Shown piece after piece: positions 1-41,629 of a stretch of DNA of 41,629 nt. The DNA is from Lachnospiraceae bacterium. Its GTDB lineage: Bacteria; Bacillota; Clostridia; Lachnospirales; Lachnospiraceae. The stretch spans positions 1 to 41,629 of the forward strand of contig JAFQCK010000135.1 in the NCBI GenBank assembly GCA_017416465.1. The letters are read 5' to 3'. Position numbers and translations under genes: made by a program. The notes under the pieces were generated by a model. It did not search any database. It saw only the letters and a program-made list of their open reading frames with translations, and had not been told where the DNA came from. Numbering within the stretch: position 1 is the stretch's first letter; each line of letters starts with the position of its first letter.

Positions 1-712
1 CAAATAATTTTTTATCCTTTAATCCTAAAGGAACATCTCCTCTTACAATTCTTTGTGCAAGACCTTCAACAGCCGCTGTCTTACCTACACCCGGTTCACC
101 TATTAACACAGGATTATTCTTAGTTTTTCTTGATAAAATTCTTATAACATTCCTAATCTCTGAATCTCTTCCTATAACAGGGTCAAGTTTTTGTTGTCTC
201 GCTCTTTCAACTAAATCTGTTGCATACTTTGAAAGAGTATCATACGTCGCCTCCGGATTATCAGACATAACTCTCTGACTTCCTCTCACCGTTGCAAGTG
301 CCTGTAAAAATCTTTCTTTATCTATGCCATATTCTCTAAAAATCTCCTTAATATTCTTATTAGGATACTTAATCATAGCAAGAAATAAATGTTCAACCGA
401 GATGTATTCGTCTCCCATAGTTTTAGCTTCATCTTCAGCATTAATAAGCACTTTGTTTAAATCATTACTTATTCTTAAATCTCCACCACTTACCTTAACA
501 AGTTTTTCAAGACAGCCATGAACATTATTAATAAAATGTTCTTTATTAATCTCCATCCTTTCAATCAGCTTAAGAATCAAACTATCTTCAATAGTAATTA
601 AACTATAAAGTAAATGTTCTTCATCAATCTGCTGATTACCAAATTCATACGCAAGTTTCTCACATCTGTTTACTGCTTCCATAGACTTTTGAGTAAATTT
701 GTTAATATTCAT
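1..712 (-). CDS. clpB: ATP-dependent chaperone ClpB, N-terminal part (runs off window)
   Basis: The visible 237 codons hold the double Clp N-domain (about residues 1-140) and the beginning of the first AAA+ module. The Walker A loop reads GEPGVGKTA, and the preceding segment [17 protein letters not shown] is typical of ClpA/ClpB. ClpB is a hexameric disaggregase that works with DnaK to rescue aggregated protein in the cytosol. ClpB rather than ClpC is favoured by the N-domain style and the following wording [16 protein letters not shown], but the diagnostic middle coiled coil lies outside the window. The ATG at 710-712 has an AAGGGG ribosome site seven to ten bases upstream. The gene has its own promoter (748-776). 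No CIRCE or clear CtsR box is visible in front of it. The 3' part is missing because the window ends. Confidence 0.88.
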
Positions 713-747
713 CTTAATTTCCCCTTTCTTTTACTTGTTCTACAACA

Positions 748-776
748 TATATAACACCTTTTTATTATAAAGTCAA
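748..776 (-). promoter_or_regulatory. Sigma-A type promoter of clpB
   Basis: On the minus strand a TTGACT -35 box (776-771) and a TATATA -10 box (753-748) are separated by 17 bases. The transcript would begin about 30 bases before the clpB start codon. No heat-shock operator (CIRCE, CtsR repeat) overlaps it. Confidence 0.6.
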
Positions 777-786
777 TACTAAAATA

Positions 787-3171
787 TTATTGTCCAATTA
801 CTTCTTTTGCTTTCTCTATCAACTCATCAACTGTATATATCGGATACTTCCAATTTACATTATCCTGCCCACTCACAATAATTGTATTGTTTTCCTTGTC
901 AACCTCAAGCAAAAACTTAATACTTGCTGCAAGATTGTATTCTCTATCAAAACAATATCCATAAAGATCACCTGCCACATAAATATTTCCCTCTTTGTCT
1001 TCTCCAAGATATCTGTTTGCTGAATCCTTTATATTTTCAATTGTACTTATAAGTTTCTTTTCTTTAACATTATATATTTCCATAATATTATTTTCATAAG
1101 AAACAAATGCCACAGACCTATCCTTAGAATAAAGTACTGTACGTGCAAGTTTAGAATTAACTGCTCCTAAATCTTTTGCTTTTTCTTGTGGATTATCCTC
1201 CTCTTCAGATTCATAATAAGTTAAATCTTCATCATTTTCATATTCCACCTTATCCTCATTTTCTATAAAATAGTATAACACCACTCTGTTATCTTCATCC
1301 GAATATACAAGGAAGCCTTGTTTACATGTGAAAAATCCAGCTATTTTATCAATATTACAATCAAAAAAATATTCCATTTGATAACAGTTTTTTTCTTGTA
1401 TGTCTACACATATGTATGTTCCATCGCTATCAAAAACAAAACATTTTCCATCAACAATCTTTGTATAATTCACTATTCCTGTAGTTATTGTTTGCTCAAA
1501 TTCTACATTTCCAGTATCACAATTCATCATTATAAGCTTGTCATAGCTTGATGAAATAAGTTTTTTATCATCTAAATATTCTTCAATTCTCATATTATCG
1601 GCCATAGTATTTTCTAAATCCTTTTTCCACACAACATTATGCGTTGAAACATCTATTCCAATTATCTCACTACTAATTTCATCATCATTATTTAGACCTA
1701 AGCTTGCAAGTATATACAACTTTCCATTTTCATATAAAGCATTTTCAAGAACCAAATGTTCACTATTTACCTTAATTTCAATAGAAGTATCCAACAAATT
1801 TACAATCTTTATTTCTGAAGTCGCATAATTTGATTTCAAATAGACAAACCATTCATCTGTTATTACTGCATTGTCACAAACATTTCCTGACTCTGATACT
1901 GAATCTTCATATATACAAGAAAAAGATTCTGTCTCATATACCCATACTCTATCAAAACCGTTTATTACTATATAATTTCCTTCATTATCAGTGTTAACCC
2001 CTACAACATCAGGATTTTCCATTTCCCAAATAATACCACTTTCTTCAACATCATATAGCACTACTTTTTTTAATTCATTTATATAAACAATTTTATTATC
2101 TCCAACAAATTTTACGTCTTCTATTTTATATTCATCTCTTGTAATATATAAAAGTTTACCTGTGTCAATATCCCATACATATACTTTTCCAACAGTATCT
2201 AACGCCAAAAGTTTCTCCCTACTCTCATTAACTTTAACTTTAAGTATATTACTGTCTGTTTCAAACTGCCTTAAAGCTCTAATCGTATCTCCTATATCAT
2301 ATACTCCCAAGCTTTCTATCAAAGAATATTCTCCAAGTGAAGTATAAGGAAACTTCATACCATTATATTCAGTAAGACTTTGTACAGCTAATGAAACTGC
2401 TTCTTCTCTATCATCCTGTTGAAGATTATCCAAAGACTTCTCTGCAAGATTATGTGCCTGAGTATAAAGTAATTCTTCATTATGCTTTTTAATCTGCTCA
2501 CTCTGATTTTTAATTACCATAGCAGTAAACACGCTTGCTATACCTATAGTTAAACAAATAGCTGCCGAAATTATTGAAGCTGTAATAATTCTTTTCATAC
2601 GACGTTCTCTATGTCTTTGACGTAAATCATCATATTCTAAACCAAACATAGGAGCAATGACTCTAAGTAATTCGGTTTTTAGTAATTTACACATCTTCTT
2701 TTTATTTTCAGCTCTTATATCTGCTGCCAAAGGTTCTATTTCTTTACGTATTATATTATTTGTATCTTTTTCAACTACTTCTTCATACAACAATTCATCA
2801 GGAAACGATTCATGTGGCTCACCTTCAATAAGCACTGTAAGAATTTTATTTCTACCATGAAACTCAATAAACTTTTCTATTTCTTTACGACACCATACGG
2901 ACTCTTTAGTTCTTGGAGAACATATCACAATAAGATATTCAGAATCCTTAAGAGCTTGAATAATAGGATCTTCTAAATTATTAGTTATAGTTAATTCCTC
3001 TTTATCCCTAAATACTCTGTTTATTCTTGTTTTACTTGTTTTATTATCTTTTAAAACACTCTTTTGAAGCTTAAACTCTTCAAGATATTTATGTATCTTC
3101 TCTGCTACAAACTTATCCAAATCAGTGTGTCTATAGCTTATAAATGCATCATATTTATATTCTTTTTTCAT
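787..3171 (-). CDS. TIR domain protein with one transmembrane helix and C-terminal beta-propeller
   Basis: A 794-residue protein. Residues 6-125 form a TIR domain: YDAFISYRH opens it, RVFRDKEEL corresponds to the BB-loop area, and SVWCRKEIEKF contains the Glu (E97) at the position of the catalytic glutamate of NAD-cleaving TIR domains such as SARM1. A basic stretch (RHRERRMKR, about 187-194) precedes a hydrophobic helix at about 195-219, predicting an N-in/C-out topology. A short helical linker follows, then about 500 residues of repeated VYVWDIDTGKLLYI-like blades resembling WD40/PQQ propellers. TIR domains in bacteria often produce nucleotide signals or deplete NAD, so a membrane receptor coupling an outside sensor to a cytosolic TIR is a reasonable inference. 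The start has a poor ribosome site (GGAGG lies 26 bases upstream). It sits alone between purH and clpB. Confidence 0.75.
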   Translation of the reverse strand: MKKEYKYDAFISYRHTDLDKFVAEKIHKYLEEFKLQKSVLKDNKTSKTRINRVFRDKEELTITNNLEDPIIQALKDSEYLIVICSPRTKESVWCRKEIEKFIEFHGRNKILTVLIEGEPHESFPDELLYEEVVEKDTNNIIRKEIEPLAADIRAENKKKMCKLLKTELLRVIAPMFGLEYDDLRQRHRERRMKRIITASIISAAICLTIGIASVFTAMVIKNQSEQIKKHNEELLYTQAHNLAEKSLDNLQQDDREEAVSLAVQSLTEYNGMKFPYTSLGEYSLIESLGVYDIGDTIRALRQFETDSNILKVKVNESREKLLALDTVGKVYVWDIDTGKLLYITRDEYKIEDVKFVGDNKIVYINELKKVVLYDVEESGIIWEMENPDVVGVNTDNEGNYIVINGFDRVWVYETESFSCIYEDSVSESGNVCDNAVITDEWFVYLKSNYATSEIKIVNLLDTSIEIKVNSEHLVLENALYENGKLYILASLGLNNDDEISSEIIGIDVSTHNVVWKKDLENTMADNMRIEEYLDDKKLISSSYDKLIMMNCDTGNVEFEQTITTGIVNYTKIVDGKCFVFDSDGTYICVDIQEKNCYQMEYFFDCNIDKIAGFFTCKQGFLVYSDEDNRVVLYYFIENEDKVEYENDEDLTYYESEEEDNPQEKAKDLGAVNSKLARTVLYSKDRSVAFVSYENNIMEIYNVKEKKLISTIENIKDSANRYLGEDKEGNIYVAGDLYGYCFDREYNLAASIKFLLEVDKENNTIIVSGQDNVNWKYPIYTVDELIEKAKEVIGQ

Positions 3172-3221
3172 ATTTAATCATAAGAGCTCTGTACTCTTTC
3201 CTCCGAAACAAATATTACAAC

Positions 3222-3251
3222 AAAACCCACAAGATAACACTCGTGGGTTTT
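3222..3251 (-). terminator. Rho-independent terminator after purH
   Basis: A 12-base-pair inverted repeat (AAAACCCAC at 3222-3230 facing GTGGGTTTT at 3243-3251) lies between the purH stop and the TIR gene. It is symmetrical and flanked by A/T runs, so it could work on either strand; only minus-strand genes surround it. Confidence 0.6.
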
Positions 3252-3287
3252 GCTTTACATATATATATTATTCATTATACAACAATA

Positions 3288-4466
3288 TTAGTGATGGAAC
3301 AAACGAAGTCCTGTAAAGCACATAGCCATATTATACTTATTACATGTATCAATAACATGGTCATCTCGTATAGAACCGCCCGGCTGAGCAACATATTTAA
3401 CACCACTCTTATGTGCTCTTTCAATATTATCACCAAATGGGAAGAATGCATCCGAACCAAGTGCTACATCCTGCATCTGGTCTAACCATGCTCTCTTTTC
3501 TTCTCTTGTAAATACTTCAGGTTTTACTTTGAAAATCTTTTCCCATTCTCCATCAGTTAAAACATCCATATAATCTTCGCCAATATATAAGTCAATAGAG
3601 TTATCTCTGTCTGCACGTTTGATTCCATCTACAAACTGAAGTCCAAGAACCTGTGGAGCTTGTCTTAAGAACCAGTTATCAGCCTTAGAACCAGCTAATC
3701 TTGTACAGTGAATTCTTGACTGCTGTCCTGCTCCAATACCGATTGCCTGTCCATTTTTAGCATAACATACTGAATTTGACTGTGTATATTTTAATGTGAT
3801 TAAAGAAATAATTAAGTCAATCTTAGCTGATTCCGGAATTTCTTTATTTTCTGTAACAAGGTTTCCAAGGAAATCATCATCAATAACTAATTCATTTCTT
3901 CCCTGCTCAAATGTAATACCAAATACTTCCTTACGCTCAATAGGATTCGGCTTATATTCAGGGTCAATCTGAATTACATTGTAATTACCTTTCTTTTTAG
4001 CCTTTAAAATCTCGAGTGCTTCAGGCTCATATCCCGGTGCAATTACACCATCTGAAACTTCACGATTGATTAACTTAGCTGTTGCCACGTCACATACATC
4101 TGATAATGAGATAAAATCTCCGAATGATGACATTCTGTCTGCACCTCTTGCTTTAGCATAAGCATTTGCAAGTGGAGTAAATTCCATATCCATATCATCA
4201 ACCCAATAAATTTTCTTCTCAACATCTGAAAGTGGAAGACCTACTGCTGCTCCAGCCGGAGAAACATGCTTAAAAGATGTTGCAGCCGGAAGACCTGTTG
4301 CTTTCTTTAACTCACTAACTAACTGCCAACCATTGAATGCATCAAGGAAATTGATGTATCCAGGTTTACCATTTAAAACTTCAATTGGAAGTTCTCCTTC
4401 ATTCATAAAAATCTTTGAAGGCTTCTGATTTGGATTACAGCCATATTTTAATTCTAATTCTTTCAT
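3288..4466 (-). CDS. purH: AICAR formyltransferase (stand-alone PurH C-domain)
   Basis: A 392-residue protein matching the formyltransferase half of bifunctional PurH. It transfers a formyl group from 10-formyl-tetrahydrofolate to AICAR (ZMP), giving FAICAR, the ninth step of purine synthesis in the cytosol. Recognisable stretches include KYGCNPNQKPSKIF at the N-terminus, TSFKHVSPAGAAVG with the KH catalytic pair, and QSRIHCTRLAG near the middle. The MGS-like IMP cyclohydrolase domain that starts classic PurH (about 200 residues) is absent. That activity is supplied by the upstream purO gene, 160 bases away on the same strand. The ATG has a GGAAAGGA ribosome site. Transcription comes from the ZTP-riboswitch leader ahead of purO; a structured repeat lies between the two genes. 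Confidence 0.9.
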   Translation of the reverse strand: MKELELKYGCNPNQKPSKIFMNEGELPIEVLNGKPGYINFLDAFNGWQLVSELKKATGLPAATSFKHVSPAGAAVGLPLSDVEKKIYWVDDMDMEFTPLANAYAKARGADRMSSFGDFISLSDVCDVATAKLINREVSDGVIAPGYEPEALEILKAKKKGNYNVIQIDPEYKPNPIERKEVFGITFEQGRNELVIDDDFLGNLVTENKEIPESAKIDLIISLITLKYTQSNSVCYAKNGQAIGIGAGQQSRIHCTRLAGSKADNWFLRQAPQVLGLQFVDGIKRADRDNSIDLYIGEDYMDVLTDGEWEKIFKVKPEVFTREEKRAWLDQMQDVALGSDAFFPFGDNIERAHKSGVKYVAQPGGSIRDDHVIDTCNKYNMAMCFTGLRLFHH

Positions 4467-4500
4467 TATCTTAAAATCCTTTCCTTTTTTCCATTATTAT

Positions 4501-4629
4501 TAAATATTAATTATATTCATACATAGGGTATCAGTAACCGTTGGTACTTAGCGAGGTATTTTCGAGCTTAGTACCACTACGGTGAATGCTAAGCGAAAGC
4601 GACCCTACGTTGGATATAATTAATATTTA
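4501..4629. repeat. Palindromic multi-stem intergenic element between purO and purH
   Basis: Outer arms TAAATATTAATTATAT (4501-4516) and ATATAATTAATATTTA (4614-4629) are perfect 16-base inverted repeats. Inside are a second imperfect stem (ACATAGGGT with ACCCTACGT) and a central hairpin with arms TGGTACTTAGC and GCTTAGTACCA. The right end overlaps the purO stop codon. The element is transcribed within the operon. It may be a nonautonomous mobile element (MITE-like) or a processing/stability hairpin; the sequence alone does not decide. Confidence 0.6.
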
Positions 4630-5340
4630 TTTGTTTTTGTTAAAGATTAAAGTCTCATATTTTCCTGTTTCAATATCAATATATCTTACGAATAAAGATA
4701 CTTTATTGTCCTCGTTTAAAGATGTCCATAAATCATTTGCAAATTCATTCATATCATCTTTAATTCCAACAAGCTTTGGCTCTCCTTCAAAACTTGGTAA
4801 CGGATTACCATCACATTTATATGTATGGATAAAATGACCTTCGCCATTTACAGGATTATCATATGTAAATGTATATCTGTTACACTGCGAAGGATTTCCA
4901 TTATTACTCTTTAAAATAGACATTGCATAATCATATTTACCTTTAGTAACATTCATAATTCCTGAAATTCTTGGTGTATAATTTGGTTCATCCGGCTCAA
5001 ATTCTCTTGTTCTTAAAGCCTGTTCAAAAGTATACTGTTTGTTCATTAAATCATAGATTGTATCTGTCTGATCACCGTTTGTTACGATTGTGTTATTTCC
5101 AAGTACTCTTACAGGTGCGTAAATAATAAGACTTGGATCGCTTAATTTAGAAGGATCAAATGCTTCTGTTCTAATTCCTTCTCCTTCAGTTACGAATACT
5201 CTGTTTCTACTGTTTTCACTTCTACCCATAATGAAATATGCTGTTACAGCTTTTGTTCCATCAGGTGTTTTTCCGATAATTATACCTCTTCCCGGGTATG
5301 CATTTTCTTTAAGTTCTTTTTCGATTGAAATCATTTCCAT
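4627..5340 (-). CDS. purO: IMP cyclohydrolase, PurO type
   Basis: A 237-residue protein of the archaeal-type PurO family, which closes the FAICAR ring to IMP, the last step of de novo purine synthesis. The N-terminal YPGRGIIIGKTPDG and AYFIMGRSENSRNRVF are typical of the clostridial members, and DNPVNGEGHFIHTY near residue 160 belongs to the conserved core. The ATG at 5340 is placed nine bases after a GGAGG site. It is the first gene of a two-gene operon with purH. An upstream ZTP riboswitch and terminator (5435-5615) should switch it on when ZMP/ZTP accumulates. A small hairpin (5371-5408) sits between the terminator and the ribosome site. Confidence 0.85.
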   Translation of the reverse strand: MEMISIEKELKENAYPGRGIIIGKTPDGTKAVTAYFIMGRSENSRNRVFVTEGEGIRTEAFDPSKLSDPSLIIYAPVRVLGNNTIVTNGDQTDTIYDLMNKQYTFEQALRTREFEPDEPNYTPRISGIMNVTKGKYDYAMSILKSNNGNPSQCNRYTFTYDNPVNGEGHFIHTYKCDGNPLPSFEGEPKLVGIKDDMNEFANDLWTSLNEDNKVSLFVRYIDIETGKYETLIFNKNK

Positions 5341-5370
5341 TAAGCGTTTCCTCCGTTTTTATAAAATATT

Positions 5371-5408
5371 TGTAACTGTTCATAACCAATCAGATTTGAA
5401 CGGTTACA
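5371..5408 (-). repeat. Short 5'-UTR hairpin, GTAACNGTTC family
   Basis: Arms TGTAACTGTTCA (5371-5382) and TGAACGGTTACA (5397-5408) pair with one mismatch. The hairpin lies about 17 bases upstream of the purO ribosome site. Similar arms recur at 10441-10483, 30176-30198 and 36693-36728. Confidence 0.55.
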
Positions 5409-5434
5409 TTTTTTGAACCGGTTGTTTATAAAAC

Positions 5435-5615
5435 AAAAAAGCCCGGCACAATATAATAATTGCCCAGACGGTCGACTAAAAACAAGCATACTTCCTGTAG
5501 TTAATTCTACTAAACCTTCTATATTTAATTGTTTCTATACATATATAAGTTTTGTTTAAGGTCTATTTCCGTCAGTCGTATGCCTACTTTCCTATCGTAC
5601 ACGATTGACGGAAAT
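5435..5615 (-). promoter_or_regulatory. ZTP (pfl) riboswitch with intrinsic terminator, ahead of purO-purH
   Basis: Read on the minus strand, the leader carries the conserved ZTP-riboswitch blocks: GACTGACGGAA (about 5577-5567), a GTAG-AATTAA-CTAC hairpin (5510-5497), AGGAAGTATGC, and CCGTCTGGGC (5471-5462). These match the Fusobacterium ulcerans pfl aptamer as I remember it. GCATAC/GTATGC (5583-5578 with 5491-5486) forms P1. The CCGTCTGGGC block is shared with a hairpin (5469-5441) followed by six T (5440-5435), so ligand binding should prevent termination and turn on purO-purH. Two departures from the usual form are visible: a 56-base insertion (5511-5566) in the first half of the aptamer, and an upstream arm (5615-5601) complementary to the GACTGACGG block. 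ZMP is the substrate of PurH, so the genetic context fits the ligand. Confidence 0.9.
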
Positions 5616-5641
5616 ATTTCAAGATGTAATTTAAGTAAATA

Positions 5642-5670
5642 TTTATATCATATTTTCAAATATCTCAAAA
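5642..5670 (-). promoter_or_regulatory. Probable promoter of the ZTP leader / purO operon
   Basis: On the minus strand an extended -10 element TGATATAAA (5650-5642) lies directly after the GGDEF gene stop. It has only a weak -35 (TTTTGA). A start near 5635 would place the whole aptamer, including the upstream complementary arm, inside the transcript. Confidence 0.45.
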
Positions 5671-5674
5671 TCAC

Positions 5675-7006
5675 CTAAACAAATACTACCTGCCCTTTAC
5701 CTCTATTCTTAGCCTCATATAATGCCTCATCAGCTTTAGCATAAAGTTCATTTAATGTTTTTGCATTATCAGGATAAATTGCAGCACCAATACTTGCTGA
5801 TAAATTAACAGATGGATAATTTGAAGATACTATACTAATAACATCCAATAATTCGCTTACCTTCTTTTCTATAACTTCTTTACCTGAAACATTCTTCATA
5901 AGTGCAAAAAATTCATCTCCACCAATTCTACCAACTATATCACTTTCACGAAAATTATTTTTTAATTGACAAGCAAATTCTATCAAAAATTCATCTCCTA
6001 TCTGATGTCCCAATGTATCATTTAATGATTTAAAATTATCTACATCTATCATAAATAATACATGCATACCATCTGCTTCCTCTTTTAAAATCTTCTCAAT
6101 AGATTTCATAGTAGTTTCTCTATTATACAACTTTGTCATTTTATCCATCTTAGCATCTTCTATAAGTTTTTCTTCCAAGCTCTTTTCATCACTAATATCC
6201 TTAGCTGTAAGCATTGCACATAAATGTCCGCTATCAACATCAGTAAGAAATCTTACCTCATTGTACACCCAACGAATACTATTTTCTGATAAACGTCTTT
6301 GATATTCAAAGAACAATTCCCTTCTTCCACTCTCATATATATTCTTAAGAATATCTTTTTCAAAATTACGATAAAATTCTGCCGCTTTACTTTCACTATC
6401 AACTATAGACTCTATTGCGGCCTGACAAAGACTTTCCACTGTATAACAAGTCTGCAATGTATTAGACTCAATTAATTGTTTACGCTGACTAATTATTCTC
6501 CAATCATCTATATCAATATATGAAACTGCATATGTATCTTTTGGAAGCTCAAATAAATATTTCAATTCCTGTTGATAATTTTGACGTGCAATATAATCTC
6601 TTGTTATATCTCTTGTAATTCCAAGAATCCCTATCTTATTTCCATCATCATCTATGAGAATATATTTTGATGTTGAACCATAGCGATGCTGACCATCTTC
6701 ATCAGCCAATGGCTCAATATAATTTATCAGATTATTATTAGCATTCAACAATTTTCTATCATCTTTTATATATCTTTCAGCTAAATTAATATCCTCAAAA
6801 ATCTGCATATCATTATGATTAATAATATCATCAGCTTTTTCTTTTCCAACCATTTTAACAAATGATTCAGATGCTGCAATATACACTAGGTTAATGTCTT
6901 TTACAAACATCATATCCAATGTATTGTCAATAATAGTTTTAAAAGCAATATTAATAATATTTTCTTTTTTAAAACTAGTTGGTATTTTCGAATCAATCTG
7001 CTCCAA
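5675..7006 (-). CDS. PAS-containing diguanylate cyclase (GGDEF)
   Basis: The C-terminal GGDEF domain carries an intact RIGGDEFFALM active loop (GGDEF at about 362-366 of the TTG-started protein). The upstream inhibitory I-site RESD lies five residues before it, so product-inhibited synthesis of cyclic di-GMP is expected. The N-terminal half contains a PAS domain (DNTLDMMFVKDINLVYI to GILGITRDITRD) and a second PAS-like segment ending LTAKDISDEKSLEEKL, suggesting a cytosolic sensor. There is no membrane helix. A TTG codon at 7006-7004 is nine bases after a perfect AGGAGG, and is preferred over the ATG at 7057, which lacks a site; this gives 443 residues. The gene is divergent from the XRE regulator. 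The purO leader promoter follows its stop immediately. Confidence 0.85.
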   Translation of the reverse strand: MEQIDSKIPTSFKKENIINIAFKTIIDNTLDMMFVKDINLVYIAASESFVKMVGKEKADDIINHNDMQIFEDINLAERYIKDDRKLLNANNNLINYIEPLADEDGQHRYGSTSKYILIDDDGNKIGILGITRDITRDYIARQNYQQELKYLFELPKDTYAVSYIDIDDWRIISQRKQLIESNTLQTCYTVESLCQAAIESIVDSESKAAEFYRNFEKDILKNIYESGRRELFFEYQRRLSENSIRWVYNEVRFLTDVDSGHLCAMLTAKDISDEKSLEEKLIEDAKMDKMTKLYNRETTMKSIEKILKEEADGMHVLFMIDVDNFKSLNDTLGHQIGDEFLIEFACQLKNNFRESDIVGRIGGDEFFALMKNVSGKEVIEKKVSELLDVISIVSSNYPSVNLSASIGAAIYPDNAKTLNELYAKADEALYEAKNRGKGQVVFV

Positions 7007-7020
7007 TTGTTTTCTCCTCC

Positions 7021-7048
7021 TGTAATCTATGTACTGTAATCTATGTAC
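7021..7048. repeat. Tandem 14-bp direct repeat upstream of the GGDEF gene
   Basis: TGTAATCTATGTAC occurs twice back to back. It lies just upstream of the AGGAGG site of the GGDEF gene and would be read as in-frame codons if the distal ATG were used. This is probably a local duplication in the 5' leader. Confidence 0.8.
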
Positions 7049-7213
7049 TTTAATCATCAGTAAATATTTAATTTAAAATGTTTCATTTCAATATATAACT
7101 TTTTATTAATTATAATACAATCCAATATAAAAGTCCACACTGTTTGTAAACACATTACCTTTACCAATAGTAAATATAAATTATTGTATAATACCTATAA
7201 GGAGTAGAATGCT

Positions 7214-7642
7214 ATGGTTTTGATTGGTAAAAGAATTAAAGAACTTAGAATTAAATATGGTCTTACACAAACAGAGCTTGCTACACAAATCGGAGTAAGT
7301 ACTGCTACTATTACAGCTTATGAATGTGATTCCCGGCAGCCTTCTTATGATGTATTGATTAAGTTAGCTGCTGTATTCAAAGTTACTCTTGATAATTTAG
7401 TATTAAATCGTTCTCAAAGTGTAATTGATGTTACAGATTTAACACCGGAACAGATAACTCGTGTACAGGTATTGGTTGATTATTTACGTATTAGCGACAT
7501 TATAGAGATTTTGTTTTCCAAAGACACTATAGAACCATATGATATTGATAATTTTATAAAAAAGTATCCTGATGTTTATCAAAATATTGAAGCTATTGTA
7601 AAAAGTGTTATGGAAAGACAAAAAAACAAAGAACCTAATTGA
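7214..7642 (+). CDS. XRE-family transcriptional regulator
   Basis: A 142-residue protein with an N-terminal Cro/C1 helix-turn-helix (about residues 6-62: IKELRIKYGLTQTELATQIG, then VSTATITAYECDSRQPSYD). A mostly helical C-terminal part of unknown partner (LTPEQITRVQVLVDYLR onwards) follows. It would bind DNA as a dimer. The start ATG at 7214 lies nine bases after AAGGAG. A TATAAT box at 7187-7192 gives a plausible promoter with a weak -35. The near-palindrome TGTTTGTAAACA at 7140-7151 could be an autoregulatory operator (inference). The stop codon overlaps the -35 box of the following tRNA promoter. Targets are unknown; the divergent GGDEF gene is a candidate. Confidence 0.85.
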   Translation: MVLIGKRIKELRIKYGLTQTELATQIGVSTATITAYECDSRQPSYDVLIKLAAVFKVTLDNLVLNRSQSVIDVTDLTPEQITRVQVLVDYLRISDIIEILFSKDTIEPYDIDNFIKKYPDVYQNIEAIVKSVMERQKNKEPN

Positions 7643-7666
7643 CAACTTCAAAATTCAAGCTATAAT
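7639..7666 (+). promoter_or_regulatory. Consensus promoter of tRNA-Pro
   Basis: TTGACA (7639-7644) and TATAAT (7661-7666), both perfect, with a 16-base spacer. The -35 overlaps the TGA stop of the XRE gene. Confidence 0.85.
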
Positions 7667-7681
7667 ATTTAATAGTACATT

Positions 7682-7755
7682 CGGGGCGTAGCACAGCTTG
7701 GTAGTGCGCTGCGTTCGGGACGCAGAGGTCGCAGGTTCGAATCCTGTCGCCCCGA
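7682..7755 (+). tRNA. tRNA-Pro, anticodon CGG
   Basis: A cloverleaf of 74 bases: acceptor CGGGGCG pairs with CGCCCCG, the anticodon arm is CTGCG-TTCGGGA-CGCAG giving anticodon CGG (reads CCG), and the T-arm contains the GGTTCGAATCC signature. The 3' CCA is not encoded. It is a single-gene unit with its own promoter and terminator. Confidence 0.95.
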
Positions 7756-7765
7756 TTATTAATTT

Positions 7766-7790
7766 GCCGGAATTAATTCCGGCTATTTTT
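7766..7790 (+). terminator. Rho-independent terminator of tRNA-Pro
   Basis: Hairpin GCCGGAATTAATTCCGGC (7766-7783), which is self-complementary, followed by TATTTTT. Confidence 0.85.
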
Positions 7791-7832
7791 GTATATGAAA
7801 CTCTAACCTAATAACTAAGAAAGGCTAAAATA

Positions 7833-8312
7833 ATGATTGCAGAAAAAATTACAGATATCAAAAAATTTATGTCCGAATTTCTTATTAAAAGCGCATTTGA
7901 TGAATTTTTAGTAAATGAAATTACAATAACCACATTCAATACCTTTAATATTACCGGCTACATAAAAAAAGACTACTATTCAAAAGAAGAATACGAAGAA
8001 CTGGGTTCTCCTACCCTATCAGAATGGCGAACATTAAAGCCACTTTGCTACGAGATAATTAAAGGTAAGAAAACACCTCATTCATTTAAAATCATCTTAT
8101 CTTTGTCACTGACACAGATTGAGCAATTTATTAAAACCAATAACATTGATTTTCCTATTGATAATGTTGATGGACTATTCCTTAATATAAAATATGAAAA
8201 CAATGAATTAACATTAATAACAGGAACTTCTTTAAAGATTTTTACAATGGATAAATCATTAGAAAAAGAATTTGATAAATATATTTCTAATTTTATTAGC
8301 ACTCTAACTTAA
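7833..8312 (+). CDS. DUF5721-like hypothetical protein
   Basis: A 159-residue protein resembling the DUF5721 family found in Lachnospiraceae: KITDIKKFMSEFLIKSAFDEFL at its start, a FNITGYIKKDYYSKEEYEEL segment, and CYEIIKGKKTPHSFKIIL in the middle. The family has no known function, and I see no catalytic motif, signal peptide or membrane helix. The assignment is from memory and moderate. The ATG follows an AAGAAAGG site. The stop codon lies inside the CIRCE element of htpG, whose hairpin with six T after it may also end this transcript. Confidence 0.7.
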   Translation: MIAEKITDIKKFMSEFLIKSAFDEFLVNEITITTFNTFNITGYIKKDYYSKEEYEELGSPTLSEWRTLKPLCYEIIKGKKTPHSFKIILSLSLTQIEQFIKTNNIDFPIDNVDGLFLNIKYENNELTLITGTSLKIFTMDKSLEKEFDKYISNFISTLT

Positions 8313-8322
8313 TGAGTGCTAA
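8296..8322 (+). promoter_or_regulatory. CIRCE operator (HrcA binding site) upstream of htpG
   Basis: TTAGCACTC, a 9-base spacer, then GAGTGCTAA: an exact CIRCE inverted repeat. It ends eight bases before the -35 box of the htpG promoter. It contains the stop codon of the upstream gene and is followed by TTTTTT, so it also looks like a terminator hairpin. HrcA is the known repressor for such sites; hrcA is not in this window. Confidence 0.95.
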
Positions 8323-8329
8323 TTTTTTC

Positions 8330-8358
8330 TTGACATTTCATTATAAGGGTATTAAAAT
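8330..8358 (+). promoter_or_regulatory. Sigma-A promoter of htpG
   Basis: TTGACA (8330-8335), a 17-base spacer and TAAAAT (8353-8358), placed directly downstream of the CIRCE operator. Confidence 0.85.
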
Positions 8359-8402
8359 TGACTTTATGATTAATAATTTAATGTTTTTTGGAGGTAATAC
8401 AA

Positions 8403-10403
8403 ATGGCAAACACACATGGAAACTTATCAATTAACAGTGATAATATTTTTCCTATTATAAAGAAATGGTTATATTCAGACCATGATATTTTCTTTAGAGA
8501 ATTAATCTCTAATGGTTGTGACGCAATCACAAAACTAAAAAAGCTTGATATGATGGGTGAATACTCTATCCCCGATGATAACGAATTTAAGATTAAGGTT
8601 ATCGCTAATTCAAATGATAAAACTCTCACTTTCGTAGATAATGGTCTTGGTATGACTGCTGAAGAGGTTGAAGAATACATTAATCAGATTGCTTTCTCAG
8701 GTGCCGAAGCTTTCCTTGAAAAGTACAAAGATAAAACTAATGAAGACCAGATTATCGGTCATTTTGGTCTTGGATTTTATTCAGCATTTATGGTAGCTGA
8801 CAGAGTTACTATTGATACACTTTCATACAAAGATGGTGCAACTGCTGTTCATTGGGAATGTGATGGTGGTGTTGAATATGATATGTCTGACAGTGATAAA
8901 ACAGAGCGTGGTACAACTATCACTTTATACCTTAACGAAGACAGTCTCGAATTTGCTAACGAATATCGTGCAAGAGAAGTAATTACTAAATACTGTTCAT
9001 TTATGCCTATTGAGATTTATCTTGAAAATCCAAATGCAGAACCTCAGTATGATACAATTGATGAAGCAGATGTTACAGAAAAAGATACTGTTGTAGAAAC
9101 AATTGTTGAAGAAGCTAAAACTGAAGAAATTGAAAATGAAGACGGAACAAAAGAGATTAAAGAAATCTCTCCTGCTAAGAATAAAGCTAAGATTCTTCGT
9201 CGTCCTACTCCTCTTAACGATGTTAGTCCTCTTTGGTCAAAGCATCCAAATGAATGTTCAGAAGATGAGTACAAGGATTTCTATACAAAAGTATTTAACG
9301 ATTACAAAGAACCATTATTCTGGATTCACCTTAACATGGATTATCCATTTAACTTAAAAGGTATCTTATACTTCCCTAAGCTAAATACTCAGTATGATAC
9401 AATTGAAGGTACTATTAAACTTTACAACAATCAGGTATTTATCGCTGATAATATTAAAGAAGTAATTCCTGAATTTTTAATGCTTTTAAAAGGTGTTATT
9501 GATTGTCCTGACCTTCCACTTAATGTATCAAGAAGTGCACTTCAGAATGACGGATTTGTTAAAAAGATTTCTGATTATATTTCTAAAAAGGTTGCAGATA
9601 AGCTTTCAGGAATGTGCAAAACAGATAAAGAAGCATATGAGAAATATTGGGATGATATCAGTCCATTTATTAAATTCGGTTGCTTAAAAGATGAAAAATT
9701 CTGTGACAAGATGAATGATTATATTTTATTTAAGAATATTGATGCTAAATATCTCACTCTTCCTGAAGCTCTTGCTGAAAATAAAGAAAAACACAAAGAT
9801 ACTGTATTCTATGTGACAGATGAAATAATGCAGAGTCAGTATATCAATATGTTCAGAGCAGAAGGAATTGATGCAGTTTTACTTACTCATTCAATTGATG
9901 AGCCATTTATCACTCACCTTGAGAGAAAGAATGATGGTATTAAATTCTTAAGAATCGACTCGGATTTAAATGATTCTTTTAAAGCTGAAAATGCTGATAA
10001 TGACAGTGAGGAATTTAAAAAAGTTTCTGATGAATTAACTGAAATCTTCAAGAAAGCTCTTAATAATGATAAATTAGATGTTAAGGTTGAACAGCTTAAA
10101 AATGAAGAGATTTCATCTATGGTAACTTTATCTGAAGAAAGCCGCAGAATGCAGGATATGATGAAAATGTATGGTATGGCCGGAATGAATCCTGATATGT
10201 TTGGTTCTAATGTTACTTTAGTATTAAATGCTAACAACGCTTTAGTTAAGTATATATTGGATAACAAAGATGGTGAAAACACTAACATCTTCTGCGAACA
10301 GCTTTACGACCTTGCTTTAATAAGTCATAAGCAGTTATCACCTGAAGAAATGACAAAATTCATCGAACGTAGTAATAAAATTATGATGTTATTAACAAAA
10401 TAA
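8403..10403 (+). CDS. htpG: Molecular chaperone HtpG (Hsp90)
   Basis: A 666-residue bacterial Hsp90, a homodimeric ATP-dependent chaperone of the cytosol. The GHKL ATPase motifs are present: FFRELISNGCDA (E33, N37, D40), VDNGLGMT and IGHFGLGFYSAFMV. The middle domain contains PLNVSRSALQN with the conserved Arg that contacts ATP, and the C-terminal dimerisation domain contains SEESRRMQDMMKMYG. An acidic linker (about residues 220-265, EE/DE-rich) between N and middle domains is longer than in E. coli HtpG and recalls the charged linker of eukaryotic Hsp90. The ATG at 8403 is eight bases after GGAGG; an upstream TTG in frame lies within the ribosome site and is not used. The promoter sits behind a CIRCE box, predicting HrcA heat-shock control. 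Confidence 0.95.
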   Translation: MANTHGNLSINSDNIFPIIKKWLYSDHDIFFRELISNGCDAITKLKKLDMMGEYSIPDDNEFKIKVIANSNDKTLTFVDNGLGMTAEEVEEYINQIAFSGAEAFLEKYKDKTNEDQIIGHFGLGFYSAFMVADRVTIDTLSYKDGATAVHWECDGGVEYDMSDSDKTERGTTITLYLNEDSLEFANEYRAREVITKYCSFMPIEIYLENPNAEPQYDTIDEADVTEKDTVVETIVEEAKTEEIENEDGTKEIKEISPAKNKAKILRRPTPLNDVSPLWSKHPNECSEDEYKDFYTKVFNDYKEPLFWIHLNMDYPFNLKGILYFPKLNTQYDTIEGTIKLYNNQVFIADNIKEVIPEFLMLLKGVIDCPDLPLNVSRSALQNDGFVKKISDYISKKVADKLSGMCKTDKEAYEKYWDDISPFIKFGCLKDEKFCDKMNDYILFKNIDAKYLTLPEALAENKEKHKDTVFYVTDEIMQSQYINMFRAEGIDAVLLTHSIDEPFITHLERKNDGIKFLRIDSDLNDSFKAENADNDSEEFKKVSDELTEIFKKALNNDKLDVKVEQLKNEEISSMVTLSEESRRMQDMMKMYGMAGMNPDMFGSNVTLVLNANNALVKYILDNKDGENTNIFCEQLYDLALISHKQLSPEEMTKFIERSNKIMMLLTK

Positions 10404-10420
10404 TAAACTTATGATATAAT
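10392..10420 (+). promoter_or_regulatory. Promoter of argH
   Basis: TTAACA (10392-10397), a 17-base spacer and an extended -10 TGATATAAT (10412-10420). It overlaps the last codons and stop of htpG, so argH is transcribed on its own with a leader of about 160 bases. Confidence 0.75.
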
Positions 10421-10440
10421 CATACGGAAAAGGGCTGAGA

Positions 10441-10483
10441 ATTGTAACAGTTCAGTTGCTTGTTACAGCTGAACTGTTACAAT
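10441..10483 (+). repeat. Perfect 15-bp hairpin in the argH leader, GTAACNGTTC family
   Basis: Arms at 10441-10455 and 10469-10483 are perfectly complementary (TTGTAACAGTTCAG facing CTGAACTGTTACAA), with a 13-base loop. It has no T-run, so it is not a simple terminator. It lies nine bases before the ribosome site of the small leader ORF. GGCTGA (10433-10438) and TCAGCC (10524-10529) can enclose it in a longer stem. Confidence 0.7.
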
Positions 10484-10503
10484 AATTATTGTGGAAAGGA
10501 AAA

Positions 10504-10575
10504 ATGCATACCTGCCTATTCTTTCAGCCATTACTTTGGGCAACTTCGTATATACGAAACAAAAGATATGCATAG
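10504..10575 (+). CDS. Putative 23-residue leader peptide upstream of argH
   Basis: A 23-codon ORF begins with ATG after a GGAAAGGA ribosome site and ends with TAG nine bases before the argH start codon. Its product begins MHTCLFFQPLLW and ends YIRNKRYA, with two Arg codons (CGA, AGA) among the last six residues. argH itself has almost no ribosome site (CATAGATATTTATC precedes its ATG), so translation of argH may depend on ribosomes ending the leader ORF. The first and last bases of the ORF, ATGCATA and TATGCAT, can pair with each other, and TTCGTATATACGAA within it is a perfect small palindrome. An arginine-responsive role is an inference; chance is a real alternative for an ORF this small. 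Confidence 0.4.
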   Translation: MHTCLFFQPLLWATSYIRNKRYA

Positions 10576-10584
10576 ATATTTATC

Positions 10585-11961
10585 ATGAAATTATGGGGCG
10601 GACGTTTCACAAAAGAAACTAACCAATTAGTTCATAACTTTAATGCATCTATTTCATTTGACCAGAAGTTCTACAGACAGGATATCAGAGGAAGTATCGC
10701 ACATGTTACAATGCTTGCTAAACAAGGTATCTTAACTGATGAAGAAAAGGATATTATTATCAACGGATTAAATGGAATATTATCTGATATTGATAATGGC
10801 TCTCTGGAGATTTCTTCTACTTCTGAAGATATTCATAGCTTTATTGAACAGACATTGATAGAGCGTGTAGGAGATGCTGGAAAGAAATTACATACAGGAA
10901 GAAGCCGTAATGATCAGGTAGCTCTTGACATGAAACTATATACAAGAGATGAAATTACTGAAATTGATAGTTTAGTAAAAGATCTTTTAAATACTATTTT
11001 AAGAGTAATGAAAGAAAATACAGAAACATTTATGCCTGGATTTACTCACCTTCAAAAAGCTCAGCCTACTACTGTTGCACATCATTTTGGAGCATATTTT
11101 GAAATGTTTAAACGTGACAGACAGCGTTTATCTGATATTTATGACAGAATGAACTATTGTCCACTTGGTTCAGGTGCACTTGCCGGTACTACTTATCCAC
11201 TTGACAGAGAACTTACAGCAAGTCTTCTTGATTTTACAGGCCCTACACTTAACAGTATGGATTCAGTTTCTGACAGAGATTACCTTATCGAATTATTAAG
11301 TGCATTATCAACAATAATGATGCATTTAAGCAGATTTAGCGAAGAAATTATTATCTGGAATTCTAACGAATACAGATTCATTGAATTAGATGATTCATAT
11401 AGTACAGGGAGCAGTATTATGCCTCAGAAGAAAAATCCTGACATTGCTGAGCTTGTTCGTGGTAAGACAGGTCGTGTATATGGTGCTTTAACTTCCCTTC
11501 TTACTACAATGAAAGGTATTCCTCTTGCTTATAACAAAGATATGCAGGAAGATAAAGAACTTACTTTTGATGCAATCGATACTGTAAAAGGATGCTTAAG
11601 CTTATTTACAGGTATGATTGATACAATGAAATTTAATAATGAAGTTATGCAATCAAGTGCCAAGAACGGATTTACTAATGCTACTGATGCAGCAGATTAT
11701 CTAGTTAATCATGGAGTTCCATTCAGAGATGCTCATGGTATCGTTGGACAGCTAGTACTTTTCTGTATTGATAAAAATATTTCTTTAGATGATATGACTT
11801 TGGAAGAATATAAGGCAATCAGCCCTGTATTTGAAGAAGATATCTACGAAGCAATCAGCTTAAAGACTTGCGTTGAAAAACGTGTTACAATCGGAGCTCC
11901 GGGTAAAGAAGCTATGGATAAGGTAATTGCTATAAATGAAGAATATTTAGCGAATAATTAA
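10585..11961 (+). CDS. argH: Argininosuccinate lyase
   Basis: 458 residues, the normal length for ArgH. The enzyme splits argininosuccinate into arginine and fumarate, the last step of arginine synthesis, as a cytosolic homotetramer. The start MKLWGGRF is canonical, [11 protein letters not shown] and HLQKAQPTT line the active site, and the superfamily signature [12 protein letters not shown] (about 280-291) with the catalytic Ser is intact. argG is not adjacent. The ATG lacks a clear ribosome site, and a small ORF ends nine bases before it. A 15-bp terminator follows at 11997. Confidence 0.95.
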
Positions 11962-11996
11962 TATTTTTTCATAAAATCTACATATATAATTTTTTC

Positions 11997-12040
11997 TATA
12001 CCAACTAATTTATAATTTAAAATTAGTTGGTATAGTTTTT
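11997..12040 (+). terminator. Rho-independent terminator of argH
   Basis: Perfect 15-bp arms TATACCAACTAATTT (11997-12011) and AAATTAGTTGGTATA (12020-12034), followed by GTTTTTT. Confidence 0.85.
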
Positions 12041-12079
12041 TAATGAATTTTTCACTATAAATTCGACACAATATTAAAA

Positions 12080-12165
12080 CTATATTTCATTCACTTCTAT
12101 ACCACACTTTTTAAACACTTCCATCTCATTCAGATTCTCCTGTGGCATAACTTCTAACCTTTCAT
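12080..12165 (-). pseudogene. Possible remnant of a small gene
   Basis: On the minus strand AAGGAG is followed by ATG AAA GGT TAG. One frame over, an open stretch reads RLEVMPQENLNEMEVF then KKCGIEVNEI and a stop at 12080. The composition looks protein-like, and a single base change would join the start to this frame. I do not recognise the product, and it could be chance. The remaining space between argH and the MscS gene otherwise holds only the two terminators. Confidence 0.2.
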
Positions 12166-12203
12166 ATATAATTCTCCTTGAATCATTAAATTTTATTATT
12201 AAC

Positions 12204-12237
12204 AAAGGCTATGACATCCTTAAATATCATAGCCTTT
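12204..12237 (-). terminator. Terminator hairpin downstream of the MscS gene
   Basis: Arms AAAGGCTATGA (12204-12214) and TCATAGCCTTT (12227-12237) are perfect 11-bp inverted repeats. They are AT-rich on both sides with no long T-run, so strength is moderate and it may be bidirectional. Confidence 0.6.
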
Positions 12238-12254
12238 AATTTCAAATCACTATT

Positions 12255-13079
12255 TTACTTTTCAGTATGCACAACAATCTGATTGAATGGAATTTCAATT
12301 CCTGCTGCATCTAATCTTCCTTTAATTAATTCTGTTAATTCGAATTTAACAGTCCAATAATTTTCTGTTTTAGCCCACACTCTAAGTCCTATTGTCACCT
12401 GACTTGCATCAAGACTTGACACAAATGTAAATATCTCTTCATTCTGAAGTACCATCTCATGTGTCTTAGCACAATCTTCGATAATTCTTTTTGCTTCCGA
12501 AACATTTGCATCATAGCTCACTCCGATTGCAAAATCTACTCTTCGTTTATCAAATGCAGTAACATTTGTTAAACTGGCATTAGATAATGAACCATTAGGA
12601 ATCACATTCATTCTGTTATCTCCTGTAACTAATGTTGTATAAAATAAATCAATCTTTGTTACAGTTCCTTCCATTCCTCCTGCAGTTGTAACAATATAAT
12701 CTCCAACCTTAAAAGGCTTTAACATTAATATCAAAACACCACCGGCAAAATTAGATAAACTTCCTTGAAGTGCAAGACCTATAGCCAAACTTGCTGATGT
12801 CAAAACCGCCAAAAATGATGTTGTCTTAACTCCAACAGTTTCCAACACTATTATCAACAATACTGCATATGCAAGAGCTCTTATTAACGATACCAAAAAC
12901 TTACTAACACTAACTTCAAGTTTTGTCTTTTCAAAAAATTTTTTACAAATCTTAATTACAAAATTTATAATAAATTTTCCTATAAATAAAATTAAAAGTG
13001 CTAATAAAATTTTTAATCCAAAATTAATTATTGATGGTAAATATCCCTTTAGTTTATCAAGAATCACATCAAAATTCAT
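12255..13079 (-). CDS. mscS: Small-conductance mechanosensitive channel, MscS family
   Basis: 274 residues with three N-terminal membrane helices (about 15-40, 62-82, 88-110) and a cytosolic beta/alpha-beta vestibule, the size and plan of E. coli MscS. The pore helix region GLALQGSLSNFAGGVLILML carries the alternating Gly/Ala pattern of TM3, followed by KPFKVGDYI. MscS opens under membrane tension to release solutes during hypo-osmotic shock. The ATG follows a GAAAGGG site. The branching-enzyme-like gene ends 40 bases upstream on the same strand, so the two are probably cotranscribed; a terminator hairpin follows at 12204. Confidence 0.9.
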   Translation of the reverse strand: MNFDVILDKLKGYLPSIINFGLKILLALLILFIGKFIINFVIKICKKFFEKTKLEVSVSKFLVSLIRALAYAVLLIIVLETVGVKTTSFLAVLTSASLAIGLALQGSLSNFAGGVLILMLKPFKVGDYIVTTAGGMEGTVTKIDLFYTTLVTGDNRMNVIPNGSLSNASLTNVTAFDKRRVDFAIGVSYDANVSEAKRIIEDCAKTHEMVLQNEEIFTFVSSLDASQVTIGLRVWAKTENYWTVKFELTELIKGRLDAAGIEIPFNQIVVHTEK

Positions 13080-13119
13080 TTAATTTTTCCCTTTCTATTA
13101 TTGTTTAATTAATAGATTT

Positions 13120-15702
13120 TTATTTTTTATCTTCTGTATTCTCAGACTCAACCTTTTTAGTAGCTATCTTCTTTGGCTCTGTCTTTTTTGTAGCTATCTT
13201 TTTTGGTTCTGCTTTTTTTGTTTCTATCTTTTTAGCCTCTTCCTTTTTTGTAGCTATTTTCTTTGGTTCTGCCTTCTTTGTTTCTATCTTTTTAGCTTCT
13301 TCCTTTTTTGTAGCTATTTTTTTTGGTTCCACTTTCTTTGTTTCTATCTTTTTAGCTTCTTCTTTTTTTGTAGCTATTTTTTTAGGCTCTTCTTTTTTTG
13401 CTTCTTCTTTAGTTTCAGATTTTTTTTCAACTACTTTTTTAGTTTCTTCTTTCTTTACTTCTGTTTTAGTCTTTTTTGCATTATCCTTAGCTGTTTTATT
13501 ATCAACTAATTTCTTATCTGCCTTAGAATACTTGAATACTGAAACACTAAGTGCAGGAACATTTACTCTGATAGATTCTTCTCTGCCATCACACTCATCT
13601 GTCTTTGACTGTTTTAATCGTGAATTTACAAAACCTTTTCCACCAAATGCTACTGCATCAGAACTAAACACCTCTTTATATTTACCTCTCTTTGGTACAC
13701 CAATCTTGTAATCAGTTCTGTCAACATTTTCAAAATTACATACCACAAGTAACATTTCTTCTTCATCTGCACCTTTTCTTACAAATGTTAAAATACATTC
13801 ATTTGCAGAAATGTTGTTTATCCATTCAAATCCATCCACATCATTATCAAGCTCGTAAAGTGCTATTTCCTGTCTGTATAATTTATTGAGAGCTTTAACC
13901 ATGGAATTAATATTATTATGTTTATCAACGTCTAATAAATCAAAATCTAATTTAGAATCACTTGTCCACTCAGAATAAACTCCCATATCCTGACCTGCAA
14001 AAAGCATCTTCTTGCCAGGATGAACAAAGCTATATGCTAATCCCAGACGCAAATTGCTAAATTTAACATCTTCTGTATCCCCACTCATTCTGCTAATTAA
14101 TGCTGACTTACCATTAATAAAATCAGATGCCGGGAAGCCTAAAACAAAATTATCACTATACTGATAAATCATACTTAATGACAAATCATTATATCCTGCA
14201 CCTCTTAAATATGCCGGAGTAGCCAAATAATCAATTAAATCTTTTCTCCATTCATGATTACATTTCAAATCAAACCCAAGACATTCTTCACTGACTTCAC
14301 CTGTTATATTTGGATAACCTGTCACATCATCTGCTATTGTAATAATTCCTTTTCGCTTTTTATGAAGAATCGAATTAAAATGCTTAATAAATTCAATAGC
14401 TTCAAGGTTAGTTGCTCCACCATAAATATTAGATTCCCATTCACCAGGATTTCTATTATAGTCATGATATAACATTTCTGCCAAATTAACTATGCTTAGA
14501 CCGTCAAAATGATATTTATCTATCCACATAAATGCATTAGCTATAAGGAAACTAGTAACCTCAGGTCTTGCATAATTAAACATATGAGCTCCATTTCTTG
14601 GATTAAGAGCTCTTTTTGGATTCTCCGATTCATACACACATGAGCCATCAAAATATCCCATACCTGTTTCATCTGTACCAAATAATACAGGAACCCAATC
14701 GAGTATCACTCCCACACCTTTTCCATGAAGATAATCAACAAAATACATTAAATCTTCACAATTTCCAAATCTTTCAGTCGGTGCGTAGAAATAATTAGAT
14801 ATATATCCAAGTGAATCATCATCAATATATTCTGTAATAGGCATTAACTCCACATGACTATATCCCATCTTAACTACATAATCAGCAACCTTTTTAGCAA
14901 TTGTTTTGTATGTATCATCTTCATTTTCCATAAAATCCGATACAGACATCTGATATACTGAAAATGGAAGCTTATTAACATCCAACTTATCCCTTGATGA
15001 AATCCATTTACTATCACTCCATGTAAATCCATCCAAATCTGTAATAATTGTAGCATCACCTGGTTTCGCTTCTAATTTAAATGAATAAGGATCAGCTTTT
15101 AGGAGATTCTCTCCGCCTTTTTTCTTAATTTCATATTTATACATAGAGTTTTCAGAAATCTCAGGTACAAATATCTCAAAAATGCCTGTATTTTCAATTT
15201 TAGACATCTGATGTATTCTTCCGTCCCAATTATTGAAGTCACCAACTACACTTACTCTAACTGCACCAGGAGCCCAAACACAGAATCTTATTCCATCAAC
15301 ACCTGAAACTACACTCTTATGCGCTCCCATAAATTCATAGGCATTATACGCTATACCGGCATTATATTTTTTAAGTTCTTTATAATCAATGAATGAATAG
15401 AATGAATATGCATCATACTTTTCTTCAACATATTCACCTCTTGTAATCACTAATTTATAATTAATCATTTTCGACGCATCAATAATCACTGCATAAAATC
15501 CGGCATCATCCATCTTAAACATCTCATAAAGCTTACCTGAATACTTTACCTCTACTTTATCTGCATCAGGAACAAATGCTTGAATCAACACCCCATCTTC
15601 AATTATATGTTGTCCTAATACATCTTTTGGATTATCAATATCTGTATATTCTATTCCTTCAATAAGTGGCCAATTCATCATTCCATATAGTTTATTATAC
15701 AT
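13120..15702 (-). CDS. Catalytically degenerate GlgB-like protein (GH13_9) with lysine-rich repeat tail
   Basis: About 860 residues. Residues 135-225 form a CBM48-like N-domain (RFCVWAPGAVRVSVVGDFNN), 250-640 a GH13 barrel clearly homologous to branching enzyme GlgB, then an all-beta C-domain. All catalytic positions are changed (numbered from M1 at 15708): the region I His after DWVP is Leu342; region II reads DGLSIVNLAEM, so the Arg and nucleophile Asp are Ser405 and Val407; region III reads ITIADDVTGYP, so the acid/base Glu is Asp460; region IV reads NFVLGFPASDF, so the His-Asp pair is Ala527-Ser528. The fold appears preserved and the frame is open, so this is a pseudoenzyme, perhaps glucan-binding. 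The tail (from about 755) is Lys/Glu/Ala-rich with eight 10-residue repeats. The ATG at 15702 is seven bases from GGAGG, so it is preferred to the ATG at 15708. Confidence 0.8.
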   Translation of the reverse strand: MYNKLYGMMNWPLIEGIEYTDIDNPKDVLGQHIIEDGVLIQAFVPDADKVEVKYSGKLYEMFKMDDAGFYAVIIDASKMINYKLVITRGEYVEEKYDAYSFYSFIDYKELKKYNAGIAYNAYEFMGAHKSVVSGVDGIRFCVWAPGAVRVSVVGDFNNWDGRIHQMSKIENTGIFEIFVPEISENSMYKYEIKKKGGENLLKADPYSFKLEAKPGDATIITDLDGFTWSDSKWISSRDKLDVNKLPFSVYQMSVSDFMENEDDTYKTIAKKVADYVVKMGYSHVELMPITEYIDDDSLGYISNYFYAPTERFGNCEDLMYFVDYLHGKGVGVILDWVPVLFGTDETGMGYFDGSCVYESENPKRALNPRNGAHMFNYARPEVTSFLIANAFMWIDKYHFDGLSIVNLAEMLYHDYNRNPGEWESNIYGGATNLEAIEFIKHFNSILHKKRKGIITIADDVTGYPNITGEVSEECLGFDLKCNHEWRKDLIDYLATPAYLRGAGYNDLSLSMIYQYSDNFVLGFPASDFINGKSALISRMSGDTEDVKFSNLRLGLAYSFVHPGKKMLFAGQDMGVYSEWTSDSKLDFDLLDVDKHNNINSMVKALNKLYRQEIALYELDNDVDGFEWINNISANECILTFVRKGADEEEMLLVVCNFENVDRTDYKIGVPKRGKYKEVFSSDAVAFGGKGFVNSRLKQSKTDECDGREESIRVNVPALSVSVFKYSKADKKLVDNKTAKDNAKKTKTEVKKEETKKVVEKKSETKEEAKKEEPKKIATKKEEAKKIETKKVEPKKIATKKEEAKKIETKKAEPKKIATKKEEAKKIETKKAEPKKIATKKTEPKKIATKKVESENTEDKK
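13150..13389 (-). repeat. Eight tandem 30-bp (paired as 60-bp) coding repeats
   Basis: The region encodes eight consecutive 10-residue units alternating EPKKIATKKE and EAKKIETKKV/A, with two EPKKIATKK-type units at the end. It sits at the C-terminus of the GlgB-like protein. Such units tend to vary in copy number by slippage. The product is strongly basic and probably extended or helical. Confidence 0.9.
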
Positions 15703-15734
15703 CGACATACCTCCGTAAAATTAAATTATTTTAA

Positions 15735-15756
15735 GTATAGAACACGTTCACTATAC
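15735..15756. promoter_or_regulatory. Imperfect palindrome in the divergent promoter region
   Basis: GTATAGAAC and GTTCACTATAC flank an AC centre: a 9-bp inverted repeat with a two-base insert. It lies about 30 bases upstream of the GlgB-like gene start and overlaps possible -10 boxes (TATAGT, TATACT) on the minus strand. It may be an operator; no regulator is known. Confidence 0.3.
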
Positions 15757-15838
15757 ATCTTATTAATTATCTCACAGTTAGGTATTTTTTTCAATGAAAA
15801 ATAAATATCTCTTTATTCTTTACTCATAATAATTATTA

Positions 15839-15847
15839 TGATAGAAT
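15839..15847 (+). promoter_or_regulatory. Extended -10 promoter of the YihY gene
   Basis: TGATAGAAT, an extended -10, lies 40 bases before the TTG start. No good -35 is seen. Confidence 0.45.
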
Positions 15848-15886
15848 GTAAATTCAAATTTAAATATATAAAATTGGAGGCAGACC

Positions 15887-16768
15887 TTGATTTTCGAAAT
15901 ATTTTTATTATTAAAAGGTTTTACCAACAGATTAAAAAAAGATAATGTTAGTGCTTTTGCTTCACAGGCTGCTTTTTTCTTTATTATGTCAATATTTCCA
16001 TTTTTTTCTGTTTTATTAACATTAATAAAATATCTGCCAATAAGCAAAGATTTAGTTATGCAAACAGTTATAGATATAATTCCAAAACCTTTTGAATTAA
16101 TTGCAGAAAGTATATTAAACGAATTATTTATACAATCATATAGTACTGCAGTTCTTTCTTTTTCAGTAATACTTGCTATCTGGTCATCTTCAAAAGCGGT
16201 TCTGGCTATTATTCATGGACTAAACATTGTCTACCATGTTGATGATAAAAGAAACTATTTTTTACTAAGACTTATTTCTGCAGTATATACTGTTATATTT
16301 ATTTCTGCAGTTGTTGTTAGTTTACTTTTTATTGTATTTGGTAATCAGATTTATTTTGCATTACAAAAAGATTTTCCTGTTATGGCAAATATAATATCAA
16401 TATTCATCAAACAAAAACTTCTAATCTCTTTTTGTATACTTACAATATTTTTCATATTACTATATAGATTAGTAGGCTTAAAAGATGACAAAACAACTAT
16501 ATTTTTTCCTGGTGCAATATTCTCTGCAATAAGCTGGATTGGATTATCATATATATTCTCTGTATATATTGATAAATATAGTAATTTTTCTTACACTTAC
16601 GGAAGTCTTGCAACACTTATTTTATTTATGTTTTGGATATATTTTTGTATGTATCTTCTATTTATTGGAGCAGAAATTAATTCATACTTTAAAGTATATT
16701 TTGAATCAGTAAAAAAATATAGGGATGAGAAAAAGAATTATAAAAAATCACTTAATGAAGATAAATAA
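15887..16768 (+). CDS. YihY/BrkB family inner-membrane protein
   Basis: 293 residues with six hydrophobic segments. The N-terminal FTNRLKKDNVSAFASQAAFFFIMSIFPF motif (split here: an amphipathic entry helix, then a first membrane helix) and the later LATLILFMFWIYFCMYLLFIGAEIN segment are typical of YihY/BrkB. The family was once mislabelled ribonuclease BN; its role is unsettled and a transport or envelope function is suspected. The start is TTG, six bases after GGAGG, with no better ATG nearby. The gene is divergent from the GlgB-like gene and convergent with argS; two palindromic elements fill the gap downstream. Confidence 0.85.
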   Translation: MIFEIFLLLKGFTNRLKKDNVSAFASQAAFFFIMSIFPFFSVLLTLIKYLPISKDLVMQTVIDIIPKPFELIAESILNELFIQSYSTAVLSFSVILAIWSSSKAVLAIIHGLNIVYHVDDKRNYFLLRLISAVYTVIFISAVVVSLLFIVFGNQIYFALQKDFPVMANIISIFIKQKLLISFCILTIFFILLYRLVGLKDDKTTIFFPGAIFSAISWIGLSYIFSVYIDKYSNFSYTYGSLATLILFMFWIYFCMYLLFIGAEINSYFKVYFESVKKYRDEKKNYKKSLNEDK

Positions 16769-16774
16769 ATATGT

Positions 16775-16925
16775 ATATAAAGTTGTAGCCTTTAACAAAC
16801 ATCGCAGGCACGCTCTCGCTGCATGAGTCTGGCAGTGGTACATAAGGTGCTAAAATACAGCACCTAAGTACCAGCCGACTCATAAGCACTTGCTTATGTT
16901 TTGTTAAAGGCTACAACTTTTATAT
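16775..16925. repeat. Large palindromic intergenic element downstream of the YihY gene
   Basis: Outer arms of about 25 bp, AGTTGTAGCCTTTAACAAA at the left and TTTGTTAAAGGCTACAACTT at the right, are perfect except for one A indel at the far end. Inside are nested stems: ATGAGTC with GACTCAT, GGTAC with GTACC, AGGTGCT with AGCACCT, and a separate hairpin ATAAGCACTTGCTTAT. The 151-base structure lies between convergent genes. It could act as a bidirectional terminator or be a MITE-like insertion. Confidence 0.75.
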
Positions 16926-17001
16926 TTCACATAATATTCTTGCTAACACAAAATATAATTATTCATTTTCATTAAAATTTATAGTTTTGGAGGATTTTAT
17001 T

Positions 17002-17235
17002 AATTTTAAAAATACTTTATGGGATTTACGCATTGGGATAAATATTAGTTTCTTCTTAGTGCTTTGCTTAGTAACTCAGTAATATGCCGACACGATGTCG
17101 GCATAAGGCGTATCTGAGCCACGATGGCGAATATACGCCGATTACGTCAACTTTTAAAAAAACATTCATACAAAGCACTTAGAAGAACTTCTATTTATCT
17201 CACTAAGTAAAGACCATAAAGTATTCTTTTAAATT
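17002..17235. repeat. Second large palindromic element before the argS 3' end
   Basis: Outer arms ATACTTTATGG (17012-17022) and CCATAAAGTAT (17214-17224), then 29-30-base arms at 17037-17066 and 17171-17199 with a few mismatches (shared TAGTGCTTTG/CAAAGCACTTA end). The centre holds a perfect hairpin TGCCGACACGATGTCGGCA (17085-17103) and a stem GGCGTAT/ATACGCC (17107-17139). Together with the preceding element it fills the whole 483-base gap between the YihY gene and argS, which has no gene. Confidence 0.75.
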
Positions 17236-17251
17236 TAATTGTATCTCTTAC

Positions 17252-19012
17252 CTACATTCTATCAGGTGCAGCAAATCCCAACAAATCAATACATATCTCT
17301 AATGCATTTTTTGCAAGGCTAATCAAATTAATATAGCTTCTCTTTTTATCTTCATCTTCACAAGAAAGAATCTTTGTTTCATGATAAAACTTATTAAATG
17401 CGTTTGAAATCTCATAAATATATGCACAAACCTTATGTGGTGCAAGTTCATTTACAGCATTTTCAATTACATCATTGAATTTTGATAATACGAGCATAAG
17501 TTCTTTTTCACTTGCATTTGATGCAGGTAAAACAGATAAATCTGTTAGCTTATTCTCTTCAAGATATTTATTTAAAATTGATTTAATTCTTACAATAGTA
17601 TAAAGAATGTAAGGACCTGTATTTCCTTCAAATGATGAAAATCTGTCTATATCAAAAACATAATCTTTTGAAGCCTGATTTGATAAATCGCCGTATTTAA
17701 GAGCTGCAAGTCCAACGACCTTTGATGTCTCTCTTGCTTCTTCTTCTGACACTGAACGATTTTCCATAATCTTTTCATATACTGCATCTGAAATATCCTT
17801 AATAAGATGTTCAAGACGCATTACACCACCATCTCTTGTTTTAAATGGTTTGCCGTCCTTACCGTTCATTGTTCCAAAACTAATAAACTTTAATTCTGTA
17901 TTATCTTTAACAATATTAGCTTTTTTAGCAACTCTAAATACCTGTGTAAAATGCATCTCCTGGCGTTTATCTGTAAGGTATACAACCATATCAGGATTAA
18001 AATCCTGCTCTCTTTGAACTAAAGTTGCAAGGTCTGATGTAGCATAAAGTGCAGCACCATTAGATTTCTGAACAATACAAGGTGGAATCTCTTTTGTATC
18101 AGTTTCTTCCACAACATCAACAACCATTGCCCCCTGACTTTCATATAAAAGTCCCTGATTTTTCAAGTCTTTAATCATATCAGGAATATATGGGTCAGCA
18201 TCACTTTCACCCTTCCATAAATCAAAAGAAACATTAAGGTTATCATAATTCATCTTCAAGTCTTTAATCGAAACATTGAGAATATGCTTCCACAATGCTC
18301 TGTATGGAGGATAACCTTGCTGTAATTTTAAAGTTGCTTCATGTGCTTTTTCCTTAAATGATTCATCCTGTTTAGACTTACCACTTGCACATGGATAGAT
18401 TTCTTCTAATTCTGAAATTGTAAATGGTGCTTCGCTTGGATATTCACCTTCATAGCTTTCATCAAAGTACACAAGGTCAGGCTGTCTTTCTTTGAGTTCT
18501 GTAATAATAAGTCCCATTTGAAGTCCCCAATCGCCTAAATGAACATCACCTATAACATTATTTCCTAAGAATTTAAGCATTCTCTTAATACTTTCACCAA
18601 TAACTGCTGAACGTAAATGTCCAACGTGTAATGGTTTTGCAACATTTGCTCCGCCGTAATCAATTACAATAGTTTTTGGCTCATTTACTGAACAACCTAG
18701 CTTTTCATCTTTATATATATCGTTAATATATTCAGCTAAAAATTCCGAATCAATATTAATATTAATAAAACCCGGCATTACAGCCTCAATTTTATCAAAC
18801 ATTTTCTCATCTTTAACGATTTCAATAATCTCATTAGCAATTGCAATAGGTGCTTTCTTATGAGCTTTTGCCAAAGCCATAGCTCCATTACATTGATATT
18901 CACAAAGGTCTGGTCTGTTAGATAAAGTAACCTTAGCAAATTTTTCTTCATATCCGGCTTTTACAAAAGCCTCTTTCATAGTATCTTCAATTAATTCAAT
19001 AAACTTCTTCAT
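17252..19012 (-). CDS. argS: Arginyl-tRNA synthetase
   Basis: 586 residues, class Ia. It charges tRNA-Arg with arginine in the cytosol. The HIGH box reads HVGHLRSAVIG, with the typical preceding DYGGANVAKPLHVGH context. ArgRS-specific segments QEMHFTQVF and NGKDGKPFKTRDGGVMRL are present; ArgRS usually lacks a canonical KMSKS, as here. The N-terminal Add-1 domain and the C-terminal anticodon-binding DALR domain (ending LLGFAAPDRM) are complete. The gene starts 35 bases after the UDP-sugar pyrophosphorylase gene and is probably cotranscribed with it. No T-box leader is seen. Confidence 0.95.
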   Translation of the reverse strand: MKKFIELIEDTMKEAFVKAGYEEKFAKVTLSNRPDLCEYQCNGAMALAKAHKKAPIAIANEIIEIVKDEKMFDKIEAVMPGFININIDSEFLAEYINDIYKDEKLGCSVNEPKTIVIDYGGANVAKPLHVGHLRSAVIGESIKRMLKFLGNNVIGDVHLGDWGLQMGLIITELKERQPDLVYFDESYEGEYPSEAPFTISELEEIYPCASGKSKQDESFKEKAHEATLKLQQGYPPYRALWKHILNVSIKDLKMNYDNLNVSFDLWKGESDADPYIPDMIKDLKNQGLLYESQGAMVVDVVEETDTKEIPPCIVQKSNGAALYATSDLATLVQREQDFNPDMVVYLTDKRQEMHFTQVFRVAKKANIVKDNTELKFISFGTMNGKDGKPFKTRDGGVMRLEHLIKDISDAVYEKIMENRSVSEEEARETSKVVGLAALKYGDLSNQASKDYVFDIDRFSSFEGNTGPYILYTIVRIKSILNKYLEENKLTDLSVLPASNASEKELMLVLSKFNDVIENAVNELAPHKVCAYIYEISNAFNKFYHETKILSCEDEDKKRSYINLISLAKNALEICIDLLGFAAPDRM

Positions 19013-19047
19013 AACCTAAATCTTTCCTAATATATTTTTCTAAATTT

Positions 19048-20280
19048 TTAAATGGAAATTCCATTTAATTTTAATAATTCTCTTGCAGTATCAACAGAAT
19101 CAACACCTTCTTTATTTTTAACAGGTGCAAACTCCTTACTTCTTTCTACTTCATACACAAGACAATCATCAACCATATTAATCATATCTAAAATTAAAGT
19201 TTCAAATTTAAATCCATTTGGTTTTTCAGGAGAAACAAAATTACCATTCTCATCTATACATGGAATCTTTTTTTCAGCCATATGATTAACTAAACTATTA
19301 TTATTAATATTAACTAAATCTTCAACTTTAAACATATAGTTAAGTATTACTCCATAATTATATAGAGGGTCTCCACTTGTATCTATAGCATCTCTCATAT
19401 CATCTGTAAGTTCATAGTATTCCACTATTCCCGGTTTGCCGTTCTTCCTACACATTACTCCAACTCTCTCATCAGGACTGGCTTTTTTTACGACCTTTGC
19501 TGAAGCCGGACAACCTGATAATACTGTTGCACCTACAAATACAGGATCAGCTATTCTTTGTAAAACATTATCTACTGAAAATACATTTAGCCATTCAATT
19601 CCCATCATATTGATATTCTTAAGCAATCCCGAACTTATCATTGACGAGAACCAGCCTCCATTACCATTAGGAGATAGACATAATTTGTGTTTGTCTTCCA
19701 TTAAAAATTTCCCATCAAAACTGATGCTTGGAGCCATCTTCTGAACAAAAAAGTATACAAATTTTTTATCATAGCCGAAATAATTATGCTCTTTAAAAAA
19801 ATTACGTGTATCCGCATCATTTTTTTCGCTTGTCATAATGTACAAAGGTACATAACAACCTGATATTTCTACAACATCTAAAAGATTTCTTATAATTCTT
19901 TCAAATATATACACTTCTTTATTAACACCAATATTGAACATTCCCTTTGGCTTATCAAATCCAAGTCTTGTTCCCTGTCCGCCTGCAAGTAATACAGCTC
20001 CTACTTTGAACCTTTTAAGAGCCTCAATTCCTGCATTTTTAAACTCTTCAATTCTGCTATTAATCTCATCAAGCTTCATCGCTCCTAAAGGCTCATATAC
20101 ATCCTCTGAATCATTATGTACTGAATCATTATTTTTAAAAATATCAATATAGCTAAAATCCAATTGATTCAACTGCTCTTCAAAAACTTTCTTATCTTCA
20201 GCAGATAATTCATCATAATACTTTAATAAATGGTCTTGTTCATATTTTTTAATATTATCCAAAACTTCTTGTTTAATCAT
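19048..20280 (-). CDS. UDP-sugar pyrophosphorylase, UDPGP type 1 family
   Basis: 410 residues resembling eukaryotic UDP-N-acetylglucosamine pyrophosphorylase. The nucleotide-binding loop is VLLAGGQGTRLGFDKPKGMF (about 96-115). Further markers are NGNGGWFSSMISSGLL and KKASPDERVGVMCRKNGKPG. The enzyme would make UDP-GlcNAc or another UDP-sugar from UTP and a sugar-1-phosphate. Substrate preference cannot be fixed by eye. The ATG at 20280 lies 14 bases after GGAAGG; between them a four-codon ORF (ATG GTA GAA CTA TGA) ends in an ATGA overlap with the start, suggesting coupled translation. It is followed by argS. Confidence 0.8.
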   Translation of the reverse strand: MIKQEVLDNIKKYEQDHLLKYYDELSAEDKKVFEEQLNQLDFSYIDIFKNNDSVHNDSEDVYEPLGAMKLDEINSRIEEFKNAGIEALKRFKVGAVLLAGGQGTRLGFDKPKGMFNIGVNKEVYIFERIIRNLLDVVEISGCYVPLYIMTSEKNDADTRNFFKEHNYFGYDKKFVYFFVQKMAPSISFDGKFLMEDKHKLCLSPNGNGGWFSSMISSGLLKNINMMGIEWLNVFSVDNVLQRIADPVFVGATVLSGCPASAKVVKKASPDERVGVMCRKNGKPGIVEYYELTDDMRDAIDTSGDPLYNYGVILNYMFKVEDLVNINNNSLVNHMAEKKIPCIDENGNFVSPEKPNGFKFETLILDMINMVDDCLVYEVERSKEFAPVKNKEGVDSVDTARELLKLNGISI

Positions 20281-20342
20281 AGTTCTACCATTTTCCTTCC
20301 AAGATATATATTATTCACCAATAATATCCGTTAAACTTTTTT

Positions 20343-20373
20343 TAATTGTTCAAAGCCAAAGACTGAACAATTA
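20343..20373. repeat. Short inverted repeat with TAATTGTTCA arms
   Basis: TAATTGTTCA (20343-20352) and TGAACAATTA (20364-20373) with an 11-base loop. The same arm sequence bounds the larger element at 24429-24564, so this may be an internally deleted copy. Confidence 0.55.
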
Positions 20374-20384
20374 CCATATCTTTT

Positions 20385-20411
20385 AAAAAAGAACTCTGCT
20401 TTGCAAAGTCC
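20385..20411 (-). terminator. Rho-independent terminator of the disordered-protein gene
   Basis: On the minus strand GGACTTTGC (20411-20403) pairs with GCAGAGTTC (20399-20391) through nine pairs including G-U, followed by six T. Confidence 0.8.
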
Positions 20412-20421
20412 TTTTATTATC

Positions 20422-20937
20422 TTATAAATACATATCTAAATCATCATCATCATATGAATCATTTTCATATTCTCTAGTCCAGTCAATATTATTAGTCCTC
20501 TTTGGTCTGTTCTGAACTCTTGCCGGTTTTGTATTCTTTCTTTCAGCCTTTTTCTTCTGAATAGCTTTCTTTTCTTTCTCAATTCTATTCATTATCTCTA
20601 TCTTATCAGGCTGCTGCTCCTTCGCCTTATTATCTTTAGGCGTCTGCTTTCTTTGTGGCCTTACATTCTCATCTTCATCTTTATCCTTATTGTAAGAATT
20701 CATATAACTTCTGTCAGAAGTTTTCTTCTTGAATGGCTTATTGCCATTACTGTTGCTATTATTATTATTAGAATTATAGCTATTCTTTGAACCATCCTTA
20801 CTCTTAAAGTCTTTCTTATATGGCTTATTAAATTCCTTCTTTTCACCATTACGAGAATTATTATTTACTCTGTTCTTTCCTTCATAAGTTCCTTTTGAAC
20901 CTTTACTGCGACTTTCGCCACTGTTATTTGTAACCAC
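20422..20937 (-). CDS. Low-complexity, basic, disordered protein of unknown function
   Basis: About 171 residues from a GTG start seven bases after AAGGAG; upstream in-frame codons lack a ribosome site. I do not recognise a family. The sequence is almost entirely Lys/Asn/Ser/Arg/Gly, with an Asn/Ser tract (NSNNNNSNSNGN) near the middle and a Lys/Glu helical stretch (NRIEKEKKAIQKKKAERKN). A short acidic C-terminus (YDDDDLDMYL) follows the one aromatic motif, NIDWTREYEN. The strong basic charge and lack of hydrophobic core suggest an RNA- or nucleic-acid-associated disordered protein (inference). It has its own promoter (20987-21014) and terminator, downstream of the helicase gene. Confidence 0.65.
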   Translation of the reverse strand: MVTNNSGESRSKGSKGTYEGKNRVNNNSRNGEKKEFNKPYKKDFKSKDGSKNSYNSNNNNSNSNGNKPFKKKTSDRSYMNSYNKDKDEDENVRPQRKQTPKDNKAKEQQPDKIEIMNRIEKEKKAIQKKKAERKNTKPARVQNRPKRTNNIDWTREYENDSYDDDDLDMYL

Positions 20938-20986
20938 AAATGTTCTCCTTCCATTTTCACAACTTTTGTAAAATATATACATAAAT

Positions 20987-21014
20987 ATTTTATATTATTT
21001 TACTGATAAGTCAA
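20987..21014 (-). promoter_or_regulatory. Promoter of the disordered-protein gene
   Basis: On the minus strand TTGACT (21014-21009), a 16-base spacer and TAAAAT (20992-20987). Confidence 0.6.
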
Positions 21015-21059
21015 CATATTTTTTCAATATTTGCATATATTTTATACATTAACAAAACA

Positions 21060-22904
21060 CTATTTTTTTTTACCGTTTCTCATCTCATTTATAAACCTTG
21101 ATTTATCAACCTTTTTGTTAAATCTCTCTTTTACCCAAAAAACATTTACTTCTTTTTTAGCTCTTGTTAATGCAACATAGAACAATCTTCTCTCCTCTTC
21201 AATATCTTCATCTAAAACAGCTTTAGAATATGGCACAACGCCTTCAACACAGTCAATTAAAAATACTATTTCATATTCCAAACCTTTAGAACTGTGCATT
21301 GTACTGATTTCAATTGCATTTTCTATTTTATTATTCATTTTTGCCTGATTTTCAAGTTCTTTACCATATTCCTCAATATATTCAAACCACTCTTGAAAAT
21401 TTTGAAACTGTTTCGAAGATTCAAGAATCTCATCTCTAATTTCATACAATTCTTCAACCTTCATTCGTCTGAAATCCGCATATTCCTCAAGATAATTTTC
21501 ATATTCAATCCCCTGAAAAATATAATTTATAGCCGCATATGGCTTCATCTGCTTTATCATTCTCAAATCAAACTGTAGCTTATCAAGCCTTTCTATCATC
21601 CAGCGTTTGTCCACAAAAAATGACATCAAATCTTCTATATTAACTACTTCATTTCTAAGTATTTCTCTTGAAATATATCTGTTAGGCTTATTAATAATCC
21701 TTAAAAAATTAGCTCTTGAATTTTCTCCTAAAGCATATCTTATATATGCAAATATATCCTTTGCAATAAAATGCTCATAAACATTAGGCATAGCATCCTT
21801 CATTCTAAAAGGAAGATTATGCTCCATAAGTTTATCTACTAAAAATCTCGGTCCGATATTTGTTCTTGATAAAATAGCTATATCCGAATATTTTCCGCCA
21901 TTATTAACATAATTCCTTATGATATCAATAACAAACATATTCTCTTCTACCGGAGACTTAAATTCTACAAATTTTACAGGCTTGCCTACGTTTTCCCCTG
22001 AGATGATTTTTTTATCAAATCTGTGTTGATTATATGAAATTAAATTCATAGATGCATCAACTATTGATTTTGTACATCTGTAATTAGCATCTAATAATAC
22101 TCTTTTACAGCCTTCATATTCTTTTTCAAAATTAAGCATTATTTCAGGTCTTGCACCCCTGAATCTATAGATTGACTGATCATCATCACCAACAATAAAA
22201 AGATTATTTTCAGGTAATGCAAGCATTTTCATAACTTCATACTGAACCCTGTTAATATCCTGAAATTCATCTATCAGAATATACTTATATTTATTTTGCC
22301 ACGCACTAAGTATATCCTTCCTTGCAACAAACAACTCATAACAAAGAATAAGCATATCATCAAAATCAATCAGATTTTTTCTTCTTAGTATTTTTTCATA
22401 GCCTTTATAAATCCTTTTAAATACTTCATCACTACAGTTGGATGAATAATAGTTATCAATATTAATCATATCGCCTTTAACATTACTTATTTCAGATATA
22501 ATTCCTAATATAAATTCTTTTTCATCATCCAAATCCAAGTCTTCTTTATCTATTAGCTCTTTAATAATATTATATTTTAATTCTTCTCTTAAAATATTTT
22601 CTGCTTTGTAATTATAAGCATATTTTAAAATTTTAAAGAAAACTGCATGAAAAGTACCAAAAGAAACAGGCAATTTCTGCCCGTTCATTAGCTTTTCAAA
22701 TCTCTCCTGCATTTCAACTGCTGCCGCTTTTGTAAATGTAATAACCAAAATATTAGAAGGATTTATATTATATTTTTCAATTAATACTTTTGTCCTATGG
22801 GTAATTACGGTAGTTTTACCAGAACCGGGTCCTGCCAGTACTAAGCATGGACCCGAATTATGATTTATTGCTGTTAATTGTGAATTACTGAATTGCTTTT
22901 TCAA
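21060..22904 (-). CDS. UvrD/PcrA-like ATP-dependent DNA helicase
   Basis: 614 residues, SF1A superfamily. Motifs in order: Q-motif region [19 protein letters not shown], Walker [11 protein letters not shown], Ia [77 protein letters not shown] and [19 protein letters not shown]. All are intact, so a 3'-5' DNA translocase is expected. It is shorter than PcrA (about 720-740) and lacks the usual long C-terminal tail, so it is a paralogue of unclear repair role rather than the main PcrA. Its first 20 bases overlap the end of gltX, so the two are translationally linked. Confidence 0.85.
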
Positions 22905-24345
22905 GTTTATCTATCCCTATTTTAATTCTTCTTATTGATTCTTCTTTACCAAGAATCTCCATAATCTCATATGCACCGCCAGGAGTCATCTGTTTACCTG
23001 ACACTGCTGTTCTGATTGGCCATAATCCCTGACCATTCTTAATCCCTTTATCTGCAATATACTTCATTATCAAATCATGAAGTGATTCTACAGAATAATC
23101 CTCATGTGCTTCCAAAATCGGTAATAACTCTTTTAATACCTCTAAAGAATTTTCTGAATTAGTTTTCATCTTCTTATGTGTATACATAGCTATATCATAT
23201 TCAGGCAATTCTTCAAAGAAATCAACATGGTCTTTGATATCCGGAAGAACCTCTATTCTTGTCTTAACCAAATCAAGAATCTTCTCTAAATCAATATCCT
23301 TAGTAATAACTTCTTTAATATATGGCATAGCAAGTTCATAGAACTTATCGTTATCCATAGCCTTAAGATATTCACCATTCATCCATCTTAATTTAACAAT
23401 ATCAAATACTGCCGGTGATTTATTAACATGCTTATAATCAAATCTGTCAATTAAATCCTGTAATGAAAGGATCTCCTGATTGTCTTCCGGACTCCAACCT
23501 AAAAGTGCAATATAATTTACGATTGCCTCTGCCACAAATCCTTGCTCAATTAAATCTTCAAATGAAGAATGTCCACTTCTTTTACTTAATTTTTTATGAT
23601 TTTCATCTGTAATTAATGGAAGATGAACATATACAGGTGTCTCCCATCCAAAAGCATCATATAATCTCTGATATTTTGGAGATGATGAAATATATTCATT
23701 ACCTCTTACGACGTGTGTAATATTCATAAGATGGTCATCAATAACATTAGCAAAATTATATGTTGGGAAACCATCCGACTTAATCAAAATCATATCATCA
23801 AGTTCTGAATTCTCTACTGTAATATCGCCATAAATATCATCATGGAATGTAGTAGTACCTTCTTTAGGATTATTCTGTCTTATTACATATGGAACACCAC
23901 TGTTTAATTTTTCTTCTATCTCTTCTTTAGATAAATGTAAACAATGCTTGTCATACATTACTATCTCTTTATCTCCAATAATCTGTTTAAGAGATGAAAG
24001 TCTTTCCTCATCACAGAAACAATAATATGCTTCACCTTTTTCAACAAGCTTCTTTGCATATTCAAGATACATTCCGCTCTTTTGTCTTTCACTCTGAACA
24101 TATGGACCATATCCACCATCTTTGTCCGGACCTTCGTCATGAACAAGTCCGGTCTTTTCCATTGTTCTGTATATAATCTCCAAAGCACCTTCTACAAATC
24201 TTTCCTGATCAGTATCTTCTATTCTTAAAATAAAATCTCCATCTTCATGCTTTGCAATAAGGTACTCATAAAGTGCTGTTCTTAAATTTCCTACATGCAT
24301 TCTTCCTGTTGGACTTGGTGCATATCTTGTTCTAATTTTTGACAT
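22885..24345 (-). CDS. gltX: Glutamyl-tRNA synthetase
   Basis: 486 residues, class Ib. The HIGH region reads [22 protein letters not shown], and the KMSKS loop reads [28 protein letters not shown] and [12 protein letters not shown] are family typical, and the C-terminal anticodon-binding domain is present. In Firmicutes the enzyme usually also charges tRNA-Gln with Glu for later amidation by GatCAB; this cannot be read from the sequence. It overlaps the downstream helicase gene by 20 bases. Confidence 0.95.
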
Positions 24346-24371
24346 TTTTTTATATTATCCTTTCTGTTTAC

Positions 24372-24409
24372 TGATTAAAAGCGAAGAATTATATCTTCGC
24401 CTTTAATCA
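24372..24409 (-). terminator. Hairpin in the gltX upstream region
   Basis: TGATTAAA-A-GCGAAGA faces TCTTCGC-C-TTTAATCA: about 15 pairs with one mismatch. There is only a short T-run, so it may terminate the FliD-like gene or be part of the gltX leader. Confidence 0.4.
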
Positions 24410-24428
24410 TATTATATTAAATTTCAAC

Positions 24429-24564
24429 AATTGTTCAGAACAAAGCTCAAAAACACTACGTGTTTCCTCGCTTTGGCGTATCCGTCAAATAACTTTTCGA
24501 AAATATACTTATTCAAGCTAGCTTGATAAGTATATTTTCAAAAGCTGCTTGGCTCTGAACAATT
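24429..24564. repeat. Multi-stem palindromic element between gltX and the FliD-like gene
   Basis: Outer arms AATTGTTCAGA (24429-24439) and TCTGAACAATT (24554-24564). Inside are a stem CAAAGC/GCTTTG around AAACAC-TAC-GTGTTT, and a long hairpin whose arms 24499-24518 and 24521-24539 match but for one base. The right end overlaps the stop codon of the FliD-like gene. It is of the same style as the elements at 4501, 16775 and 17002. Confidence 0.7.
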
Positions 24565-25336
24565 AAAATATCGAATTATAAAGACTTCCTGATGTATAAG
24601 AAGCTGAATACAATCCGTTACTTGTATATGTGTTAGCTTTTGTTGCCTCATAAGATGCTGATGCATTCATAGATGAAGCCTGTGTAGCAACTGAATATCC
24701 ATATGAACCAACAGTATTAAATAAAGACTTAACAGTGGACATATTTGCTGATTTAAAATCTTTTTCATTAATGCTTAATGAATTATCCGAGTTAACTGTT
24801 ATACCAACTGACTTAAGTAACTTTTCATTATACTTTGTTCTGGTAATCATATTGTCTCTTGAATTAGAGATAGTTCTTACATTAGAACCTTCTGCTTCAT
24901 CAATAGTCTGATTATAACTATTCACAAACTTATTAACAGCTTCATAAATCTTATTAGTATCATAACTTTCAATCTTTTTACCATCTTTATCTACCGATTC
25001 AACTTTCTTGAATATTGAATCCTTTCCTGTTGCCACTAAATCTGTAGCTACATTAGAAAGTTTAGATGATTCTGACTTAATACTTGAAAGCTTAGTCGCT
25101 GAATCCTTTGAAACTAAATTAGATGATATCTTGTTCTTATCAGACTTACTATCAGATTTTTCATCGCCGTATGCATTATAATATGCATTAAGCAATTTCT
25201 TATAACTTCCACTTCGTATACTGTAATAATCTGACATCATACTTGTCAAACCACTCATACTGTTATTTTTTGTGGAAACACTTGAAAATAGTGTTGATAC
25301 TGAATTAGTTGTAACGCCACCAAAAAAGTATGCCAT
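24563..25336 (-). CDS. FliD-like serine-rich protein
   Basis: About 257 residues from an ATG nine bases after AAAGGAG; the GTG at 25345 lies in the ribosome site. The part from about 130 to 215 (KFVNSYNQTIDEAEG, then NSLSINEKDFKSANMSTVKSLF) resembles the C-terminal domain of the flagellar cap FliD. The N-terminus (MAYFFGGVTTNSVSTLFSS) and C-terminus are Ser/Thr/Tyr-rich and lack a signal peptide. There are no other flagellar genes nearby, and it has its own promoter. It may be a flagellar-type secreted protein or an unrelated filament-like protein; the match is by eye and moderate. Confidence 0.5.
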   Translation of the reverse strand: MAYFFGGVTTNSVSTLFSSVSTKNNSMSGLTSMMSDYYSIRSGSYKKLLNAYYNAYGDEKSDSKSDKNKISSNLVSKDSATKLSSIKSESSKLSNVATDLVATGKDSIFKKVESVDKDGKKIESYDTNKIYEAVNKFVNSYNQTIDEAEGSNVRTISNSRDNMITRTKYNEKLLKSVGITVNSDNSLSINEKDFKSANMSTVKSLFNTVGSYGYSVATQASSMNASASYEATKANTYTSNGLYSASYTSGSLYNSIF

Positions 25337-25417
25337 AACAATCACTCCTTTTCTATTTTATAATTATATTTTCTACACCTATTTACTTCATCATATTTTA
25401 AGCATAATTATATGATA

Positions 25418-25447
25418 ATTATAACACTAAAAAACATATTCTGTAAA
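25418..25447 (-). promoter_or_regulatory. Promoter of the FliD-like gene
   Basis: On the minus strand TTTACA (25447-25442), an 18-base spacer and TATAAT (25423-25418). This is a sigma-A type, not the flagellar sigma-28 pattern. Confidence 0.65.
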
Positions 25448-25464
25448 GATAGTGAATTAATTTT

Positions 25465-27999
25465 TTATAACCAACTAATAAATCTGTACACAATTTTTTT
25501 ATACCATTTTATATCTTTATAAATATTGTATGATATTTCATTAATTATAGAAGAAACCAGACTTTCTTCCTCTTTATTTATCTTAATTACGGAGAATTTA
25601 TTTTTCTCAATAATCCTTACAACCTGCATAATTTTTTCTAAACTCACTACATTTTTTTCAGCTAATTTATGTGCAAATTCCTCATAAGATCTTGAATCTG
25701 ATTGCTTTATCCCAATATACTTTGCACATTTATTAAGATAAATATATTTTTTATTAACATCCCTTTGTCTCTTTCTTATATATCGGACAATAAATCCTAA
25801 AATAATATATATGCAAACAAAAGCAATAACCAAATATACAACAATTTTAACAAATGAAATCGTAACATTTTTAACATTATCGATTCCTTCACTTGTTATA
25901 ATATTACCCGATAACAGATTTTGAATAAATCCATTTTCTGATTCTTCATCCTCTTCTTTATCCGGTGTATAATCTCCCGGAGTAACTTCAACAGGAAGCC
26001 AACCAAAACCATCTATATATATTTCAACCCAAGCATGAGCCATACTATCATCCAACTCATATTCACATAGACCATAAGGATATTCCCACTCATTAAAATC
26101 ATATTTCTTCAACCAATGTGAAAGTTTTGACTCTTCAAATGAAAGTGTTTTTTCCGGCACATCAAATTCACTTTCCTGCAATACATAACCGCCACAATAT
26201 CTTGCCGGAATACCTAGATATCTGAAAATAAGAGTAGCTGAAGAAGCAAAATATACACAATATCCTTTTTTTGATTCAGAAAGAAAATAATTAACAAATT
26301 CTTTATTCTTTGGTGTTTTTCCAGGGATTAAAGTATATTCATAATCTTTATCAAATATCTCACAAACTTTTTTTTCAATTTCTTCTGTATCTTTATTCAA
26401 CTCATAATTATTACAAAATTCTTCAATAGATTTTATATTTTCTTTAGGCACATCCAGATATATTTTTTTTACATAATCGCTATATTTTTCTTCCATTTCA
26501 ATATAATTATTTATTTCAGAATTATTTTTTAAAATTTCCTTCTTATCCTGAATCTCTTTTTTTAGTGTTTCTAACAATGGGAGCGAATAAATATTGTTAA
26601 TAGGTAAATATTCTATTATCATAGAATAATTCTTTTCCAAACCTTTTGTATATTCATCATCATATTTTTTTGTATATTCTTCTTCTCCCGGAACAATTGA
26701 ATAATATGGAAAATACGGAAACATTGAATTAGCACCTATATTAGATACTACAATATATTTGTTTTCTTCTAAAAAAGATAATTCATAATAATCATTTAAT
26801 TTAACCGGAAGTTCCATTACCTCTTCAGCTTTTAAACCATAATCTTTTAAGGCTACTTTATCATTATCACTTTCACTCAACACTTCCCAATATTCATTAT
26901 TATAATAAGTCCCATTATAGGCTTTTAGGTATAAAGAACTTTCAGATACACTAATATTAGTTTGAACCAGCATATCCGTATTATAATCAAGAGCTACATA
27001 TTTATTCTGTCCAAGCCTGCTTCTTCCTACACCGCCTGCACCACCATTACGACCAATCATGCCCCAGAATCCTAATATAGCAGCTTGTTCCGCATATTCT
27101 CTTGTGTCCTCTTTAAGATATTCAAATCCAAGTTTTACATCCGATTTTTTTTGAGGATAAATTAGGGATACAATCATTGAAAAGCATAAAACAATAACAG
27201 CAATCGAAAGAACAAAAGAAATATTATATCTTCCATCAGATACATAATTATACGTAATATTATTATTCTTCTGCTTTTTTAAATATCCATTTTTTTTCTT
27301 AGTTTCCATTTTATAATGCTCTGAACATCTCATAAAATGTAATGAAATTAATCCAATAAAATATAAAGAAAAATATAAAACATTTATTTCTCTTTCAAAA
27401 TACATTCCTGCCTGAATAATTGGAAATGTAAATAATAATACCACAATAAAACCTTTAGATTCAGTAATTGCAATATTAAACATTAAAATAACGGCAAATA
27501 ATATAAAACACAAACACAAGGTTACCGAAGATTTTTCACTATAACCATATATATCGTATCCTCTTTCGATAGGTAATGAAAAATCTCTTTCCAGAAATTC
27601 CATTATCTTATTACAAATATGAGCAAATCCGCCTTTTATCATTTGTTTATTTTGCATTATCAGAAAAATATAACACGAAAAAACAACTACATATCCAATC
27701 ATTTTTACTACATTATTGTAATACAAAAATGCGGTCATTAAAGAAAATAATAGTGTAGCTATAGCTAGCACAAACATATTTGCTTTTATATCAAATGGTG
27801 ATACAAAACATCCGAGAGTTCCAAAACACACAAAAAAATTAATAACTGTATTTGCTAAAAAATTGTTTATATCATTTTTCTTTGAATTATTAGAAACACA
27901 ATGAATAACAAGTCCAGTTCTTTTTTTATGTTCATATTCTTTTAATTCTTTTTTCTTTTTTAAATACTCATAAGGGTTTAGTATTGTTTTTATTGACAT
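25465..27999 (-). CDS. Membrane transglutaminase-like protein (TgpA/DUF3488 type)
   Basis: About 844 residues. The N-terminal half has two clusters of membrane helices (about 48-225 and one near 260-280); the middle is extracytoplasmic. A papain-like transglutaminase core carries Cys581 in KKGYCVYFASS and His655 in MAHAWVEIYIDGFGW. The usual third residue Asp is Glu671 in PVEVTPG. A single helix (VVYLVIAFVCIYIILGF) and a cytosolic tail end the protein. Such proteins are encoded next to MoxR and DUF58 genes in many bacteria; their substrate is unknown. The ATG at 27999 overlaps the DUF58 gene by 10 bases, so the annotation starting at 28047 in another frame of that gene is not favoured. Confidence 0.85.
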   Translation of the reverse strand: MSIKTILNPYEYLKKKKELKEYEHKKRTGLVIHCVSNNSKKNDINNFLANTVINFFVCFGTLGCFVSPFDIKANMFVLAIATLLFSLMTAFLYYNNVVKMIGYVVVFSCYIFLIMQNKQMIKGGFAHICNKIMEFLERDFSLPIERGYDIYGYSEKSSVTLCLCFILFAVILMFNIAITESKGFIVVLLFTFPIIQAGMYFEREINVLYFSLYFIGLISLHFMRCSEHYKMETKKKNGYLKKQKNNNITYNYVSDGRYNISFVLSIAVIVLCFSMIVSLIYPQKKSDVKLGFEYLKEDTREYAEQAAILGFWGMIGRNGGAGGVGRSRLGQNKYVALDYNTDMLVQTNISVSESSLYLKAYNGTYYNNEYWEVLSESDNDKVALKDYGLKAEEVMELPVKLNDYYELSFLEENKYIVVSNIGANSMFPYFPYYSIVPGEEEYTKKYDDEYTKGLEKNYSMIIEYLPINNIYSLPLLETLKKEIQDKKEILKNNSEINNYIEMEEKYSDYVKKIYLDVPKENIKSIEEFCNNYELNKDTEEIEKKVCEIFDKDYEYTLIPGKTPKNKEFVNYFLSESKKGYCVYFASSATLIFRYLGIPARYCGGYVLQESEFDVPEKTLSFEESKLSHWLKKYDFNEWEYPYGLCEYELDDSMAHAWVEIYIDGFGWLPVEVTPGDYTPDKEEDEESENGFIQNLLSGNIITSEGIDNVKNVTISFVKIVVYLVIAFVCIYIILGFIVRYIRKRQRDVNKKYIYLNKCAKYIGIKQSDSRSYEEFAHKLAEKNVVSLEKIMQVVRIIEKNKFSVIKINKEEESLVSSIINEISYNIYKDIKWYKKIVYRFISWL

Positions 28000-29057
28000 A
28001 CAAGCACCACCCTTTCCGAACCAACATCTATCTTTTCTCCTTGGCATTTTTTATCACTACCATCCAATAAATAAAGTAATGTAGCCTTCACCTCCGAGTT
28101 AATTGCATCAAACAATTCATATCCTGCACCATTATATTCTAATGATTTTTCATAATAAATACTTTTTATTACACTTATCAAATCATCATCATTATTTATC
28201 TCGTAATAATTTATCTCATAATTCATAACAGATGCCCATGCAACAGAAAATTTTCTTCTTTGATTAATCAAATCATTACCTATTGAAAACAATACTTCTA
28301 TTATCTCATCAAATATCAAAGGATTTTCCTTATCTATATATGTTTCCACAAATAATATTACATCTTCTGAAAATGGCAAACTATATTCTTTAACTTGCAT
28401 TTCTTCTTTTTTTGAACTTAACTTCCAATGAATGTTTGATAATCTGTCGCCTGGTATATAATCTCTTATTTGTGATATTTGTGAAACATCATCACCTTTA
28501 GACAACTGAAGTTCATCTTCTTCAGAGTTTCCCTTTGGAGAAAGATTAAATTTTTCATATTCCTGTTTTTTTGAAGGCATTATATAAAATTCTGCTTTTT
28601 CAAAACACTTAATATTTCTTTTAAACATTCCCAAAAAATCATAAATCTCATACTCATTTATCTTGACTTCTAATCTTCCACAATATATTCCACTGACTGT
28701 CATATATACTTCATTCTTTTTTTTTGGCAATGCAGTCATTATCAATGAATATTTATCTTCATTTTCATAAAATGTATTTTTAATTATTGAATTAATTTTA
28801 ACAGTCTCAATAGGTATAAAAGTATTGTTTTGTACAGCAAAACATACATCAACAGGTATCTCCTTACCTACTGATATTTTTTCAATACTTACAGTTATTT
28901 TTATTCTATCTGCTATATATTTCATTAAAAAATATGATACTATGGGCATAATAATCATTAATATCATCATAATTAATAATAAATAATGATGGTAAAAAAT
29001 CAACGCTCCACCTAACAGTATCAAAAGACTAATATAATTTATCTTTTTATTCCACAT
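27990..29057 (-). CDS. DUF58 domain membrane protein
   Basis: 355 residues. Two hydrophobic helices at about 7-40 anchor the protein. The conserved DUF58 block is visible: IRDYIPGDRLSNIHWKLSSK (about 199-218) followed by MQVKEYSLPFSEDVILFVE, which opens a vWA-like domain. DUF58 proteins are partners of MoxR ATPases. It lies 14 bases after moxR and overlaps the transglutaminase gene by 10 bases, so the three form one operon. Confidence 0.85.
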   Translation of the reverse strand: MWNKKINYISLLILLGGALIFYHHYLLLIMMILMIIMPIVSYFLMKYIADRIKITVSIEKISVGKEIPVDVCFAVQNNTFIPIETVKINSIIKNTFYENEDKYSLIMTALPKKKNEVYMTVSGIYCGRLEVKINEYEIYDFLGMFKRNIKCFEKAEFYIMPSKKQEYEKFNLSPKGNSEEDELQLSKGDDVSQISQIRDYIPGDRLSNIHWKLSSKKEEMQVKEYSLPFSEDVILFVETYIDKENPLIFDEIIEVLFSIGNDLINQRRKFSVAWASVMNYEINYYEINNDDDLISVIKSIYYEKSLEYNGAGYELFDAINSEVKATLLYLLDGSDKKCQGEKIDVGSERVVLVCQ

Positions 29058-29071
29058 ACTTACCTCTTATC

Positions 29072-29992
29072 CTATGGAATTTTAACACTCTCTTTTAATT
29101 CATTTAATATGTCAATTTCAGTATATCCATTAGCCTTTGCCTTAGAATTCAACACAATTCTGTGCAATGACACTGCTTCTAAACATGATAGTATATCTTC
29201 CGGTACAACATAATCTCTATTATCCATAAAAGCCATACTTTTTGACATTTTTATCAACGCTATTCCACCTCTTGGACTTATTCCTAATGATACATATTGA
29301 TTTTCCCTTGAATTTCTAACCAATGTAACAAGATAGTCAAGTAATGAATCTTCAATATACACTCTTTCAACTTTCTCTCTCATACTTTTAATCTCATCAA
29401 TATTAATCACTTCATTTACTTTTTCAAGAGATGCATTACTTCTTCCATTGTAAATATCCATTTCACTTTTTTTATCAGGATATCCCATTGATAACTTAAT
29501 CATAAATCTATCCAACTGAGACTCAGGTAATTTCTGCGTTCCAACGTATCCAATCGGATTTTGTGTCGCTATTACTATAAATGGGTCTGGTAAAAAATGG
29601 GTTACTCCATCTACTGTTACCTTCCCTTCTTCCATTACTTCTAAAAGTGCAGCCTGTGTCTTAGGTGAAGTGCGATTTATTTCATCCGCTAATAAGATAT
29701 TGCACATAGCTGCTCCTTCTCTAAATTCAAAATCATTTATTTTTTTGTTAAACATTGAAAATCCCACAACATCTGAAGGTAATACATCCGGTGTAAACTG
29801 TATTCTTCTGTAATCTAATGATAATGCTCTTGAAAATGCCAATGCAAGTGTAGTTTTTCCGACTCCCGGGACATCTTCTAACAATACATGTCCACCTGCA
29901 AATATCGCTGCCATAACCTGTTTAATAATATCATCCTTACCTACAATTACCTTACTTATTTCATTGCTAATTTCTAAAATGCTATTATTCAA
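29072..29992 (-). CDS. MoxR family AAA+ ATPase
   Basis: 306 residues. Walker A DVPGVGKTTLALAFS, Walker B ILLADEINRTSPKTQAALLEVMEE, sensor 1 FIVIATQNPIGYVGT and the SPRGGIALIKMSK sensor 2 segment are complete. MoxR ATPases act as chaperones that help fold or activate vWA/DUF58-type partners at the membrane. The start is TTG, six bases after CGGAGG; no ATG fits. It is the first gene of the moxR-DUF58-transglutaminase operon. A perfect palindrome about 60 bases upstream may control it. Confidence 0.9.
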   Translation of the reverse strand: MNNSILEISNEISKVIVGKDDIIKQVMAAIFAGGHVLLEDVPGVGKTTLALAFSRALSLDYRRIQFTPDVLPSDVVGFSMFNKKINDFEFREGAAMCNILLADEINRTSPKTQAALLEVMEEGKVTVDGVTHFLPDPFIVIATQNPIGYVGTQKLPESQLDRFMIKLSMGYPDKKSEMDIYNGRSNASLEKVNEVINIDEIKSMREKVERVYIEDSLLDYLVTLVRNSRENQYVSLGISPRGGIALIKMSKSMAFMDNRDYVVPEDILSCLEAVSLHRIVLNSKAKANGYTEIDILNELKESVKIP

Positions 29993-30050
29993 ATAATCCT
30001 CCGTTCCGGAAATACTTTTCCATAAATCTTAAATAATTATTGACAAGTTT

Positions 30051-30067
30051 ATTGATAAATTATCAAT
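30051..30067. promoter_or_regulatory. Perfect palindrome upstream of moxR, candidate operator
   Basis: ATTGATAAATTATCAAT: 8-bp arms around a single A. It lies 59-75 bases before the TTG start of moxR, within the likely promoter region. The regulator is unknown. Confidence 0.35.
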
Positions 30068-30129
30068 CTAACAGAATTTATACTCCAAATCATTTAACAT
30101 ATTTTGTTAACATTAATAATTTTATAAAC

Positions 30130-30198
30130 GAAAAGCCATTACAAATCGTCATTTGCAACAGCTTTCCATCTATTATAACAGTTCACTCCAAACTGTTA
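30130..30198 (-). terminator. Two hairpins after the kinase gene
   Basis: Nearest the stop codon is TAACAGTT/AACTGTTA (30198-30176), of the GTAACNGTTC family. Next is a longer stem pairing 30167-30151 with 30146-30130 (GGAAAGC...GCTTTTC, with TTGCAAAT/ATTTGTAA inside). The T-run is poor, so it is a probable but not strong terminator separating the kinase unit from moxR. Confidence 0.45.
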
Positions 30199-30199
30199 C

Positions 30200-32038
30200 T
30201 TAATATTCTACTACACAATCAGGTATATGCTTTTTGAAATCATCTATCTGTGCCGGCCTTATCTCTGTATTCTTTAGACAAAGATAGGTTAATTTCTTAA
30301 GCGGATATATATCATGTAAATCTGTAACCCTTGTTCCCCAAAGGTCAAGATACTTAAGATTCTCACAAGTTGAAATAGGTGACAAATCTCCTACTAATGT
30401 ATTTCTAAGTGCAAGGTACTCTAACTTTGAACAATTTGATAAAGGTCCTAAATCATCAAGCATATTATTATTGAGAACAAGCTTCTTAAGTTCGTAACAC
30501 TCCTTTAAAACCTGAATATTACCAATATCCATATGCTCAACATTCAAATCTGTTACTGTATCTTCAAATCTTACCTTACCTAATTGTAGCTTAACAAGTT
30601 TCTTAAATGTCGATTTGAAGAAACCAAGTTTTTTCTCTTGTGGCTTTGACTGTGTTTGTTCTTCCTGTACAGAAGCTTCTACAATCTTAACCTCTTCATT
30701 TTTAGTTTCTGACTTAGCTTCTTTTTTTACTTCAGCTTTAGTCTCTTTTTTAGCCTCTACCTTTTTCTCTACCTTTGGTTCAACCTTTGGTTCCTGTTTT
30801 TGTACCGGAACTTCCTCTACTTTTGCCGGCACTACCTGCTTAACCGGCTCAACTTTTGGTTCTTCTTTCTTCTCTGGTTCTTTTGGTTGTACCTGCTCAT
30901 TTTCTAAAACAGATTTACCAATGCTTACAACAATCGGTTTTGCTTCAAATTCTTCCGAACCCGATTCAACTACATTAGATTGCTCTTGTATCTCAGTAAC
31001 TGTATCTCCATTTTTAGTAATCACAAGTTTCTGATTACCATCAGCATCTGTCTCAATTACACTATAATATAATGCATCAATCAAATCATCAACTGTCTGA
31101 TATCTGTCCTGAGCTCTTAATGAAAGACCTTTCATTATCGCAAATTCTGTTTCTGGCCAAATACTTGAATCATACTTAGATAATGGCTCTACGTTATCAT
31201 CAATAATTCTCTCTAAAGCTTCTTGTGGCGTAACACCTGTAATCATTCTATACATAGTTGCACAAAGTGCATATACATCTGTCCATGGACCCTGATTACC
31301 CTTAGCTCTATATTGTTCCTCAGGAGCATAACCTCTCTTAAGTACAACTGTGATACTCTTATTATCTTCAGTATCAAAAACTCTGGCTGCACCGAAATCA
31401 GTAAGCTTAACCTGTTTATTCTTTGTTATCATTATATTATCAGGACTTATATCTCTATGAATTATACCAACTTCATGAATTTTGTTCATTGACTCCAAAA
31501 CCGGTTTCATAAGTTTAGTAACTTCATTGTGTCTCATTCTACCACCTACTTTTGTAAGGTAGTCTTTAAGTGAAACACCATTGATAAATTCCATAATTAT
31601 GTATGCAGTTTCATTCTCATAAAAGAAGTCTTTAACTGTAACAATACCCTGTAAATCCGAAAACATTGAAAGATTACGTGCCTCTCTCAAATATTTTTCA
31701 AGACCTTCCTTATACAAATCTCTGGCTTCGCCGGAAAAAATAGAAATTGTATTACCTTGTGTGGTATCACGAGTAGCTAATTCTGCCGGAAAATATTCCT
31801 TAATCGCAACAGGCAAATCAGTTTCCATATTAAATCCTATATATGTAATTCCAAATCCACCTTCTCCTATTACCTTTCCTACCAAATACTTACCATTTAA
31901 TTTAGTAAATGGTCTTAAACTACGTGGTGATGATGAATATGTTGCCTTATCAAATCCACAAAGAGGACAAGGTAAATCCGGCTCATCTAATACAGCCATA
32001 CATCCCGGACACAAATATTCCGGATTAATTTTACTCAT
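30200..32038 (-). CDS. Zinc-ribbon Ser/Thr protein kinase with C-terminal leucine-rich repeats
   Basis: 612 residues. A zinc ribbon with Cys10, Cys13, Cys24, Cys27 starts the protein. A complete Hanks-type kinase follows: Gly loop GKVIGEGGFG (54-63), Lys80 in VAIKEYFP, HRDISPDN (194-201), DFG (214-216) and APEEQY. A Lys/Glu/Pro/Val-rich linker (about 375-485) is followed by leucine-rich repeats from about 500 to the end (LKKLVLNNN, LEYLALRNT, LKYLDLWGT, LTYLCLKNT). No transmembrane helix or PASTA domain is seen, so unlike PrkC it appears cytosolic. It presumably phosphorylates partners chosen by the LRR. The PP2C gene lies 111 bases upstream. The ATG follows GGGAGG. Confidence 0.9.
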   Translation of the reverse strand: MSKINPEYLCPGCMAVLDEPDLPCPLCGFDKATYSSSPRSLRPFTKLNGKYLVGKVIGEGGFGITYIGFNMETDLPVAIKEYFPAELATRDTTQGNTISIFSGEARDLYKEGLEKYLREARNLSMFSDLQGIVTVKDFFYENETAYIIMEFINGVSLKDYLTKVGGRMRHNEVTKLMKPVLESMNKIHEVGIIHRDISPDNIMITKNKQVKLTDFGAARVFDTEDNKSITVVLKRGYAPEEQYRAKGNQGPWTDVYALCATMYRMITGVTPQEALERIIDDNVEPLSKYDSSIWPETEFAIMKGLSLRAQDRYQTVDDLIDALYYSVIETDADGNQKLVITKNGDTVTEIQEQSNVVESGSEEFEAKPIVVSIGKSVLENEQVQPKEPEKKEEPKVEPVKQVVPAKVEEVPVQKQEPKVEPKVEKKVEAKKETKAEVKKEAKSETKNEEVKIVEASVQEEQTQSKPQEKKLGFFKSTFKKLVKLQLGKVRFEDTVTDLNVEHMDIGNIQVLKECYELKKLVLNNNMLDDLGPLSNCSKLEYLALRNTLVGDLSPISTCENLKYLDLWGTRVTDLHDIYPLKKLTYLCLKNTEIRPAQIDDFKKHIPDCVVEY

Positions 32039-32149
32039 AAGTTTCCGCCTCCCTTATATATGTAAGTTCTTATTTTTTTAAAATAACTGTTACTAGTATA
32101 GCATTTATTACAAAACCTTGCAATATTTTTTAAATATTTTAAAGCTAAT

Positions 32150-32878
32150 TTAACAAATAAATACACCAACTGCTGAAAAATTATCCATATTTCTATTTTC
32201 ACCATTTTTTCTAACAATCTTTTCCATATTATTCATCCAATCATGAACATTTTTAGCTTTTCTTAAACATTTTTCCATGTCTTCCTCAGTAATAAGCTCC
32301 CAAAAACCGTCTGAACACATTAAAAATGCCATTCCCTTTTCAGGCTTTATTGGTTCTGCTACCGTATATTTAGGACGTTCCCACTCTATTCCCATAGAAG
32401 CTAATATATGACTTCTATCCGGATGATTTCTTATGTCTTTATCCTCTATTTCTCCTGCATTAACTAAAATTTGTGGAACACTGTGGTCTAAAGTATGTAA
32501 AACATATTTTTTATTTTTAAATAAATATAATCTTGAATCACCTATATGACCCCAATTTATATTTTTATCATTAATCGCAAGAAGTACCAGCGTTGTTTTA
32601 TAATCGTTTGGTTTCTTATCTTTTTTCTGCTTTTCAAGTAGTTTTTCCTGACTAATCTCAAAAGCATTTCTTAGAAAAAACTCATCAAAACCATTCTCTT
32701 TAAACAACTCTGTACATTCTTCAACAACAAGTCTTGAAGCTACTTCACCTTTATCATGTCCACCAAGACCATCGGCCAGTGCAAAACAAAACTCTTTATT
32801 TCTCTCATAACTTCCTACTCTGTCTTCATTTATTTTTCTGCTGCCTTTATCTGACAATAAATGGTATGTTAAAACCAT
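32150..32878 (-). CDS. PP2C-type Ser/Thr protein phosphatase
   Basis: 242 residues. Metal-binding motifs are all present: NEDRVG, ALADGLGGHDKGE, WGHIGDSRLYLF, MCSDGFWE and DNFSAVGVFI. It is a soluble PPM enzyme that reverses Ser/Thr phosphorylation, most likely that made by the neighbouring kinase. The ATG follows GGAGG by seven bases. It lies 69 bases after the last ABC permease gene on the same strand and probably shares its transcript. Confidence 0.9.
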   Translation of the reverse strand: MVLTYHLLSDKGSRKINEDRVGSYERNKEFCFALADGLGGHDKGEVASRLVVEECTELFKENGFDEFFLRNAFEISQEKLLEKQKKDKKPNDYKTTLVLLAINDKNINWGHIGDSRLYLFKNKKYVLHTLDHSVPQILVNAGEIEDKDIRNHPDRSHILASMGIEWERPKYTVAEPIKPEKGMAFLMCSDGFWELITEEDMEKCLRKAKNVHDWMNNMEKIVRKNGENRNMDNFSAVGVFIC

Positions 32879-32947
32879 TTGCTTATCCTCCGAACTTTAA
32901 ACTCAAAAAATGCATAACAGAATTATTTTACCATTCTTTTAAAAATT

Positions 32948-34249
32948 TTAAAAGACTTTCTTTTTATAAATTTTCCCCGTAAAAATCACCATTACCATTA
33001 TAGAACATACAAGAATACCCAAAGAAATAATTGAACCTAATATTGAAATATTCCCCAGTATTATATCCGATGGCAAAAGAAACGGTGATGTAAGAGGTAC
33101 GTATCTCATAACATTTACAATAGTATCATTAATTTGCATAATTGGAACAAGATATGCCAATAAATACGCGATTACAACAATCGTTTGAAATACTGTGGTA
33201 CCATTAGATAAATCTTCTGCTTTTGTAATATTTGAAGTAATTAATCCTGACAATACACAATATGCTAAAAATCCTAATAGCACTGATAAGCCGCATAAAA
33301 TATATGCTTCAGTTGAAAAAGCCGCAGCAGAATCTTCCTTAATTATATCAATAATATTTCTTATCGGGTTATCATAACCTTCAAATAGTTTTTTTGACAG
33401 CTCATTACTTACAACATATCCTATAATCCCTGAAACTACCCATGAGACAATCTCTAATATAGCAATCAGATACATAGCCAGTACCTTTCCAAGAACAATC
33501 GCATAAGGTCTGACAGATACTAAGAGCATTTCCATTAATTTAGAATTCTTCTCAATCATCAAACTCTTACTTATACTCTGACCATGTAGCAAAATAAGCA
33601 TATACATTGCTAAAACAACAATTGTAGGTAATAAAATACTTAACATAATTTCAGCTAAACTTTTATCCTCCTCAGTGGCATTAACTGAATAAGCATTATA
33701 ATCACTCAGTACAAACTGTATTTTTTCATCAGATATACCTGCCATTACAAGCTTTTGTTCTTCAAAATATTCTTCAAAAAGACTTGTAATCTCATCCACA
33801 TTTTTATCATCACATTCTTCTGACTGATTGACTAACACTTCAAAACATTCATCTGAATCCATTTTATTGTAAATTTCAAAAGATATAGCTTTAATTTTTT
33901 CTTTTGTATCTTTTTCAAATAAAGAAGAAATTTCTTCTTTATTATTGATTACAATAATATCCATATCACTAAGATATTCATCATAATCCTTAAATGTATT
34001 AAAATCTATATTTTTTGTGTCGAAATCAGTATATACATATAATCTATCTATTTCATTAATTTCTTCCTTAACTTCTTTTTTGTCATCTTTGTTTTTAAAA
34101 TATCCATAACAAATATTAATTGCCAAAAATATCACAAACATAAGAAGAGAAAGGGAAATCAAAGCCACCTTAAAGGATTTTGTTTTTACATTTTGTTCAA
34201 ATGTAAAGCAAAAAACTTCCTTCCATCCGGTAAATGCACCATTTTTCAT
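32948..34249 (-). CDS. ABC-2 type permease (NatB-like), second subunit
   Basis: 433 residues. There is one N-terminal helix (about 27-50), a large extracytoplasmic domain (about 52-205), then five or six helices. GWKEVFCFTFEQNVKTKSFKV near the start and LLVSVRPYAIVLGKVLAMYLIA are family typical. It is paralogous to the gene three bases upstream, and together they would form the heterodimeric membrane part of the exporter. The substrate is unknown. Confidence 0.8.
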   Translation of the reverse strand: MKNGAFTGWKEVFCFTFEQNVKTKSFKVALISLSLLMFVIFLAINICYGYFKNKDDKKEVKEEINEIDRLYVYTDFDTKNIDFNTFKDYDEYLSDMDIIVINNKEEISSLFEKDTKEKIKAISFEIYNKMDSDECFEVLVNQSEECDDKNVDEITSLFEEYFEEQKLVMAGISDEKIQFVLSDYNAYSVNATEEDKSLAEIMLSILLPTIVVLAMYMLILLHGQSISKSLMIEKNSKLMEMLLVSVRPYAIVLGKVLAMYLIAILEIVSWVVSGIIGYVVSNELSKKLFEGYDNPIRNIIDIIKEDSAAAFSTEAYILCGLSVLLGFLAYCVLSGLITSNITKAEDLSNGTTVFQTIVVIAYLLAYLVPIMQINDTIVNVMRYVPLTSPFLLPSDIILGNISILGSIISLGILVCSIMVMVIFTGKIYKKKVF

Positions 34250-34252
34250 TTT

Positions 34253-35737
34253 CTATTTATTCCTTTCTGTATCCTCATAACTTTTTTTATTTTGCTTAGA
34301 TATATTTATGATGTCCTTAATCTTCAAAGGAGTACCACTATAATAAATCATACTTTCATAAACACTTGCAACAAACTTAACCATAAGGACAACTACTATG
34401 CATAAAATCACAAGCGAAATTATACCCTCAATCATAGTTGCATAACCTGTAAACAAAACTGACGGTGTGAAAAATAATGATGTAAACGGTAAAAACAATA
34501 TTACTGTTTTATATATTGAATCTCCTTCATATCCTCGTGACATTGAAAAAAACATCACCATATAAGCACTTATTACAAGTAACATAGTAAATATCTTGAT
34601 TCCTTCCGCTATCTCATCTATCTTGCTTACAGATGCACCACACAAAGCAGCTATTAGTGCATAGAAAATAAATCCAAGTATAAAAAGACCTATACCAATT
34701 AACAAACTTCCTATATTCAAACCTTCAAAATTATCCATATTAAATATTCCTTTTAAAAATGAAGGTAATACAATTTTTCCATCATTAAATAAAATTCCAT
34801 TAATTACAATTGATACAACAAAAGACATAAGTAATAATGCCCCTTGTATAAATAATACAAGTAACGAAGATAAAGTTTTACCTACTACTATTGCCATAGG
34901 TTTTACCGAAGTCATTAAAAATTCCAAAACCTTTGATGCTTTTTCAGTAACTATGCTCATTGCAATTCGCTCCCCACCAAAAGCAAGAACAAATAAAACT
35001 ATCATCATCACACCATAAATAATATTATAGTGATTATCTTCAATCTTATTTCTTTTTTCTTTTTCTTCTAATTCTTCCTTACTAATCACTTTATCTCCAT
35101 CATTTTCTACATTTTCATCTTCCTTTAAATCTCTATAATAAGTACTCATAACAGTTGTATCCAAAATCTTTATCTGTTCCTCATCTAACTGCATAAGACC
35201 TAATAACACATTTTTAAAATTATTACTAATAAATTCAGAATATTCTTCCGCATCCTTCTCACCAATTTTTGATTCACTACTATAAATAACCTGCAAATCA
35301 AAAGAATTTTCTAAATATGCAATTTGTAAATAAACGTAATCTGCATCTTTTTCAAACTCATAAATTTTTTCGATATCTGTTTCCGTTTCAAATTTTGATA
35401 AGTCAATATCAGAGGCTTCATATTTTACCTTTGAATATACCTGATTAATACTGTCCTCTTCAAAATCCTCACTATCCGTTTCCTTTAAAGCATTAGTATT
35501 AAACTCATCAACATTATTAATTATGCCAAGACCTGTCATATCCACAATCTTTACAGTAGAAATATCAGTTGTTCTTTTACTGTCTTTATGACTTCCATTA
35601 ATTAAAGAAATAACCGGAATTGATAATAATACTATGGTGCATAAAACAATATTACTTATGACCATAGATTTTGCTTTCAAACTTTGAATTAGTGAAAAAG
35701 TAAATATATCTTTCCAACCTGTCAATTTATTCTTCAT
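34253..35737 (-). CDS. ABC-2 type permease (NatB-like), first subunit
   Basis: 494 residues with the same plan as its neighbour: GWKDIFTFSLIQSLKAKSM, an N-terminal helix, an extracytoplasmic domain of about 185 residues rich in Asp/Glu, and C-terminal helices including FLMTSVKPMAIVVGKTLSSL. It overlaps the ATPase gene by 11 bases. NatAB exports sodium in Bacillus; other relatives serve peptide or lipid export, so no substrate is assigned. Confidence 0.8.
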   Translation of the reverse strand: MKNKLTGWKDIFTFSLIQSLKAKSMVISNIVLCTIVLLSIPVISLINGSHKDSKRTTDISTVKIVDMTGLGIINNVDEFNTNALKETDSEDFEEDSINQVYSKVKYEASDIDLSKFETETDIEKIYEFEKDADYVYLQIAYLENSFDLQVIYSSESKIGEKDAEEYSEFISNNFKNVLLGLMQLDEEQIKILDTTVMSTYYRDLKEDENVENDGDKVISKEELEEKEKRNKIEDNHYNIIYGVMMIVLFVLAFGGERIAMSIVTEKASKVLEFLMTSVKPMAIVVGKTLSSLLVLFIQGALLLMSFVVSIVINGILFNDGKIVLPSFLKGIFNMDNFEGLNIGSLLIGIGLFILGFIFYALIAALCGASVSKIDEIAEGIKIFTMLLVISAYMVMFFSMSRGYEGDSIYKTVILFLPFTSLFFTPSVLFTGYATMIEGIISLVILCIVVVLMVKFVASVYESMIYYSGTPLKIKDIINISKQNKKSYEDTERNK

Positions 35738-36665
35738 TTACGTTTCCTACCTTTTCAACAAAAATTTCATGCAATGAAGGCTCTCTTAATTCGAACTTTA
35801 TAACATTAACGTTATTATCAGTTAGCTTTTTCAAAAAATCCATAGCCTGTGCTTCACTTGCAACCTTTATTTCATATTCATCCGCATTTTTTATTACTTT
35901 TTTAAATTCAAATCCATTAATAATTCCTTCTACATCATCTTCACACTTGATATGCATATTTACTCTTCCATATTCTTTCTTAATCTGATTAAGATTACCT
36001 TGTAAAACTGCATTTCCTTTATTAAGTATTGTTATATCAGTACAAAATTCTTCAATTGTATGCATTTGATGACTTGACATAATTACATATTTATTTTTTG
36101 CAATTTCTTCTCTGATAATAGATTTAAACAAATCTGCATTAACCGGGTCAAGACCACTCAAAGGCTCATCTAAAACAATAATTTCAGGGTCTGAAATCAA
36201 TGCTGCTATTAACTGAATCTTTTGCTGATTACCTTTAGATAACTGGTCAGCATTCATAGACTTAGCCTTTTTGTTTTTTCCTACTGCCTTTGGATATATG
36301 TAATCCTCCATCTCTAATCGTTCAGCCCAATATTTAATTCTTTTCTTAGCCTCTTCCTTTTGAACACCTCTAAGCTTTGCAAAATATATAAGCTGGTCCA
36401 TAAGTGAAAACTTAGGATATAAACCTCTTTCTTCTGCTAAATATCCAATCTTTGTATTAATAACATCAATTTCTTTACCATCCCAAAGAACTTCTCCTGA
36501 ATCCTTTGATAACATTCCCAAAATAATTCTTATGGTAGTTGTCTTTCCGGCACCATTAGTACCTAATAAAGCATATACCCCCGGCTCCTTCATCTCAAAA
36601 CTTAAGTTATTAACAACTGTTTTTTCTCCATATTTTTTTACAATGTTTTTTACCTGTAACGACAT
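35727..36665 (-). CDS. ABC transporter ATP-binding protein (NatA-like)
   Basis: 312 residues from the ATG at 36665, preceded by AAAGGAA; the upstream in-frame ATG at 36728 lacks a site. Walker A LGTNGAGKTTTI, signature LSKGNQQKIQ, Walker B IIVLDEPLSGLDP and the switch His in MSSHQMH are intact. A C-terminal domain (about 220-312, ending LHEIFVEKVG) is usual for this class. It powers the two permeases that follow. The leader contains a hairpin just upstream of the ribosome site. Confidence 0.88.
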   Translation of the reverse strand: MSLQVKNIVKKYGEKTVVNNLSFEMKEPGVYALLGTNGAGKTTTIRIILGMLSKDSGEVLWDGKEIDVINTKIGYLAEERGLYPKFSLMDQLIYFAKLRGVQKEEAKKRIKYWAERLEMEDYIYPKAVGKNKKAKSMNADQLSKGNQQKIQLIAALISDPEIIVLDEPLSGLDPVNADLFKSIIREEIAKNKYVIMSSHQMHTIEEFCTDITILNKGNAVLQGNLNQIKKEYGRVNMHIKCEDDVEGIINGFEFKKVIKNADEYEIKVASEAQAMDFLKKLTDNNVNVIKFELREPSLHEIFVEKVGNVNEE

Positions 36666-36692
36666 AATTTTATTCCTTTCAAAATAATTTGT

Positions 36693-36728
36693 TTGTAACT
36701 GTTCAAGCTTAGCTATAAACAGATACAA
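36693..36728 (-). repeat. 5'-UTR hairpin, GTAACNGTTC family
   Basis: Arms TTGTAACTGTT (36693-36703) and AACAGATACAA (36718-36728) pair with one mismatch, about 15 bases before the ribosome site of the ABC ATPase gene. It parallels the hairpins before purO and before the argH leader ORF. Confidence 0.5.
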
Positions 36729-36783
36729 AATATTTATAATCCTTAAAACATAAACTTATATATCTCTATATAAGACATAGTGA

Positions 36784-36792
36784 ATTATATCA
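36784..36792 (-). promoter_or_regulatory. Extended -10 promoter of the NatAB-like operon
   Basis: TGATATAAT on the minus strand (36792-36784), with a weak -35. Transcription would start near 36777 and give a 112-base leader. The rest of the 345-base gap before rnhA holds only this, the hairpin and the rnhA terminator. Confidence 0.55.
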
Positions 36793-36927
36793 TAATCATT
36801 CTGATATTTATATATTAAAAAAGTCATATTTTCCCATTCTAAAGCCATTTTTATTATGCATTTTTTTACTCCTTTCATTTGCTTTAGGATTGATTATATC
36901 AGGAAATTATTAAAAAATCCTTAAATG

Positions 36928-36975
36928 AAAAAGGGGCTGTCGCTTCAAAGATTTTTTTCATTAAAGCGACAGTCC
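36928..36975 (-). terminator. Rho-independent terminator of rnhA
   Basis: On the minus strand GGACTGTCGCTT (36975-36964) pairs with AAGCGACAGCCC (36945-36934) with one G-U or mismatch, followed by CTTTTT. Confidence 0.85.
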
Positions 36976-37010
36976 TAAAAAGTTATACTTATTTTAACTC
37001 TTATAATGAA

Positions 37011-37622
37011 TCAATTAATAATATCTAATGCTTTTTTTGCAAGTTCATCAGCCAAATCATTATATTTATCATTAGAATGGCCTTTTACCTTTACAAATTC
37101 TATTTCTATCTTATTTTTCATTTCATCATAAAATTTCTTATAAGAAATTGTACCTTCTTTATTAGTTTTCCATTCTCCAAGACACCATTTTGAAATTCCT
37201 GTATAATCATGATGAATATATACTTTTCTTTTATTATGCTCGAATGCATATGTCATAGCAGCCATTGCTCCTGCAATTTCACCTGCAACATTATTCATTT
37301 CAGCTAATTTCTTATCTACAATTTTTTCAGAAAAAGTATACTCGTTACCTTCATCAATAATAACCATTCCATAAGAAAACTCTGTATCACTTCCATTATA
37401 GCTTCCATCAACATATGCAATGATTTCATCTGATTTTAAATCATTAATATTAACACATTTAGAATTACTTCCATTATTAATAAAAGCTTCGGCTTCTTCA
37501 AAAGTTGTAAAACTTTTAAATTCAGCTCCCTGAAACTTATCTGTATGTTTCTTACATTCATCCCATGTATTAAAAATTCCTATTTGTCTGCCTTTTCTTA
37601 CTGCATAAAATTTATTTGCCAT
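37011..37622 (-). CDS. rnhA: Ribonuclease H1 with viroplasmin-type N-domain
   Basis: 203 residues. An N-terminal RNA/DNA-hybrid-binding domain (about 3-48: KFYAVRKGRQIGIFNTWDEC) of the caulimovirus viroplasmin type precedes an RNase H fold. Likely catalytic acids are Asp72 (AYVDGSYNG), Glu115 (NVAGEIAG), Asp139 (HHDYTG) and Asp192 (LADELAKKA). The enzyme cuts the RNA strand of RNA-DNA hybrids such as R-loops and primers. The ATG follows AAGGTGAG. It is a single gene with an extended -10 promoter and a good terminator. Confidence 0.9.
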   Translation of the reverse strand: MANKFYAVRKGRQIGIFNTWDECKKHTDKFQGAEFKSFTTFEEAEAFINNGSNSKCVNINDLKSDEIIAYVDGSYNGSDTEFSYGMVIIDEGNEYTFSEKIVDKKLAEMNNVAGEIAGAMAAMTYAFEHNKRKVYIHHDYTGISKWCLGEWKTNKEGTISYKKFYDEMKNKIEIEFVKVKGHSNDKYNDLADELAKKALDIIN

Positions 37623-37656
37623 TTTTTTCTCACCTTAAATATATTTAATCTTATAC

Positions 37657-37665
37657 AGTATATCA
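37657..37665 (-). promoter_or_regulatory. Extended -10 promoter of rnhA
   Basis: TGATATACT on the minus strand (37665-37657), 35 bases before the start codon. The -35 is weak. Confidence 0.45.
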
Positions 37666-37680
37666 TAAAAAACTTATTTT

Positions 37681-38310
37681 TTATAGATTATTATCTATTA
37701 TTTCCCCGTTTTTCATTTCATACACTTCATCGCAAAGATAGTCAATATCGTCTTTATAATGAGAGGCAATCAATACGATCCTGTCGTTCTTCTTATATTC
37801 CAAAATAATTTCACGAATTTTCTTTACAGAAGAATCATCAATCGCATTTAAAGGCTCATCCAAAATCAATATCTTCGGATCATCCATGATTGCCATTGCA
37901 ATGGCAACTTTTTGCTTCATACCTAGAGAATAATTTTTCACTTTCTTTTTTTCTTTCGATGACAATCCCACCATTTCAAGTGACTGAATGATTTTCTGTT
38001 TATCTACTTTTCCACTATAGGAACTGATGAATTTCAAATTGTCGTAAGCAGAATAATATGGTATCAGATTTGGTCTTTCTATAATAAAGCCAACATCTCT
38101 CATAAACCCATTTTGTTTTTTTCCATCAACGAGAATCTCTCCTGAAGACTTATTCATCAATCCCAATAACAATTTAAACAACACCGTTTTTCCAGAACCG
38201 TTCTGACCTATAATCCCATAGATTTGCCCAGACTCAAATGTTAAATTGATATTTTTCACTAAATATTTTCGATCTACTATTTTACATAAATTCTTCACTT
38301 CAATCCGCAT
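37681..38310 (-). CDS. ABC transporter ATP-binding protein of the lipoprotein cassette
   Basis: About 209 residues from the ATG at 38310 (AAAGG seven bases before). Walker A GQNGSGKTVLFK, signature YSLGMKQKVAIA, Walker B ILILDEPLNAIDD and the switch His in IASHYKDD are intact. It is short, with no C-terminal extra domain, as in LanF/bacteriocin-resistance and small antibiotic exporters. It is the last gene of a four-gene operon. Base composition is higher in GC than the rest of the window. Confidence 0.88.
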   Translation of the reverse strand: MRIEVKNLCKIVDRKYLVKNINLTFESGQIYGIIGQNGSGKTVLFKLLLGLMNKSSGEILVDGKKQNGFMRDVGFIIERPNLIPYYSAYDNLKFISSYSGKVDKQKIIQSLEMVGLSSKEKKKVKNYSLGMKQKVAIAMAIMDDPKILILDEPLNAIDDSSVKKIREIILEYKKNDRIVLIASHYKDDIDYLCDEVYEMKNGEIIDNNL

Positions 38311-38349
38311 AGCAGTCCCTTTCCTTCCGGTCAAATTCTTTCATTATTA

Positions 38350-39246
38350 TCAAAAATCTTTCTTTCTTATCATACGATATATCACTGCTGACAGAAGTAC
38401 AAACCAGATTGCTCCTGTCAACATCGTATCTCCAAATACCATAATTACATCTTTTTTGATACCTGCAAAATCAAAAATAAAAAACCTTTGCAGAGTCACA
38501 TAACTAAATATCTCTGAAAGATCGATTGAAATCCCAATCTTATAAAAATTCCACGGACCGACATAATCTAATACAGCTATGTTAAGTAACACGGTAAGCA
38601 GAATAGCACATATACCATATTGCACATTGTCTTTCTTAATGCTGAACACCAGTCCGATCATTGATAATAAAACCAATCCCACATAGTATTTAAATATTAC
38701 GATTCCCAGAATAAGCAGGCTATTGTATTTCAGAATAGACACCGGAACATAAATAGCGGTAGTTCTTAATATATAAAATTCCTGTTCTTCTCCCAACAAA
38801 AGAATCGCCTCTTTTGTATATTCAAACGAAAAAGACAATCCACCACAACTTCCAACGATGAAAGCCAGTAAAACAAATAAGAATAAGAACAAAAAAGAAA
38901 ATACAAGCGTCAGCTTCAGCATTCCAAAATACAGATTTTTTCTCGTCCCATATTTAATGAACAGATTTTTTGTCAGATATTCCTCGTAAACAATGTCTGC
39001 TATTAAAATTGCAAATGCAATTAACACAAAATAATAAGCCATAGAGGGATCTGAAAAAGCCATGAGAAGATACATGTATATATTAGGTTCTTCAGTCCCC
39101 AAACCTCGATATTCCAGATTGATATAATGAACCGCAAAATATAATTTACTGATGATCAACGCCATGCATAGAATCAGTTTGCATAAAAAATCAGTTCTCA
39201 AAATTTTTGATTTTATGACATTTAATAAACATACTTTTTTACCCAT
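38350..39246 (-). CDS. ABC-2 permease of the lipoprotein cassette (second)
   Basis: 298 residues with six predicted helices: about 20-38, 70-90, 108-133, 165-190, 198-225 and 275-295. I recognise no specific family beyond ABC-2 like. TKNLFIKYGTRKNLYFGMLKL is a polar cytosolic loop after the second helix, typical of such permeases. GGAGAG precedes the ATG by seven bases. It starts 23 bases after the other permease gene. Two unlike permeases with one ATPase recall LanEG-type immunity transporters (inference). Confidence 0.75.
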   Translation of the reverse strand: MGKKVCLLNVIKSKILRTDFLCKLILCMALIISKLYFAVHYINLEYRGLGTEEPNIYMYLLMAFSDPSMAYYFVLIAFAILIADIVYEEYLTKNLFIKYGTRKNLYFGMLKLTLVFSFLFLFLFVLLAFIVGSCGGLSFSFEYTKEAILLLGEEQEFYILRTTAIYVPVSILKYNSLLILGIVIFKYYVGLVLLSMIGLVFSIKKDNVQYGICAILLTVLLNIAVLDYVGPWNFYKIGISIDLSEIFSYVTLQRFFIFDFAGIKKDVIMVFGDTMLTGAIWFVLLSAVIYRMIRKKDF

Positions 39247-39269
39247 CTTTGCTCTCCAAACGGTACTGC

Positions 39270-40061
39270 TTACCTTTTTCTTTCAATTTTGTAGGTATAG
39301 CTTACAAGCAGCAGAATACTAAGAAGCAATACCCACCATGTAAAATAATCAACCATCACAGCAAAAGGCGTGTCAGTCATAGTCGGATCCACCCCACCGA
39401 GAAGCGTATCACTAAACCGTGTTCTACGCCAAAATATCATTCCAAGAATTCTAAAGATAATATACGGCATAATACAGATCAATACCCTGTTATCTATCCA
39501 CATAGCAACAACATAACTCATCGCAGAACAGACACCGCCCACAAATGCATAGCTTACAGCAATTAACAGTACAAATTCCATAGCGGTATTTCCAGTAAAA
39601 TACTTCCCTATCAATGCATCTTTCCGATCCAGATAATTCCATCCCTTATCTCCTGTAGACAGGAAAAAATAGATTGAAAAATACATCAGTATCACTAAAA
39701 GAAAATTAAAAATCATTCCACTTAACATTGTGGTGATATATTTTGCCGTATAATAAAAATTGCTATGATTTTTACAACAGATCCTGTTATCAATTCCGTT
39801 TTTTCGATCATCTAAAAAGGAAAGCACATACACTAATGATGGCATAATCTCCAGTACTGCCATAAAACTTTCCCCCATTTTATCCTGCCATAAATAAAAA
39901 GCAGACATATCTGTATGTATTTCAACATAATCATACTCTAACCGATAATAATAATTACGAAACAAACAACAAATCAGCACATAAACCACTGTCACGCCCA
40001 GAAGCCATAGTAACCTTTTTTCGTGAACCATTCTTTTAATCTCAGTCATCAAAGTTCTCAT
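39270..40061 (-). CDS. ABC-2 permease of the lipoprotein cassette (first)
   Basis: 263 residues with six hydrophobic segments; the first (LLWLLGVTVVYVLICCLF) follows a basic N-terminus. FLDDRKNGIDNRICCKN lies in the first cytosolic loop, a place where related permeases carry a coupling helix. Its ATG overlaps the stop of the lipoprotein gene (ATGA, 40058-40061), so the two are translated together. Confidence 0.75.
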   Translation of the reverse strand: MRTLMTEIKRMVHEKRLLWLLGVTVVYVLICCLFRNYYYRLEYDYVEIHTDMSAFYLWQDKMGESFMAVLEIMPSLVYVLSFLDDRKNGIDNRICCKNHSNFYYTAKYITTMLSGMIFNFLLVILMYFSIYFFLSTGDKGWNYLDRKDALIGKYFTGNTAMEFVLLIAVSYAFVGGVCSAMSYVVAMWIDNRVLICIMPYIIFRILGMIFWRRTRFSDTLLGGVDPTMTDTPFAVMVDYFTWWVLLLSILLLVSYTYKIERKR

Positions 40062-41014
40062 TCAAAATATACATCTCCTGTCACTGCATCTATTTGGAAA
40101 TTTCTTTCGTGTCCATTTTCAAGAACAACGATATTCCAGATTGGAACCGCCGATAAATCTCTTTTCAGCCTGTATGCCAGTTCAAACATCTTTATCTCGC
40201 TGACAGAATTTTTATCAATTTTATTCGCTACAATCGACAGCACGCTTTCCATGCTTAATATTTCACTAATCGCTTCTCCTTGTTTTTCAACCTTATAATA
40301 TGGTGAAATTCCCTGATATTCATAAATCTTATTCATTTCAGTCATACATAGAGTTCCTCGTCTAAAATCGATTGGTATATTGGTTGGAACACCGTCATTT
40401 AATACCAGTCTCCCCGTAAAAACAACCCCGTCATAGGAAGGTCTTACAGAGACATAAACATAATCTTTTTGTGCTTTCGAGGTATGGACTGTTACATATT
40501 CGACAACCCATTGAAACTCCGAGTCTTGATAGGTCGTATCCATATAATTCTCTGCAAACGCAATCAGATCTTTAATATCTGTACCATTCGGTATATTCAG
40601 CTTCTTTTTGATTTTCTCCTGATTATTGCGGTAAATATCACAGGAACTAATGATTTTTTTTGAAGCTAAAACACTATTGAACGAGGTTCCACTCGTCAGA
40701 TCATTTCCTTCCAATTTTGTCAGCTGAATGGAATAAATCTCGTCTTTGTCCGTAATGATCGGTGCCACATGCGTTTCCCCGATATTCTGGAATTCACTTT
40801 TGTTCGTTCCAAGGACACCCATGATCTCTTCCGCATTATTTCTGACTTCCCGGATACTTTTCCGTTCAAAATTCATTTCTGAAACTTTTTTTTGTCCCGT
40901 TTTTTCACTGCTGATCTCCTGCTTCTTTTCAATCTTTTCTACACCCATACAAGATGTAAGTACAATCGCCGATGTTACAGCAGCTACAAAAAAGAGTTTT
41001 TTTACATTGCACAT
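40058..41014 (-). CDS. Lipoprotein with PepSY-like C-terminus, first gene of an ABC operon
   Basis: 318 residues. The signal peptide (KKLFFVAAVTSAIVL) ends in the lipobox LTSC with Cys22, so the mature protein would be lipid-anchored outside the cell. A Lys/Glu/Ser-rich spacer follows. The body is of unknown family; the last 35 residues (AVPIWNIVVLENG, then FQIDAVTGDVYFE) resemble the end of a PepSY/YycI-like domain. It may capture or shield a peptide substrate for the transporter encoded downstream (inference). GAGG lies ten bases before the ATG. Codon use and GC match the three following genes and not the rest of the window. Confidence 0.75.
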   Translation of the reverse strand: MCNVKKLFFVAAVTSAIVLTSCMGVEKIEKKQEISSEKTGQKKVSEMNFERKSIREVRNNAEEIMGVLGTNKSEFQNIGETHVAPIITDKDEIYSIQLTKLEGNDLTSGTSFNSVLASKKIISSCDIYRNNQEKIKKKLNIPNGTDIKDLIAFAENYMDTTYQDSEFQWVVEYVTVHTSKAQKDYVYVSVRPSYDGVVFTGRLVLNDGVPTNIPIDFRRGTLCMTEMNKIYEYQGISPYYKVEKQGEAISEILSMESVLSIVANKIDKNSVSEIKMFELAYRLKRDLSAVPIWNIVVLENGHERNFQIDAVTGDVYFE

Positions 41015-41169
41015 TTTTTCTTACCTCACATATTTTTCATTCATTTTCAACCATATTAGTTGTGATAATCTATATTATAAAATCTCTAAAGTGCTTTTGT
41101 ATTCTATCCACGATACAATGCCTTATTATCAATACTGTAATTATAATTTTTTTACTTATTATTTTCAAT

Positions 41170-41221
41170 AACCACTCATAAGCAATATATAACCTCTTAT
41201 ATCTTAAAATTAACCTCTTGA
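41170..41221. promoter_or_regulatory. Three 21-bp-phased direct repeats upstream of the lipoprotein-ABC operon
   Basis: AACCACTCAT (41170), AACCTCTTAT (41191) and AACCTCTTGA (41212) start exactly 21 bases apart, two turns of the helix. They lie about 155-205 bases before the lipoprotein start and upstream of possible -10 boxes TAGAAT (41106-41101) and TATAAT (41079-41074), both of which lack a good -35. This is the arrangement expected of an activator such as a two-component response regulator. The rest of the 397-base gap is AT-rich and contains no convincing gene. Confidence 0.55.
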
Positions 41222-41283
41222 TAAAATCCATATAAAACGAAACATTATGCCATCTTAATATTTCTTATTTAATTTTTTACACG

Positions 41284-41308
41284 CAAAAAAAGAACAGTTA
41301 CCTGTTCT
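41284..41308 (-). terminator. Terminator of the rRNA operon
   Basis: On the minus strand AGAACAG-GTAA-CTGTTCT (41308-41291) is followed by seven T. It lies about 100 bases after the 23S 3' end. Confidence 0.9.
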
Positions 41309-41410
41309 CTCTTCATCTTTTCCAATTTTCCAAATATTGTACCTTCAAAACTACACACTAAACTTCATCCTATATCTTTCAACCTGACATACGTTCTTCC
41401 TAAACCTTAA

Positions 41411-41629
41411 TGGTTAAGCCCTCGACCTATTAGTATCAGTCAGCTCAATACATTACTGTACTTACACCTCTGACCTATCTACCTCGTCGTCTTCAAGGGG
41501 TCTTACTACTTGCGTATGGGATATCTCATCTTGAGGGGGGCTTCACGCTTAGATGCCTTCAGCGTTTATCCCGTCCCGACTTGGCTACTCTGCCGTGCCT
41601 TTGGTAAGACAACAGATACACCAGCGGTC
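41411..41629 (-). rRNA. 23S ribosomal RNA, 3' end (partial)
   Basis: The reverse complement ends with TACTAATAGGTCGAGGGCTTAACCA, written here in parts: TGACTGATACTAATAGGTCG and then AGGGCTTAACC, the conserved 23S 3' terminus. AAGCGTGAAGCCCCCCTCAA and CAAGTAGTAAGACCCCTTGA are also typical of the last 200 bases. The gene runs off the right edge. No 5S rRNA sequence lies between it and the operon terminator. Confidence 0.95.

Follow-up and report, generated by a model that had tools for sequence, protein, structure and literature searches.

The window, the whole stretch of 41,629 nucleotides that was analysed, is contig JAFQCK010000135.1 from a Lachnospiraceae genome. One of its open reading frames encodes a protein with the full GlgB architecture (GlgB_N, CBM48, GH13 barrel and alpha-amylase C domain) followed by a Lys-rich tail, and a gene for an MscS-type channel lies immediately downstream. 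The features of this locus, with the evidence for each, are as follows.

13120..15708, minus strand: GlgB pseudoenzyme gene, 862 aa (domain search, GlgB models, alignment)
15406..15663, minus strand: GlgB_N domain, aa 16-101 (domain search)
15082..15330, minus strand: CBM48, aa 127-209 (domain search and alignment)
13849..14961, minus strand: GH13 barrel with degenerate active site, about aa 250-620 (alignment, conservation, predicted model)
14683..14685, minus strand: Leu342, replacing the region I His (H340) (alignment)
14488..14496, minus strand: Ser405 and Val407, replacing the region II Arg (R403) and nucleophile Asp (D405) (alignment)
14329..14331, minus strand: Asp460, replacing the region III acid/base Glu (alignment)
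14125..14130, minus strand: Ala527-Ser528, replacing the region IV His-Asp (H525-D526) (alignment)
13528..13824, minus strand: C-terminal all-beta domain, aa 629-727 (domain search and alignment)
13123..13524, minus strand: Lys/Glu/Ala-rich low-complexity tail, aa 729-862 (composition)
12255..13079, minus strand: MscS-type mechanosensitive channel gene, 40 bases downstream of the GlgB gene on the same strand

Four other genes of the window, all on the minus strand, were also noted. A UTP-glucose-1-phosphate uridylyltransferase (UDPGP) family gene (19048-20280) adjoins argS less than 4 kb from the pseudo-GlgB gene and had no NCBIfam match. The gene at 787-3171 encodes an N-terminal TIR domain (TIR_2, ThsB_TIR) with weak beta-propeller-like matches behind it, a possible signalling or defence protein. 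An 860-aa protein with a transglutaminase core is encoded at 25465-28047, and a Ser/Thr protein kinase domain with leucine-rich repeats at 30200-32038.

The initial annotation had claimed that the GlgB domain set is kept without frameshift, and the domain search and the open frame bore this out. The window protein scored above the cut-off in two of the six GlgB profile models, its best sequence and fold matches were branching enzymes, and its predicted model adopts the branching-enzyme fold. GH13_9 is the subfamily name for the bacterial GlgB branching enzyme. An isoamylase 2 chain appeared among the sequence matches only at E 0.0001, and assignment as ISA2 proper (isoamylase type, GH13_11) was ruled out, the closest relatives being branching enzymes. 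Alignment showed that six of the seven conserved GH13 residues are replaced. The catalytic triad Asp-Glu-Asp reads V407, D460 and S528, so that the nucleophile, the acid/base and the transition-state Asp are all gone, and the supporting residues H340, R403 and H525 read L342, S405 and A527; the supporting D335 and Y300 are still present as D337 and Y302. These are the substitutions that had been noted in regions I to IV, and a shift in the alignment concealing intact residues was ruled out. The protein thus resembles GlgB as known from the E. coli, Cyanothece and Vibrio structures in domain order, profile, predicted fold and CBM48 and C-domain Trp, but differs in lacking the three catalytic and three supporting residues and in carrying a long Lys-rich tail, which is common to many intact Lachnospiraceae orthologues.

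We investigated how widely such degenerate (dead) copies occur. Among 180 aligned rows, same-gene duplicates included, 124 read DHRDEHD; the remainder showed 37 different combinations, and one was a fragment that gave no data. Trees were built with the motif columns removed, by quick searches with SH-aLRT support only, and several dead rows formed long branches. The quick tree of 158 rows needed 10 changes, nine of them forced by starred branches, the mixture-model tree of 92 rows needed 11 (seven forced), and a 34-row tree needed eight (seven forced). In the 34-row tree, whose 14 dead and 20 intact rows were chosen after the earlier trees had been seen, forcing the dead rows into one group cost 494 log units (p-AU 0.0003). 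A single dead clade of one origin was therefore rejected by the trees and the AU test. Since the outgroup is intact and the regain of several residues is implausible, we read the changes as losses, and the same orthologous gene appears to have been inactivated repeatedly in Lachnospiraceae, at least about seven times. The dead form is thus conserved within the window genus, where nine of nine copies are dead, but does not make up one clade overall, where loss is recurrent.

A match was found in 194 of the 200 genomes of the family draw, and the best-ranked long GlgB was read in 103 of them. This census covers the best-ranked copies and is incomplete, and the dead rows are not a random sample. 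The draw contained 22 genomes with a dead copy, 19 of which lacked the nucleophile or the acid/base; the remaining copies (L153, L157 and L179) retain both and could retain activity. Outside the family, all 21 GlgB read were intact, these being only the top matches to the query from the genomes sampled.

The gene was present in all nine genomes of the window genus, and the nucleophile was absent in all nine; one copy (L064) reaches the end of its stretch, one member (L065) retains the acid/base Glu and another (L008) the third Asp. We computed dN/dS by the Nei-Gojobori method (NG86) for 20 pairs, 12 of which were set aside as saturated, and more distant pairs, with dS of about 2 or more or undefined, were not used. 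Among the dead pairs, the five with the least saturation (dS up to 1.25) gave values of 0.021-0.060 (L005/L009, 0.041; L044/L047, 0.021; L044/L046, 0.040; L047/L051, 0.023; L013/L036, 0.060), compared with 0.023-0.032 for the three intact pairs whose dS was below 1 (L011/L012, 0.023; L012/L016, 0.032; L028/L029, 0.027). The only pair that includes the window protein (WIN/L004) is absent from these five and gave 0.081 at a saturated dS of 2.6. The low values in the dead pairs indicate that the gene is not decaying, and the earlier proposal of a selected pseudoenzyme rather than a decaying gene gained support from this purifying selection and from the dead copies in all congeners.

To see what selection keeps, we took the 144 columns whose invariance across 112 intact long GlgB was at least 98% and scored their retention in the nine-row window clade. 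Retention was 100% in GlgB_N (5 columns), 99% in CBM48 (23) and 100% in the C domain (9), 94% in the first linker (2) and 78% in the second (6), and 69% in the barrel outside the motifs (63) and 43% in the active-site motifs (36). Mean pairwise identity in the window clade was 61% for the barrel, 73% for CBM48 and 75% for the C domain, as against 78-82%, 75-80% and 51-74%, respectively, in four intact clades. The ratio of barrel to CBM48 plus C-domain divergence had a median of 1.33 in 12 dead pairs and 0.685 in 38 intact pairs (Mann-Whitney p=3e-6), although not all pairs are independent, four of the 12 dead ones sharing the window's origin. Two of the 12 (0.72 and 0.87) look enzyme-like, with no shift in constraint, and in the Butyrivibrio and DQRDEHN dead clades the barrel is better kept than the C domain, opposite to the window clade.

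The E. coli GlgB has twelve surface glucan sites, as listed in Table 1 of PMC10254366. By alignment, Trp161 in CBM48 of the window protein corresponds to E. coli W159 of glucan site IV, and Trp629 in the C domain to W628 of site VI. The site IV Trp was kept in 45 of 46 dead rows and the site VI Trp in all 46, a few rows being one gene duplicated in two collections. Both were also kept in all 124 intact rows, so they may be structural. The site I Trp (W586) is lost in the window clade and kept in 120 of the 124 intact rows. Of the remaining E. coli surface sites, most are missing from intact Lachnospiraceae copies too. The parts retained are consistent with the glucan-binding scaffold or regulator that the initial annotation had suggested.

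The tail of the window protein contains 51 K+R and 29 D+E in 134 aa, a net charge of +22. A tail of at least 40 aa with at least 20% K+R was found in 32 of 40 dead and 62 of 108 intact rows after de-duplication, and tails were longer in dead rows (median 96 versus 48.5, p=0.0035). Butyrivibrio tails are mixed E/K with a net charge of +2 to +9, and in some dead copies the tail is short or missing. The Lys-rich tail as an invention of the pseudoenzyme was rejected by its presence in those 62 intact rows.

Another GlgB with all seven residues, judged by residues and not by activity, was found in each of the 29 dead-copy genomes searched. Most of these partner copies lack GlgB_N, and three (L180-L182) align from the N-terminus; in the 103 family genomes, the long GlgB of one (L169) also lacks most of GlgB_N. 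Dead copies occurred in 22 of the 88 family genomes with two or more GlgB matches and in none of the 15 with one (one-sided Fisher p=0.020, kinship ignored). The genome of the window carries three GlgB genes, each on a different contig, as well as GlgA, GlgP and GlgC-like genes.

We consider it likely, with some reserve, that the window protein is a selected GlgB pseudoenzyme, most probably a non-catalytic, glucan-binding scaffold or subunit of glycogen. For its glucan binding, partner and cellular role we infer the following course. Branching by the long GlgB would have become dispensable where the genome has another GlgB for the reaction, and the glucan-binding shell would have been kept, leaving a protein that stays on glycogen in a scaffold or subunit role without catalysis. 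Glucan chains would be held by CBM48 and the C domain, and the charged tail may contact another partner: the active GlgB, the nucleoid, the membrane or the neighbouring MscS channel. A broader version, which we advance only tentatively, is that the long Lachnospiraceae GlgB has had two functions from the start, one enzymatic and one structural in the glycogen body, where its basic tail would anchor glycogen to the nucleoid, the membrane or MscS. The enzyme half would then have died wherever a second GlgB took over, and the structural half would have stayed, giving convergent glycogen-organising pseudoenzymes.

A regulatory subunit, in which the dead copy forms a heteromer with intact GlgB (or with GlgA or GlgP) and tunes its activity or chain-length preference, glucan binding being secondary, is a somewhat doubtful alternative. 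The intact-residue GlgB in every dead-copy genome searched agrees with it, and plant ISA2 acting with ISA1 offers a precedent, described in part of PMC12510319. However, the three GlgB genes of the window's own genome lie on different contigs, and the type of the partner GlgB differs between genomes.

The neighbourhood of long-type GlgB genes was compared at de-duplicated loci with at least 400 bases downstream for MscS and at least 450 upstream for DUF1015. MscS lay directly downstream at 21 of 36 dead and 70 of 102 intact loci, DUF1015 directly upstream at 18 of 38 dead and 43 of 106 intact loci (e.g. L010, L026 and L043), and one or both were present at 30 of 33 dead and 81 of 100 intact loci with both flanks readable. 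MscS followed none of 26 partner copies and none of 21 GlgB outside the family (flank length unfiltered in the latter). At one of the intact loci (L010), a BacA-family gene (12284-13207) stands in place of the missing MscS. Because these neighbours are common to dead and intact loci, and MscS is absent from the controls, the dead genes appear to represent the same orthologue, still at its old locus, and the link to MscS predates the loss. MscS as the cause of catalytic loss is unsupported, its rates after intact and dead copies being similar. The MscS gene is a probable operon partner of the window GlgB gene, judging from its position; a promoter and terminator scan of 12000-16000 gave 24 promoter-like sites versus 22.7 in shuffled sequence.

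It is unlikely, though more arguable than a new enzyme, that the gene is kept for its link to MscS, with the protein coupling glycogen to the channel in a module for osmotic stress. Besides the contrast with partner and outside-family loci, such a coupling is favoured by the persistence of MscS in the window genus at loci where no DUF1015 neighbour was found. Against this, MscS is absent after 15 of the 36 dead copies, the adjacency may be an old gene order (DUF1015-GlgB-MscS) and not a contact, and no GlgB-MscS link was found in the open-access literature among the matches listed. Given the dead copies without MscS and those with a short or missing tail, neither feature represents a universal function.

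A barrel retooled for another reaction with different catalytic residues is improbable. Positions 337 and 460 are acidic in all nine members of the window clade, and 24 columns are invariant in this clade yet rare in intact copies, as a new enzyme might require. However, most positions that were once catalytic differ among the clade members (L/Q/G/A/S at H340, S/N/K at R403, V/A at D405, A/E/N/S at H525 and seven residues, one still Asp, at D526), which speaks against a conserved new active site, and dead copies of other origins carry other residues there. A decaying gene or an assembly artefact is scarcely credible: many relatives are metagenome assemblies, but the low dN/dS rules out a pseudogene, frames are open in many genomes, and degenerate copies turn up as well in records whose titles name a strain (Butyrivibrio hungatei XBD2006 and NK4A153, Butyrivibrio sp. 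M55, Anaerosacchariphilus polymeriproducens MCWD5 and Lachnospiraceae bacterium RM5).

The scaffold or subunit that we favour has its closest counterpart in plant ISA2, which, according to part of PMC12510319, belongs to GH13, has lost the catalytic residues and is maintained by selection alongside a paralogue that is active. The window protein likewise lost catalytic residues under selection beside a paralogue intact by residues, but it is a bacterial GlgB and not an isoamylase. According to a passage of the same source, ISA1 has a CBM48 that lacks the site for glucan binding; in the window protein, by contrast, CBM48 is the part that is kept best. The glgB2 gene of Butyrivibrio hungatei MB2003 (824 aa) is listed as a branching enzyme in a section of PMC5716241. 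By species, size and domains, it probably corresponds to the dead copies of XBD2006 and NK4A153. In the storage-granule protein PhaM, the basic tail is the DNA-binding part. PhaM of Ralstonia eutropha tethers the PHB granule to the nucleoid, as described in part of PMC3556143; the polymer differs, and the likeness would be one of idea only, a storage-granule protein that also binds DNA; the features seen in the window protein are a Lys-rich tail and a retained CBM48. Neither a dead bacterial GlgB nor a GlgB-MscS operon was found in the open-access literature, judged by title and start of abstract among the matches listed, and the terms sought were absent from the searched part of the review PMC11046441 and from PMC9960391.

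Plant ISA2 represents a single ancient event. In the present case, catalysis appears to have been lost from one bacterial gene at least about seven times. Repeated loss under selection at an old locus suggests a second function of the enzyme, with GlgB_N, CBM48 and the C domain as the parts that would serve it. Since family models score dead genes as branching enzymes, one of them probably so in print, GlgB counts may overstate the branching capacity of gut and rumen metagenomes. The organisation of bacterial glycogen by non-catalytic proteins, as proposed for plant starch, becomes testable.
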